Source: Rhodococcus sp. P-2 (GTDB lineage: Bacteria > Actinomycetota > Actinomycetes > Mycobacteriales > Mycobacteriaceae). From it: a stretch of 64,000 bases of DNA. Made by a program: the position numbers and the translations under genes. The notes under the pieces were generated by a model. It was not told the origin of the DNA. It made no database searches and saw only the letters and a program-made list of their open reading frames with translations. Location: NCBI RefSeq assembly GCF_016598535.1, contig NZ_CP066779.1, forward strand, positions 5,330,053 to 5,394,052. Direction: 5' to 3'. Below are positions 1 through 64,000 of this stretch, one piece after another (within the stretch, counting starts at the first letter, position 1; each line of letters starts with the position of its first letter).

Positions 1-1095
1 CAGGGCGACGATCACTGCCACCAGGGCGGCGAGCACCAGGAGCGCGATCGCGCCGCCAGACACTCGACTTCGATACAGCGTTGCGACGGCTTTGGCGTCG
101 ACCAGTTTCGGTCCCACCTTGAGCCGTGTCATGAACGCCGACGGATTGCTTTCACGGCGTCCGCGGTCGAAGAACTCGTCCAGGGACACCACGTTGCCGA
201 CCGTCACGATCAGTGAAGCTCCGTGGTGATCGGCGAGCAGCAGTGCAAGGTCGGTCGGTGAGCAGGTCGCCGGGAACGTCATCGCCCCGATACCGAGATC
301 CTGGATTCGCGAAAGGCCCGCCGCATGTCCGTCCTGGTCGGCGGGCAGAACAACTTCCGCGCCGGACTTGAGGGTGGAACTGGTGATTTCCTCCGGGTCG
401 CCCACGATCAGATCGGGGCGGTATCCGGCCTTGCTCAATACGTCCGCACCTGCGCCGACACCGATCAGGATCGGCGAATACTCCTTGATGAAGGGTTTGA
501 GGTTCTTCAGATCTGCCTCGTGTTCGGGGCCGTCGGAGACGACCACGACATGGCGATCCTTCAAGTCGATGTCGATGTCCGGAACACCGATTCCGTCAAT
601 CAGCAAAGGGCTTTCGGTGCGGATGAACTCGATGGTGTTACCCGAGAACGCTTCCAGGTGATCGACCAGTCCGGTCTTGGCCTCGATCATCCGGTCGGAG
701 ATCTCGGCCTCGGTCTGCTCTTCACCCTTGACGAGGCTCTTCTCGCCGTTGAAGATCTCACCCTCGTGCAGGCGGATCTTGCTGCCGTCCTTGACGTTCT
801 TGAAGACGTCACCGTCGACGGCATCGATCAGAACGATGTCGTTGGCGACGATCACTTCCGGGCCGAGGTTGGGGTAGCGCCCGGAAATCGACGGCGACGC
901 GTTGACCACGGCCATGACTCCGGCTTTCACCAGAGCGTCGGCGGTCCGGCGATCGATGTCGACTTCGTCGAGGATCACGATGTCTCCAGGACCGACACGG
1001 CGCAGAAGCTTCGCCGTGTTCCGATCGGCCCTGGCGATGCCACTGATCCCAGGCAAGGATTCGGTGTTACGTGAGAGCAATCCGGGCATCTTCAT
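1..1095 (-). CDS. steA: SteA-like septation protein, partial at the C-terminus
   Basis: This is the leftward reading frame running off the window edge. It starts MKMPGLLSRN and continues with PGDIVILDEVDIDRRTADAL, SGRYPNLGPEV, NTIEFIRTESPLLIDGIG, ADLKNLKPFIKEY, RPDLIVGDPEE and LLLADHHGASLIVTVG. This matches the actinobacterial SteA family (Mtb Rv1697; 'putative cytokinetic ring protein SteA'), which has a thiamin-pyrophosphokinase-like fold and a C-terminal membrane helix. The helix begins at the left edge (GGAIALLVLAALVAVIVAL). In Corynebacterium SteA acts with SteB in daughter-cell separation. The start is the first ATG; no in-frame start lies upstream and the Mtb protein starts at the same place. 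It follows recN with an 86-nt gap. Confidence 0.88.
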   Translation of the reverse strand, partial: MKMPGLLSRNTESLPGISGIARADRNTAKLLRRVGPGDIVILDEVDIDRRTADALVKAGVMAVVNASPSISGRYPNLGPEVIVANDIVLIDAVDGDVFKNVKDGSKIRLHEGEIFNGEKSLVKGEEQTEAEISDRMIEAKTGLVDHLEAFSGNTIEFIRTESPLLIDGIGVPDIDIDLKDRHVVVVSDGPEHEADLKNLKPFIKEYSPILIGVGAGADVLSKAGYRPDLIVGDPEEITSSTLKSGAEVVLPADQDGHAAGLSRIQDLGIGAMTFPATCSPTDLALLLADHHGASLIVTVGNVVSLDEFFDRGRRESNPSAFMTRLKVGPKLVDAKAVATLYRSRVSGGAIALLVLAALVAVIVAL

Positions 1096-1181
1096 GGCTT
1101 CGATGATGAACCTGAAACCGCGTTGACCGGTGGAGGCGCGCCGACAACTACCACATCAGTCACACCAACACCACAGAACCT

Positions 1182-2960
1182 TCAATCTGTGACGCGGGCC
1201 GCATTCGCGATCTCGAGCAGTTCTTCGGCGTGCGCACGACCGGTCTCGGTGTCGTCCAGCCCTGCCAACATACGGGCCAATTCGACCACCCGATCCGAAT
1301 CCGACAGAGTCCGCACACCACTGCTCACCACTCCGCCTTTGTCGTCGACCTTGTCCACCACGAGGTGGGTGTCGGCAAACGCAGCTACCTGCGGAAGGTG
1401 GGTGACGACGATAACCTGATGCGTGCGAGCAAGTTTCGCCAATCGACGTCCGATCTCGACAGCAGCGCGACCACCGACCCCCGCGTCCACCTCGTCGAAA
1501 ACCATCGTCGCGCCGGTGTCGCTACCAGCGAGAACAACTTCGAGCGCCAGCATGACGCGTGACAGCTCGCCACCGGAAGCGCTCTTGCTGATCGGAAGTG
1601 ACGGTGCCCCACTGTGCGCGGACAGGCGAAATTCCACCTCGTCGACGCCGGCAGACCCCGCATGCAGGTCTACTCCCCCGACACTGAGCGGCGCCGAGTC
1701 CTGCGGGCCGGCAGGCTGCGAACGCACAGTCACCTCGAGGCCCGCACGTCCCATCGCCAGACCGGCAAGTTCCGCGCTGACCGCTTTGGCGAGCTTTGCC
1801 GCTGCCTTGACTCGCGCGGCGCTCAGCTTTGTGGCGGCTTCCGCCGTGAGGCCAGCCGTCTCCTCGACCTGCTTGGACAACAGCGACAACGCATCCGAGG
1901 ACACGTCGAGTTTGGACAGACGAGCGCGAGCGGTATCCGCCCATTCGAGAACACCGTCGACATCGGCGGCGTACTTACGCGTCAGAGTTTTCAGTTCGGA
2001 TTGCCGCGACAACAGCGAGTCCAGTGCCCCCGGATCGGCAGGAAGCCCGGACAGGTAGGTGTTCAGGTCACCGGCAACGTCGGTGACGACGGCAATAGCG
2101 TCGGCCAACCGGGAACCGAGACCGTCCAGATCGGCATCGGTGACCGACTCGATCCGCGCCCTCGCTTCGGACATCAGGTCGAGCGCAGGCATGACGCCCA
2201 CATCGCCGCTGGCCATGTCGTCACTACCGGCGAGGGCAGCGTGCGCCTCTTCGGCCGCGGAGCGCAATGAATCGAGTTCGCTGAGCCGACGCACCTCGGC
2301 AACGATCGCCGTGTCCTCGCCGGGCTCGGGTGCCACGCCGTCGATTTCGTTGAGCGCGAAGGTCAACTGGTCTGCTTCCTGCGCCAGTTCACGAGCCTTC
2401 GACGTGCGCTCGATCAACTCCGAACGAGCGTCAAGCCACTCCCGACGATGTTTGCGGTACCTCGTCAGCAGCGTTCCGATTGTCTTGTCCCCGAAGCGGT
2501 CCAGAGCGTTGCGCTGTTGGTCGGGACGAAGCAACCGCAGCTGATCGTTCTGTCCGTGGACAGTCAGCAGCGGATCAGTGAATTCGGAGAGAACTCCCGC
2601 CGGCACGCTACGGCCGCCGAGATGGGCGCGCGAGCGGCCGTCGCTGCCGACCGTGCGGACGGCGATGATGGTCCCGTCCTCGTCCCGCTCGGCGCCCGAC
2701 GATTCCAGGATTCGGACGATCTCACGCTCGGTGGCCGGTGAGACGTCGTCGGCGATGAATCGTCCTTCGACAACGGCTCGCGACGCACCCAATCGCACTC
2801 GACCGGCATCCGCTCGCGCCCCGCTGAGGAGGTGCAAGCTCGTGACGACCATCGTTTTACCTGCGCCGGTTTCACCGGTCAGGACGGTCAGGCCCTCGTG
2901 AAACTGGGCGCTGGCCTCGGAGATCACACCAAGACTGTCGATACGGATCTCTGCGAGCAC
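1182..2960 (-). CDS. recN: DNA repair protein RecN
   Basis: SMC-like ATPase of double-strand-break repair, 592 aa. An N-terminal ABC half carries Walker A GETGAGKT at residues 29-36. A long central coiled-coil region follows. The C-terminal half has the signature SKSASGGELSRVMLALEVVL and Walker B MVFDEVDAGVGG. The chosen start is GTG 2960 (MLAEIRIDSLG), as in the mycobacterial protein. It has GGAAGG about 8 nt upstream and begins just after the nadK stop. A longer ATG start at 2984 would add MARKEALI and overlap nadK. The likely operon is tlyA-nadK-recN-steA. RecN loads onto DNA ends early in RecA-dependent repair. Confidence 0.95.
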   Translation of the reverse strand: MLAEIRIDSLGVISEASAQFHEGLTVLTGETGAGKTMVVTSLHLLSGARADAGRVRLGASRAVVEGRFIADDVSPATEREIVRILESSGAERDEDGTIIAVRTVGSDGRSRAHLGGRSVPAGVLSEFTDPLLTVHGQNDQLRLLRPDQQRNALDRFGDKTIGTLLTRYRKHRREWLDARSELIERTSKARELAQEADQLTFALNEIDGVAPEPGEDTAIVAEVRRLSELDSLRSAAEEAHAALAGSDDMASGDVGVMPALDLMSEARARIESVTDADLDGLGSRLADAIAVVTDVAGDLNTYLSGLPADPGALDSLLSRQSELKTLTRKYAADVDGVLEWADTARARLSKLDVSSDALSLLSKQVEETAGLTAEAATKLSAARVKAAAKLAKAVSAELAGLAMGRAGLEVTVRSQPAGPQDSAPLSVGGVDLHAGSAGVDEVEFRLSAHSGAPSLPISKSASGGELSRVMLALEVVLAGSDTGATMVFDEVDAGVGGRAAVEIGRRLAKLARTHQVIVVTHLPQVAAFADTHLVVDKVDDKGGVVSSGVRTLSDSDRVVELARMLAGLDDTETGRAHAEELLEIANAARVTD

Positions 2961-2962
2961 GA

Positions 2963-3910
2963 TTAAGGCTTCCTTCCTCGCCATCCGGTAACCGGAAGCT
3001 CGAACTTGCGAACCATCCGATCAGCGAAGGGCGCAGAGTCCAACCGGACCCACTTGACGGGAGTGGCGCCGCGAACGATCTCGACGCGAGCGCCGGCAGG
3101 CAGTTCCAACGTTCGACGGCCGTCGCAGAAGACCAGGCCGTCATGGCTACCGGCGACGGTCTCCACCGCGATGATCGAATTCGGGCTGGTGACCAACGGC
3201 CGCGCGAACAGCGCATGCGCGTTGCTGGGTACGACGAGCAGCGCTTCGAGTTCGGGCCACACGACGGGGCCGCCTGCGGAAAATGCATACGCGGTCGAGC
3301 CTGTGGGAGTGGACACGAGAACACCGTCGCAACCGAAGGCAGAGACCGGTCGGCCGTCGACTTCGAGGACAACTTCGAGAACTCCCAGACGCGAACGATT
3401 CTCGATACTGGCCTCGTTGAGCGCCCACCCGCGGTCGATGATCTCGTCGTCCACCCGAATCACGACGTCGAGTGTCATACGCGACTCGACGCGATATTCC
3501 TTGCGAACTACTTGTGCGAGAGCCTCGTCGAGATGCTCGGCCTCGGTCTCTGCCAGAAATCCGATGCGTCCGAGGTTGATGCCCAGTACCGGAATGGACG
3601 CTTCTTGAGCGAGCTCGGCGGCGCGCAGGAACGTGCCGTCGCCACCGAGAACCAGTACCAACTCGCATCCGACGGCGGCATCAGGGCCGGGATGAACAAC
3701 GGTGACGTCGAGACCCGGCGCAGAGAAACCCGCGGGTTCCGTCATTGCTTCGATGCGCGAGCTGTCTGCTTCGTCGACGAGGACGCGCAGTCCGATTCCC
3801 GCGCGCTCGAAGATCTTCCCGACCCGCTTGGCAGTTTCCGTGATGTCACGTCGACCCGGGTGTGCGACAAGAAGGATCTCGCGCGACTCGCCGTTCGTGA
3901 CCGCGTTCAC
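2963..3910 (-). CDS. nadK: NAD kinase (ATP/polyphosphate-dependent)
   Basis: 315 aa. Phosphorylates NAD+ to NADP+. The family hallmarks are present: [16 protein letters not shown] (GGDG motif), [12 protein letters not shown], and the nucleotide-binding glycine-rich segment [20 protein letters not shown]. Length agrees with the mycobacterial enzyme (about 307 aa). The start ATG overlaps the tlyA stop by 4 nt, indicating translational coupling, and recN follows immediately. The order tlyA-nadK-recN is conserved in actinobacteria. Confidence 0.96.
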
Positions 3911-4752
3911 TGGGGCCCTTCCTCTACAGCCTTGCGAATCATGTCCTCCACCGTGGGGACATCGTCGGTAGCGGCATCCGTCTCTTCATCGCCGGATGAA
4001 CCTGTCTTTCGAAGCCACAGGAAATACTCGACATTTCCCGACGGACCGGGCAATGGGCTGGCCACCACACCTAACGTCCGCAGACCTACCTTTGCAGCAG
4101 CCTCCGACACGTCGAGCACAGCGGAGATTCGCAATTCCGGATCTCGTACGACGCCACCGGCACCGACGCGGTCCTTGCCCACCTCGAACTGAGGCTTGAC
4201 CATCGGGACCAGGTCCGCACCGTCAGCAGTACAGGCGACGAAGGCCCCGAGTACGAGTTTGAGAGAAATGAACGACAGGTCCGCGACAACCAGATCGACT
4301 GTTCCACCGATCGTCTCGGCATCGATAGCGCGAACATTGGTTCGGTCGATGACATGCACGCGGTCGTCGGACTGAAGGCGCCACACCAATTGGCCGTAAC
4401 CGACGTCGACGGCGACAACTTCCTTCGCACCACGCGTCAGAAGAACATCGGTGAACCCACCGGTGGAAGCGCCCGCGTCAAGGCATCGGCGTCCTTCGAC
4501 CGTCAATCCTTCGGACCCGAAAGCGTCGAGGGCACCGATCAGCTTGTGTGCCCCTCGCGAGGCCCACGAGACTTCCTGCTCGACCTCGACTACCCGAAGT
4601 GGAGTTCCTGCCTCGATCGCCGTCGCAGGCTTGGTCGCGACTGCGCCCGAGATGAGAACTCGGCCTGCGGAAATCAGTTCTTGCGCATGATCTCGCGACC
4701 GTGCGAGTCCGCGACGGACCAGTTCGGCATCCACCCGTGCTCTACGTGCCAC
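3907..4752 (-). CDS. tlyA: TlyA family rRNA 2'-O-methyltransferase / hemolysin-like
   Basis: 281 aa. An N-terminal S4 RNA-binding domain (residues about 1-60: [30 protein letters not shown]) precedes an FtsJ/RrmJ-like SAM methyltransferase domain with [15 protein letters not shown] and [14 protein letters not shown]. In mycobacteria TlyA 2'-O-methylates 16S C1409 and 23S C1920 and confers capreomycin sensitivity. The C-terminus extends about 15 acidic residues beyond the Mtb protein. It is first in the tight tlyA-nadK-recN group and lies 1 nt downstream of the small gene at 4754-4996. Confidence 0.93.
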
Positions 4753-4753
4753 G

Positions 4754-4996
4754 TCAAGCCCTGTCCACAGAGGCGAGCGCCTGGACGAGCACCTCGTGTG
4801 CCTGTTCCAAAATATGTGCCTTCTGCGGAATCACACCTGCTCCGTGCTGATCGTTCGGATCGTGCTCGATGCCGCCGAGGCGCGCCAGCAAACCGTCGAC
4901 GTCAGAACGTATACGTTCCGGATCGACGGTCTGGCGTGGCCCGGGCAACGGCGATCCGTTACTCGAGTTTCCGGGGTGCGGTGTCGGCGTGCTCAT
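4754..4996 (-). CDS. Small conserved protein (Rv1693-like position), function unknown
   Basis: 80 aa from ATG 4996 (MSTPTPHPGNSSNGSPLPGP). The longer open frame upstream to 5212 is not coding-like. The N-terminal 25 residues are Pro/Ser/Gly-rich and likely disordered. The remainder (DPERIRSDVDGLLARLGGIE, then HILEQAHEVLVQALASVD) looks helical. It sits exactly between the HAD phosphatase and tlyA, where Mtb has the small gene Rv1693. There is no recognisable enzymatic motif. Support for coding comes from position, tight spacing to tlyA and codon use. A regulatory or scaffold role is possible but unproven. Confidence 0.75.
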   Translation of the reverse strand: MSTPTPHPGNSSNGSPLPGPRQTVDPERIRSDVDGLLARLGGIEHDPNDQHGAGVIPQKAHILEQAHEVLVQALASVDRA

Positions 4997-5072
4997 CGCG
5001 CACAACGCTAGTGCATGACTCTCGGTTACGCATACACCCGCACCCCCGCGAGTCGAACACATTTGCGAGAAA

Positions 5073-6056
5073 TCAGACGAGCCAGGAAGCAAACAGATCC
5101 GCCACGCCGGCGTCCGACGCTTCCAGTGTCTGGAAGGACGGATTGGCCCATGCGACAGGCGCAACCGCGCGTAGAAGGGACATCTCGTCACCGACAACCG
5201 GGCCGTCGACAACCAGCGCCGATCCGTTCACGGAGACAGACCACTTGGAGTCCGCACCGACCAGCGATTCGACGGCCGGCTGATTGAGCGAATCCAGAGT
5301 TGCTGCAATGTAGGTGGGACGCTGCTCAATCGGAGCCCGCAGTACGTCGCCCGGCGTGCTCACACCGGTGAGAACCAACAACGAGTCGACCGAAACAGCA
5401 TGTGCGCCTTCGATATCAGTGTCCAGACGATCGCCGACCACCAGAGGACGCGAACACCCGCTGCGAGCGAGCGCATCCTCCATCAGCGGTGCAGCCGGCT
5501 TACCTGCCACCAAGGGTTCCTGCTTGGTCGCAGCGCGTAGAGCTGCCACCATCGAGCCGTTTCCGAGAACCAAACCCCGTTCCGACGGCAGAGTGGTGTC
5601 CAGGTTCGCAGCCACCCACAGCGCGCCGGCCCTGATCGCCAAGCACGCCTCGGCGAGGATCGTCCAGTCGGTCTCCGTCGAATGTCCTTGAACGACAGCA
5701 ACCGGAGAATCCGCGAACTCACGAACCGGAAGCAATCCGACGCGGGTCACCTCGTCGGCCAATGCGTCGGTACCGACGACCAGAACAGCTGCACCGGGTT
5801 CGAGACGCTCAGCCAACAGGCGCACTGCCGTCTGAGAACTGGTGACGACACGATCATCTTCGGAATCGAAACCGAGTTCGGTCAGATGCGCCGACACTGC
5901 CGAAGGCGAGCGACTCGCATTGTTGGTCACGTAGTACAAAGCCTGCGTGCCCTGCCCCAGAGCAACCTGGGTGCCGGGAATCGCATGAGCTCCGGCGTAC
6001 AGCGTGCCGTCGAGATCGAGCAAAAGTACGTCGTACTGAGTACGAAGCACGGTCAC
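5073..6056 (-). CDS. HAD-IIA family phosphatase (glycerol-3-phosphate phosphatase-like)
   Basis: 327 aa. HAD motif I is LLLDLDGTLYAGAHAIPG, motif II is YVTNNASRSP, and the C-terminal Mg-binding motif is VVGDRLDTDIEGA. The NagD/IIA cap lies between, and a C-terminal extension of about 75 aa follows (LDSLNQPAVESLVGAD onward). Size and position match Mtb Rv1692, characterised as a D,L-glycerol-3-phosphate phosphatase with an extra C-terminal domain. The start overlaps the stop of the TPR gene by 4 nt. A 76-nt gap separates it from the next small gene. Confidence 0.88.
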   Translation of the reverse strand: MTVLRTQYDVLLLDLDGTLYAGAHAIPGTQVALGQGTQALYYVTNNASRSPSAVSAHLTELGFDSEDDRVVTSSQTAVRLLAERLEPGAAVLVVGTDALADEVTRVGLLPVREFADSPVAVVQGHSTETDWTILAEACLAIRAGALWVAANLDTTLPSERGLVLGNGSMVAALRAATKQEPLVAGKPAAPLMEDALARSGCSRPLVVGDRLDTDIEGAHAVSVDSLLVLTGVSTPGDVLRAPIEQRPTYIAATLDSLNQPAVESLVGADSKWSVSVNGSALVVDGPVVGDEMSLLRAVAPVAWANPSFQTLEASDAGVADLFASWLV

Positions 6057-6988
6057 TGATCTTCTCCGGTCAACTCGGCCACCCGTTCTTCAGCATCCGT
6101 GTCACCCTCGAGGTCTGCAGCTGCAGCGTTGAGGAACCACTTCAGTCCGTCTTCGACACGACCGGCTGCAACGAGGGCATCGGCATAGGCGTAGAACAGC
6201 CGAGCCGCGGCTTCACCGGTACGCGCTGCGTCCAGATCCTTGGTCTGCAGCGTGACAACTGCCTGATCGAACTGACCGAGATCCATGCGGGCGCCGGCGA
6301 CGACGATCCTCAACTCCGAAGCCTCGTCGCCCGAAAGCAGGGCAGCCTCGTCGCTGCGGCCGAGTTCGATCGCGCGCTCGGGTCGACCCAAACCGCGTTC
6401 ACAGTCGGCCATGACAGCGATCAGACCCGGTCCACCAGCCATTCGACGGGCAGCACGAAGCTCGGAGAGAGCTTCAGCCCATTCACCGGCGTGGTACGCG
6501 GTGATTCCAGCAGCTTCACGAACGACGGCAATACGGCCGGCGCGCTGACGAGCAGCGCGAGCGTGGAGCAGTGCGAGTTCCGGGTCTTCATCGACGAGCT
6601 TTCCTGCCATGACAAGGTGACGCGCAACGGTGTTGGCGTTGTCCTTGTCGAGGCTGAGCAGATCCCGACGAACGGCCGGGTCCAACTCGGTGGGCTCTAC
6701 GTTATCGGGCAAATCCGGTTCGTCAGGTCGTGCTTGCTGACGGTTGCGGTCGCCGTCGCGCCCACGAGGGGTGAACCCACCCTCGCCGCCGCGACGTTGT
6801 CCGCCGTTGAATCCGCCGCCGCGGTTACTGTTTCCAGCACCACCACGGTTGTTGTCTCCGGCACCACCGCGGCGGTCTCCGCCTGCAGCGCCGCGTGATC
6901 CACGCCCGTCGTTGTCACGACGGGGGCCACCTGATCGAGGCGCTCCTCCCCCACGGAAGGACCGACGCTCGTCGCCATTCTCCGACAC
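6053..6988 (-). CDS. RGG-rich, TPR-like repeat protein
   Basis: About 311 aa if started at GTG 6988 (MSENGDERRSF), which has GAGAGG 7 nt upstream; ATG 6994 is an alternative. Residues about 10-95 are low complexity, with many RGG/RGGG units mixed with Asn, Asp and Gln (disordered). The remainder is helical with tetratricopeptide-like pairs (NTVARHLVMAGKLVDEDPEL, AGEWAEALSELRAARRMAGG, LGQFDQAVVTLQTKDLDAAR). Position matches Mtb Rv1691. RGG boxes usually bind RNA in other systems; RNA binding here is inference. The frame stays open upstream through the 5S rRNA gene, but that extension is not coding. The start lies 24 nt after the 5S terminator. Confidence 0.85.
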   Translation of the reverse strand: MSENGDERRSFRGGGAPRSGGPRRDNDGRGSRGAAGGDRRGGAGDNNRGGAGNSNRGGGFNGGQRRGGEGGFTPRGRDGDRNRQQARPDEPDLPDNVEPTELDPAVRRDLLSLDKDNANTVARHLVMAGKLVDEDPELALLHARAARQRAGRIAVVREAAGITAYHAGEWAEALSELRAARRMAGGPGLIAVMADCERGLGRPERAIELGRSDEAALLSGDEASELRIVVAGARMDLGQFDQAVVTLQTKDLDAARTGEAAARLFYAYADALVAAGRVEDGLKWFLNAAAADLEGDTDAEERVAELTGEDQ

Positions 6989-7011
6989 AGTCATTCCTCT
7001 CATACAACGCA

Positions 7012-7045
7012 CGAAAGGGGACCCAATATGTTGGGTCCCCTTTCG
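7012..7045 (-). terminator. Intrinsic terminator downstream of the 5S rRNA gene
   Basis: A near-perfect inverted repeat, CGAAAGGGGACCCA with a 5-6 nt loop and TGGGTCCCCTTTCG, starts 10 nt after the 5S 3' end on the minus strand. A T-run is absent, as is common in actinobacteria. It separates the rRNA from the TPR gene. Confidence 0.85.
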
Positions 7046-7054
7046 GTTAACGGG

Positions 7055-7173
7055 TGTTCGGCGGTGTCCTACTCTCCCACACCCTGTCGAGTGCAGTACC
7101 ATCGGCGCTGAAGGGCTTAGCTTCCGGGTTCGGAATGGGACCGGGCGTTTCCCCTTCGCTATGACCGCCGTAA
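7055..7173 (-). rRNA. rrf: 5S ribosomal RNA (orphan copy)
   Basis: Read on the minus strand, it begins TTACGGCGGTCATAGCGAAG. It contains the conserved CCCGGTCCCATTCCGAAC and AAGCTAAGCCCTTCAGCGCC segments and ends GGACACCGCCGAACA. It is complete at about 119 nt. No 23S or 16S sequence precedes it. Instead the 5' side abuts the truncated ABC ATPase gene within 2 nt of the mature 5' end. A strong terminator follows. Transcription would have to come from a promoter upstream of the ABC remnant or within the 7305-7433 gap. Whether it is processed and used is unknown. Confidence 0.93.
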
Positions 7174-7175
7174 CT

Positions 7176-7304
7176 CGTCGTCGACTTACCCGCACCGTTC
7201 GGGCCCAGAAAGCCCGTCACGATGCCCGGCTTGACCGTGAACGACAAATCGTCCACCGCTTTCGTCGGTCCGTAAACCTTGGTCAATCCCCTCAGTTCAA
7301 TCAT
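7176..7304 (-). pseudogene. Truncated ABC transporter ATPase (first 43 codons), joined to 5S rRNA
   Basis: From ATG 7304 the frame reads [20 protein letters not shown] and then a Walker [14 protein letters not shown]. This is the typical N-terminus of a drug/ABC-2 type ATPase. Directly after the Walker A threonines the frame enters the 5S rRNA sequence, so the Q-loop, signature and Walker B are missing. The remnant keeps its start and upstream 130 nt. Mtb carries an ABC ATPase (Rv1687c) near the Rv1691 block, so this could be its relic after a rearrangement; that link is inference. Confidence 0.85.
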
Positions 7305-7433
7305 GAGGAGAACTCTGCCCTACCGGCAATAACCAGCACATCGGCCACAGGTCTAGTTCCGAGTGGTACTCAGGTAGGACATGAGTCCGGGCAATTCGGG
7401 CAGAACCCCGAGAAATCACCCGGATCTCGTCCC

Positions 7434-8390
<957 letters not shown>

Positions 8391-8394
<4 letters not shown>

Positions 8395-9470
8395 GAATTT
8401 TCCTTAGCTACTGCGAACCGCTCGGGTTCGGTTCCTTTTACCTCGACCAAAGATGTGCCGTTCAACAACGCGAGCGTCGCATCGGCGGTGACGGGCGTCA
8501 GCAGGACCCCGTTGCGCCCGTGCCCGGTGGAGACGACGACACGATCGGACACGCGCCCGATCAACGGCAGGTTGTCCGGCGTCATGGGACGCAGGCCTGC
8601 CGCGCATTCGTACAGTTCGTATTCGCCGATCGCCGGCATCAGCGCCTCGGCGTCGTTGATCAAGTCCCGTACTCCGGCCATCGTGACCTGTGTGTCCTCA
8701 CCGGACTCGTATTGTGTTGCGCCGACGACGATTCCGTCGCCTCGCGGGACGAGGTAGGCCGGCCGGCCGTGGACGCTGCCACGGATCGTTCGACTGGGCG
8801 CCGGGGTGACTCCAGGCCTACTCCGCAGGCGAAGAATCTCGCCTTTGACCGGGCGTACCGGTAGCCCGGGCCACAGCTTGGGTGACGCGATACCGGCGGT
8901 GAGCACTACCTGATCGGTGTCCAGTTCGGCGAGGTCGTTGACGGCACGCGCGATCAATTCGACGCCGGTTTCCGCGCAGGCCTTCTGCAGCGCCTCCAGC
9001 AGAAGTCTGTTGTCGACGGCGGATTCACCGACGGCCATCAACCCCGACCGGATGCCCCGGCCCAGCATCGGTTCGAGTTCACGGATGCGCGCCCGACCGA
9101 GAACTTCGAGTTCGTGCCCCTGCGAGCTCACCCACTCGGCGATGGTCTGCAGGTCCTGCGCGTCGGCAGCATCGAGTGCAACCGTCAGCGAGCTGTCCGC
9201 GGTGAAGACCGATTGCCCGAATTTTCCGAGCTCCTCACCGAACGCCGGCCACCGTTCCAGGGAAGCTGCACCAACCGTCAACGCTGTTTCTTCACCCGGC
9301 CAGCCTTCGGAAAGCGGTGCAAGCATTCCGCCCGCCACCCACGAAGCACCTGATCCAATGGACGGGTCGTACAACCGAACGGACCACCCGTCGCGGGCTG
9401 CGCGCCACGCTATGGCGAGACCGATGACACCGCCGCCGACCACTGACACCGTACGAGCGTGTGTACTCAC
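8391..9470 (-). CDS. thiO: Glycine oxidase ThiO
   Basis: 359 aa FAD enzyme that oxidises glycine to dehydroglycine (iminoacetate) for thiazole assembly. The N-terminal dinucleotide fold is [20 protein letters not shown], followed by [11 protein letters not shown]. The C-terminal flavin contact is [17 protein letters not shown]. The start is GTG 9470; its ribosome site GGAGG lies at the 3' end of the TPP riboswitch. First gene of thiOSG, as in Mtb Rv0415-Rv0417. Confidence 0.94.
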
Positions 9471-9479
9471 GAAACTCCA

Positions 9480-9575
9480 CCTCCACTTCCTGCGCCGGCA
9501 TGATCCGGGTCAGGTCTGACGGTCGGGATCTGGTCGCGATCCCCTCTCAGCCCCACGAACCTCGCAGTCACGACA
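9480..9575 (-). promoter_or_regulatory. TPP riboswitch (THI element) upstream of thiO
   Basis: The minus strand reads GGGGCTGAGAGG, a variable arm, then GACCTGACCCGGATCATGCC and GGCGCAGGAAG. These are the conserved CUGAGA and ACCUGAUCUGGAUAAUGCCAGCGNAGGAAG blocks of the TPP aptamer. The 3' helix runs into the thiO ribosome-binding site (GTGGAGGTGGAG about 6 nt before GTG 9470). That geometry suggests translational repression by thiamine pyrophosphate. The outer P1 boundary is approximate. Confidence 0.93.
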
Positions 9576-9643
9576 AAAAAGTGACGACGACGTTTCAGGA
9601 CTCCCGTGTCGAACCTTGCTCCCTAGAGGCTACCGTTTGCTCC

Positions 9644-10339
9644 GTGCACCCCACACATCCCAGTAACGACATCGACCGGCGCGAGCGCCTGGCAGCAGCA
9701 CGGCTGTACCTGTGCACCGACGCGCGCCGCGAGAAAGGCGACCTCGCGCAGTTCGCCGAGGCCGCTTTGTCCGGCGGAGTCGACATCATCCAATTGCGTG
9801 ACAAGGGCTCGGCCGGTGAGCGCGAGTTCGGCCCGCTCGAAGCCAAGGACGAACTGGTAGCGCTGGGCATTCTCGCGGCAGCAGCGCGACGCCACGGCGC
9901 ATTGTTGGCCGTCAACGATCGCGCGGATCTCGCGATGGCTTCCGGTGCCGACATCCTCCACCTCGGCCAGAACGACATTCCGGTCCCCTACGCGCGAACC
10001 GTTGTCGGTGAAGACGTCGTCATCGGCCGTTCGACGAGCAGTCGCGCGCAGGCCAGTCTGGCCGCCATCGAAGAGGGCGTCGACTACTTCTGTACCGGAC
10101 CGGTGTGGGCGACACCGACCAAACCGAATCGAAGTGCGTCCGGTTTGGAACTGGTTCGATCGACCGCCGACGCCGCGCCGCCGCGCCCCTGGTTCGCGAT
10201 CGGCGGTATCGACGAGGAGCGCCTGCCAGAGCTGCTCGACGCCGGTGCCACACGCATCGTCGTCGTGCGTGCAATCACGCACGCGTCGGATCCCCAGGCG
10301 GCCGCGCAACGCCTCGCCGCAGCCGTCGCCGGACGCTGA
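9644..10339 (+). CDS. thiE: Thiamine-phosphate synthase ThiE
   Basis: 231 aa from GTG 9644 ([20 protein letters not shown]). It joins HMP-pyrophosphate and thiazole phosphate. TIM-barrel motifs are present: [56 protein letters not shown] and [20 protein letters not shown]. The open frame extends upstream to 9461 across the riboswitch antisense, which is not coding. It is transcribed divergently from thiO and has no visible riboswitch of its own. Confidence 0.94.
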
Positions 10340-10491
10340 AAACCGGTAACTGGCGACCGTCAACTGTTTGCCGGGCGATTCCGCACAGTTACGGGTCAGC
10401 ACGCCTGACTCGAAACATGAACGGAAGTTGTCCGATCAGACAACAAACCCCCAGTTCCTAGGTGCGATTTGATGTCCGAAAAGTCGGAATG

Positions 10492-10507
10492 CGTGATCTT
10501 GATCACA
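10492..10507. promoter_or_regulatory. CRP/GlxR-like palindrome upstream of the 43-residue peptide gene
   Basis: CGTGATCTTGATCACA fits the TGTGA-N6-TCACA consensus with one mismatch. It lies about 80 nt upstream of the 10587 start in the 247-nt intergenic region, which holds no other recognisable gene. cAMP-CRP/GlxR control is inferred. Confidence 0.5.
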
Positions 10508-10586
10508 GTTGCTCCGATTGCGTGTCACATCCCATTCGGTTTGTTGTAGTTTACCTCCAGTTACTAACTGAACCTAGGAGCACTAA

Positions 10587-10718
10587 ATGGGATCCCTCGA
10601 CACCGGCTCGCTCAGCACCGAATCGCTCGAAGACCTGAACCTCGGCAAGATCAGCGAGCTGCTCAAGCTCGGTATCACCGCGGTCAGCTTCATCACGGCG
10701 CTGAACTCGCTCAGCTGA
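10587..10718 (+). CDS. Small amphipathic peptide, 43 aa, no signal peptide
   Basis: ATG 10587 follows a strong ribosome site (CTAGGAG, 7 nt spacing). The peptide reads MGSLDTGSLSTESLEDLNLG then KISELLKLGITAVSFITALN and ends SLS. It is acidic in the N-terminal half and helical-amphipathic in the second, with no Cys and no signal sequence. It is isolated between intergenic DNA with a CRP-like site and two tandem hairpins, so it is its own transcription unit. Its MGSL start, size and composition resemble the four peptides at 53.5-54.5 kb. A mycomembrane (PorA/PorH-like) or secreted peptide role is inference; function is unknown. Confidence 0.75.
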   Translation: MGSLDTGSLSTESLEDLNLGKISELLKLGITAVSFITALNSLS

Positions 10719-10723
10719 GCCTC

Positions 10724-10780
10724 GTTTCGGTCGGGAGACCGAAACACGGAAGGGCCGGACTCCTGAGGAGTCCGGCCCTT
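10724..10780 (+). terminator. Tandem terminator hairpins between the small peptide gene and mutT3
   Basis: Two consecutive inverted repeats are present. The first is GTTTCGGTC/GACCGAAAC (10724-10745). The second is a 13-bp stem AAGGGCCGGACTC/GAGTCCGGCCCTT (10750-10780) followed by T-rich sequence. They lie between convergent genes and may act in both directions. Confidence 0.85.
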
Positions 10781-10813
10781 CTGCTGTGTATATGACCTGT
10801 TGAGACTACGTCG

Positions 10814-11398
10814 CTACAACTGGGTATTGCTCGCCTCGGACAGGTTCTGATCACTGCCTTCAGGAGAATTACCCGACAACCATCCGAATCCGCCGTCCTC
10901 GAGCACGACGGTGTGCGGGTCGCCGTCCACCGACACAACCGGCTCGGTCCGGAGCTCAGGCCACGAGGAACCGAATCCCGGATGCAGCGGCAGTGAGTCG
11001 ACGTCGGCTTCACGCACCCACCGCAACTCGGTGCTCTCACCGTTGGCAACCGTCGACAGTGGATGCGCAGCATCAGCCACGACGGTGGTGTACGTCCACC
11101 CGCTCTCGGCGCGCATCGTCACTACTTCCCCGCGAACGCGGACGGCGTCCTCGGCGATACCTGCTTCTTCGTGTGCCTCCCGGACTGCAGCGTGCGTCGT
11201 GCTCTCGTGTGAGTCCCGCGCTCCGCCGGGCAGTGCCCACGTTCCACCCTGATGACTCCACGCCGCACGATGCTGCAGCAAGACCATGGGTGATCCGTCC
11301 GAATCGGGGGCACGCAGAAGCAGTCCAGCGGCTCCGTGTTTACCCCAATGCCGAGTACCGTCCGATCCGATGGACCAACCGTCACCGTCACCACGCAT
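10814..11398 (-). CDS. mutT3: NUDIX hydrolase (MutT3-like)
   Basis: 194 aa. The Nudix box at residues 59-81 (GGARDSHESTTHAAVREAHE followed by EAGI) fits GX5EX7REUXEEXGU. The family hydrolyses nucleoside diphosphate derivatives. The position between glnX and thiE matches Mtb mutT3 (Rv0413). A Trp-rich N-terminus (WGKHGAAGLLLRA) is usual in this subgroup. The start ATG 11398 faces glnX across a 161-nt divergent promoter region. The exact substrate is not predictable from sequence. Confidence 0.87.
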   Translation of the reverse strand: MRGDGDGWSIGSDGTRHWGKHGAAGLLLRAPDSDGSPMVLLQHRAAWSHQGGTWALPGGARDSHESTTHAAVREAHEEAGIAEDAVRVRGEVVTMRAESGWTYTTVVADAAHPLSTVANGESTELRWVREADVDSLPLHPGFGSSWPELRTEPVVSVDGDPHTVVLEDGGFGWLSGNSPEGSDQNLSEASNTQL

Positions 11399-11559
11399 CG
11401 ACTACCTCGCTCCGCCTGCTCTCGCCGTTGTCCCACACTAACCGTTTCAATCTGCTCCAGGTGTAGGTGATGCTTATATGCTCGCGAAGATGCCCTGAAT
11501 CATTTCTCGGCGGCATCATTTCTCGGTAGCCCGCGTACAGCAGCGAAGTGAGGTGCTCG

Positions 11560-12917
11560 ATGGTCGACCGTGTCGTCCCGTCCATCGAACCCCGGTCGCT
11601 GCCGCCCTCCGAGGCCACGTCGGTATCGGCGGAAGACGAGCGCGCACTTCTGCGGCGCGAACTGCAGGCATTCATGTCGTCCACACCTGGCCGGCTGACC
11701 GTCGTCGGACTGATCCTGATCGCGATCACCTTGATCGCCGGACTTCTCGCCACTGCAGCGATCGAGAACCGTCAGGCAAATCTCGACCTCCTCCTCGTCG
11801 AAACCGAGCCTCTCGCCAACTCGGCCCAGAATCTCTACAGCGCGCTGTCATTGGCCGACGCCGCCGCGGCCACGGCCTTCATCTCCGGTGGCCTCGAACC
11901 CGCCGACGTACGCGACCGATACACGCAGTCGATCGGCGAGGCGTCGGCGGAGATCGTGCAGGCATCGGCCGGCCTCGACTCGACGGATCTTGCCGGCCAC
12001 AGCGCGTTGACCACCATCTCGACCGACCTGTCCGTCTACACCGGGCTGGTCGAAACCGCACGGGCCAACAATCGCGTCGGAAACCCGGTCGGGGCAGCAT
12101 ATTTGAGCGAAGCCTCGCAGTTGATGCAAACCTCGCTGCTGCCGATGGCTCAGCAACTCCACGCCTCGCAGGAGACTTTGGTCTCCCAGGTACAGCGCGA
12201 TTTCGAGACTCCACCGTGGTGGCCGATCGTGGCCTTCGTCCTCGTCCTGTGCGCACTGGTGGCTACCCAGGTGTACTTCTCCCGCAAGAGTCGCCGACGC
12301 TTCAACCTCGGGTTGATCCTTGCCTCGATTGCCGTTGCGGCAGCTCTGCTGTGGCTGCTCACGGTCGGACTGGTGTCTGCACTCGCCACCGGGCGCGCTC
12401 TCGACGCGGGCGCCGAGCCACTGCACGAACTGACCGAGGCGCGAATCATGGCGCAGCAAGCACGCACAGTCGAAACTCTCACATTGGCGCGACGGGATTC
12501 GACCGCCGAGGACAACGTCACGTTCACGCGCAAGGTCGACGCTCTGCGCGACACCCTCGAGCGCCTGCAAAACGATGATCGCGCGCGAGTGAACAGCGAC
12601 GTGTTGACCGCCGCCCTCGACTCGCGCCAGCAGTGGGTGGCTGCGCACACGCGCATGTACAACAGCCTCGGAAACGGTGACTTCAATTCCGCCGCGGCCA
12701 TCACCATCGGCGCCGGAGAACAGGATTCGGCCGCGGAGTACGGAAAGCTCGATCACGAACTCTGGCAGGGAATCGTGGATTCGCGGACAAATCTGCGTTC
12801 CGACGTCTCCTACGCCTCACGTGTGTTGGCAGCCTCTGCACCGGGCATGACCGTATTGGCAGTACTCGGAGTTGCCGGAATCTTCATCGGATTCTGGCCC
12901 CGACTGCGGGAGTACCA

Positions 12918-12921
<4 letters not shown>
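11560..12921 (+). CDS. glnX: GlnX-like membrane sensor protein
   Basis: 453 aa from ATG 11560, preceded by GTGAGG at 6 nt. Layout: cytosolic N-terminus of about 35 aa; TM helix LTVVGLILIAITLIAGLLAT; extracytoplasmic helical sensor region (about 60-205); two TM helices (PWWPIVAFVLVLCALVATQV and LILASIAVAAALLWLLTVGL); a second extracytoplasmic helical region; and a last TM (GMTVLAVLGVAGIFIGFW). This equals Mtb Rv0412c (GlnX), which relays amino-acid availability sensed by GlnH to the kinase PknG. The stop overlaps the glnH GTG by 4 nt. Confidence 0.9.
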
Positions 12922-16317
<3,396 letters not shown>

Positions 16318-16331
16318 CGGACGCCCGAGAT

Positions 16332-17531
16332 TTACAGCGCGGCCACCAAAGCCTTCGCCGCGCGAGCGATCGCCAACTCCTCGTTGGTGGGGACCACCAG
16401 CACCTCGACGTCCGACGTGGATGCGGAGATACGACGCTCGTCGCGGCTCTTCGCCTCGTTGAGAGCCGGGTCGACCTCGATGCCCAGACGGGAGAGGCCG
16501 GCCAGACTGTCGCGTCGTACGTCGATGTTGTTCTCCCCGACGCCACCGGTGAAGGTGATGACGTCGACGCCGCCGAGTTGAACGATGAAGGCGCCGATGT
16601 ACTTACGCAGCATGTGGACGTAAACGTCGTACGCAAGTTGTGCGTCGTCGTCGCCGCCCTCGATCAGTGCGAGCAGAGCACGAAAATCATTGACTCCCGA
16701 AAGCCCCTTCAAACCGGAACGACGATTGAGGAGGTCGTCGATCTCGTCGACCTTCATTCCCGAGTTGCGGTTGAGGTGCAAGATGATGCCTGGGTCGATG
16801 TCGCCGCTGCGAGTACCCATGACAAGGCCCTCGAGCGGGGTGAGGCCCATCGTGGTGTCGATGGCCTTGCCGCCCTTGATCGCCGAGGCTGAAGCGCCGT
16901 TTCCGAGGTGCAGGACTATCTGATTCAGCTCGGCCGGATCTTTGCCGAGGAAGTCCGCGACTCGTCCAGACACGTATTCGTGTGAGGTCCCGTGGAAGCC
17001 GTACCGGCGAATCTGGTTGGCCTTGGCCACATCCCGATCTATCGCGTACGTGGACGCTGCGGCAGGCAACGTATGGAAGAACGCCGTGTCGAACACGGCT
17101 ACGTGCGGAACGTCCGGCAGTTCTTCGCGCGCCACCTCGATACCGATCACGTTGGCCGGATTGTGCAGCGGCGCAAGGTTCGACAGATCCGCGATGGCTT
17201 TCACGACGCCGTCGTCGATGAGCGTCGGCGAATAGAAGATGTCGCCGCCGTGCACGACTCGGTGACCGACTGCGATGATTCCTGCCTCGCTCAGCGGCCG
17301 TCCGACCTCGGCGACGATGTCGAGCACCATCTTCAGGCCCGCTCGGTGATCGGCGATGGCGAGGCTTCGGTCTTCGACTCCGGTGCGGTGGTTGTAGACG
17401 ATGTGGCCGTCTGGTTCACCGATGCGCTCGATGAGGCCGTGCGCCACCGATTCCGCTGTATCCGGATGCACGAGTTGAAATTTGATGGATGACGAGCCGG
17501 AATTGATGACCAGTACGGTGCCGTCGCTCAC
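16332..17531 (-). CDS. ackA: Acetate kinase
   Basis: 399 aa. Interconverts acetyl phosphate/ADP and acetate/ATP. Family motifs: [20 protein letters not shown] near the N-terminus, [71 protein letters not shown], and [10 protein letters not shown]. The start overlaps the pta stop by 4 nt. The pair pta-ackA forms one leftward operon. Confidence 0.97.
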
Positions 17532-19612
17532 GCTTGCGCTCCCTGTGCCTGAATTGCCGTGATAGCCACGGTGTTGACGATGTCCTGGACCAACGCTCCA
17601 CGAGAGAGGTCGTTGACCGGCTTGTTCAGTCCCTGCAGAACCGGGCCGACGGCGATAGCGCCGGCACTGCGCTGCACTGCCTTGTAGGTGTTGTTACCGG
17701 TGTTCAGGTCCGGGAACACGAACACCGTGGCCTTGCCCGCCACCAGAGAATCCGGCATCTTCTTGTCGGCGACACTCTGCTCGACGGCGGCGTCGTACTG
17801 AATGGGTCCTTCCACCAACAGGTCCGGTCGGCGCTCGCGCACCAAAGCGGTTGCGGTGCGAACCTTGTCGACGTCGGCTCCACTGCCCGAATCGCCGGTG
17901 GAGTACGAGAGCATCGCGATGCGCGGATCGATCCCGAACTGCGACGCCGTCTGTGCCGACGAGATGGCGATGTCCGCCAACTGCTCCGACGTCGGGTCCG
18001 GGACCACGGCGCAGTCACCGTAGGAGAGCACGCGGTCGGCCAGGCACATCAGGAAGATGCTCGAAACCGTCGAGACGCCGGGGGCTGTCTTGATGATCTC
18101 GAACGAGGGCCGGATCGTGTGAGCGGTGGTGTGGGCGGCACCGGAGACCATGCCGTCGGCAATACCCAAGTGCACCATCATCGTTCCGAAGTACGAGATG
18201 TCGGCGATCACCTCGCGTGCCCGCTCGATGGTCATGCCCTTGTGCGCCCGCAGCGCGGTGTATTCCTGTGCGAAGCGCTCGGTGTACTCGGACTGCGCGG
18301 GTGCGAGTACCTGTGCGCCGCTGATGTCGACGCCGAGTTCCGCTGCGCGTCGACGCACACTGGGTTCGTCGCCGAGGATCGTCAGGTCGGCAACCTGGCG
18401 CTGCAGTAGCCGGCCGGCCGCGCGCAGGATCCGGTCGTCGTCACCCTCCGGGAGGACGATGTGCTTGCGATCGCGTCGAGCGCGGTCGATCAGCTTGTAC
18501 TCGAACATCTGTGGGGTCACGACGGACGGGATCGGCAGTGCCAGTCGGTCCATCAGGACGTCGGCGTCGACGCGCTGTTCCATCAAACTCAGCGCGGTGT
18601 CGACCTTTCGCTGAGATCCGACTGCCACGCGTCCGCGGGTTTGGGCTGCGGCGCTTGCGGTGTCGAAAGTGCCGAGGGTTGTCGTCAGGATCGGTAGACG
18701 CTGTTTCAGGCCGGCCATCAACGCCGCGATGGCCGGGTGCGGCGTGATCCCGCCGTTCATGATGATGCCCGCCAGCGACGGAAATCCCTCTGCCTCATGC
18801 GCATTGAGCAACGCGAGCAGCACGTCCGAGCGATCGCCCGGAGCGATCACGACCATGCCTTCGACCAGACGCTCGAGGATGTGCTCGGCGGTCATGCCGC
18901 CCACCATCACCTTCAGTGCCTCGCGGTGCAGCAGTTCCGGGTCACCCGAATACAACTCGCCGCCGGTGGCCTCCATCAACTCCGCCATCGTGGGCGAGAC
19001 GAGCAACGGAATCTCCGGCAGGCTCCACGTCGGAACACCGATGTCGGACAGGGCTGCGGTGACCTCGTCGAGCTTGTCGGGATCGCAACGGTTGGCGACG
19101 ACGGCGAGCAGATGGGCGTGGTTGGCGGCCAACTCGGCGGCGCACAGGTGCGCGAGCTGAGCGACCTCCTCGACGCTGCGCCGAGCGCCTCGAACCGCCA
19201 ACAGAACCGGCGCTCCGAGGTTCACGGCGATGCGGGCGTTGAAGCTCAGTTCGCTGGGGCTTGCGACGTCGGTGTAGTCACTTCCGATGATCACGACGGC
19301 GTCGCACTGCTCGGCCACGGTGTGGTACTTCGCGACGATGTCGGCCAGTGCGGCTTCGGGGTCGGCGTGAACCTGCTCGTAGGTGACGCCGAGTGCGTCG
19401 GCGTAGGAGAGATCGGCGGTGGTGTGCTCCAGCAGCAGTTCGAGGATGTAGTCGGTTTCCTCGGTCGAGCGGGCGATCGGGCGGAAGACACCGACCCGGG
19501 CGACGGTCGCGCACAGCATCTGCAGCACGCCCAGCGCGATGGTGGATTTTCCGGTGTCACCTTCAGGAGAGGCGACGTAGACACTCGACACGGCAGCGGG
19601 CGCTTCTGGCAT
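17528..19612 (-). CDS. pta: Phosphate acetyltransferase, long form
   Basis: 694 aa from ATG 19612 ([20 protein letters not shown]). Three-domain Pta: N-terminal P-loop CobB/CobQ-like domain ([19 protein letters not shown]), central DRTGG domain, and C-terminal PTA_PTB catalytic domain ([60 protein letters not shown]). It makes acetyl phosphate from acetyl-CoA and Pi. An in-frame extension to 19651 lacks a convincing ribosome site. Coupled to ackA. Confidence 0.95.
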
Positions 19613-19706
19613 GCCCAACAGCCTAGTGTGGGCCGCCGCCCACCTTGCCACTGATCGTGGTCACGCTCACGCTCGTGCCGACAACCGGCCGCTACGAGAA
19701 AGACGA

Positions 19707-19742
19707 ACGGTGTCTGCCACACGTCGAGTGGCAGACACCGTT
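19707..19742. terminator. Terminator hairpin after fgd
   Basis: The inverted repeat ACGGTGTCTGCCAC / GTGGCAGACACCGT with loop ACGTCGA lies 17 nt past the fgd stop and upstream of pta. It probably ends fgd transcription. Confidence 0.85.
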
Positions 19743-19758
19743 CAGTTGATCTCGGGAA

Positions 19759-20772
19759 TCAGCCCAGAGCGCGCAGGCGCGGCGCCAGGTCACGCTCGAA
19801 CAGTTCGAGGAACCGGCGCTGATCATGGCCGGGTGCGTGGAACACCAGGTGATTGAGACCGGCGTCGACGTAGGCCTTGACCTGCTCGACGGCGTCGTCG
19901 GGATCGGAAGCGACGATCCAGCGCTTAGCCACCTGCTCGATGGGCAGAGCGTCGGCAGCTGCTTCCATTTCGATCGGGTCCTCGATGCTGTGCTTCTGCT
20001 CCGGCGTCAGGGACAGCGGAGCCCAGAAACGCGTGTTCTCGAGTGCGGCCTCCGGGTCGGTGTCGTAGCTGATCTTGATCTCGATCATCTTGTCGATGTC
20101 GGCGACGTCGCGCTCGGCCTTGGCTGCGCCCTCGGCAACCGCCGGAAGCAACTTCTCGGTGTAGAGCTCCATGCCCTTGCCGGAGGTGCAGATGAAGCCG
20201 TCACCGGCACGTCCCGCGTACCGGGCGACAACGGGTCCACCGGCCGCGATGTACACGGGAATCCCACCCTCGGGGACGTCGTAGATCGACGCGCCACGAG
20301 TGGTGAAGTACTCACCTTCGAAGTCGACACGATCGCCCAGCCACAGCTCACGCATCAGCCGCACCGACTCACGCAGGCGCGCGAAGCGTTCCTTGAACTC
20401 GGGCCACTCGCCCTGGAAGCCGGTGGCGATCTCGTTGAGAGCCTCACCGCTGCCGACGCCGAGCATGATGCGCCCCGGGTAGAGGCATCCCATTGTCGCG
20501 AACGCCTGAGCGATGACCGCCGGGTTGTAGCGGAACGTCGGCGTCATCACGGACGTGCCGATCTGCACGCGCTCGGTGCGCTCACCGACGGCCGTCATCC
20601 AGGCGAGCGAGAACGGCGCGTGTCCACCGTTGTGGCGCCACGGCTGGAAATGATCGCTCACCGCAACGGAATCCATGCCGTGCTGCTCTGCCAGAACTGC
20701 CAGCTCTACCAGTTCGCGAGGGCCGAATTGCTCAGCCGATGCCTTGTATCCGAGCTTGAGTTCCTGCGCCAC
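19759..20772 (-). CDS. fgd: F420-dependent glucose-6-phosphate dehydrogenase
   Basis: 337 aa, colinear with Mtb FGD1. It oxidises glucose-6-phosphate to 6-phosphogluconolactone, reducing coenzyme F420. Recognisable segments include [79 protein letters not shown] and [20 protein letters not shown]. It supplies F420H2 to other reductases. It is monocistronic, between its terminator and a 95-nt upstream gap. Confidence 0.95.
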
Positions 20773-20867
20773 CGTGCACTCCCTTGTCGTCTGTTTCGTT
20801 TACTTCTCTGACGTGCTTCTCGTTCTTTGCAGACTATCCAGACACCGCTCGGACTTCTCTGCCTGTC

Positions 20868-21215
20868 TCAGCGAGCGAGGCTGGTAACCACCGTTGCCAC
20901 ACCGGCTGCGACGGCAACCCCGGCCAATGCCAGTGCAAACAGCCACAATGCGTGCGGTTCCGGCATCGCCGCTCCGTCCTCTAGCGCCTTCTTCACCTGT
21001 AGCCAGCGTCGCATACCCACGAGGGCGGCCGCCGCGGCGAGAGCGATCAGCGTCAGACCGAGAGTCGTACGAACCCACCCGGTACTCCATTCCGGCACCA
21101 ACTGGACGACGGCAATGCCGCCCGCCAGCAGGGCAAGCGAGCTACGCATCCACGCGAGGAAGGTGCGCTCGCTGGCAAGGGTGAATCGCTCGTCCGGGCG
21201 GTTCGGTTCACTCAT
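20868..21215 (-). CDS. DUF202 (YidH-type) small membrane protein
   Basis: 115 aa from ATG 21215, whose ATGA overlaps the RDD gene stop. The N-terminus, RFTLASERTFLAWMRSSLAL, is the DUF202 signature. Three TM helices follow (about 22-42, 49-68, 88-112). Function unknown; the family often occurs in pairs and next to other small membrane proteins. The larger open frame reaching 21860 is a shadow over the RDD gene. Confidence 0.85.
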   Translation of the reverse strand: MSEPNRPDERFTLASERTFLAWMRSSLALLAGGIAVVQLVPEWSTGWVRTTLGLTLIALAAAAALVGMRRWLQVKKALEDGAAMPEPHALWLFALALAGVAVAAGVATVVTSLAR

Positions 21216-21685
21216 GCGTGCTCGCCTCCGTGGGGTGCCACCAGATCCGGGTCCTGACGCCAGTCGTAGACGACCTCGGTGCGCAGAACGATGTCCTGCA
21301 ACGATCGTCGTCGTCGATCGACCGCCGACCACAGCAATCCGAAGGCGAAGAGCACGCAGAGCACCGCTCGGATGAAGGCCAACGGCCAACGGACCAGCCG
21401 GTGACCCGACGTGATCACCCGAAGCCCCATCACGAGGGAGCCGACGGTCCGGCCGGTGGTCGCCCAACAGGCGGTCAGATACGCCACCGAGACACCGAGA
21501 AATGCCGTCGTGGACAGGAAGATTCCCGGTTCCGAGAACGTGAAACTCTGCGGCGAGAAGAGCAGTCGGACGAAGGCGAAGCCCACGTACACGGAACCCA
21601 TCAGGAGCAGGACGACGCCCAGGTCGATCAGTCCGGCGAGTCCACGGGTGACGATGCCGGCCGGGCCGGAACTCTCCTGGGCCAC
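21212..21685 (-). CDS. RDD family membrane protein
   Basis: 157 aa, GTG start. The RDD-type motif AGIVTRGLAGLIDLGVVLLL begins the protein. Four hydrophobic segments are visible, and TGRTVGSLVMGLRVI and RRRRSLQDIVLRTEVVYDW are typical of RDD proteins. Some family members are Na+/H+ antiporters or accessory membrane factors; the role here is unknown. The start shares one base with the upstream stop codon and the end overlaps the DUF202 start, so the three genes form one operon. Confidence 0.85.
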   Translation of the reverse strand: MAQESSGPAGIVTRGLAGLIDLGVVLLLMGSVYVGFAFVRLLFSPQSFTFSEPGIFLSTTAFLGVSVAYLTACWATTGRTVGSLVMGLRVITSGHRLVRWPLAFIRAVLCVLFAFGLLWSAVDRRRRSLQDIVLRTEVVYDWRQDPDLVAPHGGEHA

Positions 21686-22404
21686 TAGCGTTCGCCTGCG
21701 TTCGTCTTCGGATCGGTCTCTGGTGACGGCTTTTCTGGTGACGGTGCGTTGTCGCGGCCGAACAGGCGGCCGACGAACCCGGCGACAGCGTCGTCCGCCT
21801 GCATGCCCTGCACGCGCGCCCCGTGCACGGCCTCGGTGGAGAGTGAACCGGTCGATTCACGAATCATCTGGGGGAGGTCGACACCCTCGATGACCTGGTC
21901 GGCGATCTTGACGAGGTCGATGCGGTTGACCTGGCGTTCGAGGTCGACCGTGTCGACTATGCCGTCGAGGTCGAGACGGTCGATCACAGCTTTGACGTCG
22001 AGGCGGCTCGCGATCTCGTCCACGTCGACCCGGTCGATGATCGGTTCGAGCGAGACCCGTTCGGCAATCTTGTCCACGTCGATGTTCTCGGCGATCTTGT
22101 CGATGTCGACGTGGTCGACGACGATTTTCGTGATGTCGACTTCGGCCAGAGCAGCGTCGACGACAGCTTTGATCACCGTCCTCAACGTGGAATCGGCAAA
22201 TTCCGCCGTCGAGCGGATCGCGTCAGTGCCGCGAGTGGTGACCTGGGTGATCGCGTCGTCGAGGGTGCCACCGACTACGGGGATCCGCTGCATCGAATCA
22301 AGGGCGAGACCAGCGGTTCTGCGCGCCGCACCGGCCGTGATCGCAGCCAGCCCGAAAGCCAGCCGAATCACGTCGGATTCGGGGTGGTGCGACTGCGATC
22401 CCAC
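21685..22404 (-). CDS. Repeat protein with tandem (V/I)D-rich units, function unknown
   Basis: 239 aa, ATG 22404 (MGSQSHHPESDVIRLAFGLA). After a helical N-terminal region (residues 15-95), residues about 95-195 contain about ten short units of roughly 9-11 residues. Examples are VDHVDIDKIAENIDVDKIAE, DRVDVDEIASRLDVKAVIDR and LDLDGIVDTVDLERQVNRID. The C-terminus is charged and Pro-rich (SPEKPSPETDPKTNAGER). There is no TM segment or signal peptide; the N-terminal helix may associate with the membrane. It is the first gene of the operon with the RDD and DUF202 proteins. Related repeats occur in actinobacterial hypothetical proteins; no activity is known to me. Confidence 0.8.
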   Translation of the reverse strand: MGSQSHHPESDVIRLAFGLAAITAGAARRTAGLALDSMQRIPVVGGTLDDAITQVTTRGTDAIRSTAEFADSTLRTVIKAVVDAALAEVDITKIVVDHVDIDKIAENIDVDKIAERVSLEPIIDRVDVDEIASRLDVKAVIDRLDLDGIVDTVDLERQVNRIDLVKIADQVIEGVDLPQMIRESTGSLSTEAVHGARVQGMQADDAVAGFVGRLFGRDNAPSPEKPSPETDPKTNAGER

Positions 22405-22519
22405 GCAATTGTCTCCATCTTCTTATACGACTGTTACCCGGACATTCGTCACTCCTCTTCGCATTGTGCCACTGTTGGAAGGCACAAATACGCTGTCCGG
22501 CTTGCGCCTGGGGGGAAAT

Positions 22520-23461
22520 ATGAAGACACGTCGATTCACGGTTCGGCTGACGATGGCGGTGGCCATGGCCGCCGGCTTTCTCGGCCTCAGCGCGCCGACC
22601 GCGAGCGCGGATTCCGTGGTCAGTCGCATCGACGTCTACTCCCCGTCGATGGACCGCTGGATCGCCAACGACGTGATTTCCCCGGCCGGAGGTGGCCCCG
22701 CGCCGACCTTCTATCTGTTGACCGGCGTCGGCGGCGGCGAGGACGGAATCTCGTGGTTCAACAACACCGGAGTTCGTGACTTCTTCGACGACAAGCACGT
22801 CAACGTGGTCATGCCGGTCGGCGGCAAGTTCAGCATGTACACCGATTGGAACGCCGACGATCCGGTGCTCGGCCGCAACAAATGGCAGACGTACCTCACC
22901 AAGGAACTACCGGCGGCGGTCAACGCTCGGTACAACACGACCGGCGTCAACGCTCTGGGCGGTGTGTCGATGGCGGGTGGACCGGTTCTGGACCTCGCGA
23001 TCCAGTCGCCGGGCACCTATCGCGCCGTCGGCTCGTACAGTGGCTGTCCGCGCGCCGGCGACCCGCTCGGTCAGGCAGCGGTGCGCTCGATGGTCGAGAT
23101 ACTCGGCGGCGGCAACGCAGCCAACATGTGGGGTCCGTGGGGTAGCCCGCAGTGGGCTGCGCACGACCCGCTGATCAACGCCGAGAAACTGCGCGGGACA
23201 GCGTTGTTCATCTCCACCGGCAATGGCCTTCCCGGCCCGGTGGACGGAATCAATTCACTGGCCATGGCTGCCGGCGTCGTTCCCGGCGCTGTGCTCGAAG
23301 GCATCACCAACATGTGCACCGCCGCTCTGCAAGGTCGATTCGGCCAGCTCGGGATTCCCGCGACGTTCAGCTTCCGACCCGAGGGCACCCACACCTGGGG
23401 GCTCTTCGAAGCCGACATGCGTGCGTCGTGGCCGATGATCGCCGGCGCTATCGGGGCGTGA
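22520..23461 (+). CDS. Secreted mycoloyltransferase / antigen 85 family esterase
   Basis: 313 aa from ATG 22520, preceded by GGGGG. Signal peptide with probable cleavage after PTASA (residue 30). An alpha/beta-hydrolase of the antigen 85 family: YLLTGVGGGEDGISWFNNTG, NVVMPVGGKFSMYTDWNADD, nucleophile motif GGVSMAGG (Ser150), SYSGCPRAGDPLGQAA, WGPWGSPQWAAHDPL and the His region EGTHTWGLFEADM. It transfers mycolates to trehalose, arabinogalactan or small proteins in the envelope; the acceptor is not predictable. The open frame extends upstream to 21749, antisense to the repeat gene, and is not coding. Confidence 0.92.
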   Translation: MKTRRFTVRLTMAVAMAAGFLGLSAPTASADSVVSRIDVYSPSMDRWIANDVISPAGGGPAPTFYLLTGVGGGEDGISWFNNTGVRDFFDDKHVNVVMPVGGKFSMYTDWNADDPVLGRNKWQTYLTKELPAAVNARYNTTGVNALGGVSMAGGPVLDLAIQSPGTYRAVGSYSGCPRAGDPLGQAAVRSMVEILGGGNAANMWGPWGSPQWAAHDPLINAEKLRGTALFISTGNGLPGPVDGINSLAMAAGVVPGAVLEGITNMCTAALQGRFGQLGIPATFSFRPEGTHTWGLFEADMRASWPMIAGAIGA

Positions 23462-23491
23462 GCTTCGCCGCCCTCATCGCAGGCCGTGGCC

Positions 23492-23992
23492 TCAGGTGAG
23501 ACTGCGCGCCCAGTCCCGCATACCGGCGGGGCCGGTGCCAGTGGCGTATTCAGCGAACAACCTTCGCGATTCGTCACGGCGAATTCCGCCGAGCACTTCA
23601 CGCGGCTTACAGAAAAACGGAAGCTCCACGGGCGGCGCCCAAAGCTCCACGAGTTCCTTTGCGCCGTCGTTCGGGGATTCGAGAGCGAACCACACCCGGG
23701 TCACACCGAGCGTGATCGCCGCACCCATGCACATCAGACATGGTTCGAGATTGACCGCCAAGGTCAATTCTCCTGACGCTCGAGTGAACCCGAGAGCCTC
23801 GTCGGCCTGCAAGATCGCTTGAAGGTCCGCATGGACTACCCGTCGGCCTAGTGCCCGTTCTTGCGTATACGCCCGCCCGAGCACACGGTCGTCGTCGAAC
23901 ACGACTGCGCCGATCGGCATCTCCCCGAGCTCCATGCCCTCACGCGCTACGTCAAGAGCAAGCGCAAGCGCATCTCGAGGTGAAAACATCAT
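23492..23992 (-). CDS. Cytidine/deoxycytidylate deaminase-fold nucleoside deaminase
   Basis: 166 aa with zinc-binding motifs VVHADLQAIL (His54) and EPCLMCMGA (Cys85, Cys88), typical of TadA/guanine-deaminase-like proteins. The usual HAE motif is HAD here, so the proton-shuttle Glu appears as Asp56; this is unusual. It lies 24 nt downstream of the LLM monooxygenase stop, so it may be read through from the sulfur operon. The substrate (guanine, adenosine or other) cannot be assigned. Two adjacent ATG starts exist (23992, 23989). Confidence 0.8.
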   Translation of the reverse strand: MMFSPRDALALALDVAREGMELGEMPIGAVVFDDDRVLGRAYTQERALGRRVVHADLQAILQADEALGFTRASGELTLAVNLEPCLMCMGAAITLGVTRVWFALESPNDGAKELVELWAPPVELPFFCKPREVLGGIRRDESRRLFAEYATGTGPAGMRDWARSLT

Positions 23993-24016
23993 TCGACACT
24001 AATGGACCAGGCGAGC

Positions 24017-25159
24017 TCATGCTGCGAGTAGTGCGGGTAGTCCCCATTCCTTGGCCAGCAGCTCGTACGAGCGCAGGCGATCCTCGTGCCGATAGGTCAC
24101 CCCGGTGATCACCAATTCGTCCGCCCCGGTGAGCTTCTGCAAACTCTCGAGCCTGTCGGCGACGGTGGTAGGTGAACCAACGAACTGCGTGATCAGCCGA
24201 TCCTCCACCACTGCTTTGTCGGCATCGGAAAGTGGGAGCGCCGTCGCCGGATCGGGATACGGTATTGCTCCGTGCCCGCTGCGGATGCTGTGTGTCCAGT
24301 GTCCGAACGTCGACGCCAACTCTCTCGCCGTCGCATCGTCTTCCGCAGCAACAACATCCGCGGACACGACCACGTACGGCTCCGAGAGGACGTCCGACGG
24401 GCGGAATGCTGCGCGGTACGCCTCGACGGCATCGAGCGTACTCGACGGCGCCACATGATAATTCGCACCGAACGGCAATCCGAGCCGTCCCGCGAGCTCG
24501 GCGCTGGGGCCTGCACTGCTTCCGAACACCCACAATTCGACGTCGGCATCCTCGCCGGGACTGGCGTGCAAGTCGATGCCGTCACGGGTGCGGTGAGTGC
24601 CGTTCAGGAGCGAAAGTATGTCGTCGACCTGCTGCTCGAAATCGGGCGCCTGCGCTCCCGGAAAGGCCAGCGCCTCGAACGACGCCTGCAAGCGCGGTGA
24701 CGTGAGTAGCCCGGTCGGATCGAAGGGCGCCGGGATCACGACGCCCTCACGCACGACCGCCTCCCGCTTCGATTCTGCCGGGGCAGGCGTTCCGGCAGCG
24801 ACGGCGCGAAGTGCCTCCACCCGACGCTGTCCGCTGCGCCCGATACCGAGATCGATACGACCCGGGTACAACGCTTCGACGGTACCGAAGGCCTCGACCA
24901 CCTGAGCTGCCGTGTTGTTGCCCAGCAGCACGGCGGCCGAGCCAACGTGAATGGTGTTGGTCGCGGCCGCAATCAGTCCGACAAGCACGGCCGGTGACGA
25001 GCTCGCTACGCCGACGAAGTGGTGTTCGGCGACCCAGTACCGCTTGTATCCCCACGCTTCGGCAGAACGAGCGAGGTCCAACGAGTTCCGCAAGGCCTGG
25101 CGGGCCGTTCCGCCCTCACTGATCGGCGAGAGGTCGAGTACGGACAGCGGCGCGCTCAC
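24017..25159 (-). CDS. Luciferase-like (LLM class) flavin monooxygenase
   Basis: 380 aa from GTG 25159 (MSAPLSVLDLSPISEGGTAR), whose GTGA overlaps the DUF1684 stop. Bacterial-luciferase TIM-barrel signatures: GYKRYWVAEHHF, VGSAAVLLGNNTAAQVVEAF, GRIDLGIGRSGQRRVEALRA, and LELWVFGSSAG-like WVFGSSAGPSAELAGRLGLP. The short N-terminal SVLDLSPI is usual in the MsnO8/'luciferase-family' group. Last of three LLM genes in this operon. Probably FMNH2-dependent oxidation of an organosulfur or amine compound; substrate unknown. Confidence 0.88.
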   Translation of the reverse strand: MSAPLSVLDLSPISEGGTARQALRNSLDLARSAEAWGYKRYWVAEHHFVGVASSSPAVLVGLIAAATNTIHVGSAAVLLGNNTAAQVVEAFGTVEALYPGRIDLGIGRSGQRRVEALRAVAAGTPAPAESKREAVVREGVVIPAPFDPTGLLTSPRLQASFEALAFPGAQAPDFEQQVDDILSLLNGTHRTRDGIDLHASPGEDADVELWVFGSSAGPSAELAGRLGLPFGANYHVAPSSTLDAVEAYRAAFRPSDVLSEPYVVVSADVVAAEDDATARELASTFGHWTHSIRSGHGAIPYPDPATALPLSDADKAVVEDRLITQFVGSPTTVADRLESLQKLTGADELVITGVTYRHEDRLRSYELLAKEWGLPALLAA

Positions 25160-25980
25160 CTCGGTGCGCTTCCGTCGCGGGTATTCGGGGTCTTCTCGCC
25201 GGCTTCCACCGCGAACGGCAAACGATTCTCGGCGGGAGCGACGGGGCACGTCGCGTAATCGGTGAAGGCGCAGGGCAGGTTCGACGCCCGATTGAAATCG
25301 AGGACTACCGCACCACCGGGCTCCGGTGCGCTCACGTGCAGCGAGCGTGCGGCCGGGTAGGTGGACACACCACTGGTCGCATCGGTGAACAGGATGTGAA
25401 AGCCGTTGTCCTTGCCCGCGAACGCAATCAGCGTGTGCGTTTCACCGTCGTGTTCGAAGCCGATGGTTCCCCTGGCGTCGTGATGATGCTCGAGGCGCTC
25501 GACGACCGCGCCCGTCGTGACCGTGCGAGCCTCCTCGAAAGCAGTGAAGACACCGTCGATGCGCCACTGCGGATTCGGCTCGAAGGTCGGAATGCCACTG
25601 AACCGTGTCAATGCCGGGGCCGACGAATCATGAATCCGCAGTGCCACCTCACCGGTGCGGCGGATGACCTCGACCAGCCGTGCACCCTGCTTGACGATCA
25701 GTCCCGGCGCACCCTCGATCGGATTCAGAGTGGCTGAACCGTCCACTGCGACACCGTCGATCGAGAGGTCGTCAGCCGGTGTCGCGGTGACGACAACGGC
25801 ATTCGCGTCGGCGCGCCATGCACCCGGCAGATCCGCGAAGGTGGAATCGGTGTCCACCAGCCAGTGCAACGCAGTCAAGCTCAGCCAGCCGAGTGGCTCA
25901 CTGAAGGTGGCGTCGCGCGAGGCATGCCAAACATTCCAATCGCCGGTGAAGGTGCTGGTGGACGTGTCGGTAACGGTCAT
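25156..25980 (-). CDS. DUF1684 family protein
   Basis: 274 aa. Typical DUF1684 features: WNVWHASRDATFSEPLGWLS near the N-terminus, LTALHWLVD, and the conserved end region GGAVVLDFNRASNLPCAFTD then YATCPVAPAENRLPFAVEAG. The enzymatic role is unknown; the family occurs beside luciferase-like monooxygenases in sulfur-scavenging operons. It overlaps both neighbours by 4 nt (ATGA/GTGA), so it is translationally coupled. Confidence 0.88.
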   Translation of the reverse strand: MTVTDTSTSTFTGDWNVWHASRDATFSEPLGWLSLTALHWLVDTDSTFADLPGAWRADANAVVVTATPADDLSIDGVAVDGSATLNPIEGAPGLIVKQGARLVEVIRRTGEVALRIHDSSAPALTRFSGIPTFEPNPQWRIDGVFTAFEEARTVTTGAVVERLEHHHDARGTIGFEHDGETHTLIAFAGKDNGFHILFTDATSGVSTYPAARSLHVSAPEPGGAVVLDFNRASNLPCAFTDYATCPVAPAENRLPFAVEAGEKTPNTRDGSAPR

Positions 25981-27347
25981 GATGCGCGGACTCCTTCAGC
26001 CTGCTCGTGCGGGTGGCGCAGCCCCAGATGGCTGCGCAAGGTGGTTCCTGAGTATTCGGTGCGGAAACTGCCGCGGTCCTGCAGCTCCGGTACGACCGTG
26101 TCGATGAACTCGTCGAGGCCACCGGGGGTGAGGTGGGGAACGAGGATGAATCCGTCGCTCGCGTCGCCCTGGACGTAGCTGTCGATCTCGGCAGCCACCT
26201 CGGCGGCACTGCCCACGAACTGTTGGCGGGCAGTCACTTCGATGATGAGTTCACGGATGCTGAGGTTTTCGGCCTCCGCCTTCGCACGCCACTGATCGGC
26301 GACCGCTCGCGGATCCTTGACGTGCCGGACGCGTCCGCGGGTGATGTTGACGTCGTCCGACGGATCTTCCTTCGGCAAGGGGCCGTCGGCGTCGTACTGC
26401 GAAAGGTCTCTGCCCCAAACCTGTTCGAGAAAAGCTATGGCAGTCTGGGGCCCGACCTGCTGCCGACGAATGTGATACGCCTTCTCCTGTGCGTCCGCGG
26501 CGTTGTCACCGAGGACGAAGGTGGCAGCGGGGAGAATCTTGAGGTCTGCGTGCGTGCGTCCGTACTTGGCCAAGCGTCCCTTCACGTCGGCGTAGAAGGC
26601 CTTGCCTGCTTCGAGCGTTCCGTGTCCGGTGAAGATGGCGTCCGCCTTGGCCGCGCCGAACTCGCGTCCTTCGTCGGAGTCCCCTGCCTGCAACAGAACT
26701 GGGTGCCCCTGTGGACTCCGAGGAACCTCGAAGCGTCCGGCGATGTCGAACTGCTTACCGGAGTGTTGGAACTGGCCGACCTGCTGGTCGGTGGCAAAAA
26801 TACCGCGCTCACGGTCGATGATCGGACGATCGATGCTCCAACTGTCCCACAGCGTCCGCACTGCGTCGACCAACTCGTTGGCTCGTGCATACCGCTCGGC
26901 ATGCTCCAGATACCCACCGCGGCGGAAGTTCTCGCCGGTGAATGCATCCGAGGAGGTCACCAGGTTCCAGGCGGCGCGGCCCTCGGAGAGATGATCGAGC
27001 GTCGAGAACTGCTTGGCCAACTCGTACGGCTCGTTGAACGTGGTGTTGATCGTCCCGGCCAGGCCGAGATGCGTTGTCACTCCGGCAACCGCGTTGAGAA
27101 TACTGAAAGTGTCGGGGCGACCGACCACGTCGAGGTCGTGAATCTTGCCCTGATGCTCGCGTAGGCGCAAACCCTCTGCGAGGAAGAAGAAGTCGAACAA
27201 TCCGCGTTCGGCACTGCGTGCGAGATGCTCGAAGGAGCTGAACTCGATCTGGCTCTTGGACGCCGGATCGGTCCACACCGTGGTGTTGTTCACGCCGGGG
27301 AAGTGAGCGCCCAGATGAACTTGCTTGCGAATCCTGTTCTGTGTCAT
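25977..27347 (-). CDS. NtaA/SnaA/DszA-family FMN-dependent monooxygenase
   Basis: 456 aa. N-terminus KQVHLGAHFPGVNNTTVWTD, then GLFDFFFLAEGLRLREHQGK, LSEGRAAWNLVTSSDAFTGE, NFRRGGYLEHAERYARANE, and SPQGHPVLLQAGDSDEGREF. These are diagnostic of the nitrilotriacetate/dimethylsulfide/dibenzothiophene-sulfone monooxygenase group (two-component flavin enzymes). A separate flavin reductase is needed and none is in this operon. Fourth-last gene of a SAM-riboswitch operon, supporting an organosulfur substrate, though the exact one cannot be read. Confidence 0.9.
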   Translation of the reverse strand: MTQNRIRKQVHLGAHFPGVNNTTVWTDPASKSQIEFSSFEHLARSAERGLFDFFFLAEGLRLREHQGKIHDLDVVGRPDTFSILNAVAGVTTHLGLAGTINTTFNEPYELAKQFSTLDHLSEGRAAWNLVTSSDAFTGENFRRGGYLEHAERYARANELVDAVRTLWDSWSIDRPIIDRERGIFATDQQVGQFQHSGKQFDIAGRFEVPRSPQGHPVLLQAGDSDEGREFGAAKADAIFTGHGTLEAGKAFYADVKGRLAKYGRTHADLKILPAATFVLGDNAADAQEKAYHIRRQQVGPQTAIAFLEQVWGRDLSQYDADGPLPKEDPSDDVNITRGRVRHVKDPRAVADQWRAKAEAENLSIRELIIEVTARQQFVGSAAEVAAEIDSYVQGDASDGFILVPHLTPGGLDEFIDTVVPELQDRGSFRTEYSGTTLRSHLGLRHPHEQAEGVRAS

Positions 27348-27371
27348 CGGTGTTCCTGTTCTTTTCTCGCG

Positions 27372-28490
27372 CTACGCGAACTGATTGACGGGCAACTCGA
27401 AGCCCAACCGCTCGCGCAGCGTGGGGGCGATACTCGGTCGCGGATTGAGAGTTGGCACCACGTCCGTCGCAATCTTTTCCACTGCGGCGGCCAGTGCCAG
27501 CGGGCGCAGAACTACTCCGTCGACCCCGGCAAGCCCACCGATCTCGCGCAGCAGCGCAGTCAAACCCGCGCTGTCACCGCGATAGAACAGCGAGTGCGGG
27601 GTGTACGGTGCTCCCGCCCATTCCTCGAGTTCGGCCAAGGCGTCGTCGGCCGCTCCGCGGTCGGCGCCGAGAAGAACGTCGACATCGAGAAGAACCCTGA
27701 CGCTTCGCCCGAGGGCAGCGGCACTCGAATGGACCAGCTTGGCCGTGGCTTTCGCCTCACCGAGGTCGGTTGCCGAGATCCGAATCAGATCTCCGCGCGC
27801 AACAGCGAGGTCGCGAGCCTCCGGTCGACTGGCGTCGACGGCGATCAGTGGCTGCCCCTGCGGGGAGCGCGGTGTGATGGACGGACCCTTGACGGAAAAG
27901 TTCTTTCCCTCGAAATCGATGTAGTGCAGCTTGTCGCGATCGATGAATCGTCCGCTCGCCGCGTCACGTATCTCGGCGTCGTCCTCCCAGCTGTCCCACA
28001 GCCGGCTGACCACCTCGATCGCCTCGGAGGCTTCTTCCCACGCGGACTCCGGAGCCTGCACCGCCTTCCGGCCGAACAATGCTGCCTGCTCGGCGGTGTC
28101 GGACACCGCGACCTGCCAGCCGGCCCGCCCCGCGGAGGAGTAGTCGATACTCGCGACGGCCTTCGAGATGTGGAACGGTTCGGTGTGTGTGACCGTCGCC
28201 GTGGGGATCAGGCCGATACGCGAGGTCACAGCACTGAGCCGCGCTGCAGTCGCCACAGCCTCCAACCTGCCCCGCACGGCGTGCCGGCCCTCGGATTGCA
28301 GTCCGAAAGAATCCGGGAGGAATGCCAGGTCTACGCCACCCCGATCCGCGGCGGTCACCAGGTCCACCCAGTACGACGGCGTGAACAGAACTTCGGCGCG
28401 TGAGTCCTCGCGCCGCCAGGAATACGGATGAGCGCCGGTGCCCTCGAATTCGAGGCCGACCAGGAATGCTCCGGAACTACGCTCGGACAT
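27372..28490 (-). CDS. LLM class flavin-dependent oxidoreductase
   Basis: 372 aa. Luciferase-like fold: GVDLAFLPDSFGLQSEGRHA, LEAVATAARLSAVTSRIGLI, PTATVTHTEPFHISKAVASI, DYSSAGRAGWQVAVSDTAEQ and SPQGQPLIAVDASRPEARDL. It overlaps the ABC ATPase gene by 14 nt and precedes the NtaA-like gene by 24 nt. Acts presumably on the compound imported by the adjacent transporter. Divergent from the other two LLM proteins here, so three different oxidation steps or substrates are possible. Confidence 0.88.
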   Translation of the reverse strand: MSERSSGAFLVGLEFEGTGAHPYSWRREDSRAEVLFTPSYWVDLVTAADRGGVDLAFLPDSFGLQSEGRHAVRGRLEAVATAARLSAVTSRIGLIPTATVTHTEPFHISKAVASIDYSSAGRAGWQVAVSDTAEQAALFGRKAVQAPESAWEEASEAIEVVSRLWDSWEDDAEIRDAASGRFIDRDKLHYIDFEGKNFSVKGPSITPRSPQGQPLIAVDASRPEARDLAVARGDLIRISATDLGEAKATAKLVHSSAAALGRSVRVLLDVDVLLGADRGAADDALAELEEWAGAPYTPHSLFYRGDSAGLTALLREIGGLAGVDGVVLRPLALAAAVEKIATDVVPTLNPRPSIAPTLRERLGFELPVNQFA

Positions 28491-30099
28491 GTTCGGCCTT
28501 TCGTGTCGAATGATCCCGCCCGGGGATCGCGTCGAGAAGTGTGCGGGTGTACTCGTTTCGGGGATTGTCGAAAATCTCGGTGGTAGTGCCGATTTCGAGC
28601 AATCTCCCGGCCTGCATGACGCCGACGACGTCGCTGATCTGGCGAACTACCGCCAGATCGTGGGAGATGAAGAGATAGGTCAGGCACAGTTCTCGCTGCA
28701 ACTCGTCGAGTAGAGCCAGAATCTGCGCTTGCACCGAGACGTCGAGAGCGGATACCGGTTCGTCGAGAACGAGCAGGTCCGGCTTCAGCGCGAGCGCGCG
28801 GGCGATCGCCACCCGTTGACGCTGACCGCCCGAGAGTTCGGCAGGCTTGCGACTGAGGAACTGCTCGGGAAGTGCAACCTGATCGAGCAACTCTGCTGCA
28901 CGAGTCTGCTGCTGGCTGCCTCCACCAACCTTGAAGGCCCGCAGCGGCTCCGCCACGATGTCCTGGACGGACAATTTCGGGTCGAGCGATGCATAGGGGT
29001 TCTGGTACACGAGCTGGATCTTTCGACGCAGCTCGCGCAGGTCGCTGCCCTTGACCTTCGTGATGTCGTGGCCGTCGAAGGAGATGGTGCCGGCATCCGG
29101 CTGTTCCAATCGCACGGCGATGCGCGCCGTGGTCGACTTGCCCGAGCCCGACTCCCCCACCAGCGAGACGGTCTGTCCCCGCGGAACAGTCAGCGATACT
29201 TCGTTCACCGCGGTGATCGAACTCCCGCGTCCGACGTTGAACCGCTTGGTGATTCCGGTCAACGTCAACAGCGGGCTCGTGTCCTGGCGGACCGGGCGAT
29301 CGACCGGTCCCGAGGACAGGCTCGGAGCCGAGTTGAGAAGTTTCTTCGTGTACTCGTGTCGCGGGTTGTCCAGAATATCTGCGGTACGGCCGGATTCGAC
29401 GATTCTGCCGCCCTGCATGACCAGGATCCGGTCCGCACGATCTGCGGCCACTCCAAGGTCGTGCGTGATCAGGAGCACGGCGGCACCGGATTCGGCGATC
29501 CGCTCGTCGAGATGGTCGAGAATGCGTCGTTGAACCGTGACGTCGAGAGCACTGGTCGGCTCGTCGGCGATGATGAGGGCCGGGTTCGCGACGAGCGCGA
29601 TTCCGATCAGAACTCGTTGCCGCATACCGCCGGACAGCTCGTGTGGGTACTGGCGTGCTCGGATCTCCGGTCGGTCGATACCCGCGCGCTCGAGCACCTC
29701 GACGGCGTCCAACCGCGCTTTGCGACGGTCGGCGAGGCCGTGGATCCGCAGGACTTCGGCAACCTGGTCGCCGATCCGCGTTACAGGGTTGAGCGAAGTC
29801 GTCGGATCCTGCGGCACCAAACCGACACGCGCGCCGCGGATTCGCTGCCACGCACGGTCGGAGTACGAGTCGATTCGTTCACCTTCGAACTCGACGGTCC
29901 CGCCGGTGACGTGACCGCTGCCGGCGAGCAGACCCAATATCGCGTGGGCCGTGGTCGACTTACCCGAACCCGATTCCCCGACCACCGCAACTACTTCACC
30001 ACGGCCGACGGTGAAGCTCACGCCGGATACCGCGGGCTCGTTTCCGTAGGAGATCTGTAGGTCGGTGACGGAAAGCAACTGATCCTCGGTCGTGCTCAT
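28477..30099 (-). CDS. Fused (double) ABC transporter ATPase, oligopeptide/nickel type
   Basis: 540 aa from ATG 30099 (MSTTEDQLLSVTDLQISYGN). Two complete ATPase domains in tandem, like fused DppD-DppF or OppD-OppF. Walker A GESGSGKST occurs twice (about residues 40 and 330). Signatures are LSGGMRQRVLIGIALVANPA and [20 protein letters not shown]. Walker B are [20 protein letters not shown] and LLVLDEPVSALDVSVQAQIL. Powers import by the two permeases just upstream. Its start overlaps the second permease stop. The upstream in-frame extension to 30237 is not coding. Confidence 0.94.
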   Translation of the reverse strand: MSTTEDQLLSVTDLQISYGNEPAVSGVSFTVGRGEVVAVVGESGSGKSTTAHAILGLLAGSGHVTGGTVEFEGERIDSYSDRAWQRIRGARVGLVPQDPTTSLNPVTRIGDQVAEVLRIHGLADRRKARLDAVEVLERAGIDRPEIRARQYPHELSGGMRQRVLIGIALVANPALIIADEPTSALDVTVQRRILDHLDERIAESGAAVLLITHDLGVAADRADRILVMQGGRIVESGRTADILDNPRHEYTKKLLNSAPSLSSGPVDRPVRQDTSPLLTLTGITKRFNVGRGSSITAVNEVSLTVPRGQTVSLVGESGSGKSTTARIAVRLEQPDAGTISFDGHDITKVKGSDLRELRRKIQLVYQNPYASLDPKLSVQDIVAEPLRAFKVGGGSQQQTRAAELLDQVALPEQFLSRKPAELSGGQRQRVAIARALALKPDLLVLDEPVSALDVSVQAQILALLDELQRELCLTYLFISHDLAVVRQISDVVGVMQAGRLLEIGTTTEIFDNPRNEYTRTLLDAIPGRDHSTRKAEHVRA

Positions 30100-30986
30100 C
30101 GTCGGTTGTTCCTTTCGATCTCGTGGCCGATTCGGTGTGCCGAGATGACCACGGCGACAATCGCGAGACCGGGAAGTGTTGTCATCCACCAGGCATTGGC
30201 GAGGAAATTGCGTCCCTCGGATACCAGCGATCCCCATTCAGGGGTAGGTGGAACGGCGCCGAATCCCAAGAAGCTCAGTGCCGACACGGCAAGCACAGCC
30301 TGCCCGAACTCGACTGCGGACAGCGCGACCACGGGCGCGTAGGAGTTGGGCAGCACATGCCGACGCAGGACACCGAGCCACTGCACACCCGAACTGAACG
30401 CGGCCTCGACGTACTGAGCGCCGCGCACCCGCATCACTTCGGCACGCATCACTCGCGCAAAGTTCGCGACCATGCTGACGCCGACCGCGATGGCGACGTT
30501 GATGGTGCCGAACCCGAGTGCGGTCACCAATGCCAACGAAAGCAGCAGCGCCGGAATGGACAGCAGAACGTCGACGATGCGCATCAGCACGGCGTCGACG
30601 ACACCACCGACGAAACCCGCAAGCAGACCGATGAGCGATCCCGCCACCAATGCGATTCCCACCGCGACCAAGGTCGCGGTCAGGGACAGCGCGGCACCGT
30701 GCACGAACCGTGTGTAGAGGTCACGTCCGAGATTGTCGGTTCCGAACCAGTGAGCCAGGCTCGGGCCCTGCAGTTTGTCGGCAGGGACACCGGACAGCGG
30801 ATCGCCACTGGCGAAGAATCCGGGTGCGACGGCAAAGCCGATCGCAAGCAACACGATCAGCACCGGAATGACCAGACCAGGCTTGCGGATCCAACCGATG
30901 GCAGTGGACCTTCGGCGTGAAACCACTGGCTCCTTCGCCTCGACGCTCGGATCGAGGAGTAGGGGTTCGATCAATGTGTCAGACAT
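30096..30986 (-). CDS. ABC transporter permease, DppC type
   Basis: 296 aa. An N-terminal cytosolic stretch of about 35 aa and TM helices follow, with FGTDNLGRDLYTRFVHGAAL (typical of DppC/OppC) and the ATPase-contact EAA loop region MRAEVMRVRGAQYVEAAFSS. Forms the membrane channel with the partner permease. Overlaps the upstream permease by 8 nt and the ATPase gene by 4 nt. Confidence 0.93.
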   Translation of the reverse strand: MSDTLIEPLLLDPSVEAKEPVVSRRRSTAIGWIRKPGLVIPVLIVLLAIGFAVAPGFFASGDPLSGVPADKLQGPSLAHWFGTDNLGRDLYTRFVHGAALSLTATLVAVGIALVAGSLIGLLAGFVGGVVDAVLMRIVDVLLSIPALLLSLALVTALGFGTINVAIAVGVSMVANFARVMRAEVMRVRGAQYVEAAFSSGVQWLGVLRRHVLPNSYAPVVALSAVEFGQAVLAVSALSFLGFGAVPPTPEWGSLVSEGRNFLANAWWMTTLPGLAIVAVVISAHRIGHEIERNNRR

Positions 30987-31977
30987 GGGCCGGCTCCAGA
31001 TCGGTCGAGCTTTCGATATTCGACTTTTCGGTGTGACTCTTCTTCGTCTGGATGATCCGTGGATCTATCAAGGGGTAGAAGAGGTCGACCGCGAGGTTGA
31101 CGAGCACGAACACGAGAGAGGCGAACACGACGACTCCCTGCACCACCGGGATGTCCTGCGCCATCACCGACGTCTGAGTCAGACGCCCGACGCCCGCGCG
31201 GGAGAACACCGTTTCCACGACCACCGAGCCGGCCAGTAGCGTGCCGACCAGCACTCCGGCGATGGTGAATGCCGGAATACTCGCCAGTCGCAACGCGTGA
31301 CGGGTCTGCACGCGCCATCGGCTCGCGCCCTTGGCGTACGCAGTCTCCACGTGCGGCGAACGTAGCGTCGACTGCAGGCTGGTCGTGAGCACCTGCGCGA
31401 TCACCGCGCCGGTCGGGATCGCCAAGGTGATCGCCGGAAGAATCACCGTTGCGAAACCTTTGTCGCCGAATGCCGGGAAGATGTGCAGACGGAACGAGAA
31501 GAGCTGCAGGAGAATCAAGCCCACCCAGAAAGTAGGCACCGCCACACCCAGCGGCGGCAGCGAGAACAACAGGTTCGCGAGCCACCGCTTGCGGGTGTAG
31601 GTAGCGAAGAATGCGATCGCCACTCCGAACAACACGGCCAGAACCAAAGCGGTGGTTGCCAGCACCAGAGTGCTGGGCAGCGCCGAGAAGATGGCGTCCG
31701 TCACCGACTGGCCGGTGGAGATGGACGTACCGAAATCACCGCGAAGAGCGTTTGTCAGCGATGTCCAGTACTGCACCCACACCGACTGGTCCAAGCCGTA
31801 CCGTGCCCGAAGCTGATCGAGGGCAGCCTGATCCACTGCAACACCCTGACCGGACGAGTCGGCAGCCATGCTGACCGGATCGCTCGGCAAGAGGAACAGA
31901 ATCACGAACGAGATGGTGAAGGCGGCCCACAGAACCACTGCGGCCTGGCCCAGTCGGGTGAGTACGTATCGAGTCAT
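30979..31977 (-). CDS. ABC transporter permease, DppB type
   Basis: 332 aa. DppB-type N-terminus MTRYVLTRLGQAAVVLWAAF, then LRARYGLDQSVWVQYWTSLT, about six TM helices, and the EAA region SLQSTLRSPHVETAYAKGAS. Second gene of the transporter, 2 nt after the binding-protein stop. Imports the ligand captured by the lipoprotein encoded upstream. Confidence 0.93.
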   Translation of the reverse strand: MTRYVLTRLGQAAVVLWAAFTISFVILFLLPSDPVSMAADSSGQGVAVDQAALDQLRARYGLDQSVWVQYWTSLTNALRGDFGTSISTGQSVTDAIFSALPSTLVLATTALVLAVLFGVAIAFFATYTRKRWLANLLFSLPPLGVAVPTFWVGLILLQLFSFRLHIFPAFGDKGFATVILPAITLAIPTGAVIAQVLTTSLQSTLRSPHVETAYAKGASRWRVQTRHALRLASIPAFTIAGVLVGTLLAGSVVVETVFSRAGVGRLTQTSVMAQDIPVVQGVVVFASLVFVLVNLAVDLFYPLIDPRIIQTKKSHTEKSNIESSTDLEPAHV

Positions 31978-31979
31978 GA

Positions 31980-33620
31980 TTACTTACCCGACAACCATGC
32001 GTCGTAGAACTGCAGTCGTGAGGAGGCTTCGAAGTTCAGGTCCTGCACACTCGATCCGGCGCCGATAGCCTGCGAGAGTTCGATGGTCGGAATGGAGAGT
32101 CCACGGTCGAGGATCAATTCCTGTGCGGTGGATACCAGTTCGCCGCGTTGGCCGTTGTCCGTGGCTGCAAGCTGGTCTGTGAGTACCTTGTCGAGCTCCG
32201 GATCTGCGCCGCGGCGGTTCAGGTTGCGACCCTCGGTGCTGAACGATGCCCGCAGGATGTCGGCATCCGCGCGAGTGCTGTTGTAGTACAGCGAATCGTA
32301 ATCACCCGACACCCCCTTCTCGGTCCATTCACCGTTCGAGACCAGGTTGAGCTGCAGGTCGACGCCGACCTTCTTGAGCTGCTGCTGTACGAGCTCGAGG
32401 ATGGCCTGGTTACCCGAGAACACCGGACTGAAGGTGACGCTGAAAGTGAGCTTCTGCCCGTCCTTCTCGCGGATACCGTCGCTGCCGGTCTTCCAACCGG
32501 CCGCGTCGAGGAGCTTCGCCGACTTGTCGGCGTCGTACGTCACGACACTGGATTCGTCGCTGTAGAGCGGAGTGGTGTGAGCCAACGGGCTCGTGGCCGG
32601 GAAGAACGACGGATCCAGAACGGTATCGACGAGTTCTTGGCGGTTGATCGCGGGGATGATGGCCTGGCGAACAGCCTGATCGGCGAGAACGCCGCGACTG
32701 ACGTTGGGCTGGAAGAAGAAGCTCACACCCGGGTTCGGCCTTGTGAGGATTCGTCCACCTGCGCCCTCGATCTGCGGCGCATCCTGTGGAAGCGCATCGC
32801 TGACCGCATCGAGCTGGCCGGAGGCCACGCTGCCTGCCCGCACACCGGATTCGGGGACCACCGTGAAGTCGACGCCGTCGAGATAGGCCTCGCCCTGATG
32901 CGCGACCGCGTCCGATGCCCAGTTGTATCCCGCACGCTTGGCGATCTTGACGCTCTTGTCCTGCTGCCAGTCGGTGTAGACGAACGGGCCGGACGCGATC
33001 ACCGCTGCACCGGGGCAACGCTGCTCGGAAGCCAGCGCGGTGGTGGAATCTGCGAGAATCCCGAGCTGCGGCGTCGAAGTTGCCTGCAGGAACTGAACAT
33101 TGGGTCCGGAGAAATTGATCTTCGCCGTGTGGGCATCTACGACGTCGGTACCGGTGTACGCGGACAGGTAACTCTTCGCCAACGACGCGTTCGGTCCGAG
33201 ATTCTTGACCGAGTCGAAGGTCTTCTTCACCGAATCCGCCGTCACCGGGGTGCCGTCGCTGAAGGTGGCGTCGTCGCGAAGAACGAACGTGAAGCTCGCG
33301 GCGTCGGGGCTGATCTCCCAACTCTTGGCGAGCCACGGGGTGATCTCTCCGGTGTCGGGATTTTGATCGGTCAGCGAATCCACCACGGTCCGAGTGACAT
33401 ACACGGTCTGGTTACTGCCGGCCTGAGCCGGATCGGCGCAGGTCGGCGCCTGTGACAGTCCGTAGCGAAGGGTTCCGCCGGACTGCGCGGGACCCGCGTC
33501 GGCCGCGCTGTCACTTCCGTTGCTGCTGCAACCGGCGAGGACGGTGCCGAGAACCGTGACAGCACCGATACCGGCGATGACGGTCGCGCGTTTACGGGCA
33601 CCGAATGAGGGCGAAGACAC
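31980..33620 (-). CDS. ABC transporter substrate-binding lipoprotein (SBP_bac_5)
   Basis: 546 aa from GTG 33620 (GGAG 6 nt upstream; TTG 33623 is an alternative). Lipoprotein signal with lipobox LAGC (Cys31). Type-5 binding-protein landmarks: GGTLRYGLSQAPTCADPAQA, TGEITPWLAKSWEISPDAAS, FTFVLRDDATFSDGTPVTAD. This class binds peptides, nickel, glutathione and other compounds. Sulfur-rich ligand binding is inferred from the riboswitch and the monooxygenases in the same operon. First structural gene after leader peptide A. Confidence 0.92.
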   Translation of the reverse strand: MSSPSFGARKRATVIAGIGAVTVLGTVLAGCSSNGSDSAADAGPAQSGGTLRYGLSQAPTCADPAQAGSNQTVYVTRTVVDSLTDQNPDTGEITPWLAKSWEISPDAASFTFVLRDDATFSDGTPVTADSVKKTFDSVKNLGPNASLAKSYLSAYTGTDVVDAHTAKINFSGPNVQFLQATSTPQLGILADSTTALASEQRCPGAAVIASGPFVYTDWQQDKSVKIAKRAGYNWASDAVAHQGEAYLDGVDFTVVPESGVRAGSVASGQLDAVSDALPQDAPQIEGAGGRILTRPNPGVSFFFQPNVSRGVLADQAVRQAIIPAINRQELVDTVLDPSFFPATSPLAHTTPLYSDESSVVTYDADKSAKLLDAAGWKTGSDGIREKDGQKLTFSVTFSPVFSGNQAILELVQQQLKKVGVDLQLNLVSNGEWTEKGVSGDYDSLYYNSTRADADILRASFSTEGRNLNRRGADPELDKVLTDQLAATDNGQRGELVSTAQELILDRGLSIPTIELSQAIGAGSSVQDLNFEASSRLQFYDAWLSGK

Positions 33621-33746
33621 CAAGAACTCCTAAAGAGGCATGCCGAAGAGCGCACCCGCCGCCTGAGACGAAAAAGGCGATCGAGCACGAATCACTTGTG
33701 AGAGAGAAGAAAACAGACTTGTCGACGACTCGCCTGAGTGTGAATG

Positions 33747-33762
33747 ACTGACCGAGGTCAGT
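33747..33762 (-). promoter_or_regulatory. Hairpin at the stop of leader peptide A
   Basis: ACTGACCGAGGTCAGT is a 7-bp inverted repeat with a 2-nt loop overlapping the leader stop codon, 127 nt before the binding-protein start. Could form part of an attenuator. The attenuation mechanism is inference. Confidence 0.4.
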
Positions 33763-33847
33763 TGGTACAGAAAGATCCCGCGGTGCGGCACAGGTCTACG
33801 TGACGACGCGACCAGGCGGTATCGAAACCGCCTTCGACTGCCTTCAT
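33758..33847 (-). CDS. Leader peptide A (RRHVDLCRTA type), 29 aa
   Basis: ATG 33847 follows GGAGG at 8 nt. The peptide reads MKAVEGGFDTAWSRRHVDLC then RTAGSFCTN. The motif RRHVDLCR...C is that of the actinobacterial 'putative leader peptide' group found before sulfur-assimilation genes, thought to sense cysteine or tRNA charging while being translated. Two cysteines lie in the last 10 residues. It sits between the SAM riboswitch and the ABC operon, with about 135 nt to the first structural gene. Confidence 0.8.
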   Translation of the reverse strand: MKAVEGGFDTAWSRRHVDLCRTAGSFCTN

Positions 33848-33858
33848 TTCGTGTTCCT

Positions 33859-33947
33859 CCATCGGTCCTGGCGGTAGCACCCGCACCCGATCACTCGGGG
33901 GGTTGCTGCGACTTCAATGAGCCAGGTCTCTCGGTCGCTCTGGATGG
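33859..33947 (-). promoter_or_regulatory. SAM riboswitch (S-box, SAM-I type), copy A
   Basis: The minus strand reads CCATCCAGAGCGACCGAGAG, ACCTGGCTC, then TGAAGTCGCAGCAACC, a variable stem, GGGTGCTACCGCCAGG and closing GATGG. These align with the S-box core (AGAG..GAGGGA.UGGCCC..UGAAGCC..GCAACC..GGUGC). The closing helix is CCATC/GATGG. It lies 11 nt upstream of leader peptide A. Expected to reduce expression when SAM is abundant. Confidence 0.85.
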
Positions 33948-33967
33948 TCGTTCGCAAGTGTACGAGG

Positions 33968-34570
33968 TCAAACCCGGGTGTTGTCAACCCGGTCGGTAGG
34001 AATTGCTGCTCGAGTCACATTTTCGAGCACCCGAAGCTGCTTCTCGAACGGGTGGACGCCCACTTCTTCGGGCGAGAGCGAAGCGTCGTAAAGCGGTGTG
34101 TATCCACTGGACAGATACAGCGCGACGGCCTCCGGTTGCCGAGGCCCCGTCGTGAGGAACACCCGACTGTATCCGCGAAGCTCGATCTCTCGTTCCAACT
34201 CACGAACGACGGCCTTGCCGAGGCCACGCTTCCGATAGTCGACCGACGTCCAGATTCTCTTCAGTTCCGCAGTGGTGGAATCGAATTGACGAAACGCACC
34301 GCCTGCGATCGGCAGGCCGTCGTGGGTGAGCACCAACAGCGCTCCCTGTGGGTATGCAAATTCTTCTGCCGGATACGTCGTGAGATCCTCGAGCATCGCT
34401 TCGCGAGTCCCGCCGTAACGTGAACTGTATTCGAGGGCCAACTCCGCGATCAGTGGAGCTGCCAAGGGGTCGTCCTGCGAGACCGAGTAGACCTCTACCG
34501 CGCCGATACCCGCGAGCTGCCGAGTCCCGAGCTCCAGTGCCACAACACTTTCCTCCATGAATCTGGTCAA
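33968..34570 (-). CDS. GNAT family N-acetyltransferase
   Basis: 200 aa. Acetyl-CoA-binding motif RKRGLGKAVVRELEREIEL (R/Q-x-x-G-x-G/A) and the following LTTGPRQPEAVALYLSSGYT place it in the GNAT superfamily. The start overlaps the oxidoreductase stop by 4 nt; last gene of operon B. It could acetylate an amine or amino acid released by the flavoenzyme. Substrate unknown. Confidence 0.88.
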   Translation of the reverse strand: MTRFMEESVVALELGTRQLAGIGAVEVYSVSQDDPLAAPLIAELALEYSSRYGGTREAMLEDLTTYPAEEFAYPQGALLVLTHDGLPIAGGAFRQFDSTTAELKRIWTSVDYRKRGLGKAVVRELEREIELRGYSRVFLTTGPRQPEAVALYLSSGYTPLYDASLSPEEVGVHPFEKQLRVLENVTRAAIPTDRVDNTRV

Positions 34571-35676
34571 CGCTCCCCCAGCCGAAAAACTTCCGGAGCG
34601 AGAGTGGTTCCGTCGACAAGGTCCGACACGAGTTCACCCAAGGCCGGACCGAATTTGAATCCATGCCCCGAGAATCCCGCTGCCACCGTGACGGCGCCGA
34701 CTCGGTCGACGACGAAGTTACTGTCAGGTGTGCTCGTGTACAGGCACGTGATCGATTCCACCCGGGTGGAATCGACGCCGGGCAACCACGACTCGGCGTA
34801 CTCCACCAATCGTTGCTCTCCGGCCGAGTCAGGGGTGTAGTCACGGGTCTGCGGAGTCACCACCGGCCCGGTCGCGTGTTCACCGATCTTGATGCCGTCC
34901 TCGGAACCGAGTCCGTAGATCCCCGCAGTCTCCAATTGCGCACCGGTGTGGTGAACGAAACTCGGCCACTCGACTCCGGGATCGAGCGGTGCGAAGTGCG
35001 CCGGTTGTTCCTGTGTCGTGCGTAGCGTCGGCAGCACGATCTCGGAACCGAGACAGCTGTCTGCGATCAGGTCCTCAGTCCACGCACCAGCGGCGATCAC
35101 GACCTGACGAGCTGCGAGTGTTCCGCCGTCCGTCACCACGTCCACGCCGTACGACGCACGTGCAAGCGCCAACACCCGAACGTCGTGACGGACCTCGGCA
35201 CCGGCGAACACCGCTCCCGCTTTCAGCGCGGTCACGGCTCGGTCCGCGTGCAACCGGCCCGCATCGGGGTGATGGAGCACGGTGGTGTCGAATCGCAGCC
35301 CCGGCCAGCGGGCGGACGCCTCGGCAGGAGTGAGAATCTCGCCCTTGATGCCCGCCTCGAGAAGTATCTGCGCCTTGGACTGCACTGCCTGCGGCAGACC
35401 GTGATCGACGGCACCGGTCAGTTCCAGGAACCCGATGTCCGTCGTGGCCTCCAACTCCCGCCACAACGGCAGAGCGTCGGCCGCCAACCCTGTGTACAGG
35501 TGATTGTCGTACGCCTGACGGTAGATGCGCGACGTACCGTGCGACGCACCGTGCTTGTGCCCCGGCCCGAACTGTTCCAACTGAACGACGCTACGTCCGC
35601 GCGCCGCGAGCCGCCATGCGGCGGAGGACCCGACGAGTCCTCCGCCGATGACGATCACATCGAGAATCTCACTCAT
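34567..35676 (-). CDS. solA: FAD-dependent N-methyltryptophan/sarcosine oxidase-like enzyme (MTOX family)
   Basis: 369 aa. FAD fold VIVIGGGLVGSSAAWRLAAR, then HKHGASHGTSRIYRQAY, characteristic of monomeric sarcosine/N-methyltryptophan oxidases. The C-terminal SITCLYTSTPDSNFVVDRV carries the Cys that covalently binds FAD in this family, and GFSGHGFKFGPALGELVSDL follows. Oxidises an N-methyl amino acid or amine to an imine plus H2O2. In operon B with an amino-acid importer, so it probably acts on the imported substrate. Confidence 0.85.
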   Translation of the reverse strand: MSEILDVIVIGGGLVGSSAAWRLAARGRSVVQLEQFGPGHKHGASHGTSRIYRQAYDNHLYTGLAADALPLWRELEATTDIGFLELTGAVDHGLPQAVQSKAQILLEAGIKGEILTPAEASARWPGLRFDTTVLHHPDAGRLHADRAVTALKAGAVFAGAEVRHDVRVLALARASYGVDVVTDGGTLAARQVVIAAGAWTEDLIADSCLGSEIVLPTLRTTQEQPAHFAPLDPGVEWPSFVHHTGAQLETAGIYGLGSEDGIKIGEHATGPVVTPQTRDYTPDSAGEQRLVEYAESWLPGVDSTRVESITCLYTSTPDSNFVVDRVGAVTVAAGFSGHGFKFGPALGELVSDLVDGTTLAPEVFRLGER

Positions 35677-35686
35677 GGACGAGAGC

Positions 35687-36658
35687 TCACTTGGTCTTCG
35701 GAAGGCCGGGCGGGTTGATCAAAGACGTGTCGACGGCTTCGCTGGTGATGTTCCAGCGCTCGAGGATCTGCTGGTACGTGCCGTTCTCGATCGTGTGGTT
35801 GATCGCGTCGTTGATTGCCTTGATCAGGCCGTTGTCCTTCTTCACCAGCACGGCAATCTGCCCCTGCAGAGTGTCGCCTGCACCGGAGAACTCACCGACA
35901 ACTTCGGTTTCACCCGACTGTTTGGCGTGGAACTGCGACGACGGGTTCGGTCCGAAGTAGGCGTCGATCCGGCCGGACTGCAGGGGCAGGTAGTAGTCGG
36001 TGGTGTTCTGGTAGTAGGAGATGTCGGTGGGCGCCAGGCCGGCCGCGACGTTCTGCTCACTCCACTTGACCAACAGCGCTTCTTGATTGGTGCCCGAGGA
36101 GACGGCGATCTTCTTGCCCGCGACGTCCTTGGGTTCCTTGATGGAAATTCCGGCACCCTTCTTGGCTTCGAAAGCGAGGGTGTCGAGTCGGTAGGTGGCG
36201 AAGTCGTACTTCTCCTTACGCTCCTCTGTGACAGTCACATTGGAGAGGAACGCGTCGGCCTCACCGGAGTCGATGCGGACGAAGTTCTGTGCCCAGTCTG
36301 CGGTCTGCAGGTCGACTTTCAAACCGAGAACGTCACCGATCAGGTAGGCGAAATCGGTCTCGGAGCCGATGAGGGTGGTGTCGTCGTCGGCGTAGAAGCG
36401 AAGCGGCGGAGCGGAACCGGCACTACCGGTGACTCGCAGTGTGCCGCGGTCGCGGATCGCCTGAGGAACCTCGGCGGCGATGGAATCCACCTTGTCGGTG
36501 GTGATGCGATTCTGGTCGGCTGTGAGGTTGTAACCCGCAGCGGCAGTGACCTGTCCACCGTCCGACTCGGCGTCCGCACTGCTGCACGCGGCGCTGAGCA
36601 GTCCGACTGTGGCGATAGCCGAGATCAGGAAGGTCGCGCGACGGGATGGGGAGAACAT
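35687..36658 (-). CDS. Polar amino-acid ABC transporter substrate-binding lipoprotein
   Basis: 323 aa from ATG 36658 (AAAGGA upstream; TTG 36661 is less likely). Lipobox SAAC (Cys25). Type-3 solute-binding domain: GTLRVTGSAGSAPPLRFYAD, FLSNVTVTEERKEKYDFATY, GKKIAVSSGTNQEALLVKWS and KAINDAINHTIENGTYQQIL. Binds an amino acid or sulfur amino acid (for example cystine); the assignment to sulfur rests on the S-box at the head of the operon. Confidence 0.9.
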   Translation of the reverse strand: MFSPSRRATFLISAIATVGLLSAACSSADAESDGGQVTAAAGYNLTADQNRITTDKVDSIAAEVPQAIRDRGTLRVTGSAGSAPPLRFYADDDTTLIGSETDFAYLIGDVLGLKVDLQTADWAQNFVRIDSGEADAFLSNVTVTEERKEKYDFATYRLDTLAFEAKKGAGISIKEPKDVAGKKIAVSSGTNQEALLVKWSEQNVAAGLAPTDISYYQNTTDYYLPLQSGRIDAYFGPNPSSQFHAKQSGETEVVGEFSGAGDTLQGQIAVLVKKDNGLIKAINDAINHTIENGTYQQILERWNITSEAVDTSLINPPGLPKTK

Positions 36659-36692
36659 CAATTTTTCCTTTCGGGAATGTGTCTAGGTCGCG

Positions 36693-37478
36693 TCAGAGGA
36701 CGCGGGAGAGAAAAGCCTTGGTCCGTTCGTGGACCGGGTTGTCGATCACCTGTGAAGGTGGGCCCTGTTCGACGATGACGCCGCCGTCCATGAAGACCGC
36801 GGTGTCCGCCACTTCCCGAGCAAATCCGACCTCGTGCGTGACGATCACCAAGGTGGCGCCGTCACGAGCCAGCTGAGCCAGGACTTCGAGAACCTCGCCC
36901 ACCAGTTCCGGGTCGAGCGCCGACGTCGGCTCGTCGAAGAGAATGACCGCCGGCCTCAGTGCCAAAGCTCGCGCAATCGCCACGCGCTGTTGCTGACCAC
37001 CGGAGAGTTGACGGGGATACTCGTCTGCCTTGTCCCCCACCCCCACTCGCTCGAGCAGTGCGCGGGCCTCGCGGTACACCTCGTCACGATCACGCTTCTG
37101 GGCCGAGAGCGGCGCTTCCACCACGTTTTCCAGCGCAGTCAGGTGAGGAAACAGGTTGAAGTTCTGGAACACGAATCCGATGTGTGAACGCTGCTTCAGG
37201 ATCTCGCGGTCACGCAGTTCGTGAAGCCGATTTCCCTTGCGCCGGTACCCGATCAGTTCTCCGTCGATCCGTACGGTCCCGCGGTCGACCTTCTCGAGGT
37301 GATTGAGGGTACGCAGCAAAGTGGACTTGCCGGAACCCGACGGACCGAGAATGACAGTCACCTCGCCCTTGCGGACCAGGAGATCGACACCGGCAAGTAC
37401 TTCCAGCGCGCCGAACGACTTGTGGATGCCGCGCGCTTCGACGGCGTACACCGTCTCTTCGGCCAACTCTGCGGTCAT
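36693..37478 (-). CDS. Amino-acid ABC transporter ATPase (GlnQ type)
   Basis: 261 aa. Walker [21 protein letters not shown], signature [20 protein letters not shown], Walker [21 protein letters not shown]. The fragment [20 protein letters not shown] is typical of the polar-amino-acid uptake group. The start overlaps the permease stop by 4 nt. Energises the importer with the permease upstream and the lipoprotein downstream. Confidence 0.94.
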
Positions 37479-38449
37479 CGGGTCGCACCTCTCGGAATAT
37501 CGAGACGCGCATCACGAATCTCTTCGAACTTCTTGCGCGCCTTCTGTATCGGCGTCAACGGAAGGGCACGGGCAGATCCACGGGCGTAGTGGCGCTCCAC
37601 GTAGTACTGACCGATCGAGAGCAACGTCGTCAGGATGATGTACCAGATGGTGGCGACCATCAGCAGCGGCACAACTCGACCGTTGCGTCCGAAGATGACC
37701 TGCACCTGGTAGAACAGTTCGGCGATTGCCATGGTGGAGACGATGGACGTTCCCTTGAACAGTCCGATGACCTCGTTTGCCGCGTTGGGCAGGATGGCCC
37801 GCATCGCCTGAGGGAGAACGATCTTGAAGAACTGGCGACTGCGCGGAATACCGAGCGAGTGAGCAGCTTCGATCTGACCGTGATCCACCGAGATGATTCC
37901 GGAACGGATGATCTCGGCCGAGTACGCGGCCTGGTGCAGCGCCAAACCGATGACCGCTGCGGTGAATCCGCCGATCACACCACTGACCTGGAAGGTGAAG
38001 AACTCGGGTCCGAAAGGTATTCCGAGAGAAAGCGTCTGGTACAGGTACGTGATGTTGAACCAGAAGAGCAACTGCACGATGAGCGGAATGGAGCGGAAGG
38101 CCCAGATGTAGGTCCAGGCGATCACCTGCAGGACCGGGTTCTTCGACAGACGGCCGAGTGCCAGGAAAACACCGAGACCGAATCCGAGGATCGTCCCCCA
38201 CAGGGTCAGTTTGATCGTCACCCACAACGCGGCGAGCACGGATTTCGCGGTGAAGTACTGCGCGAACGTCGGCCAGTCCCAGCCTGGGTTGACGACGAGT
38301 CCGTGAATGAATTGGGCAAGCAGTACCAGTACGACCGCGCTGATCACCCAGCGCAGCGGGTGCCAGGTACGAGCAACGACAAGCTCCGAGTCGGGAAGTT
38401 GCGGCTCGGCCACCGACTTTTCGGGGCGGACATCGGTGGGCGCGCTCAC
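37475..38449 (-). CDS. Amino-acid ABC transporter permease (HisM/GlnP type)
   Basis: 324 aa from GTG 38449. Starts with about 25 cytosolic residues, a TM ([20 protein letters not shown]), a periplasmic segment ([20 protein letters not shown]), then the BPD core with [37 protein letters not shown] [20 protein letters not shown], and [20 protein letters not shown]. First structural gene of operon B. Confidence 0.93.
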
Positions 38450-38555
38450 GGCGCACTACCTGACGGAGTGGACATCACGAATAGACCTTTCGGGAAATGG
38501 GAACGCAGCTGTGTGCTCGAGTAAATGCACTCGAGTTACGAAGACGACAGTTCGG

Positions 38556-38633
38556 TCAGCGACAGTGACACGAAGCCGTGCGGCACAGATCGATGTGACG
38601 GCGCCTGTGCGGAGCGTGCGAAGTGGAACCCAT
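38556..38633 (-). CDS. Leader peptide B (RRHIDLCRTA type), 25 aa
   Basis: ATG 38633 (GGAAGG 6 nt upstream) encodes MGSTSHAPHRRRHIDLCRTA then SCHCR. It shares RRH(V/I)DLCRTA with leader A and has three Cys codons in its last 9 residues (TGC, TGT, TGT). Such leader peptides precede sulfur genes in actinobacteria. It lies between the S-box and the permease gene (106 nt to GTG 38449). Cysteine-responsive attenuation is known from mycobacterial relatives, inferred here. Confidence 0.8.
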   Translation of the reverse strand: MGSTSHAPHRRRHIDLCRTASCHCR

Positions 38634-38643
38634 GTGATGCCTT

Positions 38644-38732
38644 CCATCGGTCCTGGCGGTAGCACCCGCTCCCGATCACTCGGGGGGTTGCTGCGACGTC
38701 GACGAGCCAGGTCTCTCGGTCGCTCTGGATGG
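38644..38732 (-). promoter_or_regulatory. SAM riboswitch (S-box, SAM-I type), copy B
   Basis: Same 89-nt length as copy A, and nearly identical: the differences are confined to a loop (ATTGAAGT versus GTCGACGT) and one base in a stem. It keeps AGAGCGACCGAGAGACCTGG, GCAGCAACC, GGGTGCTACCGCCAGG and the closing CCATC/GATGG. It lies 11 nt upstream of leader peptide B. Confidence 0.85.
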
Positions 38733-38934
38733 TGAGCAAAGACTAGACGCGAATTGCCGAGTCGTCAAATGTTGTATTTCCCTGCACTGCAAGGGAAATG
38801 AAAGGTCGATCAGGTTGAAATCGCACTGATTTCAACGGTGCCTAAAGCCTTGACCGCCGTGTTGAATGGAGTGTTCGAATGAAGACCGGGACCGCCGTCC
38901 GGACCGACTTCGCACCTGCCGTACCGTCTGCGGA
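38733..38934. promoter_or_regulatory. AT-richer divergent promoter region with two perfect inverted repeats
   Basis: The 202 nt between the S-box and the TauE gene contain ATTTCCCT/AGGGAAAT (38776-38799, 8-nt spacer) and GTTGAAATC/GATTTCAAC (38814-38836, 5-nt spacer). Both have features of dimeric regulator sites. The region should hold promoters for operon B and for the TauE-like gene. No coding sequence is evident. Confidence 0.5.
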
Positions 38935-39702
38935 GTGAGTGGACTCGACGCTTTCTTCATCTTGTTGGCCGGCATCGGCGCGGGCGCGATCAACGCCGTC
39001 GTCGGCAGTGGAACACTGATCACGTTCCCCACCCTGGTCGCCTTCGGCATGCCACCGGTCACCGCGACCATGTCCAACGCGGTCGGACTGGTCGCCGGCG
39101 GAGTGTCGGGCACATGGGGCTATCGGCGTGAGTTGTCCGGGCAGTGGGAACGCCTGCGCTGGCAGATTCCGGCGTCGCTCGCCGGTGCCTTCCTCGGCTC
39201 GTGGTTGCTCATGCATCTACCCGAGAAACTGTTCGAGACCATCGTGCCGGTGCTGTTGATCCTGGCTCTCGCACTCGTCCTCCTCCAACCACGCATCCAG
39301 GCTTGGGCCAAGAAGCGTTCCACCGAGGAAACGACGCTGTCCACCACAAGGCTGATGCTCCTGACCGTGGGCACCTTTGCGGTCGGGATCTACGGCGGCT
39401 ACTTCACTGCCGCGCAGGGCATCCTCCTCATCGGTGTGATGGGTGCCATCCTCCCGGAAACCCTCCAGCGCATGAACGGCGCGAAGAACCTGCTCTCACT
39501 GCTCGTCAACATCGTTGCAGCGGGAATGTACATCACCCTGGCTTTCGACCAGATCAATTGGGCAGCAGCCGGTTTGATCGCCGTCGGCTCACTCGCGGGT
39601 GGCGTTCTGGGTGCCCGCTACGGACGGCGCCTGTCCCCCACCGCACTTCGCTATACGATTGTCGTCGTCGGTTTGATCGGGCTGTGGCGACTTCTCGCTT
39701 GA
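38935..39702 (+). CDS. TauE/SafE family membrane exporter
   Basis: 255 aa, chosen start GTG 38935 (MSGLDAFFILLAGIGAGAIN). About eight TM helices. The internal duplication typical of TauE/SafE (Pfam 'sulfite exporter TauE/SafE') is visible: GAINAVVGSGTLITFPTLVA in half one and GGYFTAAQGILLIGVMGAIL in half two. Family members export sulfite, sulfoacetate or other organic anions. Its divergent position next to S-box operon B suggests sulfite disposal, but TauE proteins are diverse. Confidence 0.88.
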   Translation: MSGLDAFFILLAGIGAGAINAVVGSGTLITFPTLVAFGMPPVTATMSNAVGLVAGGVSGTWGYRRELSGQWERLRWQIPASLAGAFLGSWLLMHLPEKLFETIVPVLLILALALVLLQPRIQAWAKKRSTEETTLSTTRLMLLTVGTFAVGIYGGYFTAAQGILLIGVMGAILPETLQRMNGAKNLLSLLVNIVAAGMYITLAFDQINWAAAGLIAVGSLAGGVLGARYGRRLSPTALRYTIVVVGLIGLWRLLA

Positions 39703-39739
39703 CCGCCCACATCGGGCGGCTCCCGCACATACTGGAGAC

Positions 39740-40555
39740 ATGACCAGTACAGAAGATCAGACCGGTTGGACCTACCTCATGGACATGGACGGGGTTCTCG
39801 TCCACGAGGAGCACTTGATACCCGGAGCGGACACGTTCCTGGCAGAGCTGGCGTCGAACGACATCCCGTACATGGTGCTCACCAACAACTCCATCCGCAC
39901 CCCGCGTGACCTGCGAGCACGTCTGCTCAATTCGGGTCTCGACATCCCGGAGAAGTCGATCTGGACGTCAGCGCTCGCCACCGCGACGTTCCTGGCGAAC
40001 CAACGGCCGGGTGGAAGCGCCTACGTGGTCGGCGAATCGGGCCTGACCACTGCCCTGCACGATATCGGTTACGTCCTGACGGACAGTGACCCCGACTACG
40101 TCGTCCTCGGTGAGACGCGCACGTACTCGTTCGAGGCGATCACCACCGCGATTCGCCTGGTCGAGCGTGGTTCGCGGTTCATCGCCACCAACCCCGACGC
40201 GACCGGACCGTCGCGCGACGGCTCGCTGCCGGCCACCGGCTCCGTCGCCGCCCTCATCACCAAGGCAACCGGGCGCGATCCCTACTACGTCGGCAAGCCC
40301 AACGCTTTGATGATGCGGTCGGCCCTGCGGTCCATCGGCGCTCATTCGGCCAACACGTTGATGATCGGTGACCGCATGGATACCGACATCGTCTGCGGCC
40401 TCGAAGCCGGACTGCAGACGATTCTGGTGATGACCGGGATCTCGACCCGCGCGTCGGTGGAGCTCTTCCCGTACCGACCCACAGTCGTTCTCGAGTCGGT
40501 CGCCGATCTTGTAGGAATGACAACCGATCCATTCCGTAGCACCGCAAACAATTGA
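39740..40555 (+). CDS. HAD-IIA family hydrolase (NagD-like phosphatase)
   Basis: 271 aa. Motif I TYLMDMDGVLVHEEHLIPG, motif II YMVLTNNSIRTPRDL, motif III/IV region GKPNALMMRSALRSIGAHSA and LMIGDRMDTDIVCGLEAGLQ. Acts on a small phosphorylated metabolite (possibly a nucleotide or sugar phosphate); the substrate is unknown. 37 nt after the TauE gene, so possibly co-transcribed. Confidence 0.88.
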   Translation: MTSTEDQTGWTYLMDMDGVLVHEEHLIPGADTFLAELASNDIPYMVLTNNSIRTPRDLRARLLNSGLDIPEKSIWTSALATATFLANQRPGGSAYVVGESGLTTALHDIGYVLTDSDPDYVVLGETRTYSFEAITTAIRLVERGSRFIATNPDATGPSRDGSLPATGSVAALITKATGRDPYYVGKPNALMMRSALRSIGAHSANTLMIGDRMDTDIVCGLEAGLQTILVMTGISTRASVELFPYRPTVVLESVADLVGMTTDPFRSTANN

Positions 40556-40633
40556 TTCAATTGCAAAACAAAACCGCGAGTCGGTAATTAACTGGTAAAA
40601 AACACCAGATTTGCCAGGATCCGACTCGTCCAC

Positions 40634-40651
40634 TTTGTCCAGATGGACAAA
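40634..40651. promoter_or_regulatory. Palindrome upstream of the SipW/TasA-like operon
   Basis: TTTGTCCAGATGGACAAA is a perfect 7-bp inverted repeat with a 4-nt spacer, about 190 nt before the first exported-protein start. It lies in the 287-nt gap 40556-40842, which is AT-richer than its surroundings and holds no gene. It may be an operator; the regulator is unknown. Confidence 0.4.
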
Positions 40652-40842
40652 CAAGCGGTTTCTTTCGTAGGAAGATTGCGTACTGATAGTTATTCGCAGG
40701 TCAGAGGCGAATACACCCCCGGCGATAGGTGGATCACAGTCCAAAAAGAAATTTGAGAAAAAGTAGTAACGAATCGTTTGCCGTGGCTGATACTCATGTC
40801 TGAACGACCCATTTCGGGTCCCAGACATGAAATGAGATTTTC

Positions 40843-41400
40843 ATGAAGAAGCAGACCAAGGGCGCGATCGCTGCTGCGGCGGCCGGCGCCCTCCTCCTCG
40901 GCGGTGCGGGCTCGCTCGCTGTGTGGAGCGACTCGGCCGACGTCAGTGGCGGCGGACCCGTCACTTCCGGTGCACTCGACCTGAGCGCCTGCGCACCGGT
41001 CGGCGGCGGTTGGAACTCCCTCAATCCGACGAAGACCGCGATCACCAACATCTCGGCTTACCGCATCGTCACCACCGAGAGCATCGAATACACCTGCGAC
41101 GTCACAGTGACCGCGGTGGGCGATCGTCTCGCGGCTGTTCTGACCGCTGATACGGCCGGCATCGTTCCAGGTGCCAACAGTGCCGAACTTGCCGCCGCTG
41201 TACAGCCGGTTACGACCATCAAGGACGCTGGTGGCAACCCGATTTCCCAGATCACCAAGGTGCAGAACGGCACGATCGTGCACGTCGGAGTCCGTCTGAA
41301 CTTCACCGAGGTGGCCAACCAGGTCGCGCAGAACCAGTCGCTGAACTTGTCTGCGATGAAGCTGGTCGTCACTCAGACAGCACTGACACCGGCTCCGTAA
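40843..41400 (+). CDS. Alternate-type (SipW-dependent) signal peptide exported protein
   Basis: 185 aa. N-terminus MKKQTKGAIAAAAAGALLLG then GAGSLAVWSDSADVSGG. This is the TIGR04089 'alternate signal-mediated exported protein' pattern, with positive n-region, Ala/Gly core and a W-x-D-S after the cleavage region. The mature part is rich in beta-type sequence (TVTAVGDRLAAVLTADTAGI, VHVGVRLNFTEVANQVAQNQ). Ends LTPAP, like the last gene of the operon. First gene of the operon. Predicted to be exported and cut by the SipW-type peptidases encoded downstream. May form surface fibres by analogy with TasA; this is inference. Confidence 0.85.
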   Translation: MKKQTKGAIAAAAAGALLLGGAGSLAVWSDSADVSGGGPVTSGALDLSACAPVGGGWNSLNPTKTAITNISAYRIVTTESIEYTCDVTVTAVGDRLAAVLTADTAGIVPGANSAELAAAVQPVTTIKDAGGNPISQITKVQNGTIVHVGVRLNFTEVANQVAQNQSLNLSAMKLVVTQTALTPAP

Positions 41401-41404
41401 TTTC

Positions 41405-41974
41405 ATGAGGAAAAAGGTCTGGGGAGCGATCGCAGTCGCGGTGGCTGCTGTAGCGGTGTTCGCATCGTCACAGCAGTCGCTCGCGCTGTGGTCCGATTCG
41501 GCGAGCGCGAGTGGTGGGACCGCAACCGCTGCCAGCGTCAACCTCACCGTTGGTACTTCGGCCGGAACCAGTGCGGCGTACACCCTGGCAAATTTGACGA
41601 CGGCCACGACGCCCGTTGTCCCGGGAGACACGGTGCAAGCTCCGCTCACCGTCAAGAATTCGGGGGCTGATCCTCTGCGGTGGCGAATGCAGTCGACGAC
41701 CACGCCACTTCCGGGATTCACGTTGACCACGTACGGAGTCGACAACGAAGGCGCCTGCCCGACCGGCGTCAACACCGCGGCTCCGGCAGTGACCCCACTG
41801 ACGTCCGGATCGATGAATGCATCGCTACAGTACCCGGTTTCCCCCGCGTACATGCCGACTCCGCTCGCAGCCGGTGGCACCTACGTCCTGTGTCTGCGGG
41901 TCGCGGTGGACTCTGGTGCGGTCTCCGGTCAGACGAACAAGGCCACCTTCACGTTCCAGGCAGGGGCGGCATGA
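41405..41974 (+). CDS. SipW-dependent signal peptide exported protein (TasA/camelysin-like pattern)
   Basis: 189 aa, 4 nt after the previous gene. N-terminus MRKKVWGAIAVAVAAVAVFA then SSQQSLALWSDSASASGG. The motif AxWSDSAxxSGG after the hydrophobic core is the hallmark of SipW-processed proteins (TIGR04088 type). The mature protein contains Thr/Ala/Pro-rich beta sequence with two Cys (EGACP and YVLCLRV). Stop overlaps the signal-peptidase start by 4 nt. Confidence 0.82.
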   Translation: MRKKVWGAIAVAVAAVAVFASSQQSLALWSDSASASGGTATAASVNLTVGTSAGTSAAYTLANLTTATTPVVPGDTVQAPLTVKNSGADPLRWRMQSTTTPLPGFTLTTYGVDNEGACPTGVNTAAPAVTPLTSGSMNASLQYPVSPAYMPTPLAAGGTYVLCLRVAVDSGAVSGQTNKATFTFQAGAA

Positions 41975-42615
41975 CGAAACACTCGACCAAACGCGGTGAA
42001 CGTACCGGCCCTCTGTGGTGGGTCACCTCTATCGTCAGTTGGACACTGCTGCTGGCAATTTCGGCAGTCATCGTCGCAACCATTGTCGTCCCCTTCTTCG
42101 CGGGAGCGCAGCGCTTCACGATTCTGACCGGTTCGATGCGCCCGACGTACAACCCTGGATCACTGGTCGTCGTCAAACCTGTCGATCCGTCCGAACTGGG
42201 GATCGGTACACCTATTACGTACCAGCTGGAATCGGGTCAGCCGACCGTCGTCACGCACCGGATCATCGCCACAAGTGAAAACCAAAAGGGTGAACGAACT
42301 TTCATCACCCAGGGCGACGCGAACGGTGAACGCGACGAGAAAGAAGTACGGCCAGTACAGATCCGGGGAAAGGTCTGGTACAGCCTTCCGTATCTCGGCT
42401 ACGTCAACACCTGGCTCACCGGAGAGCAGCGCACCGTGATCGTGGTGATCGTCGTGACGGCACTACTGCTGTACGCGGCCTACATGATGATCAGCGGCAT
42501 CCGTGACGGCCGGAAGGAGCGAGCTCGTGCCCGATTGGCTCCTGACCCTGCAGCTTCCAACCTCATCGACTCCGCCCAGATCGAGAAAGGCCAGCACGAT
42601 GCCCTCGCGCCCTGA
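41971..42615 (+). CDS. sipW: SipW-type signal peptidase I (S26B, Ser-His)
   Basis: 214 aa from ATG 41971 (overlap with upstream stop). N-terminal TM WVTSIVSWTLLLAISAVIVA, then catalytic Ser55 in LTGSMRPTYNPGS and the general-base position His96 in VVTHRIIAT. The Ser-His dyad, in place of Ser-Lys, is the archaeal/ER and Bacillus SipW type. Box D FITQGDANGERDEKEV and a second TM (VIVVIVVTALLLYAAYMMIS) follow. The C-terminus is a charged tail. It would cleave the alternate signal peptides encoded alongside. Stop partly overlaps the next start. Confidence 0.9.
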   Translation: MTKHSTKRGERTGPLWWVTSIVSWTLLLAISAVIVATIVVPFFAGAQRFTILTGSMRPTYNPGSLVVVKPVDPSELGIGTPITYQLESGQPTVVTHRIIATSENQKGERTFITQGDANGERDEKEVRPVQIRGKVWYSLPYLGYVNTWLTGEQRTVIVVIVVTALLLYAAYMMISGIRDGRKERARARLAPDPAASNLIDSAQIEKGQHDALAP

Positions 42616-43201
42616 CCGTCCGGCTCACCGGATTCGTCACCTGTTGACCAGCACGCGCTTTCGCGCGCTGCTCGCGCTGGGGATGGTGCTTGGTGTCGGC
42701 GGAGTGACCACGCTCGCGGCCTGGACGTCTTCCGCGACTGCGACTTCGGGAAACATCACGACCGGGTCGATCAACCTGCAGTTGAACAGCACTGCCCAGC
42801 CCACCTTGACCAAGTCCCTGAATTTCAGCGAGCTTGGCAAGTCCGGAATGATTCCCGGTGATTCGAATACCGCTCTGATCAAGGTCAACAATCTGGGCAC
42901 GGGGGCAACTGTCCCACTGAAGTACACGATTACGTCGACGAGTAGTGGTGCGTTGACGACCTCTCTACGTATGACGGTTTCCTCCAGCGGAACTGTTGCC
43001 AACAAGTGCACTGACGGCACCAACGTGGTCTCCTCGCTCGCGCTGACACTCACCGCGAATCAAGCCATCGGTGCCGTCGACCGCCCACTGCCGGTCGGGG
43101 CGACGGAGAATCTATGTGTCTCGGTGCAGCTTCCGACAACACCGACACCACCGACGAACAGCACGTCGAACATCGTCCTGACCTTCACGGCAAAGGTGTG
43201 A
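42599..43201 (+). CDS. SipW-dependent signal peptide exported protein
   Basis: 200 aa from ATG 42599 (MPSRPDRPAHRIRHLLTSTR), which overlaps the peptidase stop by 17 nt and has GAGAAAGG upstream. Hydrophobic core FRALLALGMVLGVGGVTTLA then AWTSSATATSGNITTGSINL, a SipW-type cleavage region. The mature domain is beta-rich (KVNNLGTGATVPLKYTITST) with two Cys (NKCTDGT, NLCVSVQ). A longer open frame to 42503 is a shadow. Confidence 0.8.
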   Translation: MPSRPDRPAHRIRHLLTSTRFRALLALGMVLGVGGVTTLAAWTSSATATSGNITTGSINLQLNSTAQPTLTKSLNFSELGKSGMIPGDSNTALIKVNNLGTGATVPLKYTITSTSSGALTTSLRMTVSSSGTVANKCTDGTNVVSSLALTLTANQAIGAVDRPLPVGATENLCVSVQLPTTPTPPTNSTSNIVLTFTAKV

Positions 43202-44787
43202 TGGCAATGTCCCGACACACGAAAGCACGTGCAAAGGTCTCGATGCCGAACCGGATATGGGAAGTGCTACTCACTCTGGGAGCCCTCGCAGGCTTGGCGT
43301 CCATCGTCATCTTCATCGCCGGTCTGGTGTTCGGCATCACTCCGCTGATATTTCAGAGTGGATCGATGTCACCCACGATCGATACCGGCGCTCTCGCATT
43401 CGCGCGCACAGTACCCGCTTCGGAAGTTCAGGTAGGTGACATCCTCAGCGTCTACGACAGCCAAGGCACGCGCATCACCCATCGCGTGGAATCGATAGAT
43501 CAGCAGGGCAACAACCTTGCCGTCGCGCAACTGCGTGGTGATGCAAATCCGATCGCCGACCCCGATCCCTACGTCATCACCGAAGCCGATCGCGTCTTCT
43601 TCAGCATCAACCGCCTCGGCTACGTGGCAGTCTGGCTGTCCGGACCGAGTGGGCTTGTGCTTGGTGCGATTGCCGTCGGAGGACTGCTGTACATCGCATT
43701 TCGCCCACGGAAAGGACCGGATGAAGGGGAACCCAGGCTGGATCGTCACGACGCGCACGGCGATTCCCACGCCTTCAAGGCAATCGTCGCGTTGGCAACG
43801 GTCGGTCTCAGCGTGACGGGCATTGCGAACATAGGCGGAACACAGGCCGCCTTCACGGGCACGGCGACAGCGGGAAGCATTTCGTTCACCACTGCTGCAA
43901 GCTTTCCGAAACCTCCCGCGTCAATGACCTGCTCGGACAAGGGAACTTCCGTCCTGCTCGCTTGGCCTGGCGTTGCCACGGATACATTTCGAATCATCGT
44001 CCGAAACGCAACCAACACCACCCAACCTCCGCTGATCAGAGACGTGACCGGCCTCTCGACGACCCTGACGTTGTCCGATCTGCCGAGCGGCGGGATTCTC
44101 CTGTCGAACACGAACTACGACGTCGAATTACACGGACTCGTTGGAACTTACGTGACACCGGAATACACCGGGTACCGCATCAGCAGTTCGACACTGCTCA
44201 TCATCCTCAATGACATGGCGTGTGTATCCGGACCCACGAGCGGAACCACGGCAGCCTCAGCACCGGCCGCTCGTTCGGCGCTGGTTGCACAAGCTCCGAG
44301 TGCGACGACCACCACTTCCACCGCAGCAGTCAGTTCGACCACACCTTCACCCACGACTACTCCGAGCGCATCAACAACCTTGCAGGCCACGACAACCACC
44401 AGCACAACTACACCTTCGACAACCACCTCGTCACCGACTACAACTACGGCGCCCCCGACGACGACAACGACAACGACAACGGTGCCACCGATCACGACCA
44501 CCCCGAGCGAGGTTCCCATCGGTGCCCCGGCAACCACGACCGGCCTCAGCGCCCAGAAGCTCTCGACTGCCAGTGGAAACGTTGTGTCCGTGTCGAATTC
44601 ATCAGGCACCGAGGTGTATCGGGGTGCCGTGGACAATGACGCTGTACTGCATTGGCTCACCGGTACCGATCAGTTGTACGTGATCACCACGTCCGGAGTC
44701 ACCGTCATCGACACATCAACGGGAGTCTGGGCCGAATCTCCTGCCCCGAGCGAACTTCCGGACGAAATCAAGGCGCTGGTGCCGTGA
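43201..44787 (+). CDS. Signal peptidase fused to a SipW-type substrate domain with Thr-rich linker
   Basis: 528 aa from ATG 43201; GTG 43198 and ATG 43207 are alternatives. Residues 1-170: a second S26B peptidase with TM 21-45, Ser55 in SGSMSPTIDTG, His94 in RITHRVES, and TM 146-166. Residues about 190-213 are a new hydrophobic stretch (AIVALATVGLSVTGIANIGG), then TQAAFTGTATAGSISF, the SipW substrate motif. Next comes an Ig/fibronectin-like region (240-340). A Thr/Ser/Pro-rich low-complexity linker follows (about 370-440), then a C-terminal beta domain (LSAQKLSTASGNVVSVSNSS onward). No start codon exists at the junction, so the fusion is real. Possibly self-processing. Confidence 0.85.
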   Translation: MAMSRHTKARAKVSMPNRIWEVLLTLGALAGLASIVIFIAGLVFGITPLIFQSGSMSPTIDTGALAFARTVPASEVQVGDILSVYDSQGTRITHRVESIDQQGNNLAVAQLRGDANPIADPDPYVITEADRVFFSINRLGYVAVWLSGPSGLVLGAIAVGGLLYIAFRPRKGPDEGEPRLDRHDAHGDSHAFKAIVALATVGLSVTGIANIGGTQAAFTGTATAGSISFTTAASFPKPPASMTCSDKGTSVLLAWPGVATDTFRIIVRNATNTTQPPLIRDVTGLSTTLTLSDLPSGGILLSNTNYDVELHGLVGTYVTPEYTGYRISSSTLLIILNDMACVSGPTSGTTAASAPAARSALVAQAPSATTTTSTAAVSSTTPSPTTTPSASTTLQATTTTSTTTPSTTTSSPTTTTAPPTTTTTTTTVPPITTTPSEVPIGAPATTTGLSAQKLSTASGNVVSVSNSSGTEVYRGAVDNDAVLHWLTGTDQLYVITTSGVTVIDTSTGVWAESPAPSELPDEIKALVP

Positions 44788-45383
44788 TGAAGAAGACGAC
44801 GAAAGCCGCCATGGCAGTCGCCGCGGCCGGAGCTGTATTGCTCGGCGGCTCGGGCACATTGGCGAAATGGACGGACAGTACGACCCTGACGAGCGCCGCT
44901 GTCCAGTCCGGGACCCTGGATCTGGGAGCATGCGTGACCACGAGCGGCGGGGGCTGGTATTCGCAGGTCTACGTCAACGCGCCCACCAATCCGAATCCAC
45001 TCGTATATATCCCGGACATCACTACCTACCGACTCAAGCCCGGATTCAACTACACGTATTTCTGCGATTCGAAGGTCTTGGCCACCGGTCCCCGGTTGAG
45101 AGCCAATGTGACGGTCGACAAGACCAAGTTGAGTGGCGGGCTCGCAGCCGCCAACATCGACCTTCGCACGTACGTCACGGATCAGAACAACAATCTTCTG
45201 TACGACAGCACGGCACCGACGCCGAATCTCATAGCGGTCACGTCGGCCTTGAACAACACCAATCTGACGGCGCAGGTGCTGTTCACGATTTACCCGAGCG
45301 ATACCACCAGCTCGGGACTCACGATGAATACGACGGCGTTGACGATCGACGTCAAACAACTGGGTCTCACGCCTGCACCGTAG
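44787..45383 (+). CDS. Alternate-type (SipW-dependent) signal peptide exported protein
   Basis: 198 aa from ATG 44787, which shares a base with the preceding stop. N-terminus MKKTTKAAMAVAAAGAVLLG then GSGTLAKWTDSTTLTSA is paralogous to the first gene of the operon. Both have GxLDLxAC early, one or two Cys near RLKPGFNYTYFCDSKVLATG, a beta-rich body, and the identical C-terminal LTPAP. It is the last gene before a terminator. Confidence 0.84.
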   Translation: MKKTTKAAMAVAAAGAVLLGGSGTLAKWTDSTTLTSAAVQSGTLDLGACVTTSGGGWYSQVYVNAPTNPNPLVYIPDITTYRLKPGFNYTYFCDSKVLATGPRLRANVTVDKTKLSGGLAAANIDLRTYVTDQNNNLLYDSTAPTPNLIAVTSALNNTNLTAQVLFTIYPSDTTSSGLTMNTTALTIDVKQLGLTPAP

Positions 45384-45420
45384 AACGCCTTGCCGACGAA
45401 AGTTCGAGGCAAGGCGCTCT
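45382..45420. terminator. Bidirectional terminator between the SipW operon and metZ
   Basis: AGAACGCCTTGCC / GGCAAGGCGCTCT (one mismatch), with a 13-nt loop, lies between the convergent genes at 45383 and 45427. Confidence 0.82.
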
Positions 45421-45426
45421 ACGGGT

Positions 45427-46650
45427 TCAGCCGAGAGCTCGCTTCAGATCAGCCAACAGATCGGCCGTGTCCTCGAGCCCGACGGACAGCCGCACAACGC
45501 CGTCCGTAATACCCACCGCTGCACGGCCTTCCGGACCCATGGCCCGGTGCGTTGTCGTGGCGGGGTGAGTGATCAACGACTTGGAATCTCCCAAGTTGTT
45601 GGAGATGTCGATGACCCGCAGCGCGTTGAGAACCTCGAACGCCCGCTTCTTGCCCTCACCGTCAGCCGCATTGAGCTCGAACGTGACTACAGTTCCGCCG
45701 CCGCTCATTTGAGTCTTCGCGAGCTCGTGCTGCGGGTGTGAAGTCAGGTACGGGTACTTGACCCACTTGACGCCGGAGTGTCCTTCGAGGAATTCGGCGA
45801 TCTCGAGTGCCGAAGCCACGGAATGCCGAATGCGGACCGGCATGGTCTCGAGACCCTTGAGCAGCGTCCAGGCGTTGAACGGGCTGAGCGCAGGACCGGT
45901 GTGCCGCATCAGTTCTCGAACGGGACCGCTGATGTATTCCTCGGTCCCGAGGATCGCGCCACCGAGCACGCGGCCCTGACCGTCGATGTGCTTGGTGCCG
46001 GAGTACACAACGACGTCGGCTCCCAGATCGAGGCTGCGCTGCAGGAGCGGCGTCGCGAAGACGTTGTCCAGCACTACCTTTGCACCGGCTGCATGAGCAA
46101 GCTCCGACACCCGTCGAACGTCGACGAGAGATTGCATCGGGTTGGACGGAGTCTCGAAGAACACGGCAGTGGTCGGCACGGACAGAGCCTCTTCCCACTG
46201 CGCGTTGTCCTCACCGTCGACGAAAACAACCTCGACGCCCCAGCGCGGAAGGATCTCGTTGCACACCACGAAGCAGGATCCGAAGAGGCTGCGCGCGGCA
46301 ACCAATCGGTCGCCGTTGGCCAACAGTGCGCCCAACGCCGTGAAGACTGCCGACATTCCGCTGGCCGTCGCAAAGCACGCTTCTGCACCTTCGATGAGAC
46401 GCAGACGCTCTTCGAACATCTTGACGGTCGGGTTGCCGTAGCGGGAGTAGACAAAATGATCCACCTCGCCGGTGAAGGCTTGTTCGGCGGCTTCTGCACT
46501 CTCGTAGACGAATCCGGAGTTGAGGAACAGAGCTTCGGAAGTCTCCTCGAACCCGGTGCGCATCAGTCCGCCGCGAACACCGAGGGTGCCGAGACCGACG
46601 TCGTCCGGCAGCGCTCGTTGAAATGCGCCGCCCTGGGGAATTCCGCTCAC
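45427..46650 (-). CDS. metZ: O-succinylhomoserine sulfhydrylase MetZ
   Basis: 407 aa from GTG 46650, with GGAGG 6 nt upstream (MSGIPQGGAFQRALPDDVGL). PLP enzyme of the Cys/Met metabolism family, making homocysteine from O-succinylhomoserine and sulfide. Motifs: YSRYGNPTVKMFEERLRLIE, ATASGMSAVFTALGALLANG, FETPSNPMQSLVDVRRVSEL, PLP-lysine VVYSGTKHIDGQGRVLGGAI and NLGDSKSLITHPATTTHRAM. Position next to rhodanese equals Mtb Rv0391. Overlaps the rhodanese stop by 4 nt. A longer frame to 46812 overlaps the rhodanese and is not coding. Confidence 0.93.
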   Translation of the reverse strand: MSGIPQGGAFQRALPDDVGLGTLGVRGGLMRTGFEETSEALFLNSGFVYESAEAAEQAFTGEVDHFVYSRYGNPTVKMFEERLRLIEGAEACFATASGMSAVFTALGALLANGDRLVAARSLFGSCFVVCNEILPRWGVEVVFVDGEDNAQWEEALSVPTTAVFFETPSNPMQSLVDVRRVSELAHAAGAKVVLDNVFATPLLQRSLDLGADVVVYSGTKHIDGQGRVLGGAILGTEEYISGPVRELMRHTGPALSPFNAWTLLKGLETMPVRIRHSVASALEIAEFLEGHSGVKWVKYPYLTSHPQHELAKTQMSGGGTVVTFELNAADGEGKKRAFEVLNALRVIDISNNLGDSKSLITHPATTTHRAMGPEGRAAVGITDGVVRLSVGLEDTADLLADLKRALG

Positions 46651-47084
46651 TGCTGCCTCCACGGCAAGCCGATGGCCCGCCAACCTACAAGTCCGCGATG
46701 CCCGTCGGCGCCCAATGCGCCTTCGAACCCGTCGAGCACGTTGTACGACGGGCCGATACCCGCCGCAGTCGCAGCTTCCGCCGCACCGATGGAACGCTGT
46801 CCGGATCGACACAGGAAGATCACCGGACGCTCCGACCCGGAGGAATCGGCGGTGATGCCGGCTTCCTTCAACTGGTCGACGAAGTTGTCATTGCGCGCGC
46901 CGGTCGGGTGGCTCACCCATTCGATCAGTGCGGCCTGCTTGCCGAGGGAGGAAACATCGGGGACACCGACGTACTTCCACTCCGCATCGGTCCGCACGTC
47001 GACCAGCACGGCGTCGGGGTTTTCGCGGAGCAGCTCCCAGGCTTGCTCCGGCGTCAGATCGCCTGCGTAACTCACGTAGTCCAT
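46647..47084 (-). CDS. Rhodanese-like sulfurtransferase
   Basis: 145 aa from ATG 47084 (MDYVSYAGDLTPEQAWELLR). Single rhodanese domain with AVLVDVRTDAEWKYVGVPDV and active-site loop FLCRSGQRSIGAAEAA (Cys in CRSGQRS). It may deliver sulfane sulfur to MetZ or detoxify. The order rhodanese-metZ is conserved (Mtb Rv0390-Rv0391). Confidence 0.92.
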   Translation of the reverse strand: MDYVSYAGDLTPEQAWELLRENPDAVLVDVRTDAEWKYVGVPDVSSLGKQAALIEWVSHPTGARNDNFVDQLKEAGITADSSGSERPVIFLCRSGQRSIGAAEAATAAGIGPSYNVLDGFEGALGADGHRGLVGWRAIGLPWRQQ

Positions 47085-47121
47085 GTTTTCACAAGACTGC
47101 CGCGAGCGCCTGAGCGGGCCG

Positions 47122-47547
47122 TCAGTTACAGACGACCCAACGGTTGCCGTCACGGGTCAGGGCCCAGGTCGAGACTCGCTCGCCCGCTCCGCCACCGGTG
47201 ATCGTCACGTCGGCCCGTGCACGATCGCCGTTGACCACGACCCCGTCCACACCCTTCAGTTCGACGGTTCCGTCGACGTCGGCCATCGGACCGTTGCTCG
47301 AATTGAAGCTCGCGCAGGTCAGGGTCTTGATCGTCTCCGCGTCATTCCGATTCTCGGCATCGACGTAGTCGGTGACGGAGCGACTCACGCGGTCTGACTC
47401 GGTGACGTTCTCCTCGGCCGGCGAGATCCACGACGCGACGAAGATTCCACCCAGGATCAAGGCGACGATGGCGACAGCCAAGAGGAACGGCCCCGCAGAC
47501 GCCTTCTTGCCATCGATGTTGTCGGATTCGCGAAGCTCGTCACTCAT
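47122..47547 (-). CDS. Membrane-anchored protein with NTF2-like (Mce-associated-type) domain
   Basis: 141 aa from ATG 47547 (MSDELRESDNIDGKKASAGP). One TM helix, FLLAVAIVALILGGIFVASW, and then a small extracytoplasmic domain with VTDYVDAENRNDAETIKTLT, a Cys in TLTCASFN and the last residues WVVCN. It resembles DUF4878/Mce-associated proteins of actinobacteria. Role unknown. 37 nt upstream of rhodanese, possibly in the same transcript. Confidence 0.78.
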   Translation of the reverse strand: MSDELRESDNIDGKKASAGPFLLAVAIVALILGGIFVASWISPAEENVTESDRVSRSVTDYVDAENRNDAETIKTLTCASFNSSNGPMADVDGTVELKGVDGVVVNGDRARADVTITGGGAGERVSTWALTRDGNRWVVCN

Positions 47548-47777
47548 AGCGCCAATACTCCCCCACAACTTGAAGTTGTGGCCCGTCAAGGAGCAGGCCC
47601 CTACCCCGAATACCCGAGACAACGGGAGAATGGGAAGAAAGAATAGGTTTACCCACAACCGATCGAGTGAGAGTGTGGATCCGTTCGGCCGCAACCGAGG
47701 CGCTGTGCTTAGGTTCGGCTAAATTGGATACTTGTCGATATGTTGTCCGAACTTCGAAGAAGGTAGCTGTCCTCACG

Positions 47778-49175
47778 ATGACTGACTCCAACCGCCCACT
47801 CCGGGTCGCGATCGTCGGCGCCGGCCCCGCCGGCATCTACGCCGCCGACGCCCTCATGAAATCCGACACCGCAGTCTCCGGCCGCGGCGTCAGCATCGAC
47901 CTCTTCGAGCGCATGCCCGCGCCCTTCGGCCTGATTCGTTACGGCGTCGCGCCTGATCATCCGCGCATCAAGGGCATCATCACCGCCCTGCACAAGGTGC
48001 TCGACAAGCCTCAGGTACGCCTGCTCGGTAACATCGACTACGGCACCGACATCACCCTCGACGACCTGCAGTCGTTCTACGACGCGGTCATCTTCTCCAC
48101 CGGCGCCAACGCCGACCGCGCGCTCGGCATCCCGGGTATCGAACTCGACGGCAGCTATGGCGCGGCCGACTTCGTCTCCTGGTACGACGGCCACCCCGAC
48201 GTGCCGCGTACGTGGCCGCTCGAGGCCGAGAAGGTCGCCGTCCTCGGCGTGGGCAACGTTGCGCTCGACATCGCCCGCGTTCTCGCCAAGACCGGTGACG
48301 AACTGCTGCCGACCGAAATCCCCGCGAACGTCTACGAGGGTCTCAAGAACAACAAGGCCGTCGAGGTTCACATTTTCGGACGCCGCGGCCCGGCCCAGGC
48401 CAAGTTCACGCCTCTCGAACTGCGCGAACTCGACCACTCGCCGACCATCGAGGTCATCGTCGACCCCGAGGACATCGACTACGACGAGGGTTCCGAGCAG
48501 GCTCGCCGCAACTCCAAGCAGGTCGATATGGTTGCGAATACCCTGCAGGACTGGGCAATTCGCGATGTCGGAGCCCGTCCCCACAAGCTGTTCCTGCACT
48601 TCTTCGAATCTCCCACGGAGATCCTCGGTGAAGACGGCAAGGTCGTCGGCCTGCGCACCGAGCGCACCCAGCTCGACGGAACAGGCAACGTCAAGGGCAC
48701 CGGCACGTACAAGGACTGGGATGTCCAGGCCGTGTACCGCGCCGTCGGTTACCTCTCGCAGAACATCACGCAGCTGCCGTTCGACGACCAGGCAGGCACC
48801 GTTCCCAACGACGCCGGACGCGTCGTCGCAGACGACAACGCCGAGGGCGCAGCCCGGTTCATGCCGGCCACCTACGTCACCGGCTGGATCAAGCGCGGCC
48901 CCGTCGGCCTCATCGGCCACACCAAGGGTGACGCCAACGAAACCGTCGCGAATCTTCTCGAGGATTCCGTCGACTTCGCCGGCGCCGCGAACCCCGACGA
49001 GAACGCCGTCATCGAGTTCCTCGAAGGCAAGCAGGTGCCGTACACGACTTGGCAGGGCTGGTACCGCCTCGACGCGCACGAGCGCAGCCTAGGCGAGCCC
49101 GAAGGCCGTGAGCGCATCAAGGTCGTCGAGCGTCACGACATGCTGAAGGCGTCGGAGCCCGACCGCGCGAACTGA
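47778..49175 (+). CDS. fprA: Ferredoxin/NADPH oxidoreductase FprA
   Basis: 465 aa from ATG 47778 (MTDSNRPLRVAIVGAGPAGI). Adrenodoxin-reductase-like flavoprotein. FAD motif VAIVGAGPAGIYAADALMKS, DLFERMPAPFGLIRYGVAPD, NADPH motif VAVLGVGNVALDIARVLAKT, and GWIKRGPVGLIGHTKGDANE. Transfers electrons from NADPH to ferredoxins for P450s and others. The open frame upstream to 47667 is not supported by the alignment start. Confidence 0.94.
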   Translation: MTDSNRPLRVAIVGAGPAGIYAADALMKSDTAVSGRGVSIDLFERMPAPFGLIRYGVAPDHPRIKGIITALHKVLDKPQVRLLGNIDYGTDITLDDLQSFYDAVIFSTGANADRALGIPGIELDGSYGAADFVSWYDGHPDVPRTWPLEAEKVAVLGVGNVALDIARVLAKTGDELLPTEIPANVYEGLKNNKAVEVHIFGRRGPAQAKFTPLELRELDHSPTIEVIVDPEDIDYDEGSEQARRNSKQVDMVANTLQDWAIRDVGARPHKLFLHFFESPTEILGEDGKVVGLRTERTQLDGTGNVKGTGTYKDWDVQAVYRAVGYLSQNITQLPFDDQAGTVPNDAGRVVADDNAEGAARFMPATYVTGWIKRGPVGLIGHTKGDANETVANLLEDSVDFAGAANPDENAVIEFLEGKQVPYTTWQGWYRLDAHERSLGEPEGRERIKVVERHDMLKASEPDRAN

Positions 49176-49204
49176 GTGCGCAGAAGTAACTGAACACAAG
49201 CCCT

Positions 49205-49244
49205 CCACCGGCCCGACGCGACCCAGGTCACATCGGGCCGGTGG
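49205..49244 (+). terminator. Terminator after fprA
   Basis: 12-bp stem CCACCGGCCCGA / TCGGGCCGGTGG with a 16-nt loop, 30 nt past the fprA stop. Confidence 0.82.
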
Positions 49245-49284
49245 TGTGTGCGGGGACCCAAGGCAACAGGGCAAAATAGACCCC

Positions 49285-50124
49285 GTGTTTGACGCCCATG
49301 TGCATATCATCGACCCGCGCTTCCCGCTGGTCGAGAATCACGGGTACCTGCCTGAGCCCTTCACCGTGGCCGATTACCGGGCCCGGATTGCCTCGCTGAA
49401 GGGCCTGAGTGTGGACGGCGGCGCGGTGGTGACGGCGTCGTACCAGGGCAATGACCAGGAATACCTGAAAGCCGCATTGTCCGAGCTCGGCGAAGGCTGG
49501 GTGGGCGTCACTGCTTTACCGCTCGATGCGACGGACGAAGACATCGTTGCTCTGGACGCGCTGGGAGTGCGCGCCGTCCGGTTCAATCTGCGCCGAGGCG
49601 CCACCGACCTGCGTCTGCTCGCCGATCTCGCCAATCGCGCATTCGATCTGGTGGGCTGGCACGCCGAGTTCTACGTCGATGCCACGCTGTTGCTGTCGTT
49701 GGAACCCGTCTTCGCCAAATTGCCGGCGGTGAGCATCGACCACTTGGGAATGTCCACCCGCGGGCTGCCGTATCTCCTCAACCTCGTCGACCGCGGAGTA
49801 CGTGTCAAAGCCACCGGGTTCGGCCGCACCACCATCTCCGACGTCAGCGATGTGCTTCGCCAGATCCACGCGGTCAATCCCGCTGCGCTGATGTTCGGCA
49901 CCGACCTACCCGGTACCCGGGCACGTCGAGCGTTCGAGGTCCACGACCTGGACGTGATCGCCGATGCCGTCGGCGACGACCTGTCCGCGGTCATGTGCGA
50001 CAACGCACGCTCCTGGTACCGCTGCGCTCAAGTGAACGCGACGGCTCCCAGCCACAGCCCCGCCGCGATCAGCGCTCCGAACAGTTCCACCAGCATGGAC
50101 AATCCGACTGCCTTCACCGCGTGA
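49285..50124 (+). CDS. Amidohydrolase-2 family metal-dependent hydrolase
   Basis: 279 aa from GTG 49285 (MFDAHVHIIDPRFPLVENHG). TIM-barrel: the HxH motif DAHVHIID, later AEFYVDA (in LVGWHAEFYVD), SIDHLGMS and the terminal Asp MFGTDLPGTRA. Family members act as lactonases, decarboxylases or hydrolases; substrate unknown. The last about 30 residues (from [16 protein letters not shown]) are encoded antisense to the end of the DUF456 gene, a 97-nt overlap. Confidence 0.86.
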   Translation: MFDAHVHIIDPRFPLVENHGYLPEPFTVADYRARIASLKGLSVDGGAVVTASYQGNDQEYLKAALSELGEGWVGVTALPLDATDEDIVALDALGVRAVRFNLRRGATDLRLLADLANRAFDLVGWHAEFYVDATLLLSLEPVFAKLPAVSIDHLGMSTRGLPYLLNLVDRGVRVKATGFGRTTISDVSDVLRQIHAVNPAALMFGTDLPGTRARRAFEVHDLDVIADAVGDDLSAVMCDNARSWYRCAQVNATAPSHSPAAISAPNSSTSMDNPTAFTA

Positions 50125-50510
50125 AGCGTCGACGACCAGGCGATGTCGTAGCGACGCAGCCGCGCTAGTTCCGCGAAGTAGGTTCCGACGATGAACCCGA
50201 GGAACAACCCCACGACCGGGATCACGAAGAACCCGATGATGCCGACGACGCCGCCGACCACCACCGACAGGTTGGGCACGCCCCCGGACTTCATCCGCTT
50301 GCCTGGCCACGTGTACTTCACGATCCCGGTGACCACCAGCGCCAGCGTGGACAGCGCGAACACCGTCCACGCCGTCGCGCCACCGGTCATGATCGCCCAC
50401 ACGAGAATTGCGGCGAAAACGAGAAGTGTCCCGGGGAGAATCGGAACGACGACCCCGATCAGACCGACCAGGATGACCAGCCCGACGAGGACCTCGGCCA
50501 CAGGACTCAT
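50028..50510 (-). CDS. DUF456 family membrane protein
   Basis: 160 aa from ATG 50510 ([20 protein letters not shown]). Four to five TM helices, with [60 protein letters not shown], which are DUF456 features. Function unknown. The start overlaps the purT stop by 4 nt, and the 3' end overlaps the convergent amidohydrolase gene. Confidence 0.88.
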
Positions 50511-51742
50511 CCGACGGGACGCACCTTCGACGCGGCTTCGCGAGCACGGGCGCGTGCAGTGGGCACATCGGCGGCCGTCGACACGGCAACACCCATGCGA
50601 CGACGCGTGAAGCTCTCCGGCTTGCCGAATAGCCGCAGGTCCGTCTCGGGAACCGCGAGTGCCTCGGCGACACCGTCGAATCCGATTCCCTTTGCCTCCA
50701 CGCCGCCGTAGATCACCGCCGACGCTCCCGGGGCCGTGAGAGTCGTGTCGACCGGCAAGCCCAGGATCGCACGGGCATGCAGCTCGAACTCCGAGAGTCG
50801 CTGCGTCCGCAGGGTCACCAATCCGGTGTCGTGCGGCCGTGGGCTCACTTCGGAGAAGTAGACGTCGTCGCCCTTCACGAACAGCTCGACGCCGAAGATG
50901 CCTCGCCCGCCCAGAGCCGTGGTCACCTTCTCGGCGACGTCCCGCGCCGACGCGAGGGCAGCCGCGGACATCTGCTGCGGCTGCCACGATTCGATGTAGT
51001 CGCCGGCCTCCTGCAGGTGCCCGATCGGCTCGCAGAACGACGTTTCGACCTGACCGCTCTCCCCGACGGCGCGAACCGTCAATTGCGTTATCTCGTAATC
51101 GAAATCGACAAAACCCTCGACGATCACCCGGCCGTGATTAACACGGCCTCCGGCCATCGCGTAATCCCATGCGGCGTCGAGATCTTCGGCGGATCGAACC
51201 GTCGACTGTCCCTTTCCCGACGAGGACATGACTGGCTTGACGACGCACGGGAAACCGATTCGGTCTGTCGCTGCCTGTACTTCGGCAAGCGAGTCCGCGA
51301 AGGCATACGGCGAAGTGGGCAGGCCCAACTCCTCGGCCGCGAGCCGACGGATTCCCTCACGGTTCATCGTGAGCTGAGTGGCGCGGGCGGTCGGAATGAC
51401 CACCGCCCCTCCGCGTTCTTCGACGAGTGCAAGCGCATCCGTCGCGATGGCCTCGATCTCGGGAACCACGAAGTGAGGCTTTTCCAACTCGATGACGGCA
51501 AGCAGCGCTTCCGGATCGGTCATGTCGACAGTGTGAGCACGGTGGGCCACCTGATGCCCTGGGGCGTCGGGATAGCGATCCACCGCAATCACTTCGACGC
51601 CCAGACGCTGCAGCGCGATGACAACTTCCTTACCCAACTCGCCTGATCCCAACATCATCACGCGAATGGCGTTCTCGGTCAGTGGGGTCCCGAATCGGAG
51701 TGGGAGGGTCGGCAGGTGCGAAGGCGTCGAATCAAGCTGCAT
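50507..51742 (-). CDS. purT: Formate-dependent phosphoribosylglycinamide formyltransferase PurT
   Basis: 411 aa from ATG 51742 ([20 protein letters not shown]). ATP-grasp enzyme making FGAR from GAR, formate and [97 protein letters not shown] [20 protein letters not shown] and [15 protein letters not shown] are typical. Near metZ and rhodanese as in Mtb Rv0389-Rv0391. Coupled to DUF456. Confidence 0.94.
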
Positions 51743-51782
51743 GGGTGCGACTATATGCCAATCCCGATGCAGGTCAGCGCAG

Positions 51783-53288
51783 TTATCCGCCGTCGACCAC
51801 GCCTTCGCGGTCAAACCCTCGCCTGATCGTTCGAGGTACCGCTGGCTTGCGATAGGTGCGGGTGGCCGTGGTCGGCTCGGAATTCTGTTGCGGCACGGCG
51901 TCGTTGCCGACGTTGCGCACTTTCACGAGATTGCGTCCGGCACGCTTGGCGTCGTACAGAGCCTCGTCCGCGACGCTCATGAGGGTGGCCAAGGCAGGCG
52001 TCGCGTGATCAACCCACGCGACGCCGACACTGACCGTGCTCGTCACATCTGATTCGGCCGAGTACTCGACCTGCGCGCCGCGGACGGCCTCGGCGACGTC
52101 GACTGCTCGGGCAAAGCTGCAGTCCGGAAGCAGAATGGCGAACTCCTCGCCGCCGAGCCTTCCGATCAGATCGCCGTCCGACAATCGGTCAGCGGCCCGT
52201 TCGGCGAAGTTCGCGAGAACGCTGTCACCGGTCATATGTCCATGCGTGTCATTGATGCTCTTGAAGTGGTCCAGGTCGAGCATCAGCAGGCCGACCGGGG
52301 ACTGCGCGCGGGCCGCGTCGGCAAGTTCCGATTCCGCATGTCCGAGAAAAGCACCGCGCGAGAGGACTCCGGTCAGATGGTCGAATTCGACAGCAAGGAA
52401 AAGCTCACGCTCGGCAGCGCGACGTTCCTCGGTCGCACAGGCAACCGCGATCGGCCCCAACGCGATCAACGTGACCGCAATGGACGTGATGACGTCCTCG
52501 TTCCAAGTCGACGCGGCTTGATCTCCGATATCGAGTCGACCGCTACCCGCCATCATGAGTGACCACACCGACCAGACCACGGAAACGAAGGCAGTGCTCG
52601 GAACCGAGATGCGAGTGGCGCACCACAGGAGAGCTGGAATCGGCAGGACCAGCGCGATCGGCCCTTCGATGCTGAGGGCGATCGGTACGCAGGCTGCAGT
52701 GGCGAGTAGCGGAACGCTCATAGCGGCGACGGTTCTGGCCGTCAGTTTGGTGCGGAACTCGGCAAGGCTCGACGGGATGGTGAGAGTCAGAATGAGAGGA
52801 AGGACCAGCAGGTACGCCATGACCTCGGTGGCGCCCCAGTGGACAAACGTGTCGGTGAAGGACAGACCGCGTAAGAGCCGGTCCAAGGCGCCGGCGGTTG
52901 CCGCGGTACCAGTCGCCGCGACGAACGAGACGAAGACCATCCACACCAGTGACTGCGAATCGACCAATCGGAACGGTGTTCGCTTCAAGTAGTACAGAAC
53001 AAGAACACCGACTGTGACACCGGCGAGGTTCGCCCCGTTCAACTGCAGGGCAAGCGATAGCGAATTGCCGGTGATCAGGTCGGCGCAGACGTATCCGACG
53101 GCCGCAGCGATCCACGTTCGCCATTCGATCAGGACCGGCCATCTGACCATCATTCCCAGCAAAATGGCGTTGGCGCACCAGAATGTCGCGAGCAAACCTG
53201 GTGGGCGGGTGAGGATGCCGATCAACGAAGCCGCAAGCACGACGGCCAGCACTAGGAGAAGGCGCAGAAAGCGACTCGTCCCTACCAT
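51783..53288 (-). CDS. Diguanylate cyclase with MASE1-type membrane sensor
   Basis: 501 aa. About eight TM helices (residues 8-300) form a MASE1-like domain ([36 protein letters not shown]). The C-terminal GGDEF domain carries [20 protein letters not shown], the divalent-metal motif [20 protein letters not shown] and active site [12 protein letters not shown] (about residue 378). No RxxD inhibitory site directly before GGEEF. It should make c-di-GMP. There is no EAL phosphodiesterase in the window. It lies upstream of the peptide cluster but on its own. Confidence 0.92.
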
Positions 53289-53528
53289 GCGTCACCTCGC
53301 GGTCGGCTACCTCTGAATTCGGGAGCACCGGACGTCGCGGTGACCGTATGCCGATGTCGTCGAACCATCGTACGCAGGTGCTGCCACTCGCAGTTCTGTG
53401 TTTACATGCCAAAAGGGCAACTACGAATATCTCCGCAAACACGGGTGCCCTCCGGCCACGACAGTGGACAGAGGGCACCTGCATGCAATCCGATTGGCAG
53501 AGCCGAACGACCCTGCCGGAAGGGATGA

Positions 53529-53675
53529 CTACTCGGCGGATCCGCTGGACAGACCCGAGAGTGAACCGGTGGACGAGCCCTCGCCCTCGCCGGACAGCGA
53601 TTCGGTGGGAACGGACTTGAGGAAAGCTCCGAGCGCGGTGAGCAGGGGTCCGAGGGTGCTGAGTGATCCGAACAT
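53529..53675 (-). CDS. Small amphipathic peptide 4, 48 aa
   Basis: ATG 53675 follows AGGAG (8 nt). MFGSLSTLGPLLTALGAFLK then SVPTESLSGEGEGSSTGSLS and GLSSGSAE. Helical hydrophobic first half and Ser/Gly-rich acidic tail. No signal peptide, no Cys. Likely a separate transcript: a terminator precedes it and two CRP-like sites (53803-53818 partial, 53959-53974 perfect) lie upstream. Function unknown; mycomembrane or secreted peptide is inferred. Confidence 0.75.
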   Translation of the reverse strand: MFGSLSTLGPLLTALGAFLKSVPTESLSGEGEGSSTGSLSGLSSGSAE

Positions 53676-54036
53676 AGGAGGTTCTCCTGTATGTGAGGTG
53701 GTGTGGTGTTCCAGCGCCATTCCGGCCGCAGGCGGTGGCCGAGATGGTTCGGGAACTTCTGCCGCACGGATGGCTGAACCGCCCCCGAACAACATCCCGA
53801 GCTGTGACGTAGCGCACTACCGTGGCGCTGACTGCATTTATAGACCGGCTACCGACACTTGTCTAGCTACCAAATAGCTACCAAGGTGAACGGCCAGTAA
53901 CACCTTCAGTCGTAATTGCAGTTCAGAGCACATATCCACTGTTCAATCCTTGCAAAAATGTGATTTAGCTCACACTAGAAAGGCGGAAAGTGTGACTCGC
54001 AGACAACTGCGAGCCACACTTTCGGACAAACGGGAC
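53676..54036 (-). promoter_or_regulatory. 361-nt intergenic with CRP/GlxR-like sites and a terminator
   Basis: TGTGATTTAGCTCACA (53959-53974) is a perfect TGTGA-N6-TCACA palindrome. TGTGACGTAGCGCACT (53803-53818) is a partial one. The region 53820-53980 is clearly AT-rich relative to the genome. A large hairpin (53986-54023) closes the peptide 3 transcript. No gene is evident. Confidence 0.6.
53986..54023 (-). terminator. Terminator after peptide 3
   Basis: Stem GAAAGTGTGACTCGCAG / CTGCGAGCCACACTTTC (17 bp, one G-U) with a 4-nt loop, 14 nt after the peptide 3 stop. Confidence 0.88.
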
Positions 54037-54159
54037 TTACTTGTCAGCCGCCGATCCGGTCCCAGGGGTGAGCGAGCCACCACCGAGTGCCGTGAACAGG
54101 TCCTTGAGTACCGGAATGAACGTCTTGACGACGCCGCTGAAGTCTTCGAATGAACCCAT
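54037..54159 (-). CDS. Small amphipathic peptide 3, 40 aa
   Basis: ATG 54159, site AAGGAG at 8 nt. MGSFEDFSGVVKTFIPVLKD then LFTALGGGSLTPGTGSAADK. A central amphipathic helix is flanked by Gly/Ser/Thr-rich ends; net charge about -1; no signal peptide. 51 nt after peptide 2. The peptides share the MGS(L/F) start and similar layout. Confidence 0.75.
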   Translation of the reverse strand: MGSFEDFSGVVKTFIPVLKDLFTALGGGSLTPGTGSAADK

Positions 54160-54210
54160 GTCGGGTCTCCTTATGTCGGGATGCAGTTGAAAAGAAGTTG
54201 GGACCGAGAA

Positions 54211-54324
54211 CTACTCGGCAGTGGAACCGGCCGAACCCGAGTCGTCTGCCGACCCCGCGTTCAACTTGGTCACGAATGCGAGAACGCTCTTGAGGAAGGC
54301 GTCGAGATTCTGAATTGAGGTCAT
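54211..54324 (-). CDS. Small amphipathic peptide 2, 37 aa
   Basis: ATG 54324, AGGAG at 7 nt. MTSIQNLDAFLKSVLAFVTK then LNAGSADDSGSAGSTAE. Short hydrophobic helix and acidic Ser/Gly/Ala tail; net about -2. No signal peptide or Cys. Between peptides 1 and 3 with gaps of about 45-50 nt. Confidence 0.75.
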   Translation of the reverse strand: MTSIQNLDAFLKSVLAFVTKLNAGSADDSGSAGSTAE

Positions 54325-54369
54325 GCGACTACTCCTGTGTTGTTTCGGAAGATTTCCAGCGGTCGAACG

Positions 54370-54492
54370 TCAGGAGTTCGAGCTCGCGGTGTCGAGCCCC
54401 TGAATGGTCTTGAGCATGTTGACCAGGGGAAGAAGCTGGAGAATGCCCCAGCCCATACCGTTGGCCTTGAGAAGGTTTCCGAGGGATCCCAT
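54370..54492 (-). CDS. Small amphipathic peptide 1, 40 aa
   Basis: ATG 54492, AAGGAG at 7 nt. MGSLGNLLKANGMGWGILQL then LPLVNMLKTIQGLDTASSNS. The most hydrophobic of the set and slightly cationic; no signal peptide. First in a likely transcript with peptides 2 and 3. Best described as PorA/PorH-like or PSM-like in size and character; homology not established. Confidence 0.75.
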   Translation of the reverse strand: MGSLGNLLKANGMGWGILQLLPLVNMLKTIQGLDTASSNS

Positions 54493-54812
54493 GTGTGACT
54501 CCTTGCATGAATATCTATGACGCGGCGCACGTTTTGTTCGCTCCGCCCCTTTGTAGCCAAGCTAAACAAGTACGTCCAGTTTGTTTTTGCTCAAACAGAA
54601 GCGTGACATATTGGATCGATGTGTAAACCTGCAGTTCAGGCACTGTGACCTGAATCCAACCTCGAATTCGAATGTGGCAGACATCACAATCAAATAGGAC
54701 AAAAGGATGCAATCGTCAGAGTCGGTGCCAACCTCGACCACGATCTGTCATACCGTGTGCTTGTGATCAATCGCGAACGAGCGGCAACCCGGCCAATTCA
54801 CTGGGAACCGTC
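54493..54812. promoter_or_regulatory. Divergent intergenic region between peptide genes and the ABC exporter
   Basis: 320 nt without a convincing gene, AT-rich in 54530-54700. It contains TTCAGG-N8-CCTGAA (54635-54654), an inverted repeat suited to a dimeric regulator, and the palindrome TCGAATTCGA at 54662-54671. It should contain promoters for the peptides (leftward) and for the exporter (rightward). Confidence 0.5.
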
Positions 54813-56546
54813 GTGTTAGCAAAACTGCTCAAGGCGTACCTCCCGCCGTACCGCTGGTTGCTTGCCGGAGTTCTCGCACTTCAACTCTTCGGGGCTATCG
54901 CGTCGTTGGTCCTCCCCACGCTCAACGCTCGGATCATCGACGACGGTGTCGCCCGCGGTGACACCGGATTCATCATGTCCACCGGCGGGATCATGCTTCT
55001 GGTCTCGCTTGCATCGATCATCGCGTCGGTCGCATCGACCTATCTGGCTGCAAAATCGTCGATGGGCTTCGGCCACGACGTTCGAGGCGCCTTTTACAAA
55101 GCCGTCGGCAGCTTCTCGGATCGCGAATTCAACAGTTTCGGTGCGCCGACGCTGATCACACGGAACACCAACGACGTCCTGCAGATCCAGGCCCTGGTCA
55201 TGCTGACGTCCTCGATGCTCGTCAGCGCCCCACTGATGTGTATCGGCGGCATCGTCATGGCCCTGCGCGAGAACCTGCAGATGTCCTGGCTCCTGACGAT
55301 TTCGGTGCCACTACTCGGCATCACCGTCTCGGTCGTTGTGGCCAAGCTGATCCCGCATTTCCGAACTATGCAGACGCGGATCGACAACATCAATCGATCA
55401 CTGCGCGAACAGCTCACCGGTATGCGTGTCATTCGCGCCTTCGTTCGCGAGCCTGACGAGACGATCCGCTTCGACAAGGCCAACAAGGAACTGACCGACA
55501 CCTCGCTCCTCATCGGTCGGTACCAGGCAGTGCTGCTGCCCACCGTGATGTTGATCGCCAACCTGTCGAGCGTCGCGGTGCTGTGGTTCGGCGCGCATCT
55601 GGTCGACACCGGAGACATGCAGATCGGACAGATCAGCGCCTTCCTCGCCTACGTCATGCAGATCCTGATGTCAGTGGTCATGGCGACCATGTTGGCCGTG
55701 GTGATCCCCCGCGCGGCCGTGTGCGCCGACCGCATCACCGAGGTACTCGACACCGAGCCGACCGTGCCCGCGCCGGCCCAGCCCCTCCGCCCGACCAGCC
55801 CCTACGGCGTTGTCGAGTTCGGTGGAGCCGGATTCACGTATCCGGGAGCAGAAACGCCGGTCCTGTCGAACGTTTCGATGCGATGCATGCCAGGTACGGT
55901 CACCGCGATCGTGGGCAGTACCGGTAGTGGCAAATCGACCCTCGTCTCACTCATCCCCAGACTCTTCGACGTCACGGCCGGCGCCGTCCTCGTCGACGGC
56001 TTGGACGTCCGCGGCTGGGATCAGGACGAACTCTTCACCAACTTCGGATACGTGCCGCAGAAGGCCTACCTGTTCGCCGGCACGATCGCGAGCAATATCC
56101 GCTACGGAAACCCGACCGCCACCGACGACGACATCTGGGCAGCCCTCACCATCGCCCAGGCAGACGACTTCGTGCGGGAACTGTCCGATGGTCTCGAGTC
56201 TCCGATCGCCCAGGGCGGCGGCAATCTCTCGGGCGGACAACGCCAACGTCTCGCCATCGCCAGAGCTGTGGTTCGTAGACCCCGGATCTTCGTCTTCGAC
56301 GATTCGTTCTCAGCACTCGACATGCACACCGATGCTGCGGTCCGGCGCGAACTCCGCACGGTCTCGACTCATTCGACGGTCATCATCGTCGCGCAGCGCG
56401 TCGCGTCCATCATCGATGCCGACCAGATCATGGTGCTGGAGGATGGTGCGCCGGTCGGCCTCGGCGACCATCAGTTCCTTCTGGCCAACTGTCCGACGTA
56501 CCAAGAGATCGTGGCTTCCCAGATTCCCGCGGAGATGAGCGCATGA
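54813..56546 (+). CDS. ABC exporter half-transporter, degenerate-site subunit
   Basis: 577 aa from GTG 54813 (MLAKLLKAYLPPYRWLLAGV). Six TM helices (residues about 15-300) and an NBD. Walker A IVGSTGSGKST at about 367, signature LSGGQRQRLAIARAVV at about 471, Walker B IFVFDDSFSALD at about 491-500, with Asp in place of the catalytic Glu. This pattern occurs in the non-hydrolytic site subunit of heterodimeric exporters (TM287-like). The 4-nt overlap with the next half-transporter shows they make a heterodimer. The frame open to 54672 is not coding. Confidence 0.92.
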   Translation: MLAKLLKAYLPPYRWLLAGVLALQLFGAIASLVLPTLNARIIDDGVARGDTGFIMSTGGIMLLVSLASIIASVASTYLAAKSSMGFGHDVRGAFYKAVGSFSDREFNSFGAPTLITRNTNDVLQIQALVMLTSSMLVSAPLMCIGGIVMALRENLQMSWLLTISVPLLGITVSVVVAKLIPHFRTMQTRIDNINRSLREQLTGMRVIRAFVREPDETIRFDKANKELTDTSLLIGRYQAVLLPTVMLIANLSSVAVLWFGAHLVDTGDMQIGQISAFLAYVMQILMSVVMATMLAVVIPRAAVCADRITEVLDTEPTVPAPAQPLRPTSPYGVVEFGGAGFTYPGAETPVLSNVSMRCMPGTVTAIVGSTGSGKSTLVSLIPRLFDVTAGAVLVDGLDVRGWDQDELFTNFGYVPQKAYLFAGTIASNIRYGNPTATDDDIWAALTIAQADDFVRELSDGLESPIAQGGGNLSGGQRQRLAIARAVVRRPRIFVFDDSFSALDMHTDAAVRRELRTVSTHSTVIIVAQRVASIIDADQIMVLEDGAPVGLGDHQFLLANCPTYQEIVASQIPAEMSA

Positions 56547-58609
56547 CCAGCCCGCAGGACCCGACATGGGGCGGCCCCAACAGCCAGTACTTCGACGATG
56601 CCCCGACTGTGGTGTTCGCCAAGATCCCGAGCGAACCCGAATCCGCGGACGGGGATGCGAAGTCGAGTAACCCCGAGAACCCCGACAAAGAGCCGAAGCC
56701 TGCGCTGACCGCGACGGACACCAAACCTCGCCACTTCAAAGCGACGATGAAGCGGCTTCTCTCGCTTCTTCAGCCACACAAGTTTGCGGTCGTCTGCGTC
56801 GTCGCTGCGACGATCGCCAGCATCGCACTCTCCGTCGCAGTGCCGAAGATCCTCGGTCACGCGACAGACCTCATCTTCGCCGGGTTCATCGGTAAGAGCC
56901 TGCCCGCCGGACTGACCCGCGAGCAGGCCGCAGACGCCATCCGGGCATCAGGAAATTCGACCTTCGCCGACCTCGTGTCCAATTCGACCGACGTCGTTCC
57001 GGGCGTGGGTCTGAACTTCGACGCGATCGGCAAGGTCGTCATGCTCGCGATCGGCGTGTACTTGCTCTCGTCGCTACTTGCCTGGTTGGAAGCATTTCTC
57101 CTCAACATCATCGTCCAGAAGACCATCTACAACCTGCGTGCCTCGGTCGAGGCGAAGCTTCACCGTCTGCCCCTTCCGTACTTCGACAAGACGCCGCGCG
57201 GCGAGATCCTCAGCCGCGTCACCAACGACATCGACAACATCTCGTCTACGTTGTCGTCGACGTTGACCTCGCTCCTGACGTCGGTGCTCACCGTCCTCGG
57301 TGTCCTGACGATGATGTTCGTCATTTCGCCGATGCTCGCCCTGATCGCACTGATCGCGGTGCCGGTATCGGTGCTCCTCGTTGCCAGGGTCGCCAAGCGA
57401 GCACAGGTGTTGTACAAGGCTCAGTGGGCCGAGACGGGCAAGATCAACGCACAGATCGAGGAGAACTACAGCGGTCGCGACCTGGTTCGTGTGTACGGGC
57501 ATCAGGCCGAAGCCGAGCGTGAATTCGCCGAGCAGAACAAGAAGCTCCTCGACGCGTCCTTCGGCGCACAGTTCCTCTCCAGTCTGATCATGCCGGTCAT
57601 GAACTTCGTCGGAAACATCACCTACGTGCTGCTTGCTGTGGTCGGCGCACTCAAGGTCGCCAGCGGCAACATGTCTCTAGGTGACGTTCAGGCGTTCATC
57701 GTCTATTCGCGCCAGTTCAGCCAGCCACTCACGCAGATCGCGTCCATGTCGACGAGCCTGCAGTCCGGGGCCGCGTCGGCCGAGCGGGTCTTCGAGCTTC
57801 TCGACGAACCCGAGCAGTCGCCCGACATCGACGTGCCGCTTCTCCCCGAGCCCGCCGGACGCCATCGCAACGTCGGTCACATCGAGTTCGAGAACGTCTC
57901 GTTCCGCTACGAGCCGGACAAGCCGTTGATCGAGAACGTGTACCTCACGGCTCGGCCCGGGCAGATGGTCGCCATCGTCGGCCCCACCGGTGCCGGCAAG
58001 ACCACCTTGGTGAACCTGCTCATGCGCTTCTACGAAGTCGACTCGGGCCGAATCACTCTCGACGACGTCGACATCTCGCAGATGCGCCGCTCCGACCTGC
58101 GAAACCACGTCGGCATGGTTCTGCAGGACACCTGGCTCTTCGGCGGAACGATCCGCGACAACATCGCGTACGGCCGGCTCGACGCCAGCGAACACGAGAT
58201 CCACGAAGCCGCACGCGCTGCCTTCGTCGACCGCTTCATCCACACGCTCCCGGACGGGTACGACACCGTGCTGGACGAGGAGGCGTCGAACATCAGTTCC
58301 GGCGAGAAACAGCTCATCACGATTGCCCGCGCATTCCTGTCGGAGCCGTCGCTGCTGATTCTCGACGAGGCGACGAGCTCGGTCGACACACGTACGGAAC
58401 AGCTTGTGCAGCAAGCAATGTCCGCGTTGCGCGTCGGGCGCACCAGCTTCATCATCGCGCACCGGCTCTCCACCATCCGTAACGCCGATCTGATCGTCGT
58501 GATGGAGGCGGGCAAGATCGTCGAACAGGGCACACACGACGAACTCATCGCAGCGGCGGGCGCGTACTTCCGTCTCTACAACGCTCAGTTCGAGGGTGCC
58601 GCCGTCTAG
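56543..58609 (+). CDS. ABC exporter half-transporter, partner subunit
   Basis: 688 aa, longer because of a disordered N-terminal extension (about 60 aa, NSQYFDDAPTVVFAKIPSEP) and an extracytoplasmic loop near residues 110-165. Six TM helices, then Walker A IVGPTGAGKTTLVNLL (about 480), degenerate signature ISSGEKQLITIARA (about 583; LSGGQ lost) and canonical Walker B LLILDEATSSVDTRTE (catalytic Glu). The degenerate signature pairs with the Asp Walker B of the first subunit, so one ATP site is inactive. Export substrate unknown: drug, lipid or the nearby peptides. Confidence 0.93.
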   Translation: MTSPQDPTWGGPNSQYFDDAPTVVFAKIPSEPESADGDAKSSNPENPDKEPKPALTATDTKPRHFKATMKRLLSLLQPHKFAVVCVVAATIASIALSVAVPKILGHATDLIFAGFIGKSLPAGLTREQAADAIRASGNSTFADLVSNSTDVVPGVGLNFDAIGKVVMLAIGVYLLSSLLAWLEAFLLNIIVQKTIYNLRASVEAKLHRLPLPYFDKTPRGEILSRVTNDIDNISSTLSSTLTSLLTSVLTVLGVLTMMFVISPMLALIALIAVPVSVLLVARVAKRAQVLYKAQWAETGKINAQIEENYSGRDLVRVYGHQAEAEREFAEQNKKLLDASFGAQFLSSLIMPVMNFVGNITYVLLAVVGALKVASGNMSLGDVQAFIVYSRQFSQPLTQIASMSTSLQSGAASAERVFELLDEPEQSPDIDVPLLPEPAGRHRNVGHIEFENVSFRYEPDKPLIENVYLTARPGQMVAIVGPTGAGKTTLVNLLMRFYEVDSGRITLDDVDISQMRRSDLRNHVGMVLQDTWLFGGTIRDNIAYGRLDASEHEIHEAARAAFVDRFIHTLPDGYDTVLDEEASNISSGEKQLITIARAFLSEPSLLILDEATSSVDTRTEQLVQQAMSALRVGRTSFIIAHRLSTIRNADLIVVMEAGKIVEQGTHDELIAAAGAYFRLYNAQFEGAAV

Positions 58610-58716
58610 TGATCGGCGCCTCCCTCGGCGGACACAGTGCCCCGGAGCACACCTGATCGATCCGACAGGTTACCGTCGGGTCAGAAGTGTTGTCACCGTC
58701 TGAATTGGGAGTGCGT

Positions 58717-59817
58717 GTGTCTGCAGAAGCTGTGGAGAAGAAGGGCCCGCTCGCGGGCATTCGGATCGTGGAATTCGCTGGATTGGGACCGGGCCCGCAC
58801 GCCGCGACGCTGTTGGCGGACATGGGGGCCGACATCGTCATCGTGCAGCGCGCAGGGCAGATTCCGCAGGACTCGAACGCAACCGACCAGATCAAGCGCG
58901 GCCGCCGCATCATCGAGGCCAACCTGAAGGACCCGGCCGACGTCGCCAAGGTTCTCGATCTCCTGAGCCGCGCCGACGTCCTCATCGAGGGCTTCCGCCC
59001 CGGCGTCATGGAGCGAATGGGACTCGGCCCCGACGTGGTCTCGGAGCGCAATCCGCGTCTTGTCTACGGCCGCATGACGGGCTGGGGCCAGGAAGGCCCA
59101 CTCGCCAACGCCGCCGGTCACGACATCAACTACATCTCACTGACCGGTGTCCTCAACGCCATCGGACGCAAGGGTGAACGTCCCGTCCCGCCGCTCAACA
59201 TGGTCGGCGATTTCGGCGGCGGTTCCATGTTCCTGATCTTCGGCATTCTGTCGGCTCTCGTCGAGCGCTCGACATCCGGAAAGGGCCAGGTCGTCGACGC
59301 GGCGATGGTCGACGGAACCCTCGCGCTCTCCCACATGATGTGGGCATTCCGCGGTCGCGGCGTCTGGTCCGACGAGCGTGGCGTCAACCTCCTCGACACC
59401 GGCGCTCCGTTCTACGACACCTACGAGACCTCCGACGGCAAGTACATGGCCGTCGGATCCATCGAACCGCAGTTCTACGCACTGCTGCTCGAGGGCCTCG
59501 AACTCGATCCCGCGACGCTCCCCCATCAGATGGACACGTCCAAGTGGGACGACATGAAGAAGCTCTTCACCGAAAAGTTCCTGTCCAAGACTCGCGACGA
59601 GTGGGCCAAGATCTTCCTCGGCACCGACGCCTGCGTCTCGCCGGTCCTCACGTTCGCCGAGGCTCCGTCCAACGAACACATCGCGGCCCGCGGTTCGCTC
59701 ATCGAACTCGACGGCGTCACCCAGCATGCTCCGGCGCCGCGCTTCTCGCGTACGCCCACCACGACGCCCGCCGCCCCGGCACGTGAGGCGACTGATATCG
59801 ACACGGTCTGGACCTAG
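58717..59817 (+). CDS. Alpha-methylacyl-CoA racemase / CaiB-BaiF family
   Basis: 366 aa from GTG 58717 (MSAEAVEKKGPLAGIRIVEF); GTG 58687 would add 10 residues. The racemase catalytic His in AAGHDINYISLTG and Asp in NMVGDFGGGSMF match the characterised mycobacterial MCR; the Glu region is TGAPFYDTYE. Racemises 2-methylacyl-CoA in cholesterol or branched-lipid breakdown. Also PGPHAATLLADMGADIVIVQ. Monocistronic with a hairpin downstream. Confidence 0.9.
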   Translation: MSAEAVEKKGPLAGIRIVEFAGLGPGPHAATLLADMGADIVIVQRAGQIPQDSNATDQIKRGRRIIEANLKDPADVAKVLDLLSRADVLIEGFRPGVMERMGLGPDVVSERNPRLVYGRMTGWGQEGPLANAAGHDINYISLTGVLNAIGRKGERPVPPLNMVGDFGGGSMFLIFGILSALVERSTSGKGQVVDAAMVDGTLALSHMMWAFRGRGVWSDERGVNLLDTGAPFYDTYETSDGKYMAVGSIEPQFYALLLEGLELDPATLPHQMDTSKWDDMKKLFTEKFLSKTRDEWAKIFLGTDACVSPVLTFAEAPSNEHIAARGSLIELDGVTQHAPAPRFSRTPTTTPAAPAREATDIDTVWT

Positions 59818-59825
59818 GGCCTTCG

Positions 59826-59875
59826 GCCCCGTGCGTGGTCAAGGAGCCTCGGGACTCTCTAACCGCGCACGGGGC
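59826..59875. terminator. Bidirectional terminator between racemase and methyltransferase
   Basis: GCCCCGTGCG / CGCGCACGGGGC arms around a 27-nt loop, between convergent stops at 59817 and 59877. Confidence 0.72.
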
Positions 59876-59876
59876 G

Positions 59877-60980
59877 TCAGCCCAATCTGTAGAACCTGAA
59901 CATCTCGTGCTCGATCGGCAGCACGTCCACTCTCTCGAAACCTGCTGCCTTGGCATAACTTTCGAGTGTCGAGTGCCTCATCACCGTCCCGGTGGCAATG
60001 CTCCCCGGATGCGAAAGACTGTCCGGTAAGCAGCAGGTCAGCGAAAATCCGTACAGCAATTGCTCGATCGGACCCGCCTCGGGATCGAAGGCATCTGCCG
60101 TTCGTTCGTCCATCACGATCACCGGGGCGCCGGGCTGGGCAATCGCCCGAGCCGTGGACAGAAATCCCACCGGATCCGGAACGTCGTGAAGGCACTCGAA
60201 AGCAAACACGGCGTCGTAGGTCCCGGCATCGGCTCGACCCGTCTCCGGGGCTTGGCCGGCCACGTCGACCAACGAGAAATGAACGCGGTCGTCCACCCCG
60301 CGATCGTGGGCGTTTCGGCGGGCAGCATTCACCGAGGCTGCGTCGACGTCGAAGCCGTGCACCTCGATATTCGGGTACCCGAGGGCGAGCGCGATCGACG
60401 ACCAACCCTCCCCCATTCCGAGATCAGCGACCTGCCCGCCGCCGAGAAGAATGGCGTGCAGATCGGTGACTACCGGCAGAAACTGCTGACAAAGCTGCTG
60501 GAGATACATCGGCCGGTTCAGCAGCGCCTGGCCCTCGCGAGCGTCCGGACCCATCGATTCCCACGTGACTCCCCCGCCGTGACGATAAGCGTCCAGCAGG
60601 CGGGGCATCGACGACGTCGTCGCGACGAACAGCCTCGCCAACGGGGCCAGGAAAAGCAGGTTCTCGTCGTCGACCAGCACATCGGCGTGGGCCTGCGGCA
60701 AGCTGTACCGCCGATCGGCATCCGAATTGACGTCCACATAACCAGCCACGGCCTGCTGCTCGAGCCACTCCCGCGCATACCTCTCGACGGTCCCCGTCCG
60801 GTCCGCGAGTTCCGTGGACGTGAGCGGGCCGTGATCGCTCAGCGCGCGGTACCAGCCCAACCGGTCGCCCAGATACACAGCCTGCAGCTCCGACGCCCCG
60901 AGCGTGGCCGCGAACAATCGTTCTGCGAGCGCTTCCGCCGCACTGGTTCCCGCTGCGCCTGTACCGTCTACCGCCGTCAT
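59877..60980 (-). CDS. SAM-dependent class I methyltransferase with winged-helix N-terminus
   Basis: 367 aa. N-terminal dimerisation/winged-helix region (YLGDRLGWYRALSDHGPLTS, ELADRTGTVERYAREWLEQQ) and C-terminal Rossmann domain with SAM motif VADLGMGEGWSSIALALGYP, HGFDVDAASVNAARRN and VFAFECLHDVPDPVGFLSTA. Close in layout to the Rv2258c-type methyltransferases. Substrate unknown. 46 nt upstream of the MocR gene stop on the same strand. Confidence 0.88.
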   Translation of the reverse strand: MTAVDGTGAAGTSAAEALAERLFAATLGASELQAVYLGDRLGWYRALSDHGPLTSTELADRTGTVERYAREWLEQQAVAGYVDVNSDADRRYSLPQAHADVLVDDENLLFLAPLARLFVATTSSMPRLLDAYRHGGGVTWESMGPDAREGQALLNRPMYLQQLCQQFLPVVTDLHAILLGGGQVADLGMGEGWSSIALALGYPNIEVHGFDVDAASVNAARRNAHDRGVDDRVHFSLVDVAGQAPETGRADAGTYDAVFAFECLHDVPDPVGFLSTARAIAQPGAPVIVMDERTADAFDPEAGPIEQLLYGFSLTCCLPDSLSHPGSIATGTVMRHSTLESYAKAAGFERVDVLPIEHEMFRFYRLG

Positions 60981-61026
60981 GCCCGACCTCCTGGTTCACA
61001 CCGCTTTCAGGGTGTGTACCCAGTTC

Positions 61027-62499
61027 TCAGACGACGACCATTCGTTGGTCTGCCGTGTCGCGATCCGTCGCGAGAGTGTCGTACGCAGCGGCGATGGACG
61101 CAACGCCGCGAATGAGGTCCTCGGGAGAACGTGCGTACGGCACGCGAATGAATCGTTCGAACGCACCTTCGACGCCGAAACGGGGGCCGGCGGCCAGGAG
61201 TACACCGAAGTTGGGTGCCACCGCAGCCAACGCCGTCGAGACGGGCGCGGACATTCGCATCCAGACCGACATTCCGCCGGAGCCGATGGTGGGACGCCAG
61301 TCGGGCAGATGCTCTGCCACTGCACCGAGAAGCACCGCACGCTGTTCTCGCAGAACTTCGCGACGCTGTTCGAGCAACGAGCGGTCGTCGGCGAGCAAGT
61401 AGGCGGCTGCCAATTGATCCATGACGGGAGTACCGAGGTCGACCGCGGCACGCGCCCCCACCAACTGGGTGATGAGTGCGGCATCGGCGCGAATCCAACC
61501 GACACGTAGCCCGCCCCACAGGGACTTCGCCGTCGAACCGAGCGTCACCACTTCGGTTTTCGCCGCGCCTCGCCCATGTGACGCGACCGGTGCCGGCGGT
61601 GGTGCGTCGAGCCACAGGTCTACCATCGTCTCGTCGACGACCAGAGTCATTCGCGTTTCATGCGCAATCTTCGCAAGCTCTGCGCGACCGGAAGAGTCCA
61701 TGCAGAGGCCGGTCGGGTTGTGAAAGTCGGGGATCAGGTAGGCCATTCTCGCAGCGGTTTGCCTTGCTGCACTTCGAATCCCGTCCAGATCCCAGGCTCC
61801 GGCCGCCGCGAACTCCGGCCGGACCGGAACCGGCACGGGCCGAGCGCCGTTTCGCCGAATCGCTTCCAGCGCATTGGGATACGTCGGGTGATCGACCAGC
61901 ACCCGCTCGCCTGGTGAGGTGAGCACCGACAGCAACAACCGAAGCGCGTGCTGCGCACCCGAGGTCACCATGATCTGTTCGGCAGTGGTGGGCAAGCCCC
62001 GCGCCGTGTAGCGCTGCGCGATCACGTCACGCAAGTCGGCAATCCCGACCGGTTCCATCCCGTGCGTGGGCAGGAAGTTCGGAAGTTCCTGCAGCGCAGA
62101 CGCATACGCAAGTTCGACCTGGGCGGCGGGAGCTGCCATCGCTGCGTAACTGAGATCGACGACGGGTCCACTCGGCCCCGGTTGGTGGGAGCGGAACATC
62201 AACCCGTTCGGCCGCGCGCCGGCGGGCAACGCCACGGTGCTTCGTGAACCCTGCCGGCTGATCAGATACCCCTCGTCTCGTAGGACCGAGTACGAGGACG
62301 TGATCGTGGTTCGACTGAGTTCGAGCACCGTCGCAAGTTCACGCTCACTCGGCAGTGCGACCCCCAGCGGAACGCGACCGTCGTGCACGAGCAGGCGGAT
62401 ACCGTCGGCAAGCGCACGGTACGCGGGCCTGCGTCCGGACTCTTCCTGCCAGGACCCCAGATCGCGCGCGAGCGAACGGGCACCGAGAACTCGAGTCAT
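61027..62499 (-). CDS. MocR/PdxR-type regulator: GntR wHTH fused to aminotransferase domain
   Basis: 490 aa from ATG 62499 (62502 is also ATG). N-terminal GntR helix-turn-helix: RALADGIRLLVHDGRVPLGV, LPSERELATVLELSRTTITS, SYSVLRDEGYLISRQGS. C-terminal class-I aminotransferase domain binding PLP at VVTLGSTAKSLWGGLRVGWI (Lys). Such proteins sense PLP or amines and activate divergent genes. The divergent neighbour is the small putative membrane protein gene at 62558. Confidence 0.9.
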   Translation of the reverse strand: MTRVLGARSLARDLGSWQEESGRRPAYRALADGIRLLVHDGRVPLGVALPSERELATVLELSRTTITSSYSVLRDEGYLISRQGSRSTVALPAGARPNGLMFRSHQPGPSGPVVDLSYAAMAAPAAQVELAYASALQELPNFLPTHGMEPVGIADLRDVIAQRYTARGLPTTAEQIMVTSGAQHALRLLLSVLTSPGERVLVDHPTYPNALEAIRRNGARPVPVPVRPEFAAAGAWDLDGIRSAARQTAARMAYLIPDFHNPTGLCMDSSGRAELAKIAHETRMTLVVDETMVDLWLDAPPPAPVASHGRGAAKTEVVTLGSTAKSLWGGLRVGWIRADAALITQLVGARAAVDLGTPVMDQLAAAYLLADDRSLLEQRREVLREQRAVLLGAVAEHLPDWRPTIGSGGMSVWMRMSAPVSTALAAVAPNFGVLLAAGPRFGVEGAFERFIRVPYARSPEDLIRGVASIAAAYDTLATDRDTADQRMVVV

Positions 62500-62557
62500 C
62501 ATGCAGTCCAGTATCGCCAACTTGGCTATGTAACTCAATGCCAGTCGAGTTGATCAT

Positions 62558-62794
62558 ATGTCCATGACTACCTTCGCGACCCTGATCGGCATCGGACTCT
62601 TCGTGGCACTCGTCTACTTCTTCGCACCCGCCGAAGGTGAAGGTACTTACATTCGCGTGGAGCAGTTTCGCCTGGCAGCACCCCTCGGCGGCATCTTCCA
62701 CGACGCAACTCCGGACCGCGAGAACAACTCTGTCAGACCTCCATGCGATTGTGATCAGGGGGAAGAATTCACTGATCTCAGTCCAGTTGCGTAA
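62558..62794 (+). CDS. Possible small membrane protein, 78 aa
   Basis: ATG 62558 (MSMTTFATLIGIGLFVALVY then FFAPAEGEGTYIRVEQFRL). One N-terminal TM segment and a soluble tail with two Cys. No convincing ribosome-binding site. Codon use becomes less typical towards the 3' end. Divergent from the MocR gene; could be its target. Could also be a non-coding stretch; weak. Confidence 0.4.
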   Translation: MSMTTFATLIGIGLFVALVYFFAPAEGEGTYIRVEQFRLAAPLGGIFHDATPDRENNSVRPPCDCDQGEEFTDLSPVA

Positions 62795-62848
62795 AACTGG
62801 ACTCTTTTCGCACTCAGAAAGTCTCCAGAGAGGTTTCCCTTCCCCTCG

Positions 62849-63325
62849 ATGGCACTGCCGGCTTCCAAGAAGATTCTCTACATCGATCTCGACAACACCC
62901 TCGTCAACTTCCAGTCGGGCATCGATCGCCTGACCGACGGCGTCCGGGAGAAGTACAAGAACGGCCTCGACGAAGCGCCACACATCTTCTCTGGCATGGA
63001 CCCACTCGACGGTGCCATCGACGCCTACCACCAACTGGCGCAGCAGTTCGACACCTACATCCTCTCGACGGCGCCGTGGAAGAACGCCACAGCCTGGCAC
63101 GACAAGGTGCTATGGGTCCAAGAGCACCTCGGAATGGAGGAAGGCAGCGTCGCGTACAAACGTCTGATCCTCTCGCACCACAAGCACCTCAACCGAGGCG
63201 ACTACCTCGTCGACGACCGCGGAGCAAACGGCGCAGATCGATTCGAGGGCGACTGGATCAAGTTCGGCAGCACCGAGTTTCCCGACTGGAAGACCGTCAC
63301 CGCACACTTGTCGAAGCTGGCTTGA
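62849..63325 (+). CDS. 5'(3')-deoxyribonucleotidase-like HAD phosphatase (NT5C family)
   Basis: 158 aa. HAD motif ILYIDLDNTLVNFQSG at the N-terminus, middle STAPWKNATAWHDKVLWVQE, and YLVDDRGANGADRFEGDWIK (acidic Mg motif). The fold and order match cytosolic 5'(3')-deoxyribonucleotidases. Dephosphorylates nucleoside monophosphates. Converges on purA with a shared terminator. Confidence 0.85.
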   Translation: MALPASKKILYIDLDNTLVNFQSGIDRLTDGVREKYKNGLDEAPHIFSGMDPLDGAIDAYHQLAQQFDTYILSTAPWKNATAWHDKVLWVQEHLGMEEGSVAYKRLILSHHKHLNRGDYLVDDRGANGADRFEGDWIKFGSTEFPDWKTVTAHLSKLA

Positions 63326-63328
63326 ACA

Positions 63329-63366
63329 CGAAATCCCCGTCCCTGCAGACAGGAACGGGGATTTCG
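63329..63366. terminator. Bidirectional terminator between NT5C and purA
   Basis: CGAAATCCCCGT...ACGGGGATTTCG, a 12-bp stem plus inner CCTG/CAGG pairing, between convergent stops. Confidence 0.85.
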
Positions 63367-63376
63367 AGGAATCGAA

Positions 63377-64000
63377 TCAGCGGACGATCTCGCGCCGGAC
63401 GATCGTCTCGTCGCGGCCGGGGCCGACACCGATGCAGGAGATGAATGCACCCGAAAGCTCTTCGAGCCGAAGCACGTAGTTCTGCGCATTCTGCGGCAGT
63501 TCCTCGAAGGTGCGAGCCTCCGAGATGTCTTCCCACCAGCCGGGCATCTCTTCGTAGATGGGCTTGGCGTGGTGAATGTCGCTCTGCGACATCGGCATTT
63601 CGTCGTGGCGGACACCGTCCACCTCGTACGCGACACAGATCGGTACCGTGTCGAGGCTGCTCAGCACGTCCAGCTTGGTGAGGAAGTAGTCGGTGATGCC
63701 GTTGACGCGCGTCGCGTAACGCGCGATGACAGCGTCGAACCATCCCGTACGACGAGCGCGTCCGGTGGTGACACCGACCTCGCCGCCCTGCTTCGCCAGG
63801 TATGCGCCGTGATCGTCGAACAGCTCCGTCGGGAACGGACCGGAACCGACACGCGTCGTGTACGCCTTCAGGATGCCGAGCACCGTGGTGATCTTGGTGG
63901 GACCGATTCCCGAACCGACCGCCGCACCACCCGAGGTGGGGTTGGACGAGGTCACGTACGGGTACGTACCGTGGTCGACGTCCAACAGAGTGCCCTGCGA
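63377..64000 (-). CDS. purA: Adenylosuccinate synthetase, partial (C-terminal part; N-terminal part beyond window)
   Basis: The final 207 codons are in the window. [20 protein letters not shown] at the right edge, then [58 protein letters not shown] and a C-terminus [17 protein letters not shown]. Converts IMP plus aspartate to adenylosuccinate with GTP. The gene continues to the right (its 5' end is outside). Confidence 0.95.

Follow-up and report, generated by a model that had tools for sequence, protein, structure and literature searches.

Four very short open reading frames lie side by side near one end of a 64,000-nucleotide stretch of Rhodococcus sp. P-2 DNA (hereafter the window), and they raise the question of whether frames of this size are genes and, if so, what their products do. 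The original prediction described them as signal-less amphipathic peptides that resemble either the corynebacterial mycomembrane channel peptides PorA and PorH, or leaderless bacteriocins and PSMs. We analysed the coding evidence, distribution, control regions and neighbours of these frames, together with similar peptides elsewhere in the genome. The peptides most likely function like PorA, PorH and the mycomembrane peptide ProtX, yet cannot be assigned to those families.

Coding evidence, distribution and control of the peptide genes

All four reading frames were present where they had been placed, on the minus strand, encoding 37-48 residues and each preceded by an AGGA/GGAG-type ribosome site. 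These are pep1 (53529..53675; 48 residues, MFGSLS..., with a helix at about residues 8-21 and a variable Ser/Gly tail), pep2 (54037..54159; 40 residues, MGSFEDF...), pep3 (54211..54324; 37 residues, MTSIQNL...) and pep4 (54370..54492; 40 residues, MGSLGNLL...). Three of the starts are of the kind reported before (MFGSL in pep1, MGSF in pep2, MGSL in pep4), with pep3 beginning MTS. An ORF filter (ATG start; AGGA, GGAG or GAGG site; 33-60 residues; no Cys; at most one Arg and three Pro), fixed post hoc with the peptides already known, returned five ORFs over the 64 kb, namely pep1-4 and one at 10587-10718. In the segment 53289-54806 the four observed ORFs compare with a mean of 0.007 and a maximum of 1 among 300 Markov copies. 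Because the filter was chosen after the peptides were known, conservation is a stronger test than this count.

Among 28 whole genomes of the window's GTDB genus, intact copies were found in nine for pep1, five for pep2, four for pep3 and four for pep4 (E 1.8e-16 or better). The original prediction named lack of conservation in sister strains as one possible refutation, and the frames are in fact kept across the R. erythropolis group, with dN/dS values for pep1-4 that are mostly 0-0.35. The exceptions concern pep1, where the window's genome (G000) or G001 differs from G011 by two nonsynonymous and no synonymous changes, and where three pairs with G021 give dN/dS of ~0.52-0.53, their unalignable tails having been compared gap-free; pep1 genes of differing length were compared over the first 27 codons only. 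Taken together, pep1 to pep4 are real genes that annotation has overlooked. Named records carrying pep1 are R. erythropolis NBRC 15567, R. qingshengii IEGM 1359, R. globerulus NBRC 14531 and two Rhodococcus sp., and similarity to these records probably places the window's strain within the R. erythropolis group. Loss is patchy: G012 has pep1 and pep2, four genomes (G015, G017, G021 and G023) have pep1 alone, and G022 has none of the four.

Outside the genus, five more family genomes carry an intact pep2. With pep2 and pep3 profiles we recovered the gene order pep4-pep3-pep2 in five genomes, which belong to four further GTDB genera, with one pep4-type gene in G089 and two each in G116, G150, G198 and G221; the remaining family matches of these profiles were weak or partial, and by eye the surroundings of the five operons differ. 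A richer pep2 profile run against 401 family genomes gave 12 matches at E ≤0.02, comprising five from its own clade, the five other-genus operons, a decayed copy in G130, and G047, where there is no MGS peptide (as we call peptides of this kind). For pep1, 301 family genomes yielded no clear relative beyond the genus: 66 genomes matched at E ≤1, nine of them from its own clade and the other 57 at 0.016 at best. These genome searches were made within the family, and a protein search covered 5.8 billion proteins, in which the matches bearing a name (a minority) were all Rhodococcus or Prescottella. The pep4 sequence of G089 is the same as NCBI entries named Rhodococcus, and at least three of the operon-bearing GTDB genera would be Rhodococcus in NCBI naming. 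A mobile origin was considered and rejected, the region 53400-54700 having no match in plasmids.

The cluster falls into two transcription units with similar predicted promoters, one running from pep4 (first gene) through pep3 to pep2 (last gene) and one consisting of pep1 alone. The predicted pep1 promoter (53837..53865, minus strand) combines TAGACA and TATAAA across 17 nt; TATAAA is identical in 10 aligned sequences from nine distinct genomes, and the -35 element nearly so. The predicted pep4 operon promoter (54550..54578, minus strand; TGGACG, 17 nt, TACAAA) is conserved in three aligned genomes, with G011 left out. Hairpins follow pep4-pep3-pep2 (53986..54023, minus strand; -30.5 kcal/mol, z -8.5, with a weak U tract) and pep1 (53444..53479, minus strand; -30.8 kcal/mol, z -4.6). 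In seven sequences of the pep1 hairpin, two-sided changes affect 5 of 17 pairs, and in five pairs one or more sequences show a break or a gap. Neither promoter, and neither terminator, of the two units was picked up by an automatic scan, whose rules are stricter. The pep1 leader (53676-53830, minus strand) is long and conserved, with a stem CGGTC/GACCG that seems by eye to covary; a riboswitch in it was rejected, the single Rfam match (E 3.1) being due to chance.

Upstream of both units lie matches to TGTGA-N6-TCACA, which we take to be the CRP/GlxR consensus, a site being any match within one mismatch (at least 9/10). The site TGTGATTTAGCTCACA (53959..53974; 10/10) is ~137 nt upstream of the predicted pep1 transcription start, and in six of seven pep1 loci a site of 9-10 out of 10 is found at -302 to -307, the aligned site in ARC_M6 scoring 8/10 by eye. 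The site TGTGGCAGACATCACA (54673..54688; 9/10) is ~137 nt upstream of the predicted pep4 start and also upstream of divergent ABC genes; in R. globerulus it scores 10/10 at the same distance. The third site in the window, CGTGATCTTGATCACA (10492..10507; 9/10), is 95 nt upstream of the fifth ORF returned by the filter, pep5 (10587..10718, plus strand; 43 residues, MGSLDTGSLS...LNSLS). A counterpart of pep5 was found near the expected distance in seven of eight stretches, with none in G015, and in all seven a site scoring 9/10 lies between -93 and -96. Thus all three sites of at least 9/10 in the window precede MGS peptides. Their number is not unusual (three against 1.67 expected); it is their placement, spotted post hoc, that matters. 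The regulator would be GlxR acting with cAMP, going by the consensus. We observed by eye that pep5 sits between thiE-like and NUDIX-like genes, and an inverted repeat follows it; the peptide had no match among NCBIfam models or in phages.

Peptide properties and neighbouring genes

The first eight residues of each of pep1-4 are free of Lys and Arg, in keeping with the predicted lack of a Sec signal; judged in this way, all four fall in the class of signal-less peptides below 60 residues to which PorA and PorH belong. Amphipathicity, which had been ascribed to the whole set, holds for pep1, pep2 and pep3 (shuffle p 0.027, 0.002 and 0.005) and fails for pep4 (p 0.53); the same test gave p 0.13 for PorA and 0.000 for PorH. 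Similarly, the description of Ser/Gly-rich tails does not extend to pep4, whose tail is not Gly-rich. Net charges are -3, -1, -2 and +1 from pep1 to pep4. AlphaFold predicts a helix at residues 8-21 of pep1 (mean pLDDT 93 for residues 11-20) followed by a low-confidence tail, and helices at residues 4-10 and 20-38 of pep4 (mean pLDDT 72).

The cluster is flanked by a MASE1-GGDEF diguanylate cyclase gene (51783..53288, minus strand), thought not to be part of the system, and by two genes for predicted MsbA-type ABC exporter half-transporters (54807..58609, plus strand), a possible exporter. Around the five other-genus operons, stretches of 8.8-17 kb gave no tblastn match to the ABC pair or the cyclase, nor to the mycoloyltransferase of the cassette described below. 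The only mycoloyltransferase matched in the window is ~30 kb from pep1-4, which counts against a mycomembrane role. This gene (22523-23455, plus strand) is of the Ag85 type and its product is 45% identical to the cassette enzyme. The ABC transporter was rejected as an obligate partner in general, since the ABC gene persists in G022, which has no pep1-4, and the pair has no match in the stretches around the five operons.

These observations bear on two alternatives. The peptides could be inner-membrane or cytoplasmic regulatory microproteins that act, for example, on the neighbouring cyclase or transporter; their short hydrophobic helices would suit such a role, and pep1 adjoins the MASE1-GGDEF gene in nine of the ten genomes with a close copy of the cyclase. 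However, with neither neighbour matched at the other-genus operons, with the conserved Ser3 and the Ser-rich tails left unexplained, and with gene loss and tail change better suited to a surface role, we regard this as unlikely. Somewhat less likely still is the second half of the original prediction, here taken to mean a multi-peptide bacteriocin or PSM-like surfactant that leaves the cell through the divergent ABC pair. It draws on the clustering of signal-less peptides beside two MsbA-type half-transporters, on the amphipathicity of three of the four, and on a second copy of the first ABC gene that is confined to the pep1-bearing clade (10 of 28 genomes). Leaderless bacteriocins and PSMs are mostly, not universally, cationic, whereas only pep4 of our four is positive; moreover, the ABC pair is unmatched in the stretches around the other-genus operons, and the ABC gene outlived the peptides in G022. 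Incidental inspection showed no immunity candidate. On this evidence the bacteriocin or PSM reading finds no support.

Peptides A and B and the mycoloyltransferase cassette

Weak matches of the pep2 profile in G022, G000 and G011 (E 0.014, 0.015 and 0.018) led to a second locus. In the window's genome it encodes peptide A (41 residues) and peptide B (33 residues), both with MGS starts and strong ribosome sites, directly upstream of two PF00756 mycoloyltransferases of Ag85/Cmt1 type that are encoded on the strand shared with A and B (locus L141, G000:C1:1399000-1411000, positions 3595-6023). The closest solved structure for both enzymes is Cmt1 (E 7e-69 and 9e-58), followed by PS1 (3e-43 and 2e-48) and Ag85 (2e-34 and 9e-27). 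Structure 4H18 is described as apo-MytC, an enzyme that mycoloylates PorA, in the relevant passage of PMC11927696. The two enzymes are 39% and 37% identical to Cmt1; as other enzymes of the genome reach 47%, they are not its nearest relatives. This genome has 18 PF00756 matches, and MGS peptides lie within 1.5 kb of only the two at the A/B locus.

A search with peptide A across 401 family genomes gave 51 with matches at E ≤0.05, in six genera, the sixth being represented by a chance match (G378). One place was inspected per genome (five genomes had several matches), and an Ag85-type gene was found near peptide A in 48 of the 51, in stretches of 2.7 to 7.6 kb. By scan and classification by eye, 46 of these 48 have A- and B-type peptides preceding the enzyme on the same strand; the scan passed no B-type peptide in G036 and none of either type in G207. 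The places without an enzyme are a lone peptide in G198, a contig end in G021, and G378. The 51 genomes are not independent, genus g23 being dominant, and we estimate chance adjacency at ~1-2% per place from 18 genes in 6.3 Mb. Peptide A had no match in plasmids. CRP/GlxR-like sites of 9/10 occur in two of seven A cassettes (G000 and G023), at differing places, and a site of at least 9/10 occurs in one of the five other-genus pep operons (G089), at a dissimilar place (-40). With sites so sparse or misplaced, such regulation is clade-specific at best.

Several variants of the cassette were seen. In G012 and G022 (L206 and L164) the mycoloyltransferase that comes first after A/B seems to be disrupted; in G376 three tandem A/B pairs precede one mycoloyltransferase (L212, 1517-3142); and MGS peptides of other types (MGSIEALNN..., MGSLASIFD...) are found near the cassette at L213 (2576-2698 and 4061-4174) and L196 (2771-2896).

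Between the R. erythropolis type strain and the window's genome, peptide A is 44% identical and the adjacent enzyme 97% (L205, 2413-2735, against L141), a disparity that suggests fast divergence or replacement of the peptide. Corynephage Cog requires ProtX and PorA for infection according to the portion of PMC9671496 that treats it, and the patchy loss of pep1-4 and the disparity in peptide A would both suit surface peptides selected mainly for phage recognition, as receptors or decoys, but this idea is compatible with a mycomembrane location and is not a true alternative to it, and as a separate explanation we consider it the least probable.

The sequence links among the peptides are weak. 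The hhalign probabilities were 58% for A-B, 27% for pep2-B, 22% for both pep4-A and pep4-B, 19% for pep3-pep2, 15% for pep4-pep2 and at most 7% for pep1 with any other, so that pep1-4 against A/B range from 0.6 to 27%. With free column shuffling of seven pairs, nearly all 60 controls were exceeded, save for pep1-B, whose score was reached by 15 of 60. When shuffling spared the first four columns, the score was reached by 2 of 60 controls for pep2-B, 0 for pep4-A, 5 for pep2-A, 3 for pep4-B, 0 for pep3-B, 21 for pep1-B and 2 for pep1-A. In hmmsearch the better direction gave E values of 1e-4 (B to A), 0.003 (pep2 to A and B), 0.004 (pep3 to pep2) and 0.0025 (pep1 to pep3), with 0.015, 0.07-0.7, 0.2 and 0.06 in reverse, against 2465 decoys (small frames from the window and from L124, L127 and L128), the top decoys of the pep1-4 models looking like the peptides' own longer frames, with scores near the self-match. 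After trimming of the three N-terminal residues, the best values were 0.01-0.5, and even A-B dropped to 0.16; the similarity of pep1-4 to A/B thus mostly fades once the MGS start is removed. On these alignments a single superfamily of MGS peptides is plausible.

The best value against PorA or PorH was 11% for pep3-PorH (E 0.003, without shuffle control), a value that some links within the MGS set do not exceed. The input here consisted of single PorA and PorH sequences, and an inner-start fragment of a 63-residue peptide A was left out. PorA and PorH themselves gave 1%, and the TCDB authors call them related in the section of PMC4827864 that covers them; hhalign is therefore insensitive at such a length, and it speaks neither for nor against a remote relationship with PorH. 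None of pep1-4 matched any NCBIfam family at E up to 1, the PorA, PorH and PorACj models included, and of ten relatives nine had no NCBIfam match and one reached an adhesin model below the cut-off (E 0.07); as controls, PorA and PorH matched NF033925 and NF033938, respectively, above the cut-off. Pfam gave no match above cut-off for pep1-4, including to MspA (PF09203), and the window's genome already has two separate MspA porin genes, which counts against a PorA/PorH-like role. A 45-residue signal-less peptide of other Rhodococcus (L120-L123; MDLAFLSEF...) had matches below the cut-off to NF033938 (E 0.02) and NF038022 (E 0.11), and was rejected as PorH-like because these model matches were all it had.

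A mycomembrane reading and its relation to known systems

We give a probability of about 0.6 to the reading that pep1-4 and their look-alikes are signal-less mycomembrane microproteins that work like PorA, PorH and ProtX. The likeness to PorA and PorH put forward in the original prediction stands with regard to size, the missing signal, operon organisation, and the A/B look-alikes beside a mycoloyltransferase in 48 of 51 genomes; it does not stand with regard to family models, locus or profile similarity. The linkage of A/B to the enzymes is the best evidence that such peptides have an O-mycoloylated mycomembrane role. Against the mycomembrane reading, pep1-4 themselves have no adjoining mycoloyltransferase, and pep4 is not significantly amphipathic.

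Under the mycomembrane reading, cAMP-GlxR would control the peptide genes, and the translated peptides would lose their initial Met ahead of Gly2 or Thr2. For the window's genome the calculated masses of the unmodified peptides are 4576 Da for pep1 with Met and, with Met removed by the usual rule, 3888 Da for pep2, 3587 Da for pep3, 4027 Da for pep4, 4012 Da for peptide A and 3127 Da for peptide B; pep3, A and B differ in other strains. The peptides would be exported without a signal; a secreted Cmt1-type enzyme would then esterify a Ser, in the C-terminal tail or at position 3, with mycolate, and the products would form a hetero-oligomeric pore or a surface protein within the mycomembrane. 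A broader proposal, whose odds we put somewhat short of even, is that the MGS peptides form one undescribed superfamily of O-mycoloylated, signal-less mycomembrane peptides outside Corynebacterium, in Rhodococcus and relatives, with at least seven members in the window's genome, partly controlled by cAMP-GlxR, with an enzyme for each pair and a Gly-Ser mark. Since A/B travels with its own mycoloyltransferase, each enzyme may serve its neighbouring pair, and the conserved N-terminal Gly-Ser may be a recognition mark for export or acylation.

Looking forward, the A/B cassette, two tiny peptides before a mycoloyltransferase, offers candidate enzyme-substrate pairs that are testable in harmless Rhodococcus strains. 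If the mycomembrane reading is true, O-mycoloylation extends to further genera and annotation overlooks a class of envelope proteins. In the parts of the cited literature that deal with them (PMC12632848, PMC5944148), protein O-mycoloylation and signal-less mycomembrane porins are described for Corynebacterium alone; the literature considered also includes portions of PMC9233653 and PMC11066868. Titles and abstracts, with subscription journals mostly outside, gave no recognised description of MGS peptides or of the A/B cassette.

Of the known systems, PSMs and leaderless bacteriocins share with pep1-4 that they are short, signal-less, clustered peptides; they differ in charge and tails, and the pep cluster has no conserved exporter. 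In R. erythropolis, Lichtinger, Reiss and Benz reportedly described in 2000 a channel protein of 8.4 kDa, of which 45 residues were sequenced; it resembles the MGS peptides, by description only, as a small oligomeric cell-wall channel subunit from the same species. ProtX (cg2875) of C. glutamicum, set beside pep1-4 likewise by description, has 38 residues and no signal, as stated in a passage of PMC5310785. Its last residue is Ser, going by the primer name ProtX-S38A, and a terminal Ser is likewise seen in pep4, pep5 and several relatives; unlike the pep cluster, ProtX is encoded by a single gene.

The closest comparison is with PorA and PorH (TCDB 1.B.34 and 1.B.59; NF033925, NF033937 and NF033938; PorACj, NF038022), which are likewise small, signal-less and helical, with 37-57 residues, mostly two genes per operon, in mycolic-acid bacteria. 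Peptides of this type have no presequence, fewer than 60 residues and an unexplained export route, in the accounts excerpted from PMC5944148 and PMC12632848. The MGS peptides differ in matching no family model, in numbering three to four per operon plus separate ones, in their Ser/Gly tails, and in occurring in Rhodococcus and relatives. Whereas PorA and PorH are encoded between groEL2 and ppk2, according to the part of PMC3792995 on this locus, pep1-4 lie between a diguanylate cyclase and an ABC pair. Partial accounts of Cmt1/MytC have it acylating PorA, PorH and ProtX, mostly on a Ser amid small residues and with no strict motif, and mention orthologs from Rhodococcus and Nocardia. The enzymes downstream of A/B belong to this Cmt1/MytC and Ag85 family, and other enzymes of the genome match Cmt1 better.
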